From: a virus
Strand: one strand, 5' to 3'
Length of the DNA stretch: 39,677 nt
Virus record (IMG/VR): IMGVR_UViG_3300037502_001698
Span: 1 to 39,677 of that record
The translations under genes were made by a program, and so were the position numbers. Below are positions 1-39,677 of the stretch, piece after piece. Positions within the stretch are counted from its first letter, which is position 1. Every line of letters starts with the position of its first letter. Below the pieces are notes generated by a model. The model did not search any database. It was not told where the DNA came from and was given only the letters and a program-made list of their open reading frames with translations.

Positions 1-31
1 TCGCCACTATCGTGGCGGAGCCCCTATCGGG
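1..31. repeat. Left copy of 31-bp terminal direct repeat
   Basis: This 31-bp sequence recurs at 39647-39677 with one difference (C at 23 here, A there). It contains the inverted repeat CGCCAC-TATC-GTGGCG at 2-17 and one CCACTATC motif (4-11) plus the variant CCCCTATC (21-28). If the molecule is circular, the two copies form a perfect head-to-tail tandem. The mismatch argues against a simple assembly overlap of one sequence with itself. It could be a terminal repeat, an iteron or a protein-binding site. Confidence 0.7.
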
Positions 32-81
32 TCGGGTCGGGGTCGATGTCGGGTGTGGGTGGGGGCGTGTTGTGGGCTGGG
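29..81 (+). other. G-run cluster, possible G-quadruplex
   Basis: Eight runs of three or more G occur at 29-31, 34-36, 39-42, 51-53, 57-59, 61-65, 74-76 and 79-81. Most loops are 1-3 nt and two are 8 nt. This is close to, but not strictly, the G3N1-7 rule, so folding is only possible. Confidence 0.35.
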
Positions 82-93
82 TTGGCTCGCGTT

Positions 94-113
94 CCACTAT
101 CGGGACCACTATC
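94..113. repeat. Two CCACTATC iterons
   Basis: CCACTATC occurs at 94-101 and 106-113. The same octamer is present at 4-11 and at 39639, 39650 and 39667. Across the ends this makes six exact copies and one variant within about 150 bp of a circularised molecule. They do not lie in a convincing gene. Confidence 0.55.
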
Positions 114-142
114 GTGCGGTCGGGCTGGCGGGTGCGGTCGGG

Positions 143-155
143 TTTATGGGATAAA
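143..155. promoter_or_regulatory. 13-bp operator-like site, variant
   Basis: TTTATGGGATAAA differs from the consensus TTTATGNCATAAA by C to G at position 8. Its reverse complement is the site at the 1691 promoter. A looser relative, TTTATGGGCATAAT, lies at 207-220. Confidence 0.5.
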
Positions 156-257
156 TCGGCGGGTTGGCTGGGGTTGCGGTCGGGTTGGGTGCGTTCGGAA
201 TGTGTCTTTATGGGCATAATGTTACAGGTTGGTTACAGGTGCTGTTTGGGTCTTGCC

Positions 258-270
258 TTTATGGCATAAA
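258..270. promoter_or_regulatory. 13-bp palindromic operator-like site
   Basis: TTTATGGCATAAA, an exact match to TTTATGNCATAAA, in non-coding DNA. It is the first of three exact copies within 115 bp. Confidence 0.65.
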
Positions 271-324
271 TGGGTGTACGATGTTCTCATGAAGTTCGGG
301 GTGGCCGACGGGCCACCGATGGGC

Positions 325-337
325 TTTATGACATAAA
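325..337. promoter_or_regulatory. 13-bp palindromic operator-like site
   Basis: TTTATGACATAAA, exact match. The next copy begins 35 bp downstream, a spacing that could suit cooperative binding. Confidence 0.65.
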
Positions 338-359
338 TCGGGTCGGGACGCCAGCCAGG

Positions 360-372
360 TTTATGACATAAA
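360..372. promoter_or_regulatory. 13-bp palindromic operator-like site
   Basis: TTTATGACATAAA, exact match, 15 bp upstream of a TTGACA hexamer at 388-393. No good -10 box follows that hexamer, so a promoter there is uncertain. Confidence 0.65.
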
Positions 373-740
373 GTCCGCACAGGTTCTTTGACAATTGAGA
401 AGCATCCCGAAAGTTTCGCAAGGGATAGCCCGATGGCGACAGGCGTGAGTGCCATCCAGCCGCTAGGTTGGTGGTGTCTACTGGTCAAGACGGTAGGCCG
501 TGTCAATGGTCGGTGTAAGATTTGCGGGATATGACGGACGACTACGGTCCACGGGATGCCCAGCTCCGCGCTGCATGGTGCTAATCCGTTCGTGCAGGTA
601 ACGTCGAAATACGTCGGGGATAGGTAGCGACTAGAGTGGTATCGCCACATGTGTCTAGGTTGTCAGGTTTCCCACCTAAACTGGGTCTGGCTCTGCGCAT
701 GGTGTGATGGTCCGATCAACATTCTAGGGTTTAGGATTGA
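373..740 (+). other. Gene-free stretch with inverted repeats, possible structured RNA
   Basis: No convincing gene is present. Complementary segments include GCATCCCG (402-409) with CGGGATGC (552-559), GATGGC (432-437) with GCCATC (451-456), and GGAC...GGTCC near 535-550. These could form one folded RNA of about 158 nt, but an 8-bp match in a region of this size is not rare by chance. The tRNA-like element follows directly. Strand is assumed from the flanking + strand genes. Confidence 0.3.
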
Positions 741-811
741 CCCGCTATGGTCATCATCGGTTGACACACATCCCTGGGTGGGGTGTGGCACGTTCGATTC
801 GTGGTAGCGGG
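741..811 (+). tRNA. tRNA-like cloverleaf, candidate tRNA-Pro(GGG)
   Basis: The acceptor stem CCCGCTA (741-747) pairs 7 of 7 with TAGCGGG (805-811), and the discriminator would be A812. T748 matches U8. The D stem GTCA (750-753) pairs with TGAC (762-765), and the D loop contains GG. The T loop TTCGATT (793-799) fits the consensus, and its stem pairs 4 of 5. The anticodon arm is abnormal: CACATCC (767-773) pairs over 7 bp with GGGTGTG (781-787) around CTGGGTG, leaving almost no variable loop. The anticodon would be GGG after T33. No CCA is encoded. It could be a diverged phage tRNA, a tRNA mimic, or a host-tRNA relic. Confidence 0.45.
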
Positions 812-832
812 ACTGCACGGCATGGTGCCGTG

Positions 833-845
833 TTTATGGCATAAA
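833..845. promoter_or_regulatory. 13-bp palindromic operator-like site
   Basis: TTTATGGCATAAA, exact match, ending 14 bp before the GTG start at 860 and just upstream of its GGGAGGG ribosome site. A bound protein would sit immediately 5' of the first small-gene operon. Confidence 0.7.
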
Positions 846-859
846 CCTGGGAGGGTGTC

Positions 860-1030
860 GTGTTTCAGGCATGGTTGGAAGTGTACAACACGGACAACGA
901 GTTGATGGGTTGGGTTTCGTTGGGGCAGGGTTCGTATGACGAGTGCAAGCTGCTGGTTGCCAACTGCTTGACCTGGAAGAACAAGCAGGACCGTGTGGTG
1001 TTGGACAGGGTGTTGGACAAGGTGTCCTGA
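860..1030 (+). CDS. Small phage protein of unknown function (56 aa)
   Basis: This short gene starts at GTG 860, preceded 4 bp upstream by GGGAGGG (849-855), and ends at TGA 1028-1030. The product is 56 residues, acidic at the N-terminus and basic near the C-terminus, with two cysteines and no recognisable motif. It is the first gene of a run of four tiny genes (860-1648), and the operator-like palindrome 833-845 lies directly in front. I do not recognise the family. The good ribosome site and the next genes in the same direction support it as real. Small early proteins in this position often act on the host, but nothing in the sequence shows that here. Confidence 0.6.
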   Translation: MFQAWLEVYNTDNELMGWVSLGQGSYDECKLLVANCLTWKNKQDRVVLDRVLDKVS

Positions 1031-1123
1031 TGGGAATGGGTTGAGTTTCCGAGTGTCTAGATCAGGGTACAACACTGGTTACGGTGTTGTACCCGAATGT
1101 GGACATTGGGTTCACGATGGCAG

Positions 1124-1136
1124 TTTATGCCATAAA
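1124..1136. promoter_or_regulatory. 13-bp palindromic operator-like site
   Basis: TTTATGCCATAAA, exact match, in the gap between the genes ending at 1030 and starting at 1153. It lies 16 bp before the ATG. Confidence 0.7.
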
Positions 1137-1152
1137 CATGGAAGGGGACGGC

Positions 1153-1347
1153 ATGTCTCGCAAGGATTACGAGTTGATCGTCGGTGTGCTCGCTCAGGCG
1201 TATCTGGATTCGGATCGTCGGCAGTCGGTCGGGGTGGAGCGGGTGGTGGAGCTGATGATTCAGGCGTTGTCTGCCGATAACGTGCGGTTCGATGAGCAGC
1301 GGTTTCTGGATCGTTTCGGTGTTCTGGTGCGTGAAGGAGCAAAGTGA
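1153..1347 (+). CDS. Small conserved actinophage-type protein (64 aa)
   Basis: The chosen start is ATG 1153, after GAAGGGGA at 1141-1148. Upstream in-frame starts would overlap the operator-like site. The 64-residue product begins MSRKDYELIVGVL and has two amphipathic helical stretches around a middle segment with AELM-type residues, ending in a DNVRFDEQRFL motif. Similar short proteins with a K/R-DYELIA start and a DN.RFD..RFL end are common in actinobacteriophages and are of unknown function. It is translationally coupled to the next gene through a TGATG overlap at 1345-1349. No catalytic residues are visible. Confidence 0.75.
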   Translation: MSRKDYELIVGVLAQAYLDSDRRQSVGVERVVELMIQALSADNVRFDEQRFLDRFGVLVREGAK

Positions 1348-1523
1348 TGACGTGTCGTTGTGCAATGTGCGGCCACAAGACTGCCGATCAGGGTGTGGGC
1401 CGTCGTTCGTATGCTGCGGTGGGTGTGGTCACCTCTGAGCATCGGACCCGTGGTGCTGTCCGTCGGGCTGAGCGTCGCCGTAGGCGTCGTGTTGAGGCCC
1501 GTGTGTGGCGTGAGGTGGCATGA
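1347..1523 (+). CDS. Small Cys/Arg-rich protein (58 aa)
   Basis: ATG 1347 overlaps the previous stop as TGATG, and GAAGGAG lies about 9 bp upstream. The N-terminus has CRCAMCGH, so two CxxC-like pairs with a histidine could bind zinc, although a second complete ligand pair is lacking. The C-terminal half is strongly basic with a run of arginines (residues about 39-48), suggesting nucleic-acid contact. The product is 58 residues. The gene overlaps the next one by TGATG at 1521-1525. Function is unknown. Confidence 0.6.
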   Translation: MTCRCAMCGHKTADQGVGRRSYAAVGVVTSEHRTRGAVRRAERRRRRRVEARVWREVA

Positions 1524-1648
1524 TGTGGGCTGGCCTGGTGTTGCTGTGCGGTTTCGGGGCCGCGTTGCGTCCCGAAGAACTGGTGGCATGGTGTGCAGCC
1601 GCGTCGCTGGTTGTCGTGTTTCGTGTGGTCATGGGACCATCGAACTAG
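1523..1648 (+). CDS. Very small hydrophobic protein (41 aa)
   Basis: ATG 1523 overlaps the previous stop (TGATG), and the frame ends at TAG 1646-1648. The 41 residues are mostly Ala, Val, Leu, Gly and Trp. They form two short hydrophobic stretches separated by RPEELVAW, so one membrane segment or a hairpin is plausible. No ribosome site other than coupling is evident. It is the last gene before the strong promoter at 1662. It may be a small membrane protein or a coincidental frame. Confidence 0.45.
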   Translation: MWAGLVLLCGFGAALRPEELVAWCAAASLVVVFRVVMGPSN

Positions 1649-1661
1649 TCGCGTTTCCGAT

Positions 1662-1689
1662 TTGACAGGGTTGCTGACCCTGTGATAAT
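1662..1689 (+). promoter_or_regulatory. Sigma70-type promoter of the AAA+ ATPase operon
   Basis: The -35 box TTGACA (1662-1667, 6/6) and the -10 box GATAAT (1684-1689, 5/6) are 16 bp apart. The spacer contains a 7-bp inverted repeat, ACAGGGT-TGCTG-ACCCTGT (1665-1683). A 13-bp palindrome at 1691-1703 covers the expected start point. The arrangement indicates a strong promoter with up to two operators. Confidence 0.8.
1665..1683. promoter_or_regulatory. Inverted repeat in promoter spacer, candidate operator
   Basis: ACAGGGT and ACCCTGT flank TGCTG and fill the spacer between the -35 and -10 boxes. Its sequence is unrelated to the 13-bp palindrome, so a second regulator is possible. Confidence 0.5.
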
Positions 1690-1690
1690 G

Positions 1691-1703
1691 TTTATCCCAT
1701 AAA
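1691..1703. promoter_or_regulatory. 13-bp operator at transcription start
   Basis: TTTATCCCATAAA is the reverse complement of the variant at 143-155 and 11965-11977. It begins 2 bp after the -10 box and so covers the expected +1. This placement is the best evidence that the 13-bp family are repressor sites. Confidence 0.7.
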
Positions 1704-1732
1704 CTAACCAACCAACCAACCAACCAATCAAC
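1704..1732 (+). repeat. AACC tandem repeat in 5' leader
   Basis: About six AACC units, one altered to AATC, fill the leader between the operator and the AAAGG ribosome site. The tract has no G and so should stay unfolded in the mRNA. Confidence 0.7.
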
Positions 1733-1745
1733 CGAAAGGTATGTC

Positions 1746-3065
1746 ATGCCCCGTCCAATTACTGCTGTCGCTGTCCGTCGCCTTGAAGAGGGTTCTCCGT
1801 GTGAGGTCCAGTCCGCTGGTGGCCTGTGGTTCCCGATCACCCAGTTGGGTGATGCGGCCAAGCGCAACCTGTGGGATCGTATCGCCCAGTGTGGCTACAG
1901 CTTCCCGATTCCGAAGGGTTCGTTCTACTGGCAGCTTTCTGACATAAACCAGCCTGCACCACAGCCGCAGCCTGTGCCGCAGCCCATGCCGCAGCCTGTG
2001 AACCCTGATCTTGTCATGCCTGACGACGATGATGACCAGCCCGTCACCCAGCCTGTTACCCAGCCCCAACCCAACCAGCCCAACCCTGACCCTGACAAGG
2101 ATGCCGATATGACCATTGAAGATATCGTCCGCAAGATCGCTGGCGATCTGGACACCGATGCTGCCACCAATCTGACGACCATGCTCACCGAGTATGTGGA
2201 CAACCGTTTGCAGGATTTTCAGCCTGTCAACGGTCCCGATACCCCGTTGCGTGACGTGATCGCCAACATCACGATCAACCGTCCCGATGCCCCACCCATC
2301 GACATGAAGGGTATCTTCCACAATGCGATGCCTGATCTGATGTTCAACATCATCAACGGTATCCACACCTATCTGCCTGGCCCTCCAGGTTCGGGCAAGA
2401 CCCATAGCGCCATCCAGTGCATCCGTGAGCTTGGCGGCGAGTATGCTGCTATCTCGTTTGGTCCGACCACACCAGAGTCCCGTTTGACGGGTGGCATGAC
2501 CGCCAATGGCGAGTTCTTTGAGCCTGCCCTGCTCAAGCTGATTCGTTCCAGCATGGAGAAGCCCGACACCATTCACAGCATGATTCTGGATGAGATGGAC
2601 AACGGTCATGGTGGCATTCAGGCAACCCTGAACAGTCTGTTGGCGAACGGTGAGATGACTGCACCGAACGGTGACCATCTGGTGGTCGGCAAGAACCTGG
2701 TGTTCATCGCTTGTGCCAACACGTATGGTACGGGTCCGACCGCCGAATTCTCTGGCCGTAACAAGCTGGATGCTGCCACGCTGGATCGTTTCGACTATCT
2801 GCCGTGGGATACCGACGAGTCGGTGGAAACCGCTCTGGTGCACGCTGTGATCGGTGACAGCACGCTGGCGAACGCTTGGCTGGATGTGTGGCGTACCGCT
2901 CGTCGTAACGCCAAGGATCACGGTCTCAAGGTGTTTGTGACGATGCGTGGTGCGGTGCGTGCTGCCGAGTCGATTGCGGCTGGCCGTCCGATTGAGAAGG
3001 CGTTGATGATGACGCTTGGGAACAAGGTTCCTGCCGATCAGTGGGCGAAGATGAACCCGCTGTGA
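1746..3065 (+). CDS. MoxR-type AAA+ ATPase
   Basis: The product has 439 residues. Residues 1-66 form a small N-terminal domain. A Pro/Gln/Asp-rich linker follows (about 68-120), then an AAA+ domain with Walker A GPPGSGKT (212-219), Walker B MILDEMD (279-285), a sensor-1-like ACANTYG (322-328) and DRFD (347-350) with a likely arginine finger. This is the MoxR/CbbQ style of ATPase, which usually works with a VWA-domain protein to remodel a target complex. The next gene encodes such a partner. ATG 1746 is chosen because AAAGG (1735-1739) is 6 bp upstream; ATG 1741 is out of frame. It is driven by the promoter at 1662. Confidence 0.88.
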   Translation: MPRPITAVAVRRLEEGSPCEVQSAGGLWFPITQLGDAAKRNLWDRIAQCGYSFPIPKGSFYWQLSDINQPAPQPQPVPQPMPQPVNPDLVMPDDDDDQPVTQPVTQPQPNQPNPDPDKDADMTIEDIVRKIAGDLDTDAATNLTTMLTEYVDNRLQDFQPVNGPDTPLRDVIANITINRPDAPPIDMKGIFHNAMPDLMFNIINGIHTYLPGPPGSGKTHSAIQCIRELGGEYAAISFGPTTPESRLTGGMTANGEFFEPALLKLIRSSMEKPDTIHSMILDEMDNGHGGIQATLNSLLANGEMTAPNGDHLVVGKNLVFIACANTYGTGPTAEFSGRNKLDAATLDRFDYLPWDTDESVETALVHAVIGDSTLANAWLDVWRTARRNAKDHGLKVFVTMRGAVRAAESIAAGRPIEKALMMTLGNKVPADQWAKMNPL

Positions 3066-3079
3066 TGCGGGCCGTCCAG

Positions 3080-3092
3080 TTTATGCCATAAA
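3080..3092. promoter_or_regulatory. 13-bp palindromic operator-like site
   Basis: TTTATGCCATAAA, exact match, in the 51-bp gap between the AAA+ ATPase and its partner, 24 bp before ATG 3117. It is inside an apparent operon with no obvious promoter, as expected for a roadblock site. Confidence 0.7.
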
Positions 3093-3116
3093 CCTACTAG
3101 CTGCTAAGGAGCAGAC

Positions 3117-4004
3117 ATGGAAACTATCAAGTCACGTGGTTTGGGTAAAAGCAAGGGCAGCACCTATCTGCTGTATCAGTATGACAGTGTGCGTGAGTTG
3201 GCTGATGATGCCAGGTCGAACCCTGAGAAGCAGTACAGTGCCCGTTACGACAGTGAGTACAATCTCACTCAGTCGTTCGATGAGGCATATGATTTGGCGT
3301 TGCATGGTTGGGCTGATATCCGTCCAACGGTTGACGCAACGCTGGTGCCGTTGCGTGAGAAACTGGGTGACCGTTTGGATATCCAGTTTGAACGTACTGT
3401 CGATATGGTTGGTTTCGAACCTGATATCGACCGCTATATCGCTGGCGAAATGGACTGCATGTGGGATGACCTTGCTGTTGAAGCCCCTAAGGCTGGCAAG
3501 GTGTTTACTCTGGTTGTCGATGCCAGTATGGCCTGGTTCAACCAGCCTGAGGATATCGCTAAGCGTGGTGCTGTCCTGTGCGGTTTGGTGGAGGCGTTCA
3601 TCATCATGGGCTACCAGTTGGAGGTTTGGGTTGAGTCAACTCTTAAGCCTGGTTTCGGTGGTGGTAGTGCTGTTGCCGACTATTTGACACGGCTTGTGCG
3701 TGTCAATTCGGCTGGTGAACTGTTGGATATCGACAACATCATGTTTGCTATCGGTCATCCCGATTTCAACCGTCGCTTGTTTTGGTCGGTCGGTGAGAAG
3801 TATGATGACAGCCGCAGTTTCGGTTTCTATCCTGGCGGCGGTTACGGCCAGACACGTCAGGGGTCACATATGGTTGACCGTGTTGGTGCGTCGTTCACGG
3901 TGTCGTTGGATGGTAACGAGGCGATGACAACTGACCCTGAGCAGTGGATTCTTGACCAGTTGTTGATGCAGGGTGTTATTGACGAGTCGGTTGCGAGGGG
4001 GTGA
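3117..4004 (+). CDS. VWA-like partner protein of the AAA+ ATPase
   Basis: The product has 295 residues, with AAGGAG 6 bp before ATG 3117. The core contains VFTLVVDASMAWF (about residues 122-134), which resembles a von Willebrand factor A beta-strand with a partly degraded MIDAS motif (D-x-S-x-x rather than DxSxS). An alternating strand/helix pattern follows. Proteins of this kind sit beside MoxR-type ATPases in actinobacteriophages. The likely role is as the substrate-binding or adaptor half of an ATPase remodelling pair. The target is not visible from sequence. The family call is moderate because the MIDAS is incomplete. Confidence 0.65.
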   Translation: METIKSRGLGKSKGSTYLLYQYDSVRELADDARSNPEKQYSARYDSEYNLTQSFDEAYDLALHGWADIRPTVDATLVPLREKLGDRLDIQFERTVDMVGFEPDIDRYIAGEMDCMWDDLAVEAPKAGKVFTLVVDASMAWFNQPEDIAKRGAVLCGLVEAFIIMGYQLEVWVESTLKPGFGGGSAVADYLTRLVRVNSAGELLDIDNIMFAIGHPDFNRRLFWSVGEKYDDSRSFGFYPGGGYGQTRQGSHMVDRVGASFTVSLDGNEAMTTDPEQWILDQLLMQGVIDESVARG

Positions 4005-4009
4005 TTGAG

Positions 4010-4165
4010 ATGGTGTTTTGGAGCGACGAGTATGATCGTGACGAGTTGCATGGTTTCCATGAGGAACAGGAAGCCAGGTTTGAGGACTGGTTGTTGGAGA
4101 ACGTCGGTCGTGTCTGTGATGACATCATGTACCCAGATGTCGATGGCGACGATCACATGTGGTGA
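4010..4165 (+). CDS. Small acidic protein (51 aa)
   Basis: ATG 4010 lies 6 bp after the previous stop, with GAGGGGG about 8 bp upstream. The 51-residue product is rich in Asp, Glu and Trp, with net strong negative charge and a C-terminus DVDGDDHMW. It is the last gene before a 256-bp control region with a terminator, so it probably ends the ATPase operon. Highly acidic small phage proteins are sometimes DNA mimics, but nothing specific supports that here. Confidence 0.6.
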   Translation: MVFWSDEYDRDELHGFHEEQEARFEDWLLENVGRVCDDIMYPDVDGDDHMW

Positions 4166-4170
4166 CGGAT

Positions 4171-4188
4171 ATCACAGTGGACTGTGAT
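4171..4188. promoter_or_regulatory. Inverted repeat overlapping -35, candidate operator
   Basis: ATCACAG-TGGA-CTGTGAT is a perfect 7-bp inverted repeat that overlaps the candidate -35 box at 4178-4183. It is a different sequence from the 13-bp family. Confidence 0.5.
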
Positions 4189-4205
4189 GTAACGTCCTAT
4201 ATACT
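4178..4205 (+). promoter_or_regulatory. Candidate promoter of the main early operon
   Basis: TGGACT (4178-4183, 4/6) and TATACT (4200-4205, 5/6) are 16 bp apart. It would give a leader of about 210 nt, with three hairpins, before the gene at 4422. Supporting evidence is sequence only. Confidence 0.45.
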
Positions 4206-4256
4206 GGAGCTAACGAGCTTGGTGGGTTCGTTTAGCTAGGTGGTTGGGTAGCTGAT

Positions 4257-4283
4257 GGTCACCCCACGTGAGGTGGGGTGACC
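4257..4283 (+). terminator. Strong hairpin, terminator or leader attenuator
   Basis: GGTCACCCCAC and GTGGGGTGACC form a perfect 11-bp stem around GTGAG. It is extended outward by TAGCT (4249-4253) with AGCTA (4286-4290). No U-run follows. It may terminate the ATPase operon or attenuate a transcript starting near 4212. TTAGCT at 4231-4236 could pair alternatively with AGCTAA downstream. Confidence 0.6.
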
Positions 4284-4303
4284 TAAGCTAATAAGCCCTC
4301 TAG

Positions 4304-4316
4304 TTTATGTCATAAA
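4304..4316. promoter_or_regulatory. 13-bp palindromic operator-like site
   Basis: TTTATGTCATAAA, exact match, 20 bp after the 4257-4283 hairpin and within the leader of the long + strand operon. Confidence 0.7.
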
Positions 4317-4332
4317 GTTGGCTGATAGATGC

Positions 4333-4361
4333 CAACCAACATGTCCCCTACATGTTGGTTG
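4333..4361 (+). other. 12-bp leader hairpin
   Basis: CAACCAACATGT and ACATGTTGGTTG pair perfectly around CCCCT. A second shorter hairpin, CACCCC-ACA-GGGGTG, follows near 4390. Both lie in the leader of the gene at 4422 and may affect mRNA stability or translation. Confidence 0.6.
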
Positions 4362-4421
4362 CCATGTGTCAGAACAACCTGGCACCCACCCCACAGGGGT
4401 GCAACATGAAAGGTCAAACCA

Positions 4422-5096
4422 ATGTTTGACTTCCCTGGAATGCCCATCCCGCTGTCGCTGCGTGACAACCCGACAGAGTTTGAGGCTGCCGCCCGACAGG
4501 TTGCGACCGTGCTCGCTGGTTTGGAGAACCGTCCACACCAGTTCACGATTGATATCCGCCCGTTGGATGAGGCTCCCCGTGTCCTGTCTGCCATCCCGAT
4601 GGATGATGATGAGGTTGCGATGCTGGGCGCAGCCCACCGTCTGCATGTCAACATGTATGACATGTTCGGCAAGCATGTGTTGGCTGTGATCGACAGTGAA
4701 ATTCAGCCACCTGAGGTTGATGAGATTGTGTGGAACGAGCCTGAGGCGTTGGTTGTGTTGGCGTACTCGTTTATTGAGGCGACCGCTGGTGCACGTTCAT
4801 CGTGGATTGAGCATTGCTGTGATCTGATGGGGTTTGACGCTGACCGTGTTATGGCTGCGTTTGAAACCATCAATTTCCCTGATGACCGTATCCACCAGTT
4901 CTTGCAGGCTGTTGTTGCTTGGGAGGTTCTGGACAGTCAGAAGAATGTGGACATTGACGTTGTCCCTGACGGTTTCACCGAACTGTTTGAGCATGTTGCC
5001 AATGTTGGTAAGGATTTGTTGACAGAGTTTGTGAATGAATGTTTGGCCCGTGCCGACGAAGTGTCGGCACTGAACAACCTGTGGGAGAAAAGCTGA
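4422..5096 (+). CDS. Unknown phage protein (224 aa)
   Basis: ATG 4422 follows GAAAGG by about 9 bp and a 256-bp structured leader. The product is acidic and mainly helical by pattern, with many Asp/Glu residues. It has no signal peptide, membrane segment or recognisable motif. It is the first gene of a continuous run of coupled + strand genes reaching 15693, so its expression should depend on the leader structures and the operator-like site 4304-4316. The next gene starts one base after its stop. I cannot assign a family. Confidence 0.8.
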   Translation: MFDFPGMPIPLSLRDNPTEFEAAARQVATVLAGLENRPHQFTIDIRPLDEAPRVLSAIPMDDDEVAMLGAAHRLHVNMYDMFGKHVLAVIDSEIQPPEVDEIVWNEPEALVVLAYSFIEATAGARSSWIEHCCDLMGFDADRVMAAFETINFPDDRIHQFLQAVVAWEVLDSQKNVDIDVVPDGFTELFEHVANVGKDLLTEFVNECLARADEVSALNNLWEKS

Positions 5097-5097
5097 A

Positions 5098-5547
5098 ATG
5101 AATGGTCGTATCGCAATCTTCGGTTCACAGAACGGCAGCGAACTTGTCGCCCGTGTCCGATATCAGGAAGGGTATCGTGCGGTGCCTACCGATGTGGCTG
5201 ACCAGGCTGCCAAGATGACTGTCCCTGAGGCTGTCACGTTTATGGCAGAAATGTTTCCTGCTGCACGGTTCGTTGATTTGCTGCCAGCAAACGAATCGTT
5301 CTGCTGGGAGGACGCATATCTGGATGATGCACAGAACGGTATCGACCCGACAGATGGTGTGTACACTGTTGTGGCCGTGTCCCGCATTCAGCCTGCCGCC
5401 ACCGTCCGTGTCACTGTCCCTGGTGACAGTGTAGAAACGACACGACTCATGTTCGATGAGTCAGGTCAGTGGGAAACTGTGTCGTTCGAACGGCCAACCG
5501 CTGACGAGATGAGGGCATACAATGCCCGTTACTACACGAGGAAGTGA
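5098..5547 (+). CDS. Unknown phage protein (149 aa)
   Basis: ATG 5098 starts immediately after the TGA of the previous gene, so translation is probably coupled. The 149-residue product has an N-terminal strand-rich part, a central acidic segment (WEDAYLDDAQNGIDPTDGVY) and a C-terminal part rich in beta-branched residues. No motif is recognised. The next reading frame begins at the overlapping TGATG 5545-5549. Confidence 0.78.
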   Translation: MNGRIAIFGSQNGSELVARVRYQEGYRAVPTDVADQAAKMTVPEAVTFMAEMFPAARFVDLLPANESFCWEDAYLDDAQNGIDPTDGVYTVVAVSRIQPAATVRVTVPGDSVETTRLMFDESGQWETVSFERPTADEMRAYNARYYTRK

Positions 5548-6128
5548 TGCAAACATTCCTGCCTTACGGTAAGGACTTTGCTGCCAACGCCGCTTGTCTT
5601 GACGACAAGCGGCTTGGCAAGCAGAGGGTTGAAACCTACCAGATTCTACGCACCCTGTGGGGTGTATCGGATGGTTGGAAGAATCATCCAGCGACACGCA
5701 TGTGGGAAGGTTGGGAAGATGTGCTGGTGATCTACGGGCTACATGTCTGCCATGCTTGGAAAGCCCGTGGCTACAAGGATACGCTTGCCGACAAGATCGC
5801 TGAAGCTGCTGGCCCATACTTTGACGGGCAGCATCGTAGGTTTGATGTTGAGCGTGACAGTGTTTGGTATAGGTACAATGACAATTGTTGGGAGTACAGC
5901 GCATGGCAATACCAGTCATATCTGCCACCGTGGATTGATGATCCACGGCTAACTGCCAGTCACCAAGCAAACCTGTACCGCAAACATCCTGACTATTACT
6001 GTTGGTATTTCGGTGAGCTTGAACCAATGGACTATTGGTGGCCGAACCCTGCCGACCACAACAGGTTCGGTGACCGACTGTCGTTCTACAATTATGATGT
6101 CAACAAAATCTATGAGAGGATACGATGA
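5547..6128 (+). CDS. Pyrimidine-dimer DNA glycosylase-like protein (T4 endonuclease V family)
   Basis: The N-terminus has the typical order F-L-P-Y...CLDDKRLGKQRVE (about residues 3-29), then HPATRMWEGW and a later HQANLYRKHPDYY. This matches the MSMEG_6728/Pyr_excise type of protein in actinobacteria and their phages. T4 endonuclease V (DenV) of this group cuts the glycosyl bond of UV-induced pyrimidine dimers and nicks the DNA. Here the C-terminus is unusually rich in Tyr and Trp (WYFGELEPMDYWWPNPADHNRFG). ATG 5547 overlaps the previous stop, with GAGGAAG upstream; GTG 5544 is an alternative. Enzyme activity is inferred from family only. Confidence 0.82.
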   Translation: MQTFLPYGKDFAANAACLDDKRLGKQRVETYQILRTLWGVSDGWKNHPATRMWEGWEDVLVIYGLHVCHAWKARGYKDTLADKIAEAAGPYFDGQHRRFDVERDSVWYRYNDNCWEYSAWQYQSYLPPWIDDPRLTASHQANLYRKHPDYYCWYFGELEPMDYWWPNPADHNRFGDRLSFYNYDVNKIYERIR

Positions 6129-6763
6129 AAACAGCCCCGTACTACCAGTTCACAAAGCCACGTGATTCTTACGGTTGTGCTGCACACAACGATGTTGAAT
6201 GTTTGTGTGATGTTGTGATCGGCACCCCTGTGCCGATCATGACTGAAGCCCCACATGCCTGGTTCCAAGCTGCGTTGGACGTGTTGGACCATGACATGGT
6301 GGATGCCCGCAACCTGCATGAAGTGATCAGTGTGACGTTCGGTTTGTGGACGTTGAATGATCTCATGTTTGGGCCTGGCAGGGACGAGCATCGTCCTGCT
6401 GGCCCCCAGTTGTGGCGTGACCTGCCTGAGGATGTCAGGTTGTCGTTGCGCTATCATTATCGGGTTGGTACACCGTGGGAGATTGCTGTTGTCGAATTGG
6501 AGGAAACAATTCTGACAGAAACAGAGATGGCCGCATTGCGGAAATACTATGTGGAACGGATGCGGACCTCAGCGTATGAGCGGAACAGTACGAAAGCTGC
6601 TGAACGGCAGCATCGCCGTCACCTCCAGTCGTCTGCGTGTGGTGTGGATACCTGCCAGTATTGTGGTGCCAAGTTTGAACCGTTCCGTAATAAGGTGGTG
6701 TGTTCATCACCGTGCCGTCAGGCGTTGTATCGTTTGCGTAGCCAGGAGGCCCGCCGTGGCTGA
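6125..6763 (+). CDS. Unknown protein with C-terminal zinc ribbon
   Basis: ATG 6125 overlaps the previous stop as ATGA. The 212-residue product has an unknown N-terminal domain. Its C-terminus has CQYCGAKFEPFRNKVVCSSPC (about residues 181-201), two CxxC/CxxxC pairs typical of a treble-clef or zinc ribbon, followed by QALYRLRSQEARRG. Such ends are often DNA- or RNA-binding. The last codons (EARRG-stop) are formed by a repeated junction sequence that also carries the ribosome site of the next gene (6744-6768). Confidence 0.78.
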   Translation: MKTAPYYQFTKPRDSYGCAAHNDVECLCDVVIGTPVPIMTEAPHAWFQAALDVLDHDMVDARNLHEVISVTFGLWTLNDLMFGPGRDEHRPAGPQLWRDLPEDVRLSLRYHYRVGTPWEIAVVELEETILTETEMAALRKYYVERMRTSAYERNSTKAAERQHRRHLQSSACGVDTCQYCGAKFEPFRNKVVCSSPCRQALYRLRSQEARRG

Positions 6764-6768
6764 CAACA
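6744..6768 (+). repeat. Repeated gene-junction sequence, copy 1
   Basis: GGAGGCCCGCCGTGGCTGA plus AC. It encodes EARRG-stop of the upstream gene in one frame and a ribosome site plus GTG GCT GAC start in another. Further copies lie at 7488-7508, 7756-7780 and 8142-8164. Confidence 0.75.
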
Positions 6769-6779
6769 AAGGAGAGACC

Positions 6780-7508
6780 ATGACAATCAAGATCCCTGAA
6801 GCCGACTTGCTTGAGCTGCTCGGCGAGAACGGCGAACACTGGATGCAAGGCGCGTGGTATGACGATGAGTCGATGTGCCTACACGGCGCAATCCGTCGCT
6901 GTTCACCGCAACCTGGCGACGCGTTCCTGATTGAACAGGTCGCTGCCCGACAGGGCTGGGGCACAGGGTGGAACGACGCTCACGACACCGATTGGAACAT
7001 GATCCGTCAACGGCTTGCCCATGTCGAGGTCACCGACGCCGATCTAGCTGACACGTTCGGGCCGCAATGGGAACATGTTGTGGCGCTGGTGCGTCGGGCA
7101 GCGGTGTTGACAGCAGACGAGGTTCAACAGTTGATCGCCGCTTGGGTCGCTGTTTGGGACGCCGCTCGGGTCGCTGTTTGGGTCGCCGCTCGGGACGCTG
7201 TTTGGGTCGCTGTTTGGGACGCCGCTCGGAACGACGCTCAGGACGCCGCTTGGGACGCCGCTCGTGTCGCCGCTTGGGTCGCTGTTTGGGACGCCGCTCG
7301 GTACGCCGCTCGGGACGCCGCTTGGGACGCCGCTCGGTACGCCGCTTGGGCTGCCGCTCGGGACGCCGCTCGGGCGCTCGTTGCGCGCGACCTGATCGGC
7401 CAGCACGGCTTCACCCAGGAGCATTACGACCTCCTGACCGACCCGTGGGTGAGCGTGATCGGACCCGTGCACCCTGACGATCACTCCGAGGAGGCCCGCC
7501 GTGGCTGA
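6780..7508 (+). CDS. Tetrapeptide-repeat (A-[AV]-[WR]-x) protein
   Basis: Numbered from ATG 6780 the product has 242 residues. Residues 120-199 are exactly 20 tandem tetrapeptides of form A-[AV]-[WR]-[D/V/Y/N], encoded by 20 x 12 bp at 7137-7376, with one unit altered (DAQD). The N-terminal 110 residues form a Trp-rich domain with [14 protein letters not shown], and a C-terminal tail of about 43 residues follows. Alanine-rich W/R repeats of this kind occur in many actinobacteriophage proteins of unknown role. Two starts have good ribosome sites: ATG 6780 (AAAGGAG) and in-frame GTG 6756 (GGAGG, within the repeated junction). The stop overlaps the next gene start. Confidence 0.78.
7137..7376 (+). 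repeat. 20 x 12-bp coding tandem repeat
   Basis: Units such as GCCGCTCGGGAC and GCTGTTTGGGTC repeat every 12 bp without a break for 240 bp. The reading frame is kept throughout. Variation is mainly GCC-GCT versus GCT-GTT and CGG versus TGG, which alternates Arg and Trp. Confidence 0.9.
7488..7508 (+). repeat. Repeated gene-junction sequence, copy 2
   Basis: GAGGAGGCCCGCCGTGGCTG followed by A. It ends the repeat protein (EEARRG-stop) and provides GGAGG plus GTG 7501 for the next gene. Confidence 0.75.
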
Positions 7509-7776
7509 AGAAAACATCATCGAAATATGCAGACGAGAAGCGCAAACATGGATCGACGTAGGTATCGGTGACGGCTGGCCGCTGACTCAAGCCGCCGACC
7601 TGCTCGAAGCCCAACAGGCCGAGATCGAACGGCTGCATGCCGAGCGTGCGTTGGCTGACAAGTTGGCAAGAGCTTTGCGCTCCGTGATCCACGACAAGCC
7701 AACCGCACACACGGATGAGGTGTGGCTGCGAATCCACAAGGCACTAGAAGCACATGAGGAGGCCCGCCGTGGCTGA
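7501..7776 (+). CDS. Coiled-coil protein (91 aa), paralogue of next gene
   Basis: GTG 7501 lies 6 bp after GGAGG in the repeated junction. The 91-residue product contains ADLLEAQQAEIERLHAERA (about residues 32-50), a heptad-type coiled coil. The next gene has the closely similar ADLIEAQHAEIERLRAEVE. Both end in EARRG or CRG made by the repeated junction. This indicates duplication of a gene together with its junction. Function is unknown; similar short coiled-coil proteins are frequent in actinobacteriophages. Confidence 0.75.
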   Translation: MAEENIIEICRREAQTWIDVGIGDGWPLTQAADLLEAQQAEIERLHAERALADKLARALRSVIHDKPTAHTDEVWLRIHKALEAHEEARRG

Positions 7777-7780
7777 CAAC
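7756..7780 (+). repeat. Repeated gene-junction sequence, copy 3
   Basis: Identical to copy 1 over GAGGCCCGCCGTGGCTGACA and its flanks. It provides GGAGG and GTG 7769. Confidence 0.75.
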
Positions 7781-8161
7781 CAGCATGTCAGCATCGGGTA
7801 TCTGCGTCATCTCGCGAGCATTGCGCCACACCCTGCAGACCGCCAACACTTCGCTTTGGTTGCCGACCTGATCGAAGCCCAACATGCCGAAATCGAACGG
7901 CTGCGTGCCGAAGTGGAGCGACTCACTCAACTGCACGAACGTATCGCCGCATCAGACGACGTGGCGAAGGCGTATCAGCAGGTGTACTTCGAGGACTTCC
8001 CTACCGTGAAGCAGGCTGTTGCCGAAACCCTGCTGGCAAAAGAACAACTCGCCGCCGAACGGGCCGAGATCGAACGGCTGCGTAAACACGTCAACCTGCG
8101 CACCGACGCAACCACCCCCATTTGCTCAGGAGAACGAGACAAGGAGGTCTGCCGTGGCTGA
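7769..8161 (+). CDS. Coiled-coil protein (130 aa), paralogue of previous gene
   Basis: GTG 7769 is chosen by analogy with the other junction starts; an upstream ATG at 7754 would read through the junction. The 130-residue product has two coiled-coil stretches, ADLIEAQHAEIERLRAEVE (about residues 32-50) and EQLAAERAEIERLRKHV (about 91-107), separated by a helical middle. The two stretches resemble each other and the coiled coil of the previous gene, so internal and whole-gene duplication are both likely. It ends KEVCRG-stop within junction copy 4. Confidence 0.75.
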   Translation: MADNQHVSIGYLRHLASIAPHPADRQHFALVADLIEAQHAEIERLRAEVERLTQLHERIAASDDVAKAYQQVYFEDFPTVKQAVAETLLAKEQLAAERAEIERLRKHVNLRTDATTPICSGERDKEVCRG

Positions 8162-8164
8162 CAC
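8142..8164 (+). repeat. Repeated gene-junction sequence, copy 4 (diverged)
   Basis: AGGAGGTCTGCCGTGGCTGA plus CAC. It differs from the others by GGCCC to GGTCT, but keeps GGAGG, the overlapping stop and GTG GCT GAC. Confidence 0.7.
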
Positions 8165-8300
8165 ATGGGACTATCAATGCCCGAAATGTAAACATGTGTA
8201 CCAGTCGCCACTGCCACTGCTAGAATGTCGACACAAATGCACACCAGCATCCCGTAGCGTAGAGATGCTGCCCGTCACAAAGGAACCCGATGAGGATTGA
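8154..8300 (+). CDS. Small zinc-finger protein (48 aa)
   Basis: GTG 8154 follows GGAGG in junction copy 4. The 48-residue product has CPKCKHVYQSPLPLLECRHKC near the N-terminus: two CxxC-type Cys, then C-x-H-x-C, a plausible zinc-binding knuckle. The stop overlaps the nuclease gene that begins at 8290. It may bind nucleic acid or the neighbouring nuclease; this is a guess from position. Confidence 0.65.
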   Translation: MADTWDYQCPKCKHVYQSPLPLLECRHKCTPASRSVEMLPVTKEPDED

Positions 8301-9168
8301 CGAGAACGGTGTACATCTACACCAATCTGATCTGAAAAACCATTGCCTAGAAAAACTGCGGTTGGAAACCGTGGCTGTTGGGCCACGGATAGAAAACGAT
8401 GCAGCCACCGTAGGCACCACACTGCACAGTGTGATCGAACATGAACTACGACACGGGCCATGTGACGATGAGGAAACCTGCTGTTCGCTGGCAGCAAACC
8501 TGTACCTAGAGTTACTTCAGCGATACCAGACAGAGGGACGTCCGTATGCGTTGTCATCGTTCGGGTCACATGACCGTGCCATCAGCCAACTGTTGGGTGT
8601 GACTCGTGCATGGTTCCGATCCAGTGAACGGCAACAGTTGCTGTCGGCATCTCAGCCACCGTTGATTGAATGGAACTTTGATCTACCATTCTGTGAAGTG
8701 GAAGTGAAGAAGTTTGGGAAGCGTGCCGAGATCATTCCTGTCTGGTTGGCTGGTACGGCTGACATTGTGATGCCGCATGCTGTGTGGGATTGGAAGACGG
8801 CTGGTTCTGAATACAGGCGTTGGGAATATCAGCGTTGGGGTAGGCAGCCTGACGTGTACACTTGGGCTGCATCCCAGGCAGGTTTGCTGCAACCTGATCC
8901 GACCACTGGTTTGTTTGTGTTCGAGTTCAAGGTGTTTGTGCGTGGCACAAACCCTGACATGGGCTGTCAAACCGTGAGTGTTGATCGGTCGCAGAACAAC
9001 TGGTCATGGTTGCAACAGATCGTTTCACGGCTGGTGAACTTTTCTTACAATATGGGTTTGGATCGTGAATGGCCGTTGGATGATCAGCACGTGTTGTGTT
9101 CTCCGAAGTGGTGTACGTTTTGGGATATGTGCAAAGGTTCCCAGGTGGATGGTGGGACATGGGTGTAA
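8290..9168 (+). CDS. PD-(D/E)XK nuclease with likely Fe-S cluster (Cas4/RecB-like)
   Basis: The product has 292 residues. Motifs in order: SDLKNHC with Cys19; TLHSVIEH with His46; GTADIV with Asp158; WDWKT with Asp167 and Lys169; QPDVY with Gln186 and Tyr190; and three C-terminal cysteines, Cys270, Cys275 and Cys281. One N-terminal and three C-terminal cysteines around a RecB nuclease core are characteristic of Cas4 and AddB-type Fe-S nucleases. Such enzymes degrade or resect DNA ends, and in phages they act in recombination or replication. ATG 8290 overlaps the previous gene; AAGGA lies just upstream. No CRISPR array is visible, so a role in adaptation is not suggested. Confidence 0.85.
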   Translation: MRIDENGVHLHQSDLKNHCLEKLRLETVAVGPRIENDAATVGTTLHSVIEHELRHGPCDDEETCCSLAANLYLELLQRYQTEGRPYALSSFGSHDRAISQLLGVTRAWFRSSERQQLLSASQPPLIEWNFDLPFCEVEVKKFGKRAEIIPVWLAGTADIVMPHAVWDWKTAGSEYRRWEYQRWGRQPDVYTWAASQAGLLQPDPTTGLFVFEFKVFVRGTNPDMGCQTVSVDRSQNNWSWLQQIVSRLVNFSYNMGLDREWPLDDQHVLCSPKWCTFWDMCKGSQVDGGTWV

Positions 9169-9188
9169 CATCTGCTAGAGTGGATGGC

Positions 9189-9521
9189 ATGAGAACACTT
9201 ACCAAGGAAGCGAAGGTGACCGTGAAGCAGCATGTGCCGATGTATGCAATCTACGGCCTTATGGATATCGACAAGTTCAAGAGGTTGAAGAAGCTGTATG
9301 AGCAGGCTGAGGAATGGGCTGTTGGTCGTGCCGATGATGCGCTGGGTGTCGAGTGGGCACAAGTAGAGGATATTGATTGGAAGCAATGGCAGTACCATTT
9401 TGAGGCGAACCGTGATGAACGGTTCAACTATCTGTGCCAGCGCAACGCCACCAAGGCAAGCTGGAACAGCCCGACCCGCAAGGGTGGCAAGACCACGATT
9501 ATCAAGCGAAAGGTGAAGTGA
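9189..9521 (+). CDS. Unknown basic protein (110 aa)
   Basis: The first clear start after the nuclease stop is ATG 9189; GTG 9180 in the same frame is possible. The ribosome site is weak. The 110-residue product has a helical N-terminal half and an aromatic segment, EDIDWKQWQYHFEAN. Its strongly basic C-terminus (TRKGGKTTIIKRKVK) suggests nucleic-acid binding. It lies between the nuclease and a gene I also cannot assign, in the replication region. Confidence 0.7.
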   Translation: MRTLTKEAKVTVKQHVPMYAIYGLMDIDKFKRLKKLYEQAEEWAVGRADDALGVEWAQVEDIDWKQWQYHFEANRDERFNYLCQRNATKASWNSPTRKGGKTTIIKRKVK

Positions 9522-9523
9522 CC

Positions 9524-10060
9524 ATGACCGACCAGATCACGAATGACCGTAAGATCAGTGTGTCGTTTTCCCGCAAGTTGTCGGACGGCAACTATGGGAC
9601 CATCGAAGCGACCGCATGGGTGCAAGGCGATGCCGCACCCGATGCCAGCCCTGGTGACATTTCCATCCTGCTCGCAGACCTGTTCAGCGCCGCCAAGGTC
9701 ACGGTGTTGGACCAGTTGGGTTGCGAATATGAGATGGATGCCGACAACGGAATCATCGTTGAGAAGGCCGCTCCTGCACCTACGACAGTCCAGTCTGCTG
9801 CCGCTGCTGTTGCACGTGCGATGCCTGGCACGACTGATGTTTCTGGTGGTGAGATTCGGGTGATGAATCCGAACGATCAGGATGGTCCTTTGCCTGGCTG
9901 GCTGGTCAATGCTTGTCAGCGTGACGGTGTGACGGCCGTGTGGGATAACCGTCGTGCTGCTGCTGGTACGAAGCAACCGCATTTCAAGGAGGCTGTGGCA
10001 CGGGGTGCCACGGGCCGTGGTAAGGATGGTCAGGCGAAGGGGTATTGGCCGCCCCGATGA
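9524..10060 (+). CDS. Unknown protein of the replication region (178 aa)
   Basis: ATG 9524 starts just after the previous stop; GAAAGG lies about 10 bp upstream. The N-terminal 80 residues (KISVSFSRKLSDGNYGTIEA, then an acidic helix ending in CEYEMDADNG) have a strand-strand-helix pattern seen in small phage proteins beside recombination genes. A flexible Ala/Pro stretch (residues about 85-105) leads to a C-terminal part rich in Gly, Arg and Lys. A single-strand DNA-binding or annealing role is conceivable from the position, but no OB-fold signature is clear. Confidence 0.75.
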   Translation: MTDQITNDRKISVSFSRKLSDGNYGTIEATAWVQGDAAPDASPGDISILLADLFSAAKVTVLDQLGCEYEMDADNGIIVEKAAPAPTTVQSAAAAVARAMPGTTDVSGGEIRVMNPNDQDGPLPGWLVNACQRDGVTAVWDNRRAAAGTKQPHFKEAVARGATGRGKDGQAKGYWPPR

Positions 10061-10401
10061 GCGACGAAACATTTATGGCAGAAACAACACCCGCTACGGT
10101 GAACGCTGACATCCATCTGGTCGCCAATCAGGATGATGGCGAAGTGCATTTCTGGCTGGTTGAACGGAACAACAGGTTTGAACTGTTCGTGTCTAGTGCA
10201 GATGGGCAGGGTATCCGTATGTGCGTGTTCGATGATGGTGTACCGTTCGATGTTGCTGCCAGTACACTGGTTGCGTTGATGCTGTCGTACCCTGTGGGTG
10301 GCAGTGAGCGTGGCATGGAACTGTTGGATGGCAACTTTGGTATCCCAACTGGTCCTGAACTGTTGATTCCCGACTTCAATATTGTGGAGGCATCCATCTA
10401 G
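10057..10401 (+). CDS. Unknown protein (114 aa)
   Basis: ATG 10057 overlaps the previous stop (ATGA). The 114-residue product looks beta-rich, with VHFWLVERNNRFELFVSSAD and an acidic C-terminus. No motif is recognised. Its stop overlaps the GTG start of the helicase (TAGTG at 10399-10403), so the two are likely co-translated. Confidence 0.72.
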   Translation: MSDETFMAETTPATVNADIHLVANQDDGEVHFWLVERNNRFELFVSSADGQGIRMCVFDDGVPFDVAASTLVALMLSYPVGGSERGMELLDGNFGIPTGPELLIPDFNIVEASI

Positions 10402-11483
10402 TGACCGATATCCTGGACAGGCTCGCAGAGTTTGAACAGGCCAACGTGTATGAACATTACCGTCCGCTGCGTAATGCAGCGGACGAGTTCATTACATGGG
10501 CCAAAAATGAGCAGGACCGTGTATACACGGGTGTGCGTGAGTTGGATGAGGCGATGCGTGGGACCGCCCCAGGAGAACTGACAATCATCCAAGGTTTCAC
10601 ACACTCGGGCAAGACTTTGTTGGTGACCGAGTTGATCCTGAATAATCCGCACACTCCGCTCGTGTTGTTCACCCCTGACGAGACACGGCCGCTGGTGTTG
10701 ACCAAGCTGACCAGTGCGTTGCATGGTGTTGGTGCCCGAGAACTTGAGGCACGTATCCGTGAGGATGACGATACCGCTACCAAACTGTTGATTGAAACCG
10801 CTGAACAGTATTCTAAGCTGGCAATCTTTGACGAGTCCATCAGTGTTGTTGATATGGATAACATGTTGGATGAGGTGCGTCATGCGATGGGCACACAACC
10901 GAAAGCGGTGATCTTTGATTACTGTGAACTGTTGGAGGGGCCTGATGATGTGAAGGCGAAGATGACTGCTCTCAAGGCGTGGGGGAAACGGCAGAAGGTT
11001 GCCATGTTCGTGTTGCACCAAACCAGCCGTACATCGGGTAGCGGTGGTCGCAAGGTTGGTATCGACTCGGGTGCGTTTGGTGGTGAGCAGCAGGCCACCC
11101 ATGTGATCGGTGTGCGTCGCAAAAAGTACATGCATATGGCGATGATGACGTTGCTGGAAGAAAAGATTTCGAACGCTACGAACCCGAAGTCAATTGAGGA
11201 ATACAAGTCACGTATCCGTCAGATTGAAACTGTTGACCTGCCCAGGGATATGGATACGGTTACGGTGTCGCTGGTGAAGAACAAGCGGCCACCGTGTGAT
11301 CTGGTGGACGATATCGACTACAAGATTGATTTGGGTACTGGTCGTGTGCGTCGTGTTGAGGATGTGAAGGACGAGTACGGGAATACGGTGCAGGTGCGGA
11401 AGGCGGCTGCGTTGGATTATCTACGTCAGCGTAAGCAGGCGCAGCATGTTGAGCAGGCGATTGCTGATCTGGAGGATTTCTGA
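10401..11483 (+). CDS. DnaB/RecA-fold replicative helicase-like ATPase
   Basis: The 360-residue product starts at GTG 10401. Walker A is GFTHSGKT (about residues 66-73). The Walker B-like strand is AVIFDYCEL (about 170-178), followed by VAMFVLHQTSR (about 200-210), the H4/Q region of DnaB-family helicases. Several basic residues toward the C-terminus could contact DNA. It lacks the DnaG-interacting N-terminal domain of bacterial DnaB, so it is closer to the short phage form. It sits directly before the primase gene, with stop/start overlap, consistent with a helicase-primase pair. Confidence 0.8.
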   Translation: MTDILDRLAEFEQANVYEHYRPLRNAADEFITWAKNEQDRVYTGVRELDEAMRGTAPGELTIIQGFTHSGKTLLVTELILNNPHTPLVLFTPDETRPLVLTKLTSALHGVGARELEARIREDDDTATKLLIETAEQYSKLAIFDESISVVDMDNMLDEVRHAMGTQPKAVIFDYCELLEGPDDVKAKMTALKAWGKRQKVAMFVLHQTSRTSGSGGRKVGIDSGAFGGEQQATHVIGVRRKKYMHMAMMTLLEEKISNATNPKSIEEYKSRIRQIETVDLPRDMDTVTVSLVKNKRPPCDLVDDIDYKIDLGTGRVRRVEDVKDEYGNTVQVRKAAALDYLRQRKQAQHVEQAIADLEDF

Positions 11484-12352
11484 TGAGCGTTGAACAATTC
11501 GCAAACCTGTTTATCGGCCGTGCAGACGCATACGGCACCGACACAGGCGGTGCCTGCTGGGCCCCTGTCACCCTCGCCACCTATGAACGACACCTGGACG
11601 GCATCGAACCCATCGGCATCTACCCTGTCGTGAACAACATGGTGCGTTGGGGCTGCTGCGACATTGACACAGGTGACTGGTCCGAAGCATTCATGTTGGC
11701 TACCGCCCTCCAGGGTATGGGCCTGGTGCCGTGGATTGAACGGTCACGTTCCAAGGGTTGGCATATCTGGGTGTTCGTTGACCAGTGGGTGTCTGCTGCT
11801 GATATGCGCCGCTGTTTGAAGGTGGCGTACAAGGCGATTGATCTACCAGCGAAAGAGGCGAACCCGAAATCAGAGAATCTGAGAGCGAACCAGTTGGGGA
11901 ACTATGTGCGTCTGCCGTATAAGGCTGCGAACGTGTTTGAATCGGAACGGCAAACGATGATGTGTTTATGGGATAAACATGGTGACGGTAAACCGTTACC
12001 GTTCCATGAGTTCATGGAACGTCAACCGTACAGCATGCCTAAAACGGTATCGTATTGGGCTTCGAAATGGTATGAGCCGCCCCGCAAATCCAGCCACATT
12101 GACACCGACCGTGACGTTGACAGGCTACAGTTGGCAGCGAAACTGCCCTACAGATGGCAGGACACCTGGCTGCACGGCAACGTGCGAGACAGATCAGCCA
12201 CGTTCGTAGCGATGGCCTATGATCTGGCGAAATGTGGTTGGCGTGCACAAGACGTGTACGATGTGCTATGGTCTTGCCCGTGGAACAAGTACCATGACCG
12301 TCGTGACGGTGAAGGGTACGTGAAAGACATCGTAGACAGGGTGTTCTCATGA
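11483..12352 (+). CDS. Archaeo-eukaryotic-type primase (primase-polymerase-like)
   Basis: The product has 289 residues. The metal-binding motif is WGCCDID (Asp60 and Asp62), and the second motif is SRSKGWHIWVF (Ser90, Gly92, His94), the SxGxH signature of the AEP superfamily. LGNYVRLPYK (about 138-147) fits the segment that follows. The C-terminal part is helical. AEP enzymes make primers and some extend DNA. Since I find no DNA polymerase in the window, this protein may be the phage's only nucleotidyl-polymerising enzyme. The 13-bp variant TTTATGGGATAAA at 11965-11977 lies inside the gene. Confidence 0.82.
   Translation: MSVEQFANLFIGRADAYGTDTGGACWAPVTLATYERHLDGIEPIGIYPVVNNMVRWGCCDIDTGDWSEAFMLATALQGMGLVPWIERSRSKGWHIWVFVDQWVSAADMRRCLKVAYKAIDLPAKEANPKSENLRANQLGNYVRLPYKAANVFESERQTMMCLWDKHGDGKPLPFHEFMERQPYSMPKTVSYWASKWYEPPRKSSHIDTDRDVDRLQLAAKLPYRWQDTWLHGNVRDRSATFVAMAYDLAKCGWRAQDVYDVLWSCPWNKYHDRRDGEGYVKDIVDRVFS
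11965..11977. promoter_or_regulatory. 13-bp operator-like variant inside the primase gene
   Basis: TTTATGGGATAAA, the same variant as at 143-155. It encodes part of CLWDKH and may be coincidental, but it is the only near-exact copy inside a long gene. Confidence 0.35.
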
Positions 12353-12672
12353 ACGATTATGGGGCAATGAGTTTCAATGAACTGACCGAACTGGTTGGTG
12401 ACATGAAGAAACAACTCGCCTATCTGGAACTGGTTGTTGCCGAACAGGCGGCAACCATCAAAGGTTACGATCAGAACGCTATCGTTCAAGCCTTGCTGGC
12501 AGATAACGCTGAACTAGAGGAACAGATTGTTGAGCTAGAAGATTTGTGTGAGAAACTGTACAACGGTCTCAAGCAGGCTGAAGCACAGTTAGATAGTTTG
12601 GGTGTTGGGCTACGAATGTTCGCACAGGATGCTGTGCGTGCGTTTGAAGAAATGTTTGAAGATGGAGATTGA
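12349..12672 (+). CDS. Coiled-coil protein (107 aa)
   Basis: ATG 12349 overlaps the primase stop. The 107-residue product is almost entirely helical and acidic, with heptad-like stretches in AYLELVVAEQAATIKG (about 24-39) and NAELEEQIVELEDLCEKLYNG (about 53-73). Coiled-coil proteins next to helicase and primase genes sometimes act as loaders or scaffolds. Nothing proves that here. Its end overlaps the resolvase gene by 11 bp. Confidence 0.72.
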   Translation: MNDYGAMSFNELTELVGDMKKQLAYLELVVAEQAATIKGYDQNAIVQALLADNAELEEQIVELEDLCEKLYNGLKQAEAQLDSLGVGLRMFAQDAVRAFEEMFEDGD

Positions 12673-13069
12673 TGTTTGGGTTCCTGTCAAACCGTTGGCG
12701 AAACAAAGGCCACGCCTTGCCCGTCGCCGTAAGGGTCGTGGAAATGTTGCGTATACGCCGCAGCCCACTCGAAATTTTGAAGCCGAAGTCGCAAACCATG
12801 TGCGACGTGAAATCGGTTGTCGTCCAATGTTTGGTGAACAACCCGTTTGTGTTAGAGTTGAAATCCACACCGACGGTTTTCACCTGCACATTTCGCACGC
12901 CGAAGCATCTGTACGTCCTAACGGTGTCCGTGGCGACATAGACAACATTGTGAAATCCATTTTCGACGGTTTGAACGGTGTTGCCTGGATGGATGATAAG
13001 CAGGTAGAGTCGTTGGAAGCAGTGTTTGTTGGGGTGCCCCGCAAGGGCACCACATATGAGGGTGACTGA
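12662..13069 (+). CDS. RusA-family Holliday junction resolvase
   Basis: The product has 135 residues from ATG 12662, within the end of the previous gene. The N-terminus WVPVKPLAKQRPRL is the RusA entry strand. The core motif RGDIDNIVKSIFDGLNGVAWMDDKQVE (about residues 91-117) carries the conserved Asp residues that bind magnesium. RusA enzymes cut four-way DNA junctions, which phages need to resolve branched replication and recombination products before packaging. It overlaps the next start (TGATG). Confidence 0.9.
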   Translation: MEIDVWVPVKPLAKQRPRLARRRKGRGNVAYTPQPTRNFEAEVANHVRREIGCRPMFGEQPVCVRVEIHTDGFHLHISHAEASVRPNGVRGDIDNIVKSIFDGLNGVAWMDDKQVESLEAVFVGVPRKGTTYEGD

Positions 13070-13290
13070 TGGCTATCGGTTCAGCCCCCGAAATCGGTTA
13101 CGAGTTCACCATGTGGGGTCGCATGGGTCATGATGCGCAGCGTGCATGGTGGCGGTATATGCGAACCTATTGGGTTGAACCAGGGAACCTGTATCAAGGT
13201 GAAGCCAGTGTCGTGTATCCTGATCCCGTGAAACGTGCCCAGTATTGTTCCGAAATTATGGAGGAAGTCAATGCACAGAACATTCAGTGA
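13069..13290 (+). CDS. Unknown small protein (73 aa)
   Basis: ATG 13069 overlaps the previous stop. The 73-residue product is rich in aromatic residues (AWWRYMRTYWVEPGNLY). No motif is recognised. Its end overlaps the next gene by 20 bp, where GAGGAAG forms the next ribosome site. Confidence 0.7.
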   Translation: MAIGSAPEIGYEFTMWGRMGHDAQRAWWRYMRTYWVEPGNLYQGEASVVYPDPVKRAQYCSEIMEEVNAQNIQ

Positions 13291-13795
13291 GAAACCGTTC
13301 AATGAACGGTACAAGTTGATGGGTGACACGGCGGAACATCGGTTTCAGGAATGGGCTGCAACAAACGGTATGCAATATGCTGTATATGGTTTGCGTCGGC
13401 CCAATATTCCTGTGTATTATTTACCACCGTTCGTAAGATATACACCAGATTTTGTGGTTCGTCACGGTTTGATGGAGGTGCAAGGTTGTGGTCGGGATCA
13501 GACAATCAAGTTGAAGCATGACAAATTGTGGGCGTTGAAAGAATGGAATAAATCTATTCCTGTCTACATGTGGCTGTGGAATCAAACTTGGGATCAGATT
13601 GGTGTCACAAATATGGATACTATTTTTGATCTTACTTTGGAAAGTGCTCGGACAGATGATCTTCGGATTGATGGTTTGTTTGATGGTGACAAACCGTATG
13701 CCAGTATTCGTTGGGACATGTTGATGGACCATCCAGGCACGTTTGGGAACTATCAAACATGGTCAATGTTCATCCGAAAGGATGAACGACCGTGA
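13271..13795 (+). CDS. PD-(D/E)XK-like protein, possible endonuclease
   Basis: ATG 13271 follows GAGGAAG; an upstream in-frame start at 13235 lacks a good site. The 174-residue product has HRFQEWAATNG, then VRYTPDFVVRHGLMEVQGCG (about residues 56-75), which resembles the PD...ExK core of restriction-like endonucleases with Gln in place of Lys. KLKHDKLWALKEWNKSIPVYMW follows, the usual helix and strand after the core. It lies two genes after RusA, so a role in recombination or DNA-end processing fits. The altered third catalytic residue makes activity uncertain. Confidence 0.6.
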   Translation: MHRTFSEKPFNERYKLMGDTAEHRFQEWAATNGMQYAVYGLRRPNIPVYYLPPFVRYTPDFVVRHGLMEVQGCGRDQTIKLKHDKLWALKEWNKSIPVYMWLWNQTWDQIGVTNMDTIFDLTLESARTDDLRIDGLFDGDKPYASIRWDMLMDHPGTFGNYQTWSMFIRKDERP

Positions 13796-14208
13796 AGTTC
13801 GGATATCGGGACAAAGTAGACCGAGCCGAAATCCCGTACTCCCCAGGCGACGCACCAGGATTCCACGACCCGTCACGACGCATGTACAGGCAGCATCACG
13901 TACCCGACAACGACTATCAGGCGTTGATGGAAACCATCCCAGGGGCCGATGTGCCGATGACCGCCCAAGAACGGGAAGCGGACTGGTTGCTGTTCCAAGA
14001 AAAACTGGAGGCGGCAGGATTGACGGAACGGGAACGTATCGTGGTTGACTGTGTGGTGATGGGGGGCATGTCACTGTCACAGACTGCTATTGTTGTTGCC
14101 CAGGCTGAAGGACTCAATAAGGCTCCAGCTAAAATGGTTGTCGCCCGATGCCGCGATCGGGCGTTAGAAAAGATTCGTAACGTGTTTACTTCTTGGGAGG
14201 ATCAGTGA
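13792..14208 (+). CDS. Sigma-region-4-like DNA-binding protein
   Basis: GTG 13792 overlaps the previous stop. The N-terminal half (residues 1-75) is basic, then acidic, with no motif. The C-terminal LTERERIVVDCVVMGGMSLSQTA...AKMVVARCRDRALEKIR (about 82-129) follows the helix-turn-helix pattern of sigma70 region 4: LTxREr, then a long helix-turn-helix, then a final RxRALxKIR. Phage proteins of this type can act as late-gene activators or as terminase-like DNA-binding proteins. No sigma region 2 is present, so it is not a complete sigma factor. Confidence 0.65.
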   Translation: MKFGYRDKVDRAEIPYSPGDAPGFHDPSRRMYRQHHVPDNDYQALMETIPGADVPMTAQEREADWLLFQEKLEAAGLTERERIVVDCVVMGGMSLSQTAIVVAQAEGLNKAPAKMVVARCRDRALEKIRNVFTSWEDQ

Positions 14209-14669
14209 GTATTGATAACGATTATGTGCGGGACAGTTGGGAGTGGGCTGTGTCACGTATCATTGTGGCCCACGAACTCGATATGCACACGTCGAACAAG
14301 ACGATGTTTCGTGACTTGTATCGGGCTTCTATGTGGCCTGTGATGGCACGTAAAGCGTGGACTGAATATAATCTGTCTGCTGAGGTGCCGTTGCAGGCAC
14401 ATGATTTGATTCGGTTGTTGGCGAAGAAGCAGCATGATTATGGTCATGCGAACATTATGGAGCATGGTCAGCATGGTGTGGCGATCCGTTTGTGGGACAA
14501 GATTGCACGCTACGACAATCTGCTTAGGCGTGGTGTTGATCCTGAGAACGAGTCGTTGTTGGACACGTTGATGGATATCATCGGGTATTGTGTTATCTGG
14601 TTGATGTTGGCGAATAACACGTTTGTGTTGCCGTTGGCTGCGGACATGCCACGGGGGCGTGGCCGATGA
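14205..14669 (+). CDS. DUF1599/Nmad1-type protein
   Basis: GTG 14205 is supported by GGGAGG; upstream TTG 14193 is less likely. The 154-residue product contains LLAKKQHDYGHANIMEHGQ (about residues 71-89), followed by G-V-A-I-R-L-WDKIARYDNLL and ESLLDTLMDIIGYCVIW (about 122-138). This order, KQxDYGxxNI then R-xxDKxAR then D-xxxDIxGY, is that of the DUF1599 family, also called nucleotide-modification-associated domain 1. Its biochemical role is not settled. No thymidylate-hydroxymethylase or other base-modifying enzyme is visible nearby. Confidence 0.75.
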   Translation: MSIDNDYVRDSWEWAVSRIIVAHELDMHTSNKTMFRDLYRASMWPVMARKAWTEYNLSAEVPLQAHDLIRLLAKKQHDYGHANIMEHGQHGVAIRLWDKIARYDNLLRRGVDPENESLLDTLMDIIGYCVIWLMLANNTFVLPLAADMPRGRGR

Positions 14670-14929
14670 TCTATGAGGATGAACGAGGCGAACTAATCGA
14701 CATCCCAGTCAACGAAATCCGTGGCGAAAAAACCCTACAGGACGGGTCCACCCGATTCAAATTTATTGGTGGCCCATACCATGACATGATCTTCCGTGTC
14801 TACCCGCCATACGATGTGATACACTGGCCCGACGGCACCACCTACGAGTTGCACCCACCCTTGAATTTGAAGAAGTCATCGAAATGGGTGTACGTCTATA
14901 ATCCGCAATTTGAAAGGCAAACAGCATGA
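14666..14929 (+). CDS. Unknown small protein (87 aa)
   Basis: ATG 14666 overlaps the previous stop (ATGA). The 87-residue product looks beta-rich, with YHDMIFRVYPPYDVIHWPDGTTYELH. No motif is recognised. It is coupled to the following gene by ATGA at 14926. Confidence 0.7.
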   Translation: MIYEDERGELIDIPVNEIRGEKTLQDGSTRFKFIGGPYHDMIFRVYPPYDVIHWPDGTTYELHPPLNLKKSSKWVYVYNPQFERQTA

Positions 14930-15153
14930 ACAACAATGAACTCGCATTCCAAACCTTGGCAGCAGAAGTACGGCACTGGTTGAACCATAAACAAACCACT
15001 TTGTGGGCGAACTGGATTATCACTGATCCAGCAGGCGCACAAGCGGCTGCTGAATGGTTCGCCAGTGAAATGCAATCCTTCACCCAACATCGGATGAACA
15101 ACCCGTGGAACACCCGTGACCTGAGTGATCCCAGGTGGGATGTGGTAGCTTGA
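14926..15153 (+). CDS. Unknown small protein (75 aa)
   Basis: ATG 14926 overlaps the previous stop. The 75-residue product is helical, with several Trp residues (HWL, LWANW, EWF) and a polar C-terminus. No motif is recognised. It may be followed directly by a short gene starting at TTG 15150. Confidence 0.7.
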   Translation: MNNNELAFQTLAAEVRHWLNHKQTTLWANWIITDPAGAQAAAEWFASEMQSFTQHRMNNPWNTRDLSDPRWDVVA

Positions 15154-15302
15154 CCCGATACGAGATGTGTGAACTGTACGACCAGTTGAAAGAACTGGAA
15201 CAACATTTGAAGGATGCTGGTGCGCCACGCACCATCACCGCACGAGCACACAACGCTTTACTCGCTGTGAACTGGGGGATAGATCATGCCAACCGCAAGT
15301 GA
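15150..15302 (+). CDS. Probable small helical protein (50 aa)
   Basis: TTG 15150 overlaps the previous stop (TTGA), with GGTGGGA about 10 bp upstream; ATG 15165 is an alternative. The 50-residue product is a single helical, charged stretch (CELYDQLKELEQHLKDAG) and ends RK. The frame overlaps the next gene by 17 bp. It fills an otherwise empty 130-bp gap in a gapless operon, which supports it. Confidence 0.55.
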   Translation: MTRYEMCELYDQLKELEQHLKDAGAPRTITARAHNALLAVNWGIDHANRK

Positions 15303-15693
15303 CATGCCAGACTGGTGGGAACAGGTGTTCAACCAGAAAGAAGCAGAACAGTTGGAACGGACAGCCCGACAAGTCATGTTCATCCACGAGGAACATGAAG
15401 AAGAACGAGATATCCCGATCCCAAACGATTTCGTAGAAATCTCAATGTATGTTCCCGTCGACCATTTCTATGACATTCTGACTGGTATCCGTAACGCAAT
15501 CGCTTACACGCCACGTGACAGTGCCTGGCATGATTTCTTGTGGCTGTTCGGTGAATGTTTGGCCCTGGAGTATGTGGACAACGATCCGTTGTGGGACACA
15601 CCTGAGAACCCGAATGATCCGTTGGGTAACTTGTTGGCAATGTTTTTGCCTGAACCTGACGGGTCAGGGGAACATCCGTGGGGAACCTATTAG
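15286..15693 (+). CDS. Unknown acidic protein (135 aa), last gene of the + arm
   Basis: ATG 15286 follows GGGGGAT by 6 bp. The 135-residue product is acidic, with an E-rich helix (about residues 18-45) and a C-terminal Pro/Asp-rich tail. No motif is recognised. Its stop is followed by an operator-like palindrome and then a strong terminator, so it ends the rightward transcription unit. Confidence 0.75.
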   Translation: MPTASDMPDWWEQVFNQKEAEQLERTARQVMFIHEEHEEERDIPIPNDFVEISMYVPVDHFYDILTGIRNAIAYTPRDSAWHDFLWLFGECLALEYVDNDPLWDTPENPNDPLGNLLAMFLPEPDGSGEHPWGTY

Positions 15694-15702
15694 GCCCCGA
15701 TG

Positions 15703-15715
15703 TTTATGACATAAA
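15703..15715. promoter_or_regulatory. 13-bp palindromic site just before terminator
   Basis: TTTATGACATAAA, exact match, 10 bp after the last + strand gene and 2 bp before the terminator stem starts. It is too far from any start codon on the + strand to control initiation there, which fits a stoperator-like role. Confidence 0.7.
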
Positions 15716-15717
15716 CA

Positions 15718-15746
15718 AGGAACCCCACCGCACTGGTGGGGTTCTT
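15718..15746. terminator. Terminator between converging arms
   Basis: AACCCCACC (15721-15729) pairs perfectly with GGTGGGGTT (15735-15743) around GCACT, and outer pairs extend it to about 12 bp. On the + strand it is followed by CTTGTCATTT, so U-runs are short. It lies where the two transcription units meet and may stop both. Confidence 0.75.
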
Positions 15747-15747
15747 G

Positions 15748-16011
15748 TCATTTACGGCCACGATTCCGAGCCCGATTCTTCCTAGCAGATTCAGCCACCA
15801 GACGGCCATCTTTCGTGTGCGACATGTCAGGTCCACCTTTACCCATGATGCCCCGTTTACGACGTGCCTTACCAAGCTCCGACCTGTACTCTCGTCGTTC
15901 CTCAGTGGAATGGTAGGCGGTGTCATAGGCTTTCTTTTTGGCGGCAGAACGTGGGTTTTTCCGATAGTTTGCAGCCGACTTTTTGGGGTTAGAAACCTTC
16001 GGGGGTGCCAT
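15748..16011 (-). CDS. Basic protein (87 aa), possible degenerate HNH-like
   Basis: This is the last gene of the leftward unit. The 87-residue product is extremely rich in Lys and Arg, with ELGKARRKRGIMGKGGPDMSHTKDGR then ARKNRARNRGRK. It resembles a common short phage protein in which KARRxxxKxG(K/R)GxDxxHxDG is followed by N-S/RNRSRx, a truncated HNH-like form. Here only SHTKDG remains, and no full HNH metal site is seen. It probably binds DNA or is a minor virion protein. It overlaps the next gene by 23 bp. Confidence 0.7.
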   Translation of the reverse strand: MAPPKVSNPKKSAANYRKNPRSAAKKKAYDTAYHSTEERREYRSELGKARRKRGIMGKGGPDMSHTKDGRLVAESARKNRARNRGRK

Positions 16012-16222
16012 ACACTGTTTCCTCTGGATCGTCGCTTAGAAACGATTCTACGGGCACCAGCGGGGCTGCTGGCAGGGTGGCGGCATCCACCGTAGGTGGT
16101 GCAGCGGCAACGACAGTTGCCAGAACGTGGTCACCTGTGCCGTCCTGCAAGGGGATGCGGAACTCGATGGTGGCGGTGTCGGCGTTGTAGACGACCTGGG
16201 CGATACACGGGTAGTTCATCAT
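15989..16222 (-). CDS. Unknown small protein (77 aa)
   Basis: The start is at 16222 (ATGATG), overlapping the previous stop (ATGA pattern). The 77-residue product has a strand-rich N-terminal half and an Ala/Pro-rich linker toward an acidic C-terminus. No motif is recognised. It follows the tail-fibre genes and may be a small fibre accessory. Confidence 0.65.
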   Translation of the reverse strand: MMNYPCIAQVVYNADTATIEFRIPLQDGTGDHVLATVVAAAPPTVDAATLPAAPLVPVESFLSDDPEETVYGTPEGF

Positions 16223-16842
16223 GACGCCTTTGTGAGCATCAGACCGAGAAATGCCATGTCGCCAGTGAATGTGTCGGCCACGTTGTCCGCTCGTCGTCCG
16301 AAGTAGAGCCCGCAGTATTGACCGACAACATTGGTGGCAGACGTGCGAACACGAGTTGCTTTGACCACATACTGGGCTGGGATTGTGTCAGTCGTATTGA
16401 CGTACCCGCCGTCAGGGCTGCTGAGCGTTTCACCGTCGCCAACCAACGCGACAGCGCATTCCAGGTAGACATCCCCAGTTCCACCGCTAACACTGTGGCT
16501 GTAGTAGGCATCGACGTGGAACGTTGCCCAATGCTCGGGGAGGTACACCGAGCCGACAACAAGTTCGACGGCGTCTGGATCGAATCGCCAAGCGACGTGC
16601 ATCGTGTAGAAGCGGGTAATGTCTGGCACTCCGTTACCGATTGCAAATTCGCCAGGCGAGACCCACAGTCGATCCATAGCTGAACGGGCCACGAACCTGC
16701 TGCTGAACTGGCTTCCCTGCGCCAACTCGTCAGCGGTGATCGACTTCGACACGTTCGGCGACCCGACATCGGTCACCAAAAACTGGTCACCGTTCGCCAG
16801 ATTCGCACCCGTCAACGCAGGCAACTGTGAAACCTTAGACAT
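16219..16842 (-). CDS. Probable tail-fibre or head-fibre tip protein (207 aa)
   Basis: ATG 16842 follows AAGGAG with 8 bp spacing; an in-frame GTG at 16851 is less likely. Residues 1-40 (KVSQLPALTGANLANGDQFLVTDV) resemble the adaptor strand seen at the start of many phage fibres, SxLPALTxxxLxxxDxxxVxD. The rest is beta-rich with Gly/Ser/Thr. It sits downstream of a lectin-domain fibre protein, which supports a receptor-binding or fibre role. It has no known catalytic motif. Confidence 0.65.
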   Translation of the reverse strand: MSKVSQLPALTGANLANGDQFLVTDVGSPNVSKSITADELAQGSQFSSRFVARSAMDRLWVSPGEFAIGNGVPDITRFYTMHVAWRFDPDAVELVVGSVYLPEHWATFHVDAYYSHSVSGGTGDVYLECAVALVGDGETLSSPDGGYVNTTDTIPAQYVVKATRVRTSATNVVGQYCGLYFGRRADNVADTFTGDMAFLGLMLTKAS

Positions 16843-16855
16843 AACACACACTCCT

Positions 16856-16891
16856 TATTCAAGTTCGATAAATCGTTATTCAAGTTCGATA
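16856..16891 (-). repeat. Tandem duplication around a stop codon
   Basis: TTATTCAAGTTCGATA (+ strand) occurs twice, 20 bp apart. On the - strand each copy reads ATCGAACTTGAATAA, so the last codons and stop of the fibre gene ending at 16876 are copied just downstream, out of frame by two. Confidence 0.8.
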
Positions 16892-18546
16892 GGTAAACCA
16901 GATTCATCCAACATTGGGGTACCATCCTCCAACTGGAGTAGATGAACCCAAGATGGGCTGGTTGTCACTTCATAGTATTGGGCGATGGCAATGATCTCGT
17001 CAACAGTCAGGGCACGACGGAACACTGCGACGGCGAGGACTTCCATGTCGGCGTAGGCAGTTGTCGCCACCTTCTGGAACCCAACCGTCAGAGGGCCAGA
17101 GTTCGCAAGTGTGCCTGTCGTCGTGTCGGTTGCAGGCGTGCCAGCAGTCCCGTTGACGTACTGAGTCAGACTATCTGCAGCGACGTTGCGGACCATTGCG
17201 AGCACCTGCAGCGAGCCAAGCGTGATTGCTCGGCTGGCGCTCTGCGACGCACCGGCGTCCTGGATGGTGGCGATGGCAGATGTGGCTGTCGAGTAGGTGA
17301 GGAAGTAACCAGTCGAGTCCCACTTCATCACGACTCGCTGGTCAGCTGCTGGCGTTCCCCACCTCCTTGCGACCGCCACCACCGTGAACGAGTCGGACGC
17401 CCCGAAGTCGAGCAGATCGTTGTCTGCGACCTCAAGGTAGTCGTCGGTGCCGAACAACACAACAGGACGAGTCACAGCAACCGACTTGCGGCCAGAAGTG
17501 GCCCGTAGAATCGTGCCAGTAGCAGCATTCACAGAATCCTCAACAAACGAAGTTTGATCCCCATCAAACAAATCGACCGACAAATTCGTGTCCAACACTG
17601 TCGTGCCGCCAGATGCGGCATTGTTGATGATGACACGGGACACTTTGCCAGCCAAAGGATAGCCAGAACCAGACTCACCAAACGAACCGATATTCGTCGT
17701 AGCATTCGTCACATACAACAAACCAGCAGTCTGCGTACCACTAGTGGTTGCCTTCGTCCATGACGATGGCAACACGGTCGGTGAACCAGTATCGGCAGCC
17801 TTATAGAATTCAATAGTGCCCGTAGCAGAATCACGAGTAATCTTCACCCAACCATATGACCCGTTAGGGAATGTGGTTGCATCAATAAACCCTGACTGTG
17901 TGTTCGCCTGCAAAACAGTCGTGTTAGCAGCATCACGAACATAATCCAAAATCAGTAGACGGTTAGAGATACGAACTATATAGGAACGTTGAGCAACACC
18001 ACCCAACGTCGTGTTCGTATATTTGGTGACAACAGCCTGGTTGACCGCAGCGTTACCCCAATCATCCAAAGCGACACGAGCAATAATCTCGAAACTATCA
18101 ACATCCAAAGCAGCACTGTCAGGGAATGTGACACTGTTCGCACCAACACCAGGGAGATACAAATAGTTCTCACCAGTGTGCGTCAACAGCTTCGGGAACG
18201 TGGATGCGGTGGAACCGTCACCACGTTGAGCATCCAGTGCGGAACCACCCCAACCAAGGTTCGGGATCTTCGTAGCCGACTCACTGACAGCATACGCATC
18301 CAACCACAAGACGGCATCATCCAACACACCGTTACCAGACCAATACATGTACTCGGCATCATTCAACGTGGCCGCATCAGGCACACGATCAAAATAGTAA
18401 TCCACCAAATCAACACCAGGATTACCGTCATCAACCTCGCCCATCCACCGATCATAAACATCGGTCACAGAATGAGTCGCATGAGTAACCCCATAACGAT
18501 TCGACAAGCGAAGCCAAATCCAATCATTCAAATACCTGAGAGTCAA
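16876..18546 (-). CDS. Tail fibre/spike with two lectin-like domains (556 aa)
   Basis: TTG 18546 with AAGGGGG upstream is the likely start, as no ATG comes earlier in frame. An N-terminal anchor (about residues 1-80) is followed by two concanavalin A/laminin G-like domains: about 125-320 (SVTFPDSAALDVDSFEIIARV) and about 355-525 (VLFGTDDYLEVADNDLLDFG). Both have the pattern of a strand with D-x-x-(D/S)F(T/E)(V/I) that starts such jelly-roll folds. Phage fibres with this architecture bind host-surface sugars. It ends in a 20-bp duplication at its stop. Confidence 0.78.
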   Translation of the reverse strand: MTLRYLNDWIWLRLSNRYGVTHATHSVTDVYDRWMGEVDDGNPGVDLVDYYFDRVPDAATLNDAEYMYWSGNGVLDDAVLWLDAYAVSESATKIPNLGWGGSALDAQRGDGSTASTFPKLLTHTGENYLYLPGVGANSVTFPDSAALDVDSFEIIARVALDDWGNAAVNQAVVTKYTNTTLGGVAQRSYIVRISNRLLILDYVRDAANTTVLQANTQSGFIDATTFPNGSYGWVKITRDSATGTIEFYKAADTGSPTVLPSSWTKATTSGTQTAGLLYVTNATTNIGSFGESGSGYPLAGKVSRVIINNAASGGTTVLDTNLSVDLFDGDQTSFVEDSVNAATGTILRATSGRKSVAVTRPVVLFGTDDYLEVADNDLLDFGASDSFTVVAVARRWGTPAADQRVVMKWDSTGYFLTYSTATSAIATIQDAGASQSASRAITLGSLQVLAMVRNVAADSLTQYVNGTAGTPATDTTTGTLANSGPLTVGFQKVATTAYADMEVLAVAVFRRALTVDEIIAIAQYYEVTTSPSWVHLLQLEDGTPMLDESGLPIELE

Positions 18547-18709
18547 ACCTCAACACCCCCTTGAAACCATTTGCACGATTCCCCGCATTACGACCAGACA
18601 CCCTTTGAGGTGAACCATCACAACAACTATCCTTATAGCCACAAGATGGGCAACGCCACCGACAAGCAGTCGGTGGATACAGTTCACCACAATTCAAACA
18701 TTCCGTCAT
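18524..18709 (-). CDS. Small zinc-ribbon protein (61 aa)
   Basis: ATG 18709 overlaps the endolysin stop (TGATG). The 61-residue product has CLNCG (Cys4 and Cys7) and CRWRCPSCG (about 16-24), two zinc-binding knuckles. Its end overlaps the fibre gene by 23 bp. The role is unknown; location between endolysin and fibre is unusual for a DNA-binding protein. Confidence 0.6.
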   Translation of the reverse strand: MTECLNCGELYPPTACRWRCPSCGYKDSCCDGSPQRVSGRNAGNRANGFKGVLRFDSQVFE

Positions 18710-19506
18710 CAAACAACCCGATAGCCCTTCAGGTCAGCAATATCGTAAATCGACTTCCAAGTTGCCTGATCCACAACACCCGACACAGGGAGCTTGAAAA
18801 ACTGTTGCCAGCTACGGACAGCATTCACCGTCTGCCCATTCACACCCATAATCCCATCAACCGCCAACCTGGCACCCATCAAATTATTGAGAGCACGCTG
18901 CAACACAAACACGTCAGGCCCCTGGACACGGGCACGCAACGTCATACGAGGCTGACGGGGATCATTGATTGCAGGCGGCTTCGGCGGCTGCGGAGGTTCA
19001 GGCAACACCCACACCCGCAGCTGACGGTTACCGTTCTTAGAACGTGCATCCGTAAACTCGAACGGTTGAACATGCCAAGCCTCTTTCAGATCAGAGAATT
19101 CACGGAACCCGAAACGCAACGCATTCCGTTTCATCCACGCTAGATCACCAACCAGATCGGCTGCAACCGCATACCCCTGATAGGCATCATCCTCATGATA
19201 TGAACGGCCAGGAGGCGCAGCATGCGCCATCCCTCTACGCAACCTGTATTTCTTTCCTTCAAACGTGCAACACGGAAACACGTTCGACACCTCGTGCCGT
19301 TGAAGAAACAGTTTGCGTTGCCCGTCAGCAGAACGGGCACCGCCACCAATACCAAGATCAGTACCATCAGCTTGAGCGGCATCAAACATGCCAACTAGAC
19401 GGCGACGAAACTCGGGATGCAACCTGTTCCACGCCCAAACCTTCTCCAACTCAGCCAACGTCAAACGTTTCTGCCAACTGTTATAACCATACAAATATTT
19501 GTTCAA
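18709..19506 (-). CDS. Endolysin: M15 peptidase plus peptidoglycan-binding domain
   Basis: The product has 265 residues. The catalytic domain of the VanY/M15 zinc peptidase type has GGARS (about 55-59), SYH with His104, the later AAD with Asp117, and KEAWHVQ with Glu142 and His145. The usual SxHxxGxAxD motif is stretched here by five residues. A Pro-rich hinge (about 168-180) leads to a peptidoglycan-binding-1 domain (about 190-260; GPDVFVLQRALNN, VDGIMGVNGQTVNAVRSWQ). M15 peptidases of phages cut the peptide of the cell wall. The likely start TTG 19506 overlaps the upstream stop. The holin-like gene is directly before it. Confidence 0.88.
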   Translation of the reverse strand: MNKYLYGYNSWQKRLTLAELEKVWAWNRLHPEFRRRLVGMFDAAQADGTDLGIGGGARSADGQRKLFLQRHEVSNVFPCCTFEGKKYRLRRGMAHAAPPGRSYHEDDAYQGYAVAADLVGDLAWMKRNALRFGFREFSDLKEAWHVQPFEFTDARSKNGNRQLRVWVLPEPPQPPKPPAINDPRQPRMTLRARVQGPDVFVLQRALNNLMGARLAVDGIMGVNGQTVNAVRSWQQFFKLPVSGVVDQATWKSIYDIADLKGYRVV

Positions 19507-19844
19507 GCCGCATCACCCCCAAAACTGTCGCCAACCAGCGTAACTCTCTTTTTACCAGGTTTCGTAACCTTCAAATCGACCTCAGCAACCATGTTAAACA
19601 ACAAATCCTGATTGTTCTGTAACCCCGTTACACGATCATTCAACAAATCCAACTTCGATTCGGTATACTCCCTATGGGCCATAATTGTGTCCAACATGAT
19701 CGACTGGTTATGTTGAATATTTGTTAACTGCTGTGTCTGCTCAGTGTGCTGCTGTGTGCTGGTTGCACGTGAGCGGCGCACCGTATACACGGTGCCCGCC
19801 AACAGGAGACAACTGGAGATTGCGGAAGCAATAATTGTTTCCAT
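19503..19844 (-). CDS. Holin-like protein with one membrane segment and coiled coil
   Basis: ATG 19844. The 113-residue product has an N-terminal hydrophobic segment, ETIIASAISSCLLLAGTVYTV (about 2-22), followed by basic residues and a coiled-coil region (about 45-90, SKLDLLNDRVTGLQNNQDLL). Placed immediately upstream of the endolysin, it fits a holin or a membrane scaffold of lysis. No second transmembrane segment is evident, so a class III-type or a non-holin accessory role is possible. Confidence 0.65.
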   Translation of the reverse strand: METIIASAISSCLLLAGTVYTVRRSRATSTQQHTEQTQQLTNIQHNQSIMLDTIMAHREYTESKLDLLNDRVTGLQNNQDLLFNMVAEVDLKVTKPGKKRVTLVGDSFGGDAA

Positions 19845-19845
19845 A

Positions 19846-22800
19846 TCACATTTCCTGTAGCCGCCGCAAACGCTTCAACTGTTCAGCCAACGCAATATTG
19901 CGACGATAAATCTCGCCCTGCTGAGCCCTAGGCGTGTTCTCCGCAAACGTCAAACCACCAAAGAACGAAGTTGCCGTATACGGGAACTTCTCCAATGCTT
20001 TCGCATCATTCACAGGAGCGATACGTTGCACCTGGCCGTAACCAGGGATCAACGACCTGACAGCATTCGCTGCTTCAGCATTCAACACCAACTCGCCCGA
20101 ACCAGTTTCCTCAAAGCCTGGCAGGAACGACAATGCCTCGGCACCAGGCAAACGACCCAACCCCAACGGCAGCCGTTCAGGACGGGTCTTATCAATCGGA
20201 ATATCAGAGAACAACTGTCGGTCAGCGATAAGTTCGGCAGGCACCTTCAGGAACGGACCCAAATCAGCGAAGAACCTGGCATTCGTCGGATCAGACAAAC
20301 GGCCAATTTCCCCAGGGAAAGTGACCGCAGGAAGATCACTGAACCAATACACAGACTCGCCCTGCAACCCCTTGATCGGCAGACGTGTCGCACCCTCAGT
20401 ATAGAAATATTCGGGGACAACACCATCTTCTTCCAAACCATAGTTCATGTTGCGTTCAAAGTTGACGAACGTCCTATTGATCTTCGGTGCAGTCTTCACC
20501 CAAGCCTGAGCTTGCAAAGCCATGTTGCGTGAGAAGAACACCCAGAACGGGTTGATCAACTTCATCTTCTGATCAAAATCGGTGACATCCACATAGTTGA
20601 AATGCCACCTGTTGATCGTATCCATCGCCTGTTCCATTGTGCCGCCACGACGCAACACGTCATAGGCGTGTGCGCCACGCACATGATCCTCAACCCAGCC
20701 ACCCCAACGACGAGAACCAGCCAACGCAGCATTATTCTCGTTAAACGGATTCTTCGACGGACGCTTAAACGTCCGACCCGTAAACTCGGCCATACCACCA
20801 CCAGCACCCGTAGCACTAATGGCTTGCCACACCTGATCCAAACGGTCCGCCTCGCCCTGACCAAACTTCTTTACAGCCTCAACCATATAGTTCTCAGGAT
20901 CATGGGTAGCCAACGTATAGAAATCATGCCATCTCTTCACGCCCGCAAACGACGAAGGTCCAGCCTCCAAATACATGTTGAACATTGCCGAATACAAGTT
21001 GCGGACATGGAAACCTGGACGCAAAATAGCGTAACCCTTAAACAGATTGAAATATTTGCGTTGCCAAGCCGACAGCATTGGCATTTCTTTCTTGATAGCT
21101 TCAATGTTTGTTGCGTTAAACAACCAGTCAGGGATTTGCAGATCGTCACCAACCTGCACCATGCCTTGCTTCGCTTTGTCCAACACGAACTCTTGTGACT
21201 GCTTCTGGTTAGCAGCAATCATCTGTTCAAACATTTTGACATGACCGCCAGATTTGGCGACAGCCAAATCGGCTTGTGCAGCAGCAGCTTCCAACTTGAC
21301 GATAGCCTGCATCTCTGGAGACAAATCTTGACGATCCAACATTTGATCTACAGCCGTGAAACGTGTACGCAACTCGTCAAACTGTTGACGTGACGCAGGA
21401 TTCTTCCCAGCAAACTTTTCCCAATCAGAAAGCCACACATCAATCTCAGCGATCTTTGGTGTCAACAACTTTTTTGACCATTCAACATTGGCGGCAGCAA
21501 CAAGATATGCTGCCTCGGCAACATCCTGTTCATTCAACACCTGATTCTTAGATACCATATACATGTCCAACATGTCATTAGCATTCAACATGGATTGCCG
21601 CAAAGCGGCAACCTCAGGGCTAAGATCAGACAAACGGGCACCAATATCACCCATAGCTGTTGGAACAAAATCTGTGGTAGTTGGCACATTCACACCCTGT
21701 TCAACAATACGGACCTTTCCTTGATCCAAGAAAATTGTGACATTATGTTCACCAGCACCACCAACACGCAAACCGCCCCTATGGCTGATAGCGTCAAAGC
21801 CAGCATCCATCAACTTTTCAGTGACCTGATTCATGATTTCATCTGCCTCGCTAAGAGGCAGTCCTGCGGATGCAACCATGTCACGAACAGCCTTATAAGC
21901 ATTCTCTGCCGAAACATTAGGATTATTCACAGCAGCCCGAGCAGCATCCAAAGCATCAAGAGCAGGATCAAACCAATCTGCTTCAGACAATCCATTAACA
22001 ACATCATTCAAAATGTTGTTCACCACAGGCTGAGGAACAGTCATATCCAACACCTTAGGTGCACCCTCACCAACCCATTCAACCCTATAAACGTTAGGTG
22101 CACCACCCTGGCCCTTCCTAGTATAAGTTGCAGCAACACTAGGAGTGTCAGTGGTATACACGCCAGCACCAAACAAGTTTTCAGCAGACCTCGAACCCCA
22201 AGGACTGAACTCTACAATCTCTGAAGAAGAACCATGAAAGAACCCTGGCTGACTGAAACCGTATGCAACAAACTCGTCCTGTGCACCAGGACCACGCTTC
22301 AACAAATCATCAACAAACCTGTAATCCTGATGAATAGACCTGACAGCATTATTCAACGCAGCCAACTCTGCCTCCAACTGTGCAACACTCTTCATCTTCT
22401 GCTCAGCTTGTGCTGCCTTGCGGGCACGACCTTTCTTCGTAGCAATCCTAGGATTCAGCTCCCTATCAATCTGCTTACGTAGCTCGTCAATCTGCTTCTC
22501 CAACCGTGGCGAACTGCGACGCAGTTCAGCCTCAGCCTCATACAATTGACGACGCAACCTGGAACGCTCCGCACCAACAGCAGTATCCAACTGTGTACGC
22601 AAACCATCAACAACCGCCTGCTGCACATCCACCTTCGCAGTAGCAGCATCCAGTTTGATTTGAAGATCATTAACATTCTTCTGCTTAGCTTTCAACAAAT
22701 CTTCCGACTGACGGATCACCCGCTGATACTGCTCCATACGGGCCTGGAACACACCCTTCACATTCTTCAACATGCTGTAACGCACCTTCGTGCCGTTACG

Positions 22801-24525
22801 CAACGTCGCATTCGACTGATCCTTAGCAGCCTTATAGGCATCCTGCAACTGTCTTGCACGATACACCGAAGCAGGATCAGTACGAGCAACCAGCTTCCTA
22901 GCTAACGGTTCACCCAAACCAAGCTCCTGAAACTGTCGGATTTGCACAGCCTTCTGTACAGCATCCTCAGCCTGCATGATGTAGCGTGGCACAATATCAC
23001 GAGCATCATCATTGAAAATCTTGACATTAAAGTTCTTCAACGCAATCTCGTTGATCTCATCAATCGTGCCAGTCTGCAACACTTCGCCCATGAACTCGTC
23101 ACCAGCCAGCAACGTACGAGTCTGCTGATAGCTTTCACGACTCAAAATGTTCTCAAACAAACGTTTCACATCGTCGTTCTTGTCAGCCAAATCACGCCAC
23201 TCATCCGTGAACTGGTGAGGCACATAGTTCGGACCGAAACTTTCCAGCTTCACACCAAACTCGTCAACCTGTTGATCATACAAATCTTTGAAAATGGCAC
23301 GAAGCGTATTCTCCGCTTCACCATCAACACCCTGCTCCACATTACGAACCACCTGACGAACCTCATCGTCAGACATGTTCGCAAACAAAGCCTTCGCCTT
23401 ACGGGTACCCATCATCCGCAACTCGGCGGCACGCATCGACCGTGCCGCCCACTGGCGGGCCATCGCAACCGACCTGTCCGTACCAACCTCAGCCAACACC
23501 GCTGCAGCACGACGAGACACAGGCAACGACTTGTTCAACGTTTCATTCAACAATGCACGACGACCATACCTGTCCGACACAAACGCACGACGAAACCCTT
23601 TTGCCACCTCCGTCGTCCGAAACGTCTGCTTGATCGCACCCTTCACATCCTCCACACCCTGCAAAGTGCGGATAGCAGCATTCGGACGACCGACACGCAA
23701 ACCCAGCTTTGCAGCATCATCAGCAGTCACACCAGCACGACGCAAACCCCTAGCAGTCAACGCACCACGACCCCTGATAGCAGCATCAGCAATCAACCGT
23801 TGCACACCATCACTAGCATTCACACCAGTCTGCAAAGCATTTGTTGCCAACGTTTCCGAAATCTGACGTGAACTGCCAGATTTTACAGCATTCGACAATG
23901 CTCCCTCAAGAGCATTCTTGGGCAACCCTTTCGTACCAATTCTGACAGCCTGCTTCGCAAACACACCAGGCGTATACGTCAACGGGTCCAACGCAATATC
24001 AGTCACAAACCCTGCAACCGACTCAGGCAACACCTCAGTGCCAGGAAGAATCCTGTTCAACCCCAACTCGCGTGAACCAGCCCGCCGATTGAACTGGTCA
24101 CGGAAATCTTCCATCGACGCATCCCCAGCTTCACCAGCAGCCAACACGTTCTTCCCAACCCTTACAGGCAACGGCAACAAATAGTCAACCACCTTAGGGG
24201 TGACAGCATCAACACGACGGAACGCTTCACCAACAGGGGTGCCAGCAACCACATCGGAAGCCTCTTTCAAAGTGGAGCCGACAGCAGCAAACGGGATCTG
24301 CAACTTGTCCAACACATTTAACGCCTGTCGGCCAGCGAACCTGAACGGATCATCCAGCCCGAAACCGTCATCCTGCCGTTTCGGGGCACCAGTAGGAGGC
24401 TGCAACACGACACTATTGTTGCGTGGCACACCAACACCACCACCAGCCCTCGGGGCGGGTGGCATGCCAGCAGCGGCCTGCTTCGGCAGCCCAGCGATAA
24501 GCCGTTCCAAAACTGTTTCAGCCAT
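19846..24525 (-). CDS. Giant internal virion protein with ADP-ribosyltransferase-like domain (1559 aa)
   Basis: The N-terminus is Pro/Gly-rich (about 15-45), followed by a long helical region with several amphipathic stretches. A coiled coil spans about 600-730 (KLDAATAKVDVQQAVVDG then QLEAELAALNNAV). Residues about 758-945 resemble an ADP-ribosyltransferase: FFHGSSSEI with a His, NLFGAGVYTTDTPSVAATY with a Gly-Tyr pair, and a final TIFLDQGKVRIV strand. The C-terminal part (GYAILRPGFHVRNLYSAMF, INPFWVFFSRNMALQAQAW) is typical of large ejected proteins of podoviruses. It probably enters the host with the DNA. The catalytic glutamate of the ART is not identifiable. Confidence 0.75.
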   Translation of the reverse strand: MAETVLERLIAGLPKQAAAGMPPAPRAGGGVGVPRNNSVVLQPPTGAPKRQDDGFGLDDPFRFAGRQALNVLDKLQIPFAAVGSTLKEASDVVAGTPVGEAFRRVDAVTPKVVDYLLPLPVRVGKNVLAAGEAGDASMEDFRDQFNRRAGSRELGLNRILPGTEVLPESVAGFVTDIALDPLTYTPGVFAKQAVRIGTKGLPKNALEGALSNAVKSGSSRQISETLATNALQTGVNASDGVQRLIADAAIRGRGALTARGLRRAGVTADDAAKLGLRVGRPNAAIRTLQGVEDVKGAIKQTFRTTEVAKGFRRAFVSDRYGRRALLNETLNKSLPVSRRAAAVLAEVGTDRSVAMARQWAARSMRAAELRMMGTRKAKALFANMSDDEVRQVVRNVEQGVDGEAENTLRAIFKDLYDQQVDEFGVKLESFGPNYVPHQFTDEWRDLADKNDDVKRLFENILSRESYQQTRTLLAGDEFMGEVLQTGTIDEINEIALKNFNVKIFNDDARDIVPRYIMQAEDAVQKAVQIRQFQELGLGEPLARKLVARTDPASVYRARQLQDAYKAAKDQSNATLRNGTKVRYSMLKNVKGVFQARMEQYQRVIRQSEDLLKAKQKNVNDLQIKLDAATAKVDVQQAVVDGLRTQLDTAVGAERSRLRRQLYEAEAELRRSSPRLEKQIDELRKQIDRELNPRIATKKGRARKAAQAEQKMKSVAQLEAELAALNNAVRSIHQDYRFVDDLLKRGPGAQDEFVAYGFSQPGFFHGSSSEIVEFSPWGSRSAENLFGAGVYTTDTPSVAATYTRKGQGGAPNVYRVEWVGEGAPKVLDMTVPQPVVNNILNDVVNGLSEADWFDPALDALDAARAAVNNPNVSAENAYKAVRDMVASAGLPLSEADEIMNQVTEKLMDAGFDAISHRGGLRVGGAGEHNVTIFLDQGKVRIVEQGVNVPTTTDFVPTAMGDIGARLSDLSPEVAALRQSMLNANDMLDMYMVSKNQVLNEQDVAEAAYLVAAANVEWSKKLLTPKIAEIDVWLSDWEKFAGKNPASRQQFDELRTRFTAVDQMLDRQDLSPEMQAIVKLEAAAAQADLAVAKSGGHVKMFEQMIAANQKQSQEFVLDKAKQGMVQVGDDLQIPDWLFNATNIEAIKKEMPMLSAWQRKYFNLFKGYAILRPGFHVRNLYSAMFNMYLEAGPSSFAGVKRWHDFYTLATHDPENYMVEAVKKFGQGEADRLDQVWQAISATGAGGGMAEFTGRTFKRPSKNPFNENNAALAGSRRWGGWVEDHVRGAHAYDVLRRGGTMEQAMDTINRWHFNYVDVTDFDQKMKLINPFWVFFSRNMALQAQAWVKTAPKINRTFVNFERNMNYGLEEDGVVPEYFYTEGATRLPIKGLQGESVYWFSDLPAVTFPGEIGRLSDPTNARFFADLGPFLKVPAELIADRQLFSDIPIDKTRPERLPLGLGRLPGAEALSFLPGFEETGSGELVLNAEAANAVRSLIPGYGQVQRIAPVNDAKALEKFPYTATSFFGGLTFAENTPRAQQGEIYRRNIALAEQLKRLRRLQEM

Positions 24526-24531
24526 TAAACA

Positions 24532-25620
24532 TCATCCAAGATTCGAGAACTGTTGCAACGCAGCCAAACGTGCAGCCGCCTGCTGATCACGAGGCGACCT
24601 GACAGGAGTAGCAGCCATACCAGCAATAGACCTGTAAGCCATTTCACGGACACGATCCTCAACAAACTTTTTGAACTGAGGATTGTTAGCCATCATGCTG
24701 CTAGAAGCAGCCTTCTTCTCGGCCTGGGCTGCACCCGTCCGAGACTTCGTGTATTCCTGTCTGGCACGAATGCTGGCAGCAGATTCACCGCCACTGCGAT
24801 CCACTTCTCCCATGTCCTCATCATCGCCACCGAACATGCCACGAATGCCACGCACAAGTCCAGGGCCCAAAGCCGCAGCAGTCCTGGGGACCATGCCGCC
24901 AGCAACCCCGAGAACACCACGAGCAACATTCGTTGGAGAAAGTTCAGGGATATTTGGCAACCCAGGTCGAGGAACACCAAATCTGAAACTAACCCCATCT
25001 GGGCCAATGCCGAATCTGGTTCTACCAGCAGCCTGATCTTCAGGAACGCCACTAAACGGTGTGACAGACAAATCGGTTGTACCCAAAGAAGGACGATACC
25101 GATTCACACCTTCCATATACATGTTCATCAACCGATCCAAAGAAGGCTGACCAACAACATCATACATAGAAGCCGCCTCACCAGACAAACCCAACGGCTG
25201 CTTCCCCTCAAAAATAGCTTGCTTATTAGCCTGCTGGGCATTGAACTGTTGTTCAGCGAACTGGTTTTGCAAACGTTCCGTAGCATAATCACCAGCAACA
25301 CTCACAGCATCCTCATACATGCCGCCAGTAGCAGGAAAATAATCTTTTAGGTCAGGAGATTCCTTAGCAGCCTGAACTGCCTGTGTCGGCGACATGCCGT
25401 TATCAATAGCAGTAAAGATTGCACCATACACAGGATCGCTACCCCAGGTGCGTGCCACAGCATCCAACTGTGGCACATAGGTTTCAGGAACAAACTGTGT
25501 GTTGACACCAAACAAATCAATGTTGTATGCGTCAGCCAAATCCTGTGCCAAATTCAACTTCTGTTGAAACGTTTTGCCAGGCAGCGAATTAATCCAAGCC
25601 TGAAGTTCCTCTGGAGTCAT
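24532..25620 (-). CDS. Internal virion (ejection) protein (362 aa)
   Basis: ATG 25620 overlaps the upstream stop (TGATG). The N-terminal part is helical (PEELQAWINSLPGKTFQQKL) with a Q-rich stretch (FAEQQFNAQQANKQ, about 121-134). A middle Pro/Gly region and an Ala-rich, charged C-terminus follow. No enzymatic motif is seen. It lies between the giant internal protein and two smaller, similarly Ala/Gln-rich proteins, which suggests an ejection complex. Assignment rests on position and composition. Confidence 0.65.
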   Translation of the reverse strand: MTPEELQAWINSLPGKTFQQKLNLAQDLADAYNIDLFGVNTQFVPETYVPQLDAVARTWGSDPVYGAIFTAIDNGMSPTQAVQAAKESPDLKDYFPATGGMYEDAVSVAGDYATERLQNQFAEQQFNAQQANKQAIFEGKQPLGLSGEAASMYDVVGQPSLDRLMNMYMEGVNRYRPSLGTTDLSVTPFSGVPEDQAAGRTRFGIGPDGVSFRFGVPRPGLPNIPELSPTNVARGVLGVAGGMVPRTAAALGPGLVRGIRGMFGGDDEDMGEVDRSGGESAASIRARQEYTKSRTGAAQAEKKAASSSMMANNPQFKKFVEDRVREMAYRSIAGMAATPVRSPRDQQAAARLAALQQFSNLG

Positions 25621-26252
25621 CACCCACCAGCCTTCAACATGTCGCTAAGAATCAACGCATACGCAGCCTTCTGCGCCTCCAACTGTGCCTGCTGTGCAGC
25701 ACCCAAACCAGTCAACAAACCCTGCTGACTAGTTAGATAGTCGCCAGCCGACATGCCCAACGGATTCACCTGCTGTCCCGTGACACCAAACGCACCCAAC
25801 GTGCGACCAGCACCCTGCCCCAACGCTTGCTGTGCGGCAGCATACTGTGCAGCCATCTGTGCAAGCTGGCTACCAGCACCACTAAACAGTTCACCGATAC
25901 GGCCCTGAGAGGCCGTAGCAGCATCAGTCATCGCTTTGATCGCATCGTTAACAGCCTGCTTGTTGGCGGCAGAACCCATACCACCACCACCATAACGTGA
26001 ACCGCCACCAGCAGGACCACCGCCGCTAGGAGAAGGTGTCCCAGGAGTTGATGGTGTCAACGGCGCTAACGGCATTCCCCCAGCAGCTTCCTGAAGCAGC
26101 GGTCCAACCAGACGATACTGCATGTCGGTTGACGTAGGGCGACCCGTATATTCAACCTTCGGTTTCGGAGGAATCCGAAACACGTCAGCCGCACGAGGCC
26201 GAAGCCCCTTAGGGACACCATAACGATATTCCCGATCATCACCCTTAGCCAT
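25620..26252 (-). CDS. Internal virion (ejection) protein (210 aa)
   Basis: ATG 26252 is the first residue, overlapping the upstream stop (TAATG). The 210-residue product has a basic N-terminus, a low-complexity Pro/Ser/Gly segment (about 68-95) and an Ala/Gln-rich helical C-terminus (AAQYAAAQQALGQGAG, then AAQQAQLEAQKAAYALIL). It is probably a DNA-ejection or inner core protein. The call rests on position and low-complexity composition. Confidence 0.6.
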   Translation of the reverse strand: MAKGDDREYRYGVPKGLRPRAADVFRIPPKPKVEYTGRPTSTDMQYRLVGPLLQEAAGGMPLAPLTPSTPGTPSPSGGGPAGGGSRYGGGGMGSAANKQAVNDAIKAMTDAATASQGRIGELFSGAGSQLAQMAAQYAAAQQALGQGAGRTLGAFGVTGQQVNPLGMSAGDYLTSQQGLLTGLGAAQQAQLEAQKAAYALILSDMLKAGG

Positions 26253-26647
26253 TACCGCAACCTCCCCTGCAACCTAAACATCTGTTCCTCATCAGCCAAA
26301 GCCCGCAACGCATTCTCCAACGCAGCCCGACGCAACGCATCCTCCTGAGTCAACTGACCCAACATTTGTGACTCAGCCAAATCAATATCACCCATACGTT
26401 GACGAAACCCGCCAACATTACGGCCCAACTGTTCACCAAACACACCAGACCGCACACCCGAACCCAACCGTTGCGCCCACTGGCCCGTAAACCTAGGGAA
26501 CGCTTCACGGAAACCCTTCGTGGTTTCCTCCCGTTGACGACCAAAACGTTGCTGCCCCAAAAAACGGCCCTGCTGGGCCGCCAAAGTGTCAGACGCAAAC
26601 TTGTTTTGCAAATCTGCACGCCGTGTAGCAAAATCGTATAGAGCCAT
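26252..26647 (-). CDS. Internal virion (ejection) protein (131 aa)
   Basis: ATG 26647 with AAAGGA upstream. The 131-residue product is helical and Arg/Gln/Phe-rich, with RFLGQQRFGRQREETTKGFREAF-type segments. It has a conserved-looking AESQMLGQLTQEDALRRAALENALRAL end. It leads the set of three coupled ejection-type genes. No catalytic motif is seen. Confidence 0.6.
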   Translation of the reverse strand: MALYDFATRRADLQNKFASDTLAAQQGRFLGQQRFGRQREETTKGFREAFPRFTGQWAQRLGSGVRSGVFGEQLGRNVGGFRQRMGDIDLAESQMLGQLTQEDALRRAALENALRALADEEQMFRLQGRLR

Positions 26648-26670
26648 TACATATAATCCTTTCTCGTCAC

Positions 26671-27084
26671 CTAAACATTAGGGAACGGATCATCCGTAGC
26701 AAACATGAAATTGAAATGAAACTCTGCGGTAGAACCAGAACCCTGAGGGATCACATCACCATCCGACTCCACATAGACACGGGCATGATTAGAACCAGAG
26801 ATACCACTCATCTCAACTGTCGCATTCGGACGAAACCCTAAAGGCAAAGTGAACGCAACTACCCCCAACGTCCCATCACCAGCACCACGAACCTGCACAA
26901 TGTCGGCTGCACGCCGATATTGGATATCACCATACGGTGACCCATGATTTGACCAGCCATTCTTAAACGTCACATTAGTCCACGGTGTAGGAGCAAACAC
27001 CCGATACAACGCATTCAACGCCAACTGGACATTACGACCAATCCCTTGAACATTGGACCAATGAAACTTGACAGCCACAATCAA
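26671..27084 (-). CDS. Probable virion accessory or fibre protein (137 aa)
   Basis: TTG 27084 overlaps the upstream stop; GTG 27078 is an alternative. The 137-residue product is beta-rich with several W and F residues (WSNVQGIG, PTPWTNVTF). It follows a C1q-like fibre protein, so a fibre or tail-tip role is plausible. No motif is recognised. Confidence 0.6.
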   Translation of the reverse strand: MIVAVKFHWSNVQGIGRNVQLALNALYRVFAPTPWTNVTFKNGWSNHGSPYGDIQYRRAADIVQVRGAGDGTLGVVAFTLPLGFRPNATVEMSGISGSNHARVYVESDGDVIPQGSGSTAEFHFNFMFATDDPFPNV

Positions 27085-27806
27085 TCCCCAACACGAATCA
27101 CAGTGACCGTCGTATCAAACGTCGTAGACCCACCAGACGCATTCTGAAACTGGACAGTGAACGTTTGTGCAGCAGTAAAATAGATTGTGAACGAACCATT
27201 CATATAGTCAGATTCACTCACAGACATTCGATACGTCATCGACGGTGCAACAACACGACCATAACAACCAAACCCTGTAGTAAAATTGTTGCCAGCCGTC
27301 TTAGCCATATGAACCGTCACCGAATAGGTGCCAGCTTCAGGGATCGTAAACGTTGAACCACCAGCAGTAAAAAACGTGTCCGTATCATAATTTTCGGTAG
27401 CAAAAGTCAACGTGCTAGTAGTCGCATTTGCAATCACCGTGCCAGTGTTCGAAGCACTGGCACGCATCGAACCAGAAACCAGCAACCAATTCGAACCATC
27501 ATAAACACGGACACGGTTCTTATCGGTTTCAAAAATCATGGCACCAGTCGCAGGAGTACTGGGACGTGCAGACGACAAACATGACGTGAACTTGCCATCC
27601 ACATATGCTTTACGAGTCAACTGGTTCGCAGACGTAGGATCACTACCAGGCCCACTAGGAACACTAGTGAACGCCTTAGAACCATCCAAATGGACAGCGT
27701 TCGTGTTGATCCACGACACCAAATCAGAAAAGTTCTGGTCAACATTGTCTGCCACAGCAGGAGTACCAGCAACAAAGTTGTATGTCACAGCAGCATTAGC
27801 AGCCAT
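27081..27806 (-). CDS. Probable tail-fibre protein with C1q-like domain (241 aa)
   Basis: ATG 27806. The N-terminus (NAAVTYNFVAGTPAVADNVDQNFSDL) is a fibre-type start: variants of VAGTxAxAxxVNxNF occur in phage fibres. The middle has a GAMIFETDKNRVRVYDGSNW strand pair. The C-terminus (about 140-240; FTIPEAGTYSVTVHMAKT then FTIYFTAAQTFTVQFQNASGG) has the jelly-roll pattern of C1q/TNF-like domains that trimerise in phage receptor-binding proteins. It is therefore a good receptor-binding candidate. Confidence 0.68.
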   Translation of the reverse strand: MAANAAVTYNFVAGTPAVADNVDQNFSDLVSWINTNAVHLDGSKAFTSVPSGPGSDPTSANQLTRKAYVDGKFTSCLSSARPSTPATGAMIFETDKNRVRVYDGSNWLLVSGSMRASASNTGTVIANATTSTLTFATENYDTDTFFTAGGSTFTIPEAGTYSVTVHMAKTAGNNFTTGFGCYGRVVAPSMTYRMSVSESDYMNGSFTIYFTAAQTFTVQFQNASGGSTTFDTTVTVIRVGD

Positions 27807-27815
27807 CTCAACCTC

Positions 27816-29402
27816 TCATCTATAAGTTTTCGCATAGAACGGAATAGTCACACTGTCAACCCACCAACGAGAAGCATGCTGCTTCATCTCGAACCGTAGC
27901 TGCACAGCATGAGAACGACCCAACGACGGGATACGTTGAAACTCGTACACAGGGTCACCAGTACCAGACCACAAATCACCCCAGTCACCACCAACCAAAC
28001 CTGTGCCATCATCCCACAACATGCCAGAACCAAGCGACGGTGAATCAATCGTCAACGTCAACTGTTTCACAGCACCAGACTCAACAAAATCATAGTACAC
28101 ATCAATATTTAACACGGCAGCATCATTACATGCTGCCGTAATATGTGGCCTAGACCACTTCTTGCGCATACCAGCATCCTGGGCTGTGAACCACGCCATC
28201 TTATAGTATGCAGGAATCGGGATATCAACACCCAACAAAGTGTCAACTTCCTTCGATTCATTCCCCCAGTTAAACAAACCGCCAGTGTTCAACAAAGTGA
28301 ACGGCACCTCATTCGTAGATGCACGCCACCAATACATGCTAGTAGGAGCATAACTAAACCTAGTCCAAGCACCCTGCTTACCAACCACAGGGTCATACAC
28401 AAACATGATCCTGCTGTTGTCGGTTTTACGCAACGAAACCCACAGTTGGTTCTCAATCCACGCAACCCGATTCGTAATACAACCATCAACTACGATGCCT
28501 TCGGACACAACGTTGCTGATACGTTCACCGATAGGGACAATGCCACGACCGTTGAACGCATACACGTTGCCATCAACAGACCACCAGTACGCTACGCCAG
28601 CATTCGTAGCGACCGCCTGCTGGCAGGCAACCCCAGCAACCGACGACAAGCGTTGCACCACAAACGTTTCACGCTCATAACCGTAGATGGCGAACACGCC
28701 ACGCTTCTTAAACACCAGCAACATTTCTTGGAACGGCACCAACGCAGTGATCTGATTGGTTTCATCATCAGGCTCAATATCGAAATAGTCTGCTGTAGCA
28801 AAATCTTCTGGCTGCAACGGGTGCGACCAACGCACCCGAGAACGATACCTGGTGCCAGACTCAACAGTGTCAGCCCACCACATGTGGCCCGAATGGTCGG
28901 CAATCAAACGGGCCAACGGCGCATTGCCACCCGTCGGAGTCGTGTAATCATTATTGGCAGTATTACCCAACGTGGTAAACGCTGTACCATTCCAATAACG
29001 CATCAACAACGAACCAGTGTTCAACCAGTTAGCGAAATACAGTTTGTTACCCCACACCGCCGACGTGACAACACGTGACATGTCGGCAGGATTAGCGGTA
29101 GTGACCGTAGTAAACGTGCCACCCACACCACCCGTGTAGGTCCACAACTTCCCATCCTTATCAATACCCCACAACACCTCGGTGCCAGCACTGAACTGGC
29201 CGCCAATATAGCCACCATTCAACGTGGACTGTGTAGTCCACGTTTCAAACCCACGCCTAGAACCAAACCCGCCCCTAGCGTTAAACACAACATCCTGACA
29301 GTCAGGAGACTCATTCAACGCCAAAGACTGGCGTTGCTGCTTATTGTTCAGCCCACCAGTAAAATCATTGAAATATTGTACCTGTAACTGTCCCTTAGCC
29401 AT
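27816..29402 (-). CDS. Tail nozzle-like protein (P22 gp10-type DNA stabilisation)
   Basis: ATG 29402 overlaps the upstream stop (TAATG); an earlier start at 29426 is unlikely. The 528-residue product begins with QVQYFNDFTGGLN and LALNESPDCQDVVFN, the usual N-terminus of podovirus nozzle/stabilisation proteins. Repeated beta-propeller-like WG.KLY/W strands follow (GNKLYFANW, YWWSVDGNVYAFNG, MYWWRAST). It should plug or extend the tail after packaging. It lies directly after the head-tail adaptor gene. Confidence 0.78.
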   Translation of the reverse strand: MAKGQLQVQYFNDFTGGLNNKQQRQSLALNESPDCQDVVFNARGGFGSRRGFETWTTQSTLNGGYIGGQFSAGTEVLWGIDKDGKLWTYTGGVGGTFTTVTTANPADMSRVVTSAVWGNKLYFANWLNTGSLLMRYWNGTAFTTLGNTANNDYTTPTGGNAPLARLIADHSGHMWWADTVESGTRYRSRVRWSHPLQPEDFATADYFDIEPDDETNQITALVPFQEMLLVFKKRGVFAIYGYERETFVVQRLSSVAGVACQQAVATNAGVAYWWSVDGNVYAFNGRGIVPIGERISNVVSEGIVVDGCITNRVAWIENQLWVSLRKTDNSRIMFVYDPVVGKQGAWTRFSYAPTSMYWWRASTNEVPFTLLNTGGLFNWGNESKEVDTLLGVDIPIPAYYKMAWFTAQDAGMRKKWSRPHITAACNDAAVLNIDVYYDFVESGAVKQLTLTIDSPSLGSGMLWDDGTGLVGGDWGDLWSGTGDPVYEFQRIPSLGRSHAVQLRFEMKQHASRWWVDSVTIPFYAKTYR

Positions 29403-30088
29403 TACTCCAACATACCCCTCACCCAACGAGTGAAATCAGGATTCTTATAGTTCTGACCGCCCATCACATGGTTACGGGCACCGAAATCCTTAGCGGATTC
29501 GCTACGAACAAACTTGTCAACCATCGCCTCATACTCACGCAAATACATGCCAGCCATCTGCAAATCTTCCTGAGACATAAAATAGGAAGACAACATGTAC
29601 CAGGCGATAGCGTCATGCAGCACCGCAGGCAAATCAGGGACACTACCTGCACCATTCGGCCACACATTCGGAGTACGCAACCCTCGAACCGTATACAACT
29701 TGCCAGTCACCGAAGGCTTCGGATACAGCTTGATAACACCATTCACCACTGTATACGCATTAGCAACCTCGCTGGTCGCACCAATAGGTGCACCAAACGC
29801 CAAATCAGCATCCGACTCAGACATGTAAATCAGCCGGCGACCCAAATTAGTGGTATCAATAATAGACGTAACCTTGTCCAACCCCCCAATACCAGTAAAC
29901 GGATAGTCCTGTTGGCCTGCAACCGTTGTAAACGTGTACGTCACCTGTAGATGAGGGAACGATGTGCGGGTATGAATATCGTTGTAGGCGATGCGGGCAT
30001 ACACGTCCAACGACGAATCAGGCGCATCCGTAGAATCCGCATCCGCATGTGTCCGCACAAAATCACGCAACTCCTGCAACGTAGCCAT
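29402..30088 (-). CDS. Head-tail adaptor / tail-tube A-like protein (228 aa)
   Basis: ATG 30088 overlaps the upstream stop (TGATG). The product begins MATLQELRDFVRTHA, with YARIAYNDIHTRTSFPHLQ (about 29-47). A four-helix pattern, a beta insertion and a long helix with SYFMSQEDLQMAGMYLREYEAMV (about 168-190) follow, as in P22 gp4/T7 gp11-type adaptors. Its role is to connect portal to tail. The order portal, coat, adaptor, nozzle is standard. Confidence 0.72.
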   Translation of the reverse strand: MATLQELRDFVRTHADADSTDAPDSSLDVYARIAYNDIHTRTSFPHLQVTYTFTTVAGQQDYPFTGIGGLDKVTSIIDTTNLGRRLIYMSESDADLAFGAPIGATSEVANAYTVVNGVIKLYPKPSVTGKLYTVRGLRTPNVWPNGAGSVPDLPAVLHDAIAWYMLSSYFMSQEDLQMAGMYLREYEAMVDKFVRSESAKDFGARNHVMGGQNYKNPDFTRWVRGMLE

Positions 30089-30369
30089 CACACCTTCTTT
30101 CGAGGCCGACCAACCTGCTTCGGCTTACTGGTGGCAGCCTGAAAATCGGCTGCCCAATCAAAATCCTCACCAGCCATATCATATGGAACAGCACCCGCAT
30201 ACGCCGACTCCACACTTTCATCCAACATTGGACGAATCTGCATACCGCTCGCCTGGGCACGCGCATCAAACAGGACGGCACGACCGTTCCCCGAGGAACG
30301 GTTCGCAGACTGCCCGTACACCGTGTCAAACGGGACAGCATCCTTCCACACCACCGTCATATCAGGCAT
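30088..30369 (-). CDS. Unknown small protein (93 aa)
   Basis: ATG 30369 overlaps the end of the gene at 30362-30553; GGAG is 7 bp upstream. ATG 30375 and 30360 are other options. The 93-residue product has VPFDTVYGQSANRSSGNGRA-type turns and a basic C-terminus, KPKQVGRPRKKV. It lies between the holin-like gene and the adaptor. No motif is recognised. Confidence 0.65.
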   Translation of the reverse strand: MPDMTVVWKDAVPFDTVYGQSANRSSGNGRAVLFDARAQASGMQIRPMLDESVESAYAGAVPYDMAGEDFDWAADFQAATSKPKQVGRPRKKV

Positions 30370-30553
30370 TGTCATGCTCCACATACGGCTGAGCGTTAGG
30401 CACAGCCCACACCAACACACCAACCACAACAGCGTCCAACACAGCTTCCAAAGCGACAACATCAAGGTCAACCCACTTGGAAACAGCGGTAACAATGGCG
30501 GCAGCAACAGCACCAACCAAAGCCTTACGAATCTGACGAACCGACTCAACCAT
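30362..30553 (-). CDS. Small membrane protein, possible second holin (63 aa)
   Basis: ATG 30553 with AAGGAG 8 bp upstream, just after the terminator at 30578-30607. The 63-residue product has a basic start, VRQIRKALVGAVAAAIVTAV (a membrane segment), a charged break (SKWVDLDVV), and a second hydrophobic stretch, LEAVLDAVVVGVLVWAVPN. The ending VWAVPN is common in short membrane proteins of actinobacteriophages that are annotated as holins. It is far from the endolysin (18.7-19.5 kb), so its lysis role is uncertain. Confidence 0.7.
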   Translation of the reverse strand: MVESVRQIRKALVGAVAAAIVTAVSKWVDLDVVALEAVLDAVVVGVLVWAVPNAQPYVEHDNA

Positions 30554-30577
30554 AAAAATTCTCCTTATATACGGGAA

Positions 30578-30607
30578 ACGGGAGGGAGGTGCAATCCTCC
30601 CTCCCGT
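30578..30607 (-). terminator. Hairpin downstream of the coat gene
   Basis: ACGGGAGGGAGG and CCTCCCTCCCGT form a perfect 12-bp stem with a 6-nt loop. On the - strand it is followed by TTTCCCG. It lies in the only sizeable gap of the head region and should reduce transcription of genes downstream of the coat gene or protect its mRNA. Confidence 0.8.
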
Positions 30608-30635
30608 CTATAACCCTGAAACGTCCCCGACTAAA

Positions 30636-31574
30636 TCACGGGGTCCAAATGGCACGGCCCAAATAACGGCGACCGTTCGTACCGAACGTACCGTAGCACG
30701 TGATCAGACCATACTTGGCGTCACGGTCATACGGCTCAACGAAACCACGGAACTTCATCCAGTTACCCGACAGGACCGCCATCTTGACGTGACGGCTATT
30801 CAGGAAGAACCAGTAAGTGCTCGGGCACAGATCCGACCAAACAACCTTCGAACCACGGTGCAGCAGGTTCGTGAAACCAGCCTCCGCAGTCTTAGCGTCA
30901 GTAAACCGCTGGTTCGCCTGAAGCTTCGACTCGTAGGTTTCCCACAGGGTCTGCGTGGTCACCTGGAAGTCACAGGCATCGGCACCATACGACACCGTGT
31001 TGTACGCCTTCGAATGCAGCGCCAGCGTATAGGTGGCCGTCGAAGGAACATACGAACGCCAGTAGCTATTGGCGTTACCGTCAATACCACCCGACGTGGT
31101 CGTGTCACCAACCAGATCCTTCAGACCGTTCCAAGCCTTACCGCTGGACTCGGTACCATCATACTGAAGGAACGCAGTCTCAAACTGCTCGGCAGCAGTC
31201 ATCTCAGCGTTCTCAACCTTCGTCTGAAGCAGCTTGATAACCGCACGGTCACCACTGTTCTTCGCTTCCTCCATACCCGACATCGGAATGAAGATCGCAG
31301 CCTGCTTCCACTGGTACTCGGCAGCAGTCACAATCTCCTCACCATGCACAGGCGTAAGAGCATCGTAACCACTGTAGTACTGGAACGACGAGTTGGTCTT
31401 ATGCTGGATCGGGAACACAGCAGTCGAACCACCCTGAGCGTCAAGCTTCGCAGTGTTCTTAATCCAGTCCAGTGCAGCGGACCGCTTAAAAATGTTGTCA
31501 ACAGCCTTGCCACCCTCAGTGAAATACCGCTTCAGGGTAGTTGCAACAATGTTATCGAAATTCGGGTTACTCAT
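30636..31574 (-). CDS. Major capsid (coat) protein (312 aa)
   Basis: ATG 31574 is chosen because TAAGGAGG (31581-31588) is 6 bp upstream, whereas ATG 31580 would touch it. The 312-residue product starts MSNPNFDNIVATTLKRYF and has a long N-terminal helix, then a compact fold with alternating strands, and a C-terminal GTFGTNGRRYLGRAIWTP strand. It has the size, position (after the scaffold) and very good ribosome site expected of an abundant coat. It is followed by a strong hairpin, as is common for coat genes. Confidence 0.82.
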   Translation of the reverse strand: MSNPNFDNIVATTLKRYFTEGGKAVDNIFKRSAALDWIKNTAKLDAQGGSTAVFPIQHKTNSSFQYYSGYDALTPVHGEEIVTAAEYQWKQAAIFIPMSGMEEAKNSGDRAVIKLLQTKVENAEMTAAEQFETAFLQYDGTESSGKAWNGLKDLVGDTTTSGGIDGNANSYWRSYVPSTATYTLALHSKAYNTVSYGADACDFQVTTQTLWETYESKLQANQRFTDAKTAEAGFTNLLHRGSKVVWSDLCPSTYWFFLNSRHVKMAVLSGNWMKFRGFVEPYDRDAKYGLITCYGTFGTNGRRYLGRAIWTP

Positions 31575-31585
31575 AACCATCCTCC

Positions 31586-32506
31586 TTAGGATCGTGTACG
31601 TTCAACTTCATATGCAAAGATATCCTCAAAAGAATCAAACGACTTCCAAGAATCATCCGCCTCAGCCTTCGTCTTAACCGCAGGAACCTTCTTCGTAGCA
31701 GCCCGAGCCTTATCCCGCTTAACGGCAGCCTGCTCAGCCTTACGACGGGCAGCCTCCTGGGCTGCCGATTCCTGATCAACACGATCAGCCTTCCAAACCT
31801 TGTAAGCCATCTCCATCGTCAACCCATTATCAATCGCAATAGGCAACACTTGGAGAGGATCAAAGTCTGGATACTTGGATTTCATCTGATTCAATTCAGA
31901 CTGGACCTCCAAATTGACTCGTTCCTGAACTTGCTGCTGCTGCGACTGGCGCAACTCTGCAAGCTCCCGACGTGTCTCACGAAGTTCCTTCACAATCGGC
32001 CCCAACTCTGGATCATCACCGATACCATCATCGTCCAGCAGCCCAAACTGTTCCTGGAAAAACTTGATCGTACCCTTCGGATCAGAAGTCAATGCTTCCT
32101 GCAAATCCTGCGCCCAACGAACCAACTCGCCCTGAGCAGCAATCTGCTGCGTCTTACGGGTATAGTCCGCCTGCCGCATATAGCCATTCCGCAACTCGTT
32201 CAACGGAACCTCAAAGGTTTCCCCGCCAACAGTCACCTTCACAGGCTTATCTTTGATAGAGTCAAAATCAAACACATCCTCGGTTACATCATCCTGATCT
32301 TCCAGACCGTCGTCTGTGTCAGAATCAATGTCCTCATCGGTTTCATCGACTGAACTATCATCATCGTCAACCGACACTTCCGTGTCGGTGACATCTTCCT
32401 CATCGCCAGAATACACGTTAGCGTTCCTAGACAGTGAGTCTACTTCCTGATTGTCACCACCTTCAGAGATCGTGTTCTCATAGATGGCGTACAGATCATC
32501 AGACAT
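31586..32506 (-). CDS. Scaffolding protein (306 aa)
   Basis: ATG 32506 with GAAAGG upstream. An acidic N-terminal third (about 15-80, many Asp/Glu) is followed by a linker and KVTVGGETFEVPLNELRNGYMRQADYTRKTQQI-type segment (about 90-125). A coiled coil with Gln-rich stretches (about 175-200) and a basic, Lys/Ala-rich C-terminus (about 250-290) follow. This layout, directly before the coat gene, is that of a capsid scaffold. Confidence 0.85.
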   Translation of the reverse strand: MSDDLYAIYENTISEGGDNQEVDSLSRNANVYSGDEEDVTDTEVSVDDDDSSVDETDEDIDSDTDDGLEDQDDVTEDVFDFDSIKDKPVKVTVGGETFEVPLNELRNGYMRQADYTRKTQQIAAQGELVRWAQDLQEALTSDPKGTIKFFQEQFGLLDDDGIGDDPELGPIVKELRETRRELAELRQSQQQQVQERVNLEVQSELNQMKSKYPDFDPLQVLPIAIDNGLTMEMAYKVWKADRVDQESAAQEAARRKAEQAAVKRDKARAATKKVPAVKTKAEADDSWKSFDSFEDIFAYEVERTRS

Positions 32507-32540
32507 GTTTTCCTTTCAGAATCCCCTGCGGGTTATTCTC

Positions 32541-32816
32541 TTACCATTTAACTTTGTCAGCCCAATATGCAGCCGACATTCTACCCTTAGAAATATTGCT
32601 CGCATGACGAGCTTTAAACGACTCACGACGCTTACGGTAAGCAGCAGACTCGCCAGCTTTCTTCGGTGAACCAGAAACCCCTTGCTGACCAAACCGAATT
32701 AGTTTTACCTGGTCACCCTGTTTTGCCAGCACTGCATGCGATTTCTTCGGATGACTTGGTGTTCGCTTCGGCTTGTTGTAGCCAGCAAAGGTTTCTTTGC
32801 CACGCTTAATAGCCAT
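32541..32816 (-). CDS. Small basic conserved phage protein (91 aa)
   Basis: ATG 32816. The 91-residue product is Lys/Arg-rich with KLIRFGQQGVSGSPKKAGES, then RRESFKARHASNISKGRMSAAYWADKVKW. Short phage proteins with the same KLIRFGxxG...SFKARHxxNIxKGxxSAxYWADKxKW pattern are common near portal or scaffold genes, without known function. The three small genes 32541-33099 are all very basic. Confidence 0.75.
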   Translation of the reverse strand: MAIKRGKETFAGYNKPKRTPSHPKKSHAVLAKQGDQVKLIRFGQQGVSGSPKKAGESAAYRKRRESFKARHASNISKGRMSAAYWADKVKW

Positions 32817-32818
32817 AA

Positions 32819-32974
32819 CTACTTGCCGTACTTGTTAGTGTTAACAGGCCCCTTCGAAAACTGGAACTTACCGAAAATCTTTGCCTTAGGTGCGCTAGGA
32901 CCGCGCACAACAGGAATAGAACTCGGTGGCTTTGCACCAGTCAACTTGCCAGGACTCTTACCGAAACGATCCAT
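32819..32974 (-). CDS. Very small basic protein (51 aa)
   Basis: ATG 32974 with GAAGGGTAAGTG upstream. The 51-residue product is Lys/Pro/Gly-rich, beginning MDRFGKSPGKLTGAKPP and ending KYGK. It overlaps the previous gene (TGATG). It is likely a minor virion or DNA-binding protein, but no motif supports that. Confidence 0.65.
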   Translation of the reverse strand: MDRFGKSPGKLTGAKPPSSIPVVRGPSAPKAKIFGKFQFSKGPVNTNKYGK

Positions 32975-33099
32975 CACTTACCCTTCTTCATCATCTTCTT
33001 GCCCATAACAGGCTTCACGCCCTTCTTAGCGGCAGCCTTCTTAGCTGCCGCCATACCAGCAGGCGTATACGAATAATGCTTACCGCCAACCTTCGGCAT
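32974..33099 (-). CDS. Very small Lys/Ala-rich protein (41 aa)
   Basis: ATG 33099 lies 3 bp after the upstream stop; TGATG couples it to the next gene. The 41-residue product is MPKVGGKHYSYTP followed by AAAKKAAAKKG and GKKMMKKGK, resembling the small Lys-rich virion-associated proteins found near podovirus capsid genes. Function is unknown. Confidence 0.6.
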   Translation of the reverse strand: MPKVGGKHYSYTPAGMAAAKKAAAKKGVKPVMGKKMMKKGK

Positions 33100-33101
33100 G
33101 A

Positions 33102-33449
33102 TCAGGCAATCATCCACTCGGTAGCAGCAATCTTGACAACCAGCTTCGTAGCGTTCTGAGCGACCGTAGCAGTACCCGTCAACGTGTCCGAACCAGTCTT
33201 AGCGACCGTCACCGTGCCAGCACCCTTCGTCATCACACGGAACGACGAACCAATCGGAAACACCTTACCAGCCGTAGCGGTCGACTCGGGAATCGTGAAC
33301 GTGGTAGCCGAACCGTTAGTCGACACGATAACAGCGTCAACATCAGCGAAACCGATGGTGCGGCTGGTCGTGGTCTCGGTGTTAACCTTCAGAAAACGGT
33401 TGCTGAAACGCTCGTCAACCTGGGCAGTAGTCTCATCCGCAATAGCCAT
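33102..33449 (-). CDS. Probable head decoration or structural protein (115 aa)
   Basis: ATG 33449 with GGAGGAAT upstream. The 115-residue product is Thr/Ala/Val-rich and beta-stranded in appearance (TTFTIPESTATAGKVFPIGSSF and GAGTVTVAKTGSDTLTG). It has the look of a decoration or small structural protein and lies between portal and scaffold. No family is recognised. Confidence 0.65.
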   Translation of the reverse strand: MAIADETTAQVDERFSNRFLKVNTETTTSRTIGFADVDAVIVSTNGSATTFTIPESTATAGKVFPIGSSFRVMTKGAGTVTVAKTGSDTLTGTATVAQNATKLVVKIAATEWMIA

Positions 33450-33468
33450 TGTATTCCTCCAAAAAATC

Positions 33469-33480
33469 GAAACATGTTTC
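33469..33480. other. 12-bp palindrome between portal and next gene
   Basis: GAAACATGTTTC is a perfect palindrome followed on the - strand by GATTTTTTGG. It may be a weak terminator or processing site in the 56-bp gap below the portal gene. Confidence 0.4.
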
Positions 33481-33505
33481 TAATAGAACGACAAGTAACG
33501 TAACA

Positions 33506-35389
33506 TTACATCATCGGCATAGCAGCCTCAGGTGGCATCGCTGCCCCCATCGGCATCTCAGGCGGCATACCACCACCCATAGGCGGCATCTCAGGCTGAC
33601 CCTGGGCACCCTCAGGTGCACCAGGCATCCCAGGCTGTGCAGGAGGCTGCTGAATAAACTCGCCAGGCTCCTTAATACCGAACCCGTTCCGCAACACATG
33701 CTCAGCCAACTTGGCAGGATTCACCACACCAGCCCCAATAAACGGTGCCATCGCATCCAACAATTGCATAGCCGACTGGCGACGGAACGTTTCATTCATT
33801 GGCTGAGTTGAACCCGCCTCAACCACAAAATCGTACTCACCAACAATGGCGTCACGATCAAACGGCACCCAATCCGTCGCACCATTATCGCCAACAATCT
33901 TGGCGACCTGTTCCGACGACAAGAACTCTTGCGCCAACTGGACACACTTACGGGCAACCTCACTAATGCCACGTTCAATAGTTGCCAGCTTGTCAGCCGA
34001 ACGCGCATTCGACATGTCCTGAATCATCGCTGCTTCGGTCGCCGTGCGACGCACCTCAGCAACCGAACCACGCTGATATTCGGTGACAGCCGACGTACGA
34101 TCCATGTCATCCAAAATCATTGCTGTCTGGTTATAAAACTCGGGAGGCAAACTAGAAGTTTGGATAGGTGCAATCACATCAGCGAACGGTCCGTCACTGT
34201 CAATCGGGATCAGTGCGTTGTCATCTGAAGATGTCAACGCCGCCAAACCGTCAGGACCAATCTCGTCAGGCTTATACATGTACATGCGCCGATACCGTTT
34301 ACGGTCATTCACCATCTGTGTACGGGTCAACGCCAACTCCTTTTGGAGAGGCACAATTGACTCTAGATCACCCATCGGATACAGCTTTTCAGGCACAATA
34401 TGGTTCAACCAAAACACGTAAGGATGCCCGAACGGGAACTGGAACGGTTCAGGTTCAATCAGAAACATGTCGCAACCCTCAGCGAACACGCTGACAGTCT
34501 TATCAATCATGTCATAATATTCCCAGACAACCACAAAATCGGCTTCACGACCCCGTTCCTCCCCTTGGAACGTCAAATCATAATCCTTCTTGGCGGCAGA
34601 CATCGCTGAACCATGCAAACGCTTCCGTGCCTTCGGATTCCAGCCGTCAAAGTTGCGTGCATCCTCCAACGGGATGTACATTCGCTGTGCAATCCAGCGT
34701 GCATTCTTGATTCGGGTCGCATCAGGGTCAAAATACATGTCGAACGGTGAAACACGTTCGACAACAGGGTGATCTTCGACCGCAATCCGCTTTGTGGTGG
34801 CGACAGAACCAATAATTGTGTCCTCATCAGGGCCTTCGAACGGCATACCGTCCAGTTCTGCCTGGAAACGGGCGTTAGCGGCCTGCATCAACATCTCTTG
34901 GACCTCACCAACCCATTCGTCACGGTCCTTTTCAACATCTTCCTCAACCAAAGCCCATGTGACCTTCGCCACACCAAGCCCGAACACCACGAAATCCTTC
35001 GTAACCAGCCGCATTTCCTCATGAACATCAAAATGCTGCCAATAATAGTTCGTCACAGCCTCCACCAAAGGCGCATACGAATCATATTCAGGCTTACGGG
35101 CAGTCACAGTGATCTTCGGATAGTTCACCATGACGCTCGGAACGATCACATTCGCCGTAGAGAACATCATGTTGGGTGCAACAACGTCCTCATACCCTGA
35201 AAGTTCCTCATACTCATACTGGTTCGCATACAATTTGACTATGTTCGCCCACTTTTCGTCAAAACCAGCGTTCTTGCGCCACTTCATAGCGTCGTTCACC
35301 CGACGCAAACAGGTCGAAACCGTCTTCGGCTTCTTCTTGTCACCTTCAGGAGCCATATAGGCTTGCGAATTGTAGCCGTAATCAGCCAT
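33506..35389 (-). CDS. Portal protein (627 aa)
   Basis: ATG 35389 overlaps the upstream stop (TGATG). The N-terminus has CLRRVNDAMKWRKNAGFDEKW (about 27-47). The body alternates strands and helices, with TEYQRGSVAEVRRTATEAAMIQDMSNAR, the long central helix that lines the portal channel. The C-terminal 60 residues are Pro/Met/Gly-rich (about 570-627). Length and composition fit a podovirus-type portal that forms the DNA-entry ring. It is next to terminase, as usual. Confidence 0.85.
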   Translation of the reverse strand: MADYGYNSQAYMAPEGDKKKPKTVSTCLRRVNDAMKWRKNAGFDEKWANIVKLYANQYEYEELSGYEDVVAPNMMFSTANVIVPSVMVNYPKITVTARKPEYDSYAPLVEAVTNYYWQHFDVHEEMRLVTKDFVVFGLGVAKVTWALVEEDVEKDRDEWVGEVQEMLMQAANARFQAELDGMPFEGPDEDTIIGSVATTKRIAVEDHPVVERVSPFDMYFDPDATRIKNARWIAQRMYIPLEDARNFDGWNPKARKRLHGSAMSAAKKDYDLTFQGEERGREADFVVVWEYYDMIDKTVSVFAEGCDMFLIEPEPFQFPFGHPYVFWLNHIVPEKLYPMGDLESIVPLQKELALTRTQMVNDRKRYRRMYMYKPDEIGPDGLAALTSSDDNALIPIDSDGPFADVIAPIQTSSLPPEFYNQTAMILDDMDRTSAVTEYQRGSVAEVRRTATEAAMIQDMSNARSADKLATIERGISEVARKCVQLAQEFLSSEQVAKIVGDNGATDWVPFDRDAIVGEYDFVVEAGSTQPMNETFRRQSAMQLLDAMAPFIGAGVVNPAKLAEHVLRNGFGIKEPGEFIQQPPAQPGMPGAPEGAQGQPEMPPMGGGMPPEMPMGAAMPPEAAMPMM

Positions 35390-35721
35390 CAAACACTCCC
35401 AACCTTCGCAGCAGCCGCCTGGGGGGCAGCTTTCGCTGCCTTAGTGGCCTGCACAGACTCAATCTTCTTCAAACCAGCAGCCGAAGCACCATTCCAACCC
35501 TTACCAGTCTCATACGGGACAGGGTCCAAACCCGCTGCTTTCGCCTCAGCAACCGCTTTACGGGCACGATTCGCTTCAGTGTCATCATGAAAATATTCTT
35601 TACCGCCCTGAAAGGCGGTACGAATCGTTTTCGACCTGCAAGCAAAACACCATTCAGGAGTCGTACAATCAGGATTAAACCGATCTTCAGGCCAGACACG
35701 TCCACAATTAGAACATTCCAT
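35389..35721 (-). CDS. Zinc-ribbon protein (110 aa)
   Basis: ATG 35721 is chosen over TTG 35748, because GGGGG lies upstream. The 110-residue product has CSNCGRVWPEDRF (Cys3 and Cys6) and CFACR (about 25-29), a two-knuckle zinc ribbon near the N-terminus, then a basic helical tail with Ala/Lys repeats. It lies between terminase and portal. Short zinc-ribbon proteins here are often nucleases or DNA-binding packaging factors; no HNH motif is complete. Confidence 0.7.
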   Translation of the reverse strand: MECSNCGRVWPEDRFNPDCTTPEWCFACRSKTIRTAFQGGKEYFHDDTEANRARKAVAEAKAAGLDPVPYETGKGWNGASAAGLKKIESVQATKAAKAAPQAAAAKVGSV

Positions 35722-35740
35722 CACATAACCCCCAACATCG

Positions 35741-37438
35741 TCACACAACAGGTGTCAAACGACGAGCCTTACCATTACGAGAATCCAACAAACGTTCATA
35801 CCACGCAAACGAACCCTTCACACGAGACGGATCACCATCCCCAAACACCTTCTCCGTCCTAGCATACTTGAGGCCCTGCACAGCCATACCCAACGACATC
35901 ACACAGTCATCATGCGGAGAACCCGACATACGGCCCCGCTGATCCCTCGTGAACGTCCTAAGCTCATGCAACGTCAACTTGTGAGGCACATTGCCAACAT
36001 CCCGCAACCAGGCTGCCAACTCGTCCACCAGCAAAGGTTTCGTAGTCGTAGTTGTCAACCAGCCCATCGACTCCAACGGGCGATCCACCCGTTTCGTCAA
36101 CGTGCGACGCTTAAACAAATTCTTGTACTTCACACGCTGCAAGGCTTTCAGGACAGTTAGCCCATGATTGTTCACCTCGGGAACAATCAGAGCGTTCCGA
36201 TAAAACCAGCCGATAGCAGGCAACACTGTTTCGCCAAACACGTCAGGCTCCACACGCCCATACCAGACCGCCACAGGCTGATTCGTGTTCACACACAAAA
36301 CCCAGGCGACCGTAGCGTCACCATGCTCCAACCCCTCAGCAATGTCTGCCCCAACCACATACGTCCACCTGTCCTGGTCGTTAGGTGCTTCAAAGATGAT
36401 GAACGGGCCACCTTCATACAGCATCACATCCGACGATTTCGAACCCGAAATCGTGTATGCCACACCCTCCTGAACCTGGAAACCCCTGAGCAATTCCTGA
36501 TTGAACACAGGGTTACCAGAACCGATAAAAGCCTCCACAGGATCATTCGGATACTCCTGATGAAGCTGCCACTCCTTACCAGACAGTTCAAACTTCTTCT
36601 GCTCATACCACTCCTGGCTGCGTGAATCCACCGCAGACCACGGAAAAAACACGCTGTTGAACCCGTTTGTTCCAGCCTCAGCTTTCAGCCACATCTCATG
36701 AAAAAACGTGCCCTCACCATTCGCTGTCGACAGACCGATCACCCGACCACCCAGATCGGTGGTCGGCTCCACTGATGCCCACGCTTCCTCAGGGTTCGGT
36801 AAAAACGCCCATTCGTCCAACACCACCAGAAACAGTGACTCACCACGAGCAGGATCATTATTAGACGGCAGCGACTGAATGATCGAATCGTTATCCAACG
36901 TCATCACCTGACGGGTACGATCCAACAATTTCGGGCCACGCAACCGCACCCACTCAGGCATCGACCTGAAATTATATCTTGTCTTAGCCAACAGCGACAC
37001 CGACTCACGCTCGGTGCGTGACAGCATCACAATATGCCTGTCACGCCACCCAAACGCACACCACAAAGTAAACGCCGCAACCAACGTAGAAAACCCGATC
37101 TGACGGGCCTTGAGACAAATGTTGCGACGATACTTGATCCAATCATACGCCACCTGAGACTGGGCATCCCGCAGCTTCAGCGGGATGCGACCAACACCAG
37201 GAAACTTGATACTCAGGTTATCTTCACAAAACTGGACAAACCCAGCATGCAACACAGCCACCACATCGTCAGGAAGTTCCTGCAACGTCCAATCCACATC
37301 GACCTGAGGAAACCAAGTTTTCCACTTGATCTCCTGCTCAATCTCCGTGATATCCCACGTCACCTTCTCACGACGAGCCTTCTTAATCTGATTCGCCGTC
37401 TGCTGCACCTGATGAACAATATTACGATTCGGAGGCAT
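35741..37438 (-). CDS. terL: Large terminase subunit
   Basis: ATG 37438, numbered to 565 residues; it overlaps the small subunit by 17 bp. Walker A is CLKARQIGFST (about 108-118) and Walker B FLVVLDEW (about 203-210), followed by the coupling motif GLSTANG (235-241). The nuclease domain follows with VVGADIAEG (acidic residue), VPEVNNHG and SPHDDCV, the Asp/Glu triad of the RNase H-like terminase nuclease. It pumps DNA into the capsid and cuts it. This is the most confident identification in the late arm. Confidence 0.94.
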   Translation of the reverse strand: MPPNRNIVHQVQQTANQIKKARREKVTWDITEIEQEIKWKTWFPQVDVDWTLQELPDDVVAVLHAGFVQFCEDNLSIKFPGVGRIPLKLRDAQSQVAYDWIKYRRNICLKARQIGFSTLVAAFTLWCAFGWRDRHIVMLSRTERESVSLLAKTRYNFRSMPEWVRLRGPKLLDRTRQVMTLDNDSIIQSLPSNNDPARGESLFLVVLDEWAFLPNPEEAWASVEPTTDLGGRVIGLSTANGEGTFFHEMWLKAEAGTNGFNSVFFPWSAVDSRSQEWYEQKKFELSGKEWQLHQEYPNDPVEAFIGSGNPVFNQELLRGFQVQEGVAYTISGSKSSDVMLYEGGPFIIFEAPNDQDRWTYVVGADIAEGLEHGDATVAWVLCVNTNQPVAVWYGRVEPDVFGETVLPAIGWFYRNALIVPEVNNHGLTVLKALQRVKYKNLFKRRTLTKRVDRPLESMGWLTTTTTKPLLVDELAAWLRDVGNVPHKLTLHELRTFTRDQRGRMSGSPHDDCVMSLGMAVQGLKYARTEKVFGDGDPSRVKGSFAWYERLLDSRNGKARRLTPVV

Positions 37439-37946
37439 GCTGAGTAGCCCTCTTAGCAATCTCAATCGCAGCAGCCTCAGCCCGCTCAGCCAACGCCAAC
37501 TCCCTCACCCGCTGCAACTCCTCCAACGACAAATCAGCAATAGTCTCCTGCTCAAGTTCATCCGCCACCTCAAGAATGTCAGGAGACCGACCAAACTGAC
37601 CCATCACACCAGTCCCCTTCATCCAAATCTCAGCAAACCGAACATCCTTCTTCGCCAACGCCTGCTCAAACACCATATCCAAAATCTGGCGCACCCTGTC
37701 AGGAGAACTGGCGTTTTGCAACGTACAAAACCTGATCGCCTCAACCACCCGAGGATCACGAGACCACTTATACATCGCCTGCTGAGTCACTCCAAGAACC
37801 TCCTGAAGTTCCCGCTCAGTCTTAATTTCACGCTCCGCAGGAGGCGTCGCCTTCCACACCACATACGCCCGTTGACGGGCGTTCAACTCACGACGCTTCT
37901 GCGCCTGCTGTTCGTTTGTCGGACGACCACCTTTATTCACTGGCAT
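37422..37946 (-). CDS. terS: Small terminase subunit
   Basis: ATG 37946 with GAGGTGG 4-10 bp upstream. The 174-residue product has a basic N-terminus (NKGGRPTNEQQAQKRREL), a helix-turn-helix KTERELQEVLGVTQQAMYKWSRDP (about 42-65), and a long acidic coiled-coil C-terminus (LEQETIADLSLEELQRVREL). It should recognise phage DNA and present it to the large subunit. It is the first gene of the leftward unit, just below the repeat-rich control region. Confidence 0.88.
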   Translation of the reverse strand: MPVNKGGRPTNEQQAQKRRELNARQRAYVVWKATPPAEREIKTERELQEVLGVTQQAMYKWSRDPRVVEAIRFCTLQNASSPDRVRQILDMVFEQALAKKDVRFAEIWMKGTGVMGQFGRSPDILEVADELEQETIADLSLEELQRVRELALAERAEAAAIEIAKRATQHASES

Positions 37947-38025
37947 TCATACCACCTCACAAAACCCCGAGAACCGTAACAACCATAAACGGAGAGGGGG
38001 CGGCCGCAACGGGGGGAGAGGACAA

Positions 38026-38052
38026 AGCTAATGCACAAAAACAGCATTAGCT
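38026..38052. other. 9-bp hairpin in late leader
   Basis: AGCTAATGC and GCATTAGCT are perfectly complementary around 9 nt. The motif AGCTAA is also present at 38268-38278 (AGCTAATAGCT) and in the 4.2-4.3 kb leader. It lies 80-106 bp upstream of the small terminase start. Confidence 0.6.
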
Positions 38053-38175
38053 AAAGCATAAAAACGGTACTGACACAGACACGCCCGAAGCGAAAGCGAA
38101 GGGCGAAAGACGTCACCAAACAAACAAACCAAAAACAAAAAAAGCTTGTGCGTCCGCCAGGACAGCACAAACCCT

Positions 38176-38221
38176 TTCCAAACCAGAGGCAGTTAACATT
38201 CCAAACCAGAGCTACATATGA
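38176..38221. repeat. 23-bp repeat family A (2 copies)
   Basis: TTCCAAACCAGAG occurs at 38176 and 38199, exactly 23 bp apart. Confidence 0.8.
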
Positions 38222-38250
38222 TGGCCTCTCATCTACAATCGAGGCCATCA
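38219..38250. other. 10-bp hairpin in the control region
   Basis: TGATGGCCTC and GAGGCCATCA are perfectly complementary around 12 nt. No U-run follows on either strand, so it may be a binding site or mRNA structure rather than a terminator. Confidence 0.6.
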
Positions 38251-38386
38251 ACCAATAAGCTAATAGCTACATACATAGCCACCCCCCGTAACACCCCACC
38301 AAAAACCAAAAACATGCATCTACCAGGCATGATGTCAAAAACCACTACAACCATGTGACAACAAACACACCCCAAAACACAAGAAA

Positions 38387-38478
38387 AGTACAAACATACC
38401 ATACCAGCTAGTACAAATGCACTAGAAGAATCAGTACAAACATACTACACCGATAAGTACCGAACCACACAAAGAATC
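38387..38478. repeat. 23-bp iteron family B (4 copies)
   Basis: AGTAC starts at 38387, 38410, 38433 and 38456, each exactly 23 bp apart. Copies 1 and 3 share AGTACAAACATAC. Copies 2 and 4 both end AAGAATC, so there is a 46-bp higher-order repeat. Confidence 0.85.
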
Positions 38479-38518
38479 ATATAGCGCAACATGGGGGTAG
38501 GGGGCCGTATACCCACCC

Positions 38519-38587
38519 TCCCAACCCCTGTTAGGGTGACTTACCATCGACCGTTAAGCCAGCCTACCATCCGATGTTAGGCCAGCC
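38519..38587. repeat. 23-bp iteron family C (2 clear copies, 1 degenerate)
   Basis: TACCATC...TTA(A/G)GCCAGCC occurs at 38542 and 38565, exactly 23 bp apart. A degenerate copy begins at 38519 with TGTTAGG in the same phase. The last copy overlaps the inverted repeat TGTTAGGC-CA-GCCTAACA (38575-38592). Confidence 0.75.
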
Positions 38588-38610
38588 TAACAGTTGTGGG
38601 CACGATGTTT

Positions 38611-38655
38611 GCGCCCGCAATAGTTGCGCCCGCAACCATTGCCCTCGCAATAGTT
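38611..38655. repeat. 15-bp tandem repeat (3 copies)
   Basis: GCGCCCGCAATAGTT, GCGCCCGCAACCATT and GCCCTCGCAATAGTT lie head to tail. Copies differ at two to four positions. Confidence 0.85.
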
Positions 38656-38701
38656 GCACACTACAAGTATCGGGGGAGCGGGGGACCGTGGGCACGGATG
38701 C

Positions 38702-38722
38702 GGGGCAGGGTGCGGGGCAGGG
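38702..38722 (+). other. G-quadruplex motif
   Basis: GGGG-CA-GGG-TGC-GGGG-CA-GGG fits the strict quadruplex rule with loops of 2, 3 and 2. It consists of two 12-bp CGGGGCAGGGTG units. Longer G runs at 38672-38692 precede it. Confidence 0.65.
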
Positions 38723-38840
38723 TGTCCGCCTGGTGTGAACGCTGTGTGTGGTGGTCAACCACTCTGAGTCATAACACCTGGTCAGAGGCTATTTCTGGAC
38801 CCCTGTCGCCCAGCTGAGAGAAAGAGGTTACTAGGCGCGT

Positions 38841-38858
38841 CTAGTGCATGTGCACTAG
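38841..38858. promoter_or_regulatory. 18-bp inverted repeat near the HTH gene
   Basis: CTAGTGCA-TG-TGCACTAG has perfect 8-bp arms. Related TGCACTAG occurs at 38418-38425 and CTAGTG at 38873-38878. It is a candidate operator for the HTH gene 125 bp downstream. Confidence 0.55.
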
Positions 38859-38888
38859 GTGGTCTAGTGTGTTTGCGTCTTTGGGTCG

Positions 38889-38901
38889 TTTATGCCATAA
38901 A
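38889..38901. promoter_or_regulatory. 13-bp operator upstream of the HTH gene
   Basis: TTTATGCCATAAA, exact match, 82 bp before ATG 38983. With the copy at 39564 it brackets the gene. Confidence 0.75.
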
Positions 38902-38942
38902 GGGCTGGACGCTTTCGCGGCGCAGGGTGTAGCGTCATGGGT

Positions 38943-38959
38943 GGCGGAACGGTTCCGCC
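38943..38959. promoter_or_regulatory. 17-bp palindrome in the HTH gene leader
   Basis: GGCGGAAC-G-GTTCCGCC, perfect 8-bp arms with a 1-bp centre, ending 23 bp before ATG 38983. It may be an autoregulatory operator or an mRNA hairpin. Confidence 0.5.
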
Positions 38960-38982
38960 GCTGCGAGTGAAAGGCTCACACG

Positions 38983-39558
38983 ATGACTACCTACACGATT
39001 CCCACCACGGTTGCCGAGCTGGTCGCCACTAGCGCACGGTTGCGCAAGTCCGCCACGAAGGCCAGCAAGCTGGAAGCCATCCACCAACTGTGCTCGTGGG
39101 TCGCATGGCGCGCCAACGCCATTGCGGACATGCCGGCGGATCGCACGCAAGCCGAGCTGGCTGACTACCTGGGCGTCTCGGGTCCTCAGATGTCTAAGGT
39201 TGGCGGGGTCGCCAAGTGCGCTCATGATGTGATCGTTGATACGATCGGTTCGGCTATCGCGGCACACGTGGACACGTTCGACGCCACCGAGGTCGTTGCC
39301 AGCGTGACGGAGGCAATCGACGCGATCAATCAGCGTGCACAGGGTGACGAGACCTGGACCGAGGCGGGCAAGGAGCGCCCGTGCGTGTCGGTCGATTACA
39401 TGTACAAGTACCTTGGTCTGGGCAAGTCTGGCGGAGAGTCGACGTATGCCGCCAAGCTCCGCAAGGCGGCGCAGCAGGCGCAGGCGGAGAACGTCAGCGA
39501 GGCTGACTTCATCGCCGCCGCCCGCCAGGCATGGGAGGACATGAGGTCCGCCAGCTGA
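38983..39558 (+). CDS. Helix-turn-helix DNA-binding protein, candidate regulator
   Basis: ATG 38983 with GAAAGG about 9 bp upstream. The 191-residue product has RTQAELADYLGVSGPQMSKVG (about 53-73), a clear helix-turn-helix. The flanking N-terminal helices and an acidic C-terminal half (about 85-190) may dimerise or bind a partner. It is the only gene beside the iteron block, and 13-bp palindromes lie on both sides. A role as repressor of the palindrome network, or as origin-binding protein for the iterons, fits the context. It is not a recognisable ParB or Rep. Codon use is G/C-rich compared with the early arm. Confidence 0.75.
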   Translation: MTTYTIPTTVAELVATSARLRKSATKASKLEAIHQLCSWVAWRANAIADMPADRTQAELADYLGVSGPQMSKVGGVAKCAHDVIVDTIGSAIAAHVDTFDATEVVASVTEAIDAINQRAQGDETWTEAGKERPCVSVDYMYKYLGLGKSGGESTYAAKLRKAAQQAQAENVSEADFIAAARQAWEDMRSAS

Positions 39559-39563
39559 TCGGC

Positions 39564-39576
39564 TTTATGGCATAAA
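39564..39576. promoter_or_regulatory. 13-bp palindromic site just before terminator
   Basis: TTTATGGCATAAA, exact match, 5 bp after the HTH gene stop and 12 bp before a terminator stem. The layout copies that at 15703-15746. Confidence 0.75.
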
Positions 39577-39588
39577 GTCGAACGCATG

Positions 39589-39610
39589 GCCCCACCCGTC
39601 AGGGTGGGGC
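39589..39610 (+). terminator. Terminator of the HTH gene
   Basis: GCCCCACCC and GGGTGGGGC form a perfect 9-bp stem around GTCA, followed by TTCTG. The stem core is like those at 4257-4283 and 15721-15743. Confidence 0.75.
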
Positions 39611-39638
39611 TTCTGCGCGTCTGGGAATAAATTCTGCG

Positions 39639-39677
39639 CCACTATCTCGCCACTATCGTGGCGGAGCCACTATCGGG
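39639..39677. repeat. CCACTATC iterons and right copy of 31-bp repeat
   Basis: CCACTATC occurs at 39639, 39650 and 39667. The 31-bp copy is 39647-39677 and matches 1-31 at 30 of 31 positions. Together with the left end, these would form a contiguous iteron array if the molecule is circular. Confidence 0.7.

Follow-up and report, generated by a model that had tools for sequence, protein, structure and literature searches.

Tandem 23-bp repeats at the divergence point of the gene arms in an uncultured freshwater actinophage: candidate regulator sites in a probable central control region

Introduction

Why should repeats that differ in sequence share one exact period at a single place in a phage genome? 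The question is raised by a viral contig of 39,677 bases, analyzed here over its whole length and called the window. An earlier note, made from the sequence alone, had described three unrelated repeat families in it, TTCCAAACCAGAG, AGTAC and TACCATC...GCCAGCC, each recurring at 23 bp. It had proposed that related proteins read them, or that they lie on one face of the DNA, at an origin or partition site. All the quoted repeats are found where the note had placed them. We asked how far the period extends, which of the repeats are kept in relatives, and what kind of site they most resemble.

Results

Genome organization and relatives

The two ends of the contig (1-31 and 39647-39677) overlap by 31 bases with 1 mismatch, so the map is probably complete and circular. 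The late genes occupy the right-hand arm on the minus strand and include a portal protein and a large terminase of the T4 type. The early genes occupy the left-hand arm on the plus strand and include DnaB-like helicase, primase-type, RusA and PD-(D/E)XK genes. An Xp10 P7-like antiterminator was considered for the ORF at 5098-5547, where the match was not significant (E 0.055). As the earlier note had said, the arms diverge at about 38.0-39.0 kb, and this is the sole such point in the window. It is flanked by the following genes:

35741-37465, minus strand: terminase large subunit
37422-37946, minus strand: terminase small subunit, first late gene (weak PHROG hit)
38983-39558, plus strand: first ORF of the plus arm, 191 aa, an orphan with a sub-threshold match to a MarR-type HTH

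The last of these is the ORF nearest to the repeats; its match to MarR_2 (E 0.002) is below the cut-off, and a search for relatives of its protein found none. We fetched 61 related terminase loci. The best named relative is MW202803 (Podoviridae sp. ct52p938), with a TerL 61% identical, and the closest relative is L004, with a TerL 99% identical and region DNA about 76% identical. The virus is likely a member of an uncultured freshwater actinophage family with actinobacterial hosts. An Rfam scan of the window gave no match.

The 23-bp period is real and limited to the divergence locus

A simple autocorrelation of positions 37950-38950 has its two highest peaks at lag 46 (z 4.5) and lag 23 (z 3.7). 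A local-segment test found five separate lag-23 segments with a score of at least 9 between 37.95 and 38.95 kb (38026, 38176, 38387, 38521 and 38839), versus two for the best competing lag in the range 11-120. The maximum over these lags reached four once in 1000 locally composition-matched shuffles, and five never, which bears out the shared period. When the whole window was scanned at lags of 11-60 that are not multiples of 3 (the codon period), nine segments scored at least 13, four of them at lag 23 and two at lag 46, and these six all lie within 38.0-38.6 kb. Two of the lag-23 pairs (38026-38042/38049-38065 and 38839-38853/38862-38876) had not been described before. The arrays and boxes of the region are:

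38026-38065, minus strand: lag-23 pair GTTTTTATGCTTTAGCT / GTTTTTGTGCATTAGCT of the late leader, with 15 of 17 positions the same; L004 has one copy
38176-38211, minus strand: lag-23 pair of two CTCTGGTTTGGAA copies (the TTCCAAACCAGAG repeat, at 38176 and 38199)
38387-38478, plus strand: AGTAC array, four 23-bp units (38387, 38410, 38433, 38456), over the presumed late start and early leader
38408-38425: full palindrome CTAGTACAAATGCACTAG (G-box), the second AGTAC unit
38519-38587, plus strand: TACCATC...GCCAGCC array, three 23-bp units (38519, degenerate; 38542; 38565)
38576-38591: iron-box-like palindrome GTTAGGCCAGCCTAAC, the sole exact copy in the window
38609-38657: TTGCGNNCGCAA palindromes with a 15-bp period, the most widespread box type among relatives
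38841-38858: a further G-box, CTAGTGCATGTGCACTAG, toward the early side, followed at a distance of 23 bp by a CTAGTG half-site

If one helical turn takes 10.5 bp, 23 bp make 2.19 turns. Each site is then rotated by about 69 degrees relative to the one before it, and the sites do not look toward a common face of the DNA, contrary to what had been supposed. For generic palindromes the enrichment at the locus is no more than modest (15 versus 4.4 expected with 7-nt arms; 3 versus 2.0 with 8-nt arms), and the argument thus rests on the specific boxes.

The window has other repeats as well. The palindrome TTTATGNNATAAA occurs at 16 sites, of which 13 are exact on one strand or both, versus about 0.2 expected: 143, 258, 325, 360, 833, 1124, 1691, 1936, 3080, 4304, 5239, 10072, 11965, 15703, 38889 and 39564. 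All lie in the plus arm and none in the late arm, resembling a dispersed operator set. A 12/24/36-bp tandem repeat with CGCCGCTCGGGA units is found at 7135-7374, inside the ORF at 6549-7508.

Two types of palindromic box

The AGTAC array starts at a conserved GGTACTT and runs into the leader; its fourth unit is the family-conserved AAGTACCGAACC. Degenerate half boxes lie 23 bp on either side of CTAGTACAAATGCACTAG, at 38385 and 38431. This G-box is of the type CTAGTRCA-N2-TGYACTAG, and both sides of the divergence carry a copy. The palindrome occurs once each in the relatives L076, L079 and L080. We also noted an unrelated phage contig of 64% GC, L262, which carries 12 exact CTAGTGCA-N2-TGCACTAG G-box palindromes over 7 kb (7090-14144), a pattern reminiscent of dispersed operators. 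The idea that the G-box belongs to a host regulator was rejected: none of 298 genomes from a single actinobacterial order, that of one of the hosts, has it, nor does any of 7 others, a sample outside which the true host may fall. Its occurrence in phages and its absence from the 298 host-order genomes suggest that the divergence is flanked on each side by a site for a phage-type regulator. Among the titles and abstracts listed by a literature search for the G-box sequence, none was relevant.

The second array is built on a box of the GTTAGG-N4-CCTAAC type. Besides the exact copy of GTTAGGCCAGCCTAAC, degenerate copies lie in 23-bp steps at 38553-38568 and 38530-38545, so that two of the three units in the window are degenerate. 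Exact copies of TTAGG-N4-CCTAA number one in the window (38576), two in L004 and one each in L005, L006 and MW202803, where the single GTTAGG-N4-CCTAAC box lies upstream of the conserved core described below. Other viral loci found by pattern have box pairs 15-34 bp apart. Among 84,980 genomes, 74 loci carry GTTAGG-N4-CCTAAC pairs, mostly in Actinomycetota. A spacing of 20-24 prevails in freshwater-type actinobacteria, mostly Acidimicrobiia, and a spacing of 15 in Actinomadura, where ribosomal protein S4 and a DUF2470 protein are among the neighbors. At nine actinobacterial loci that were inspected, most of them from freshwater Acidimicrobiia, the box neighbors an Fe3+-type ABC binding protein, an assignment that here goes only to the SBP family, and a box pair in Aurantimicrobium (spacing 15) adjoins an FTR1 iron permease. 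Some neighbors are not iron-uptake genes (dihydroxy-acid dehydratase, chorismate synthase, ribosomal protein S4). A DtxR-type protein is present in all 12 of the box-carrying genomes tested, and the published DtxR consensus TTAGGTTAGCCTAACCTAA contains TTAGG-N4-CCTAA (PMC7762939, PMC11481915). The window box fits only the first 14-15 positions of the full 19-bp consensus. Given the iron-gene neighbors, the DtxR-type proteins and the consensus, an iron-regulator box is the best reading, and the array at 38519-38591 is probably of the DtxR/IdeR type, a candidate site for a host regulator.

The earlier idea that related proteins read all the arrays is not upheld: neither the sequence nor the symmetry of the sites is shared, and one array resembles a host iron-regulator box.

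A conserved core and the late leader

The locus has these further elements:

38455-38512, minus strand: family-conserved core, with GTATAC (38507-38512), 30 nt, TATGATTC (38474-38481) and GGTTCGGTACTT (38455-38466)
37947-38470, minus strand: late-operon leader, G+T-rich and strongly folded (z -3.3), with hairpins
38078-38105, minus strand: family-conserved leader hairpin CGCCCTTCGCTTTCGCTTCGGGCGTGTC

In 17 relatives the minus strand has GTATAC or a close variant, then TATGAT/TATGGT, then a GGTTCGGTACTT-like stretch, and the distance from TATAC to TATGAT/TATGGT is exactly 30 nt in most of them. A scan of viral contigs with the strict core pattern matched the nearest relatives only. The core carries TATGAT without a sigma-70 -35 element, and a sigma-70 promoter scan did not call it. 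On crossing it the G+T skew goes, on average over 15 phages, from -0.29 to +0.51, and it flips in every one of them. The change of base skew pointed out earlier is real and is located at the TATGATTC core near 38.48 kb. The core is presumed to be the late promoter or late transcription start; an origin would look identical.

The hairpin CGCCCTTCGCTTTCGCTTCGGGCGTGTC hardly varies among nine relatives; in L005 a change in one arm is matched in the other (CCCCC/GGGGG). It is followed by a C-rich block and is possibly an RNA antitermination or packaging element. Another hairpin of the late leader, terminator-like, is adjoined on its upstream side by the CTCTGGTTTGGAA pair.

An origin at the locus?

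The cumulative GC-skew minimum was located in the window and six other phages. Its distance from the core is about 25 bp or less in G013, G003, G026 and MW202803, 190 bp in the window and 182 bp in G012; the G019 contig is cut near the locus. A skew minimum at the site, as expected of a replication origin, is thus found, but it is confounded with gene orientation, since every gene is oriented outward from the locus and the skew changes sign where late transcription is presumed to begin. In addition, the densest DnaA-box cluster of the contig falls at this locus in G019 (8 boxes in about 170 bp), MW202803 (5), G013 (4) and G016 (4; the same phage as L008). These clusters make the origin proposed by the earlier note plausible. 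The companion suggestion of a partition site is not supported by the window proteins scanned (part of its ORFs), none of which is of the ParA/ParB type.

The window's own locus has no DnaA boxes, and an origin here would need another initiator, for which the AGTAC array is a candidate site. This array could then be a set of replication iterons, an initiator binding the four 23-bp units and opening the adjoining AT-rich stretch in place of the relatives' DnaA boxes. Plasmid iterons are usually of a size that includes 23 bp. This, the DnaA clusters, the skew minimum at or near the core, the growth of the array by whole units and the 100 bp after the core, AT-rich in most relatives and next to a GC-rich block, are consistent with such a role. 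A divergent promoter, however, predicts the skew and the AT-richness equally well, and a true palindrome that recurs singly elsewhere typifies operators rather than directional iterons. No initiator gene was found, and at this locus several relatives lack both a DnaA cluster and 23-bp iterons. We regard iterons as unlikely, although they are the strongest of the alternatives to operators.

Exact LexA-type boxes are also concentrated at the locus in G019, G013 and G016. In the same region L008 has five LexA-type boxes at 2459-2543, partly in 15-bp steps, L118 has LexA-type boxes together with a DnaA-box cluster at 1790-2215, and L119 has a Fur-like box at 2210.

Spacing is kept while spacers change

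The three repeat families all have the 23-bp period but are not of equal standing, as the TTCCAAACCAGAG pair is not kept in L004 and the AGTAC and TTAGG (TACCATC) arrays are the only ones of these that persist there. Each differs from its counterpart by about one 23-bp unit (about 22-23 bp for the AGTAC array; a 23-bp indel for the TTAGG array). A TTGCG array differs by 15 bp, and the array size differences overall amount to whole units.

Such differences would also be expected if the period were a mutational signature, left by short tandem duplications of similar size in fast-evolving noncoding DNA, with some copies functional. Two of the five lag-23 pairs, which lack palindromes, are absent or single-copy in L004, and the indels between the two phages are whole units, as this explanation would have it. 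Nevertheless, both conserved arrays match in the box only and differ in their spacers, and TTAGG arrays at exactly 23 bp are found in L004, L005 and L006 with different spacer sequences. Maintenance of 23 bp with different spacers points to selection on the spacing and makes a purely mutational origin rather improbable. Other relatives have repeats of 11, 15, 21 or 22 bp in the same place rather than 23, which also speaks against a mutational signature. As boxes in other phages and in hosts are spaced by 15-44 bp, 23 bp is not obligatory but one solution among several.

Packaging sites are often located upstream of the small-subunit gene. The arrays lie about 0.5 kb upstream of it, but that they are small-subunit binding sites of a cos/pac site is very improbable, because the DNA-binding region of the subunit is similar across relatives while the AGTAC array is missing in L005, L006 and L013, and because the invariant core and leader hairpin are better candidates. 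Shared contig ends were considered separately as cos evidence. L015 ends at GGTTCCGTAC, but the flank that it lacks there is not present at its opposite end, and contig ends thus gave no sign of a common physical end.

Discussion

From the 23-bp period and its confinement, the gain and loss of whole units, the TTAGG arrays that have this period in three relatives, the host context and the core, we infer tandem sites for dimeric regulators in a central control region for divergent early and late transcription, probably together with an origin. We give this explanation an even chance of being right; it takes in protein binding, the identities of the proteins, cooperativity, repression and the promoter assignment, all of which we infer. 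Each site would be a palindrome of about 16-18 bp which, with a linker of 5-7 bp, would place adjacent dimers about 23 bp apart. This spacing would let neighboring dimers bind cooperatively, and is of the same order as in the lambda repressor operators. For the array at 38519-38591 the most likely binding protein would be a DtxR/IdeR-type iron-dependent repressor of the host, and for that at 38385-38478 a phage-type regulator, which would hold late transcription down until needed. The TTAGG array is on the upstream side of the presumed -10, where it would not obviously occlude the late RNA polymerase. The leader pairs at 38026 and 38176 have no such palindromic sites, and the tandem-operator model leaves both unexplained.

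More tentatively, the phage family may gather operators of host stress regulators (DtxR/IdeR, LexA, Fur-like) beside its own sites, and so link replication or late expression to the iron and DNA-damage state of the host, or titrate the regulators; we consider this possible but somewhat doubtful. If the arrays are what they appear to be, sites of a host iron sensor, joined in relatives by SOS and DnaA sites, would stand where replication and late expression probably start, a compact and testable case of a virus sensing host physiology through borrowed operators, and the origin and late promoter of these phages could be located from sequence.

Comparison with known systems

Like iteron and DnaA-box origins, the locus has tandem repeats that are as large as initiator sites and coincide with a skew minimum, and its phage relatives have DnaA-box clusters there; the window differs in having neither DnaA boxes nor a known initiator. 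MW202803 shares the arm layout and the TATGATTC core, and differs in having a DnaA-box cluster and no 23-bp arrays.

With DtxR/IdeR iron boxes the locus shares the TTAGG-N4-CCTAA core, the pairing of boxes and the likely actinobacterial host. The DtxR box differs in being a 19-bp palindrome with another center, and the phage copy stands in a control region and not at an iron gene. A phage precedent is the DtxR-regulated toxin operator of diphtheria phage, which concerns one gene.

The lambda OR and OL regions have short palindromic operators about 23-24 bp apart from center to center, at two divergent control points. The window likewise has repeated short palindromes at a constant and similar spacing, in a divergent phage control region with putative divergent promoters. 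No CI-like repressor was found, nor lysogeny genes among the window proteins scanned. The sequences differ from those of lambda, and the window adds a second array, of another site type.
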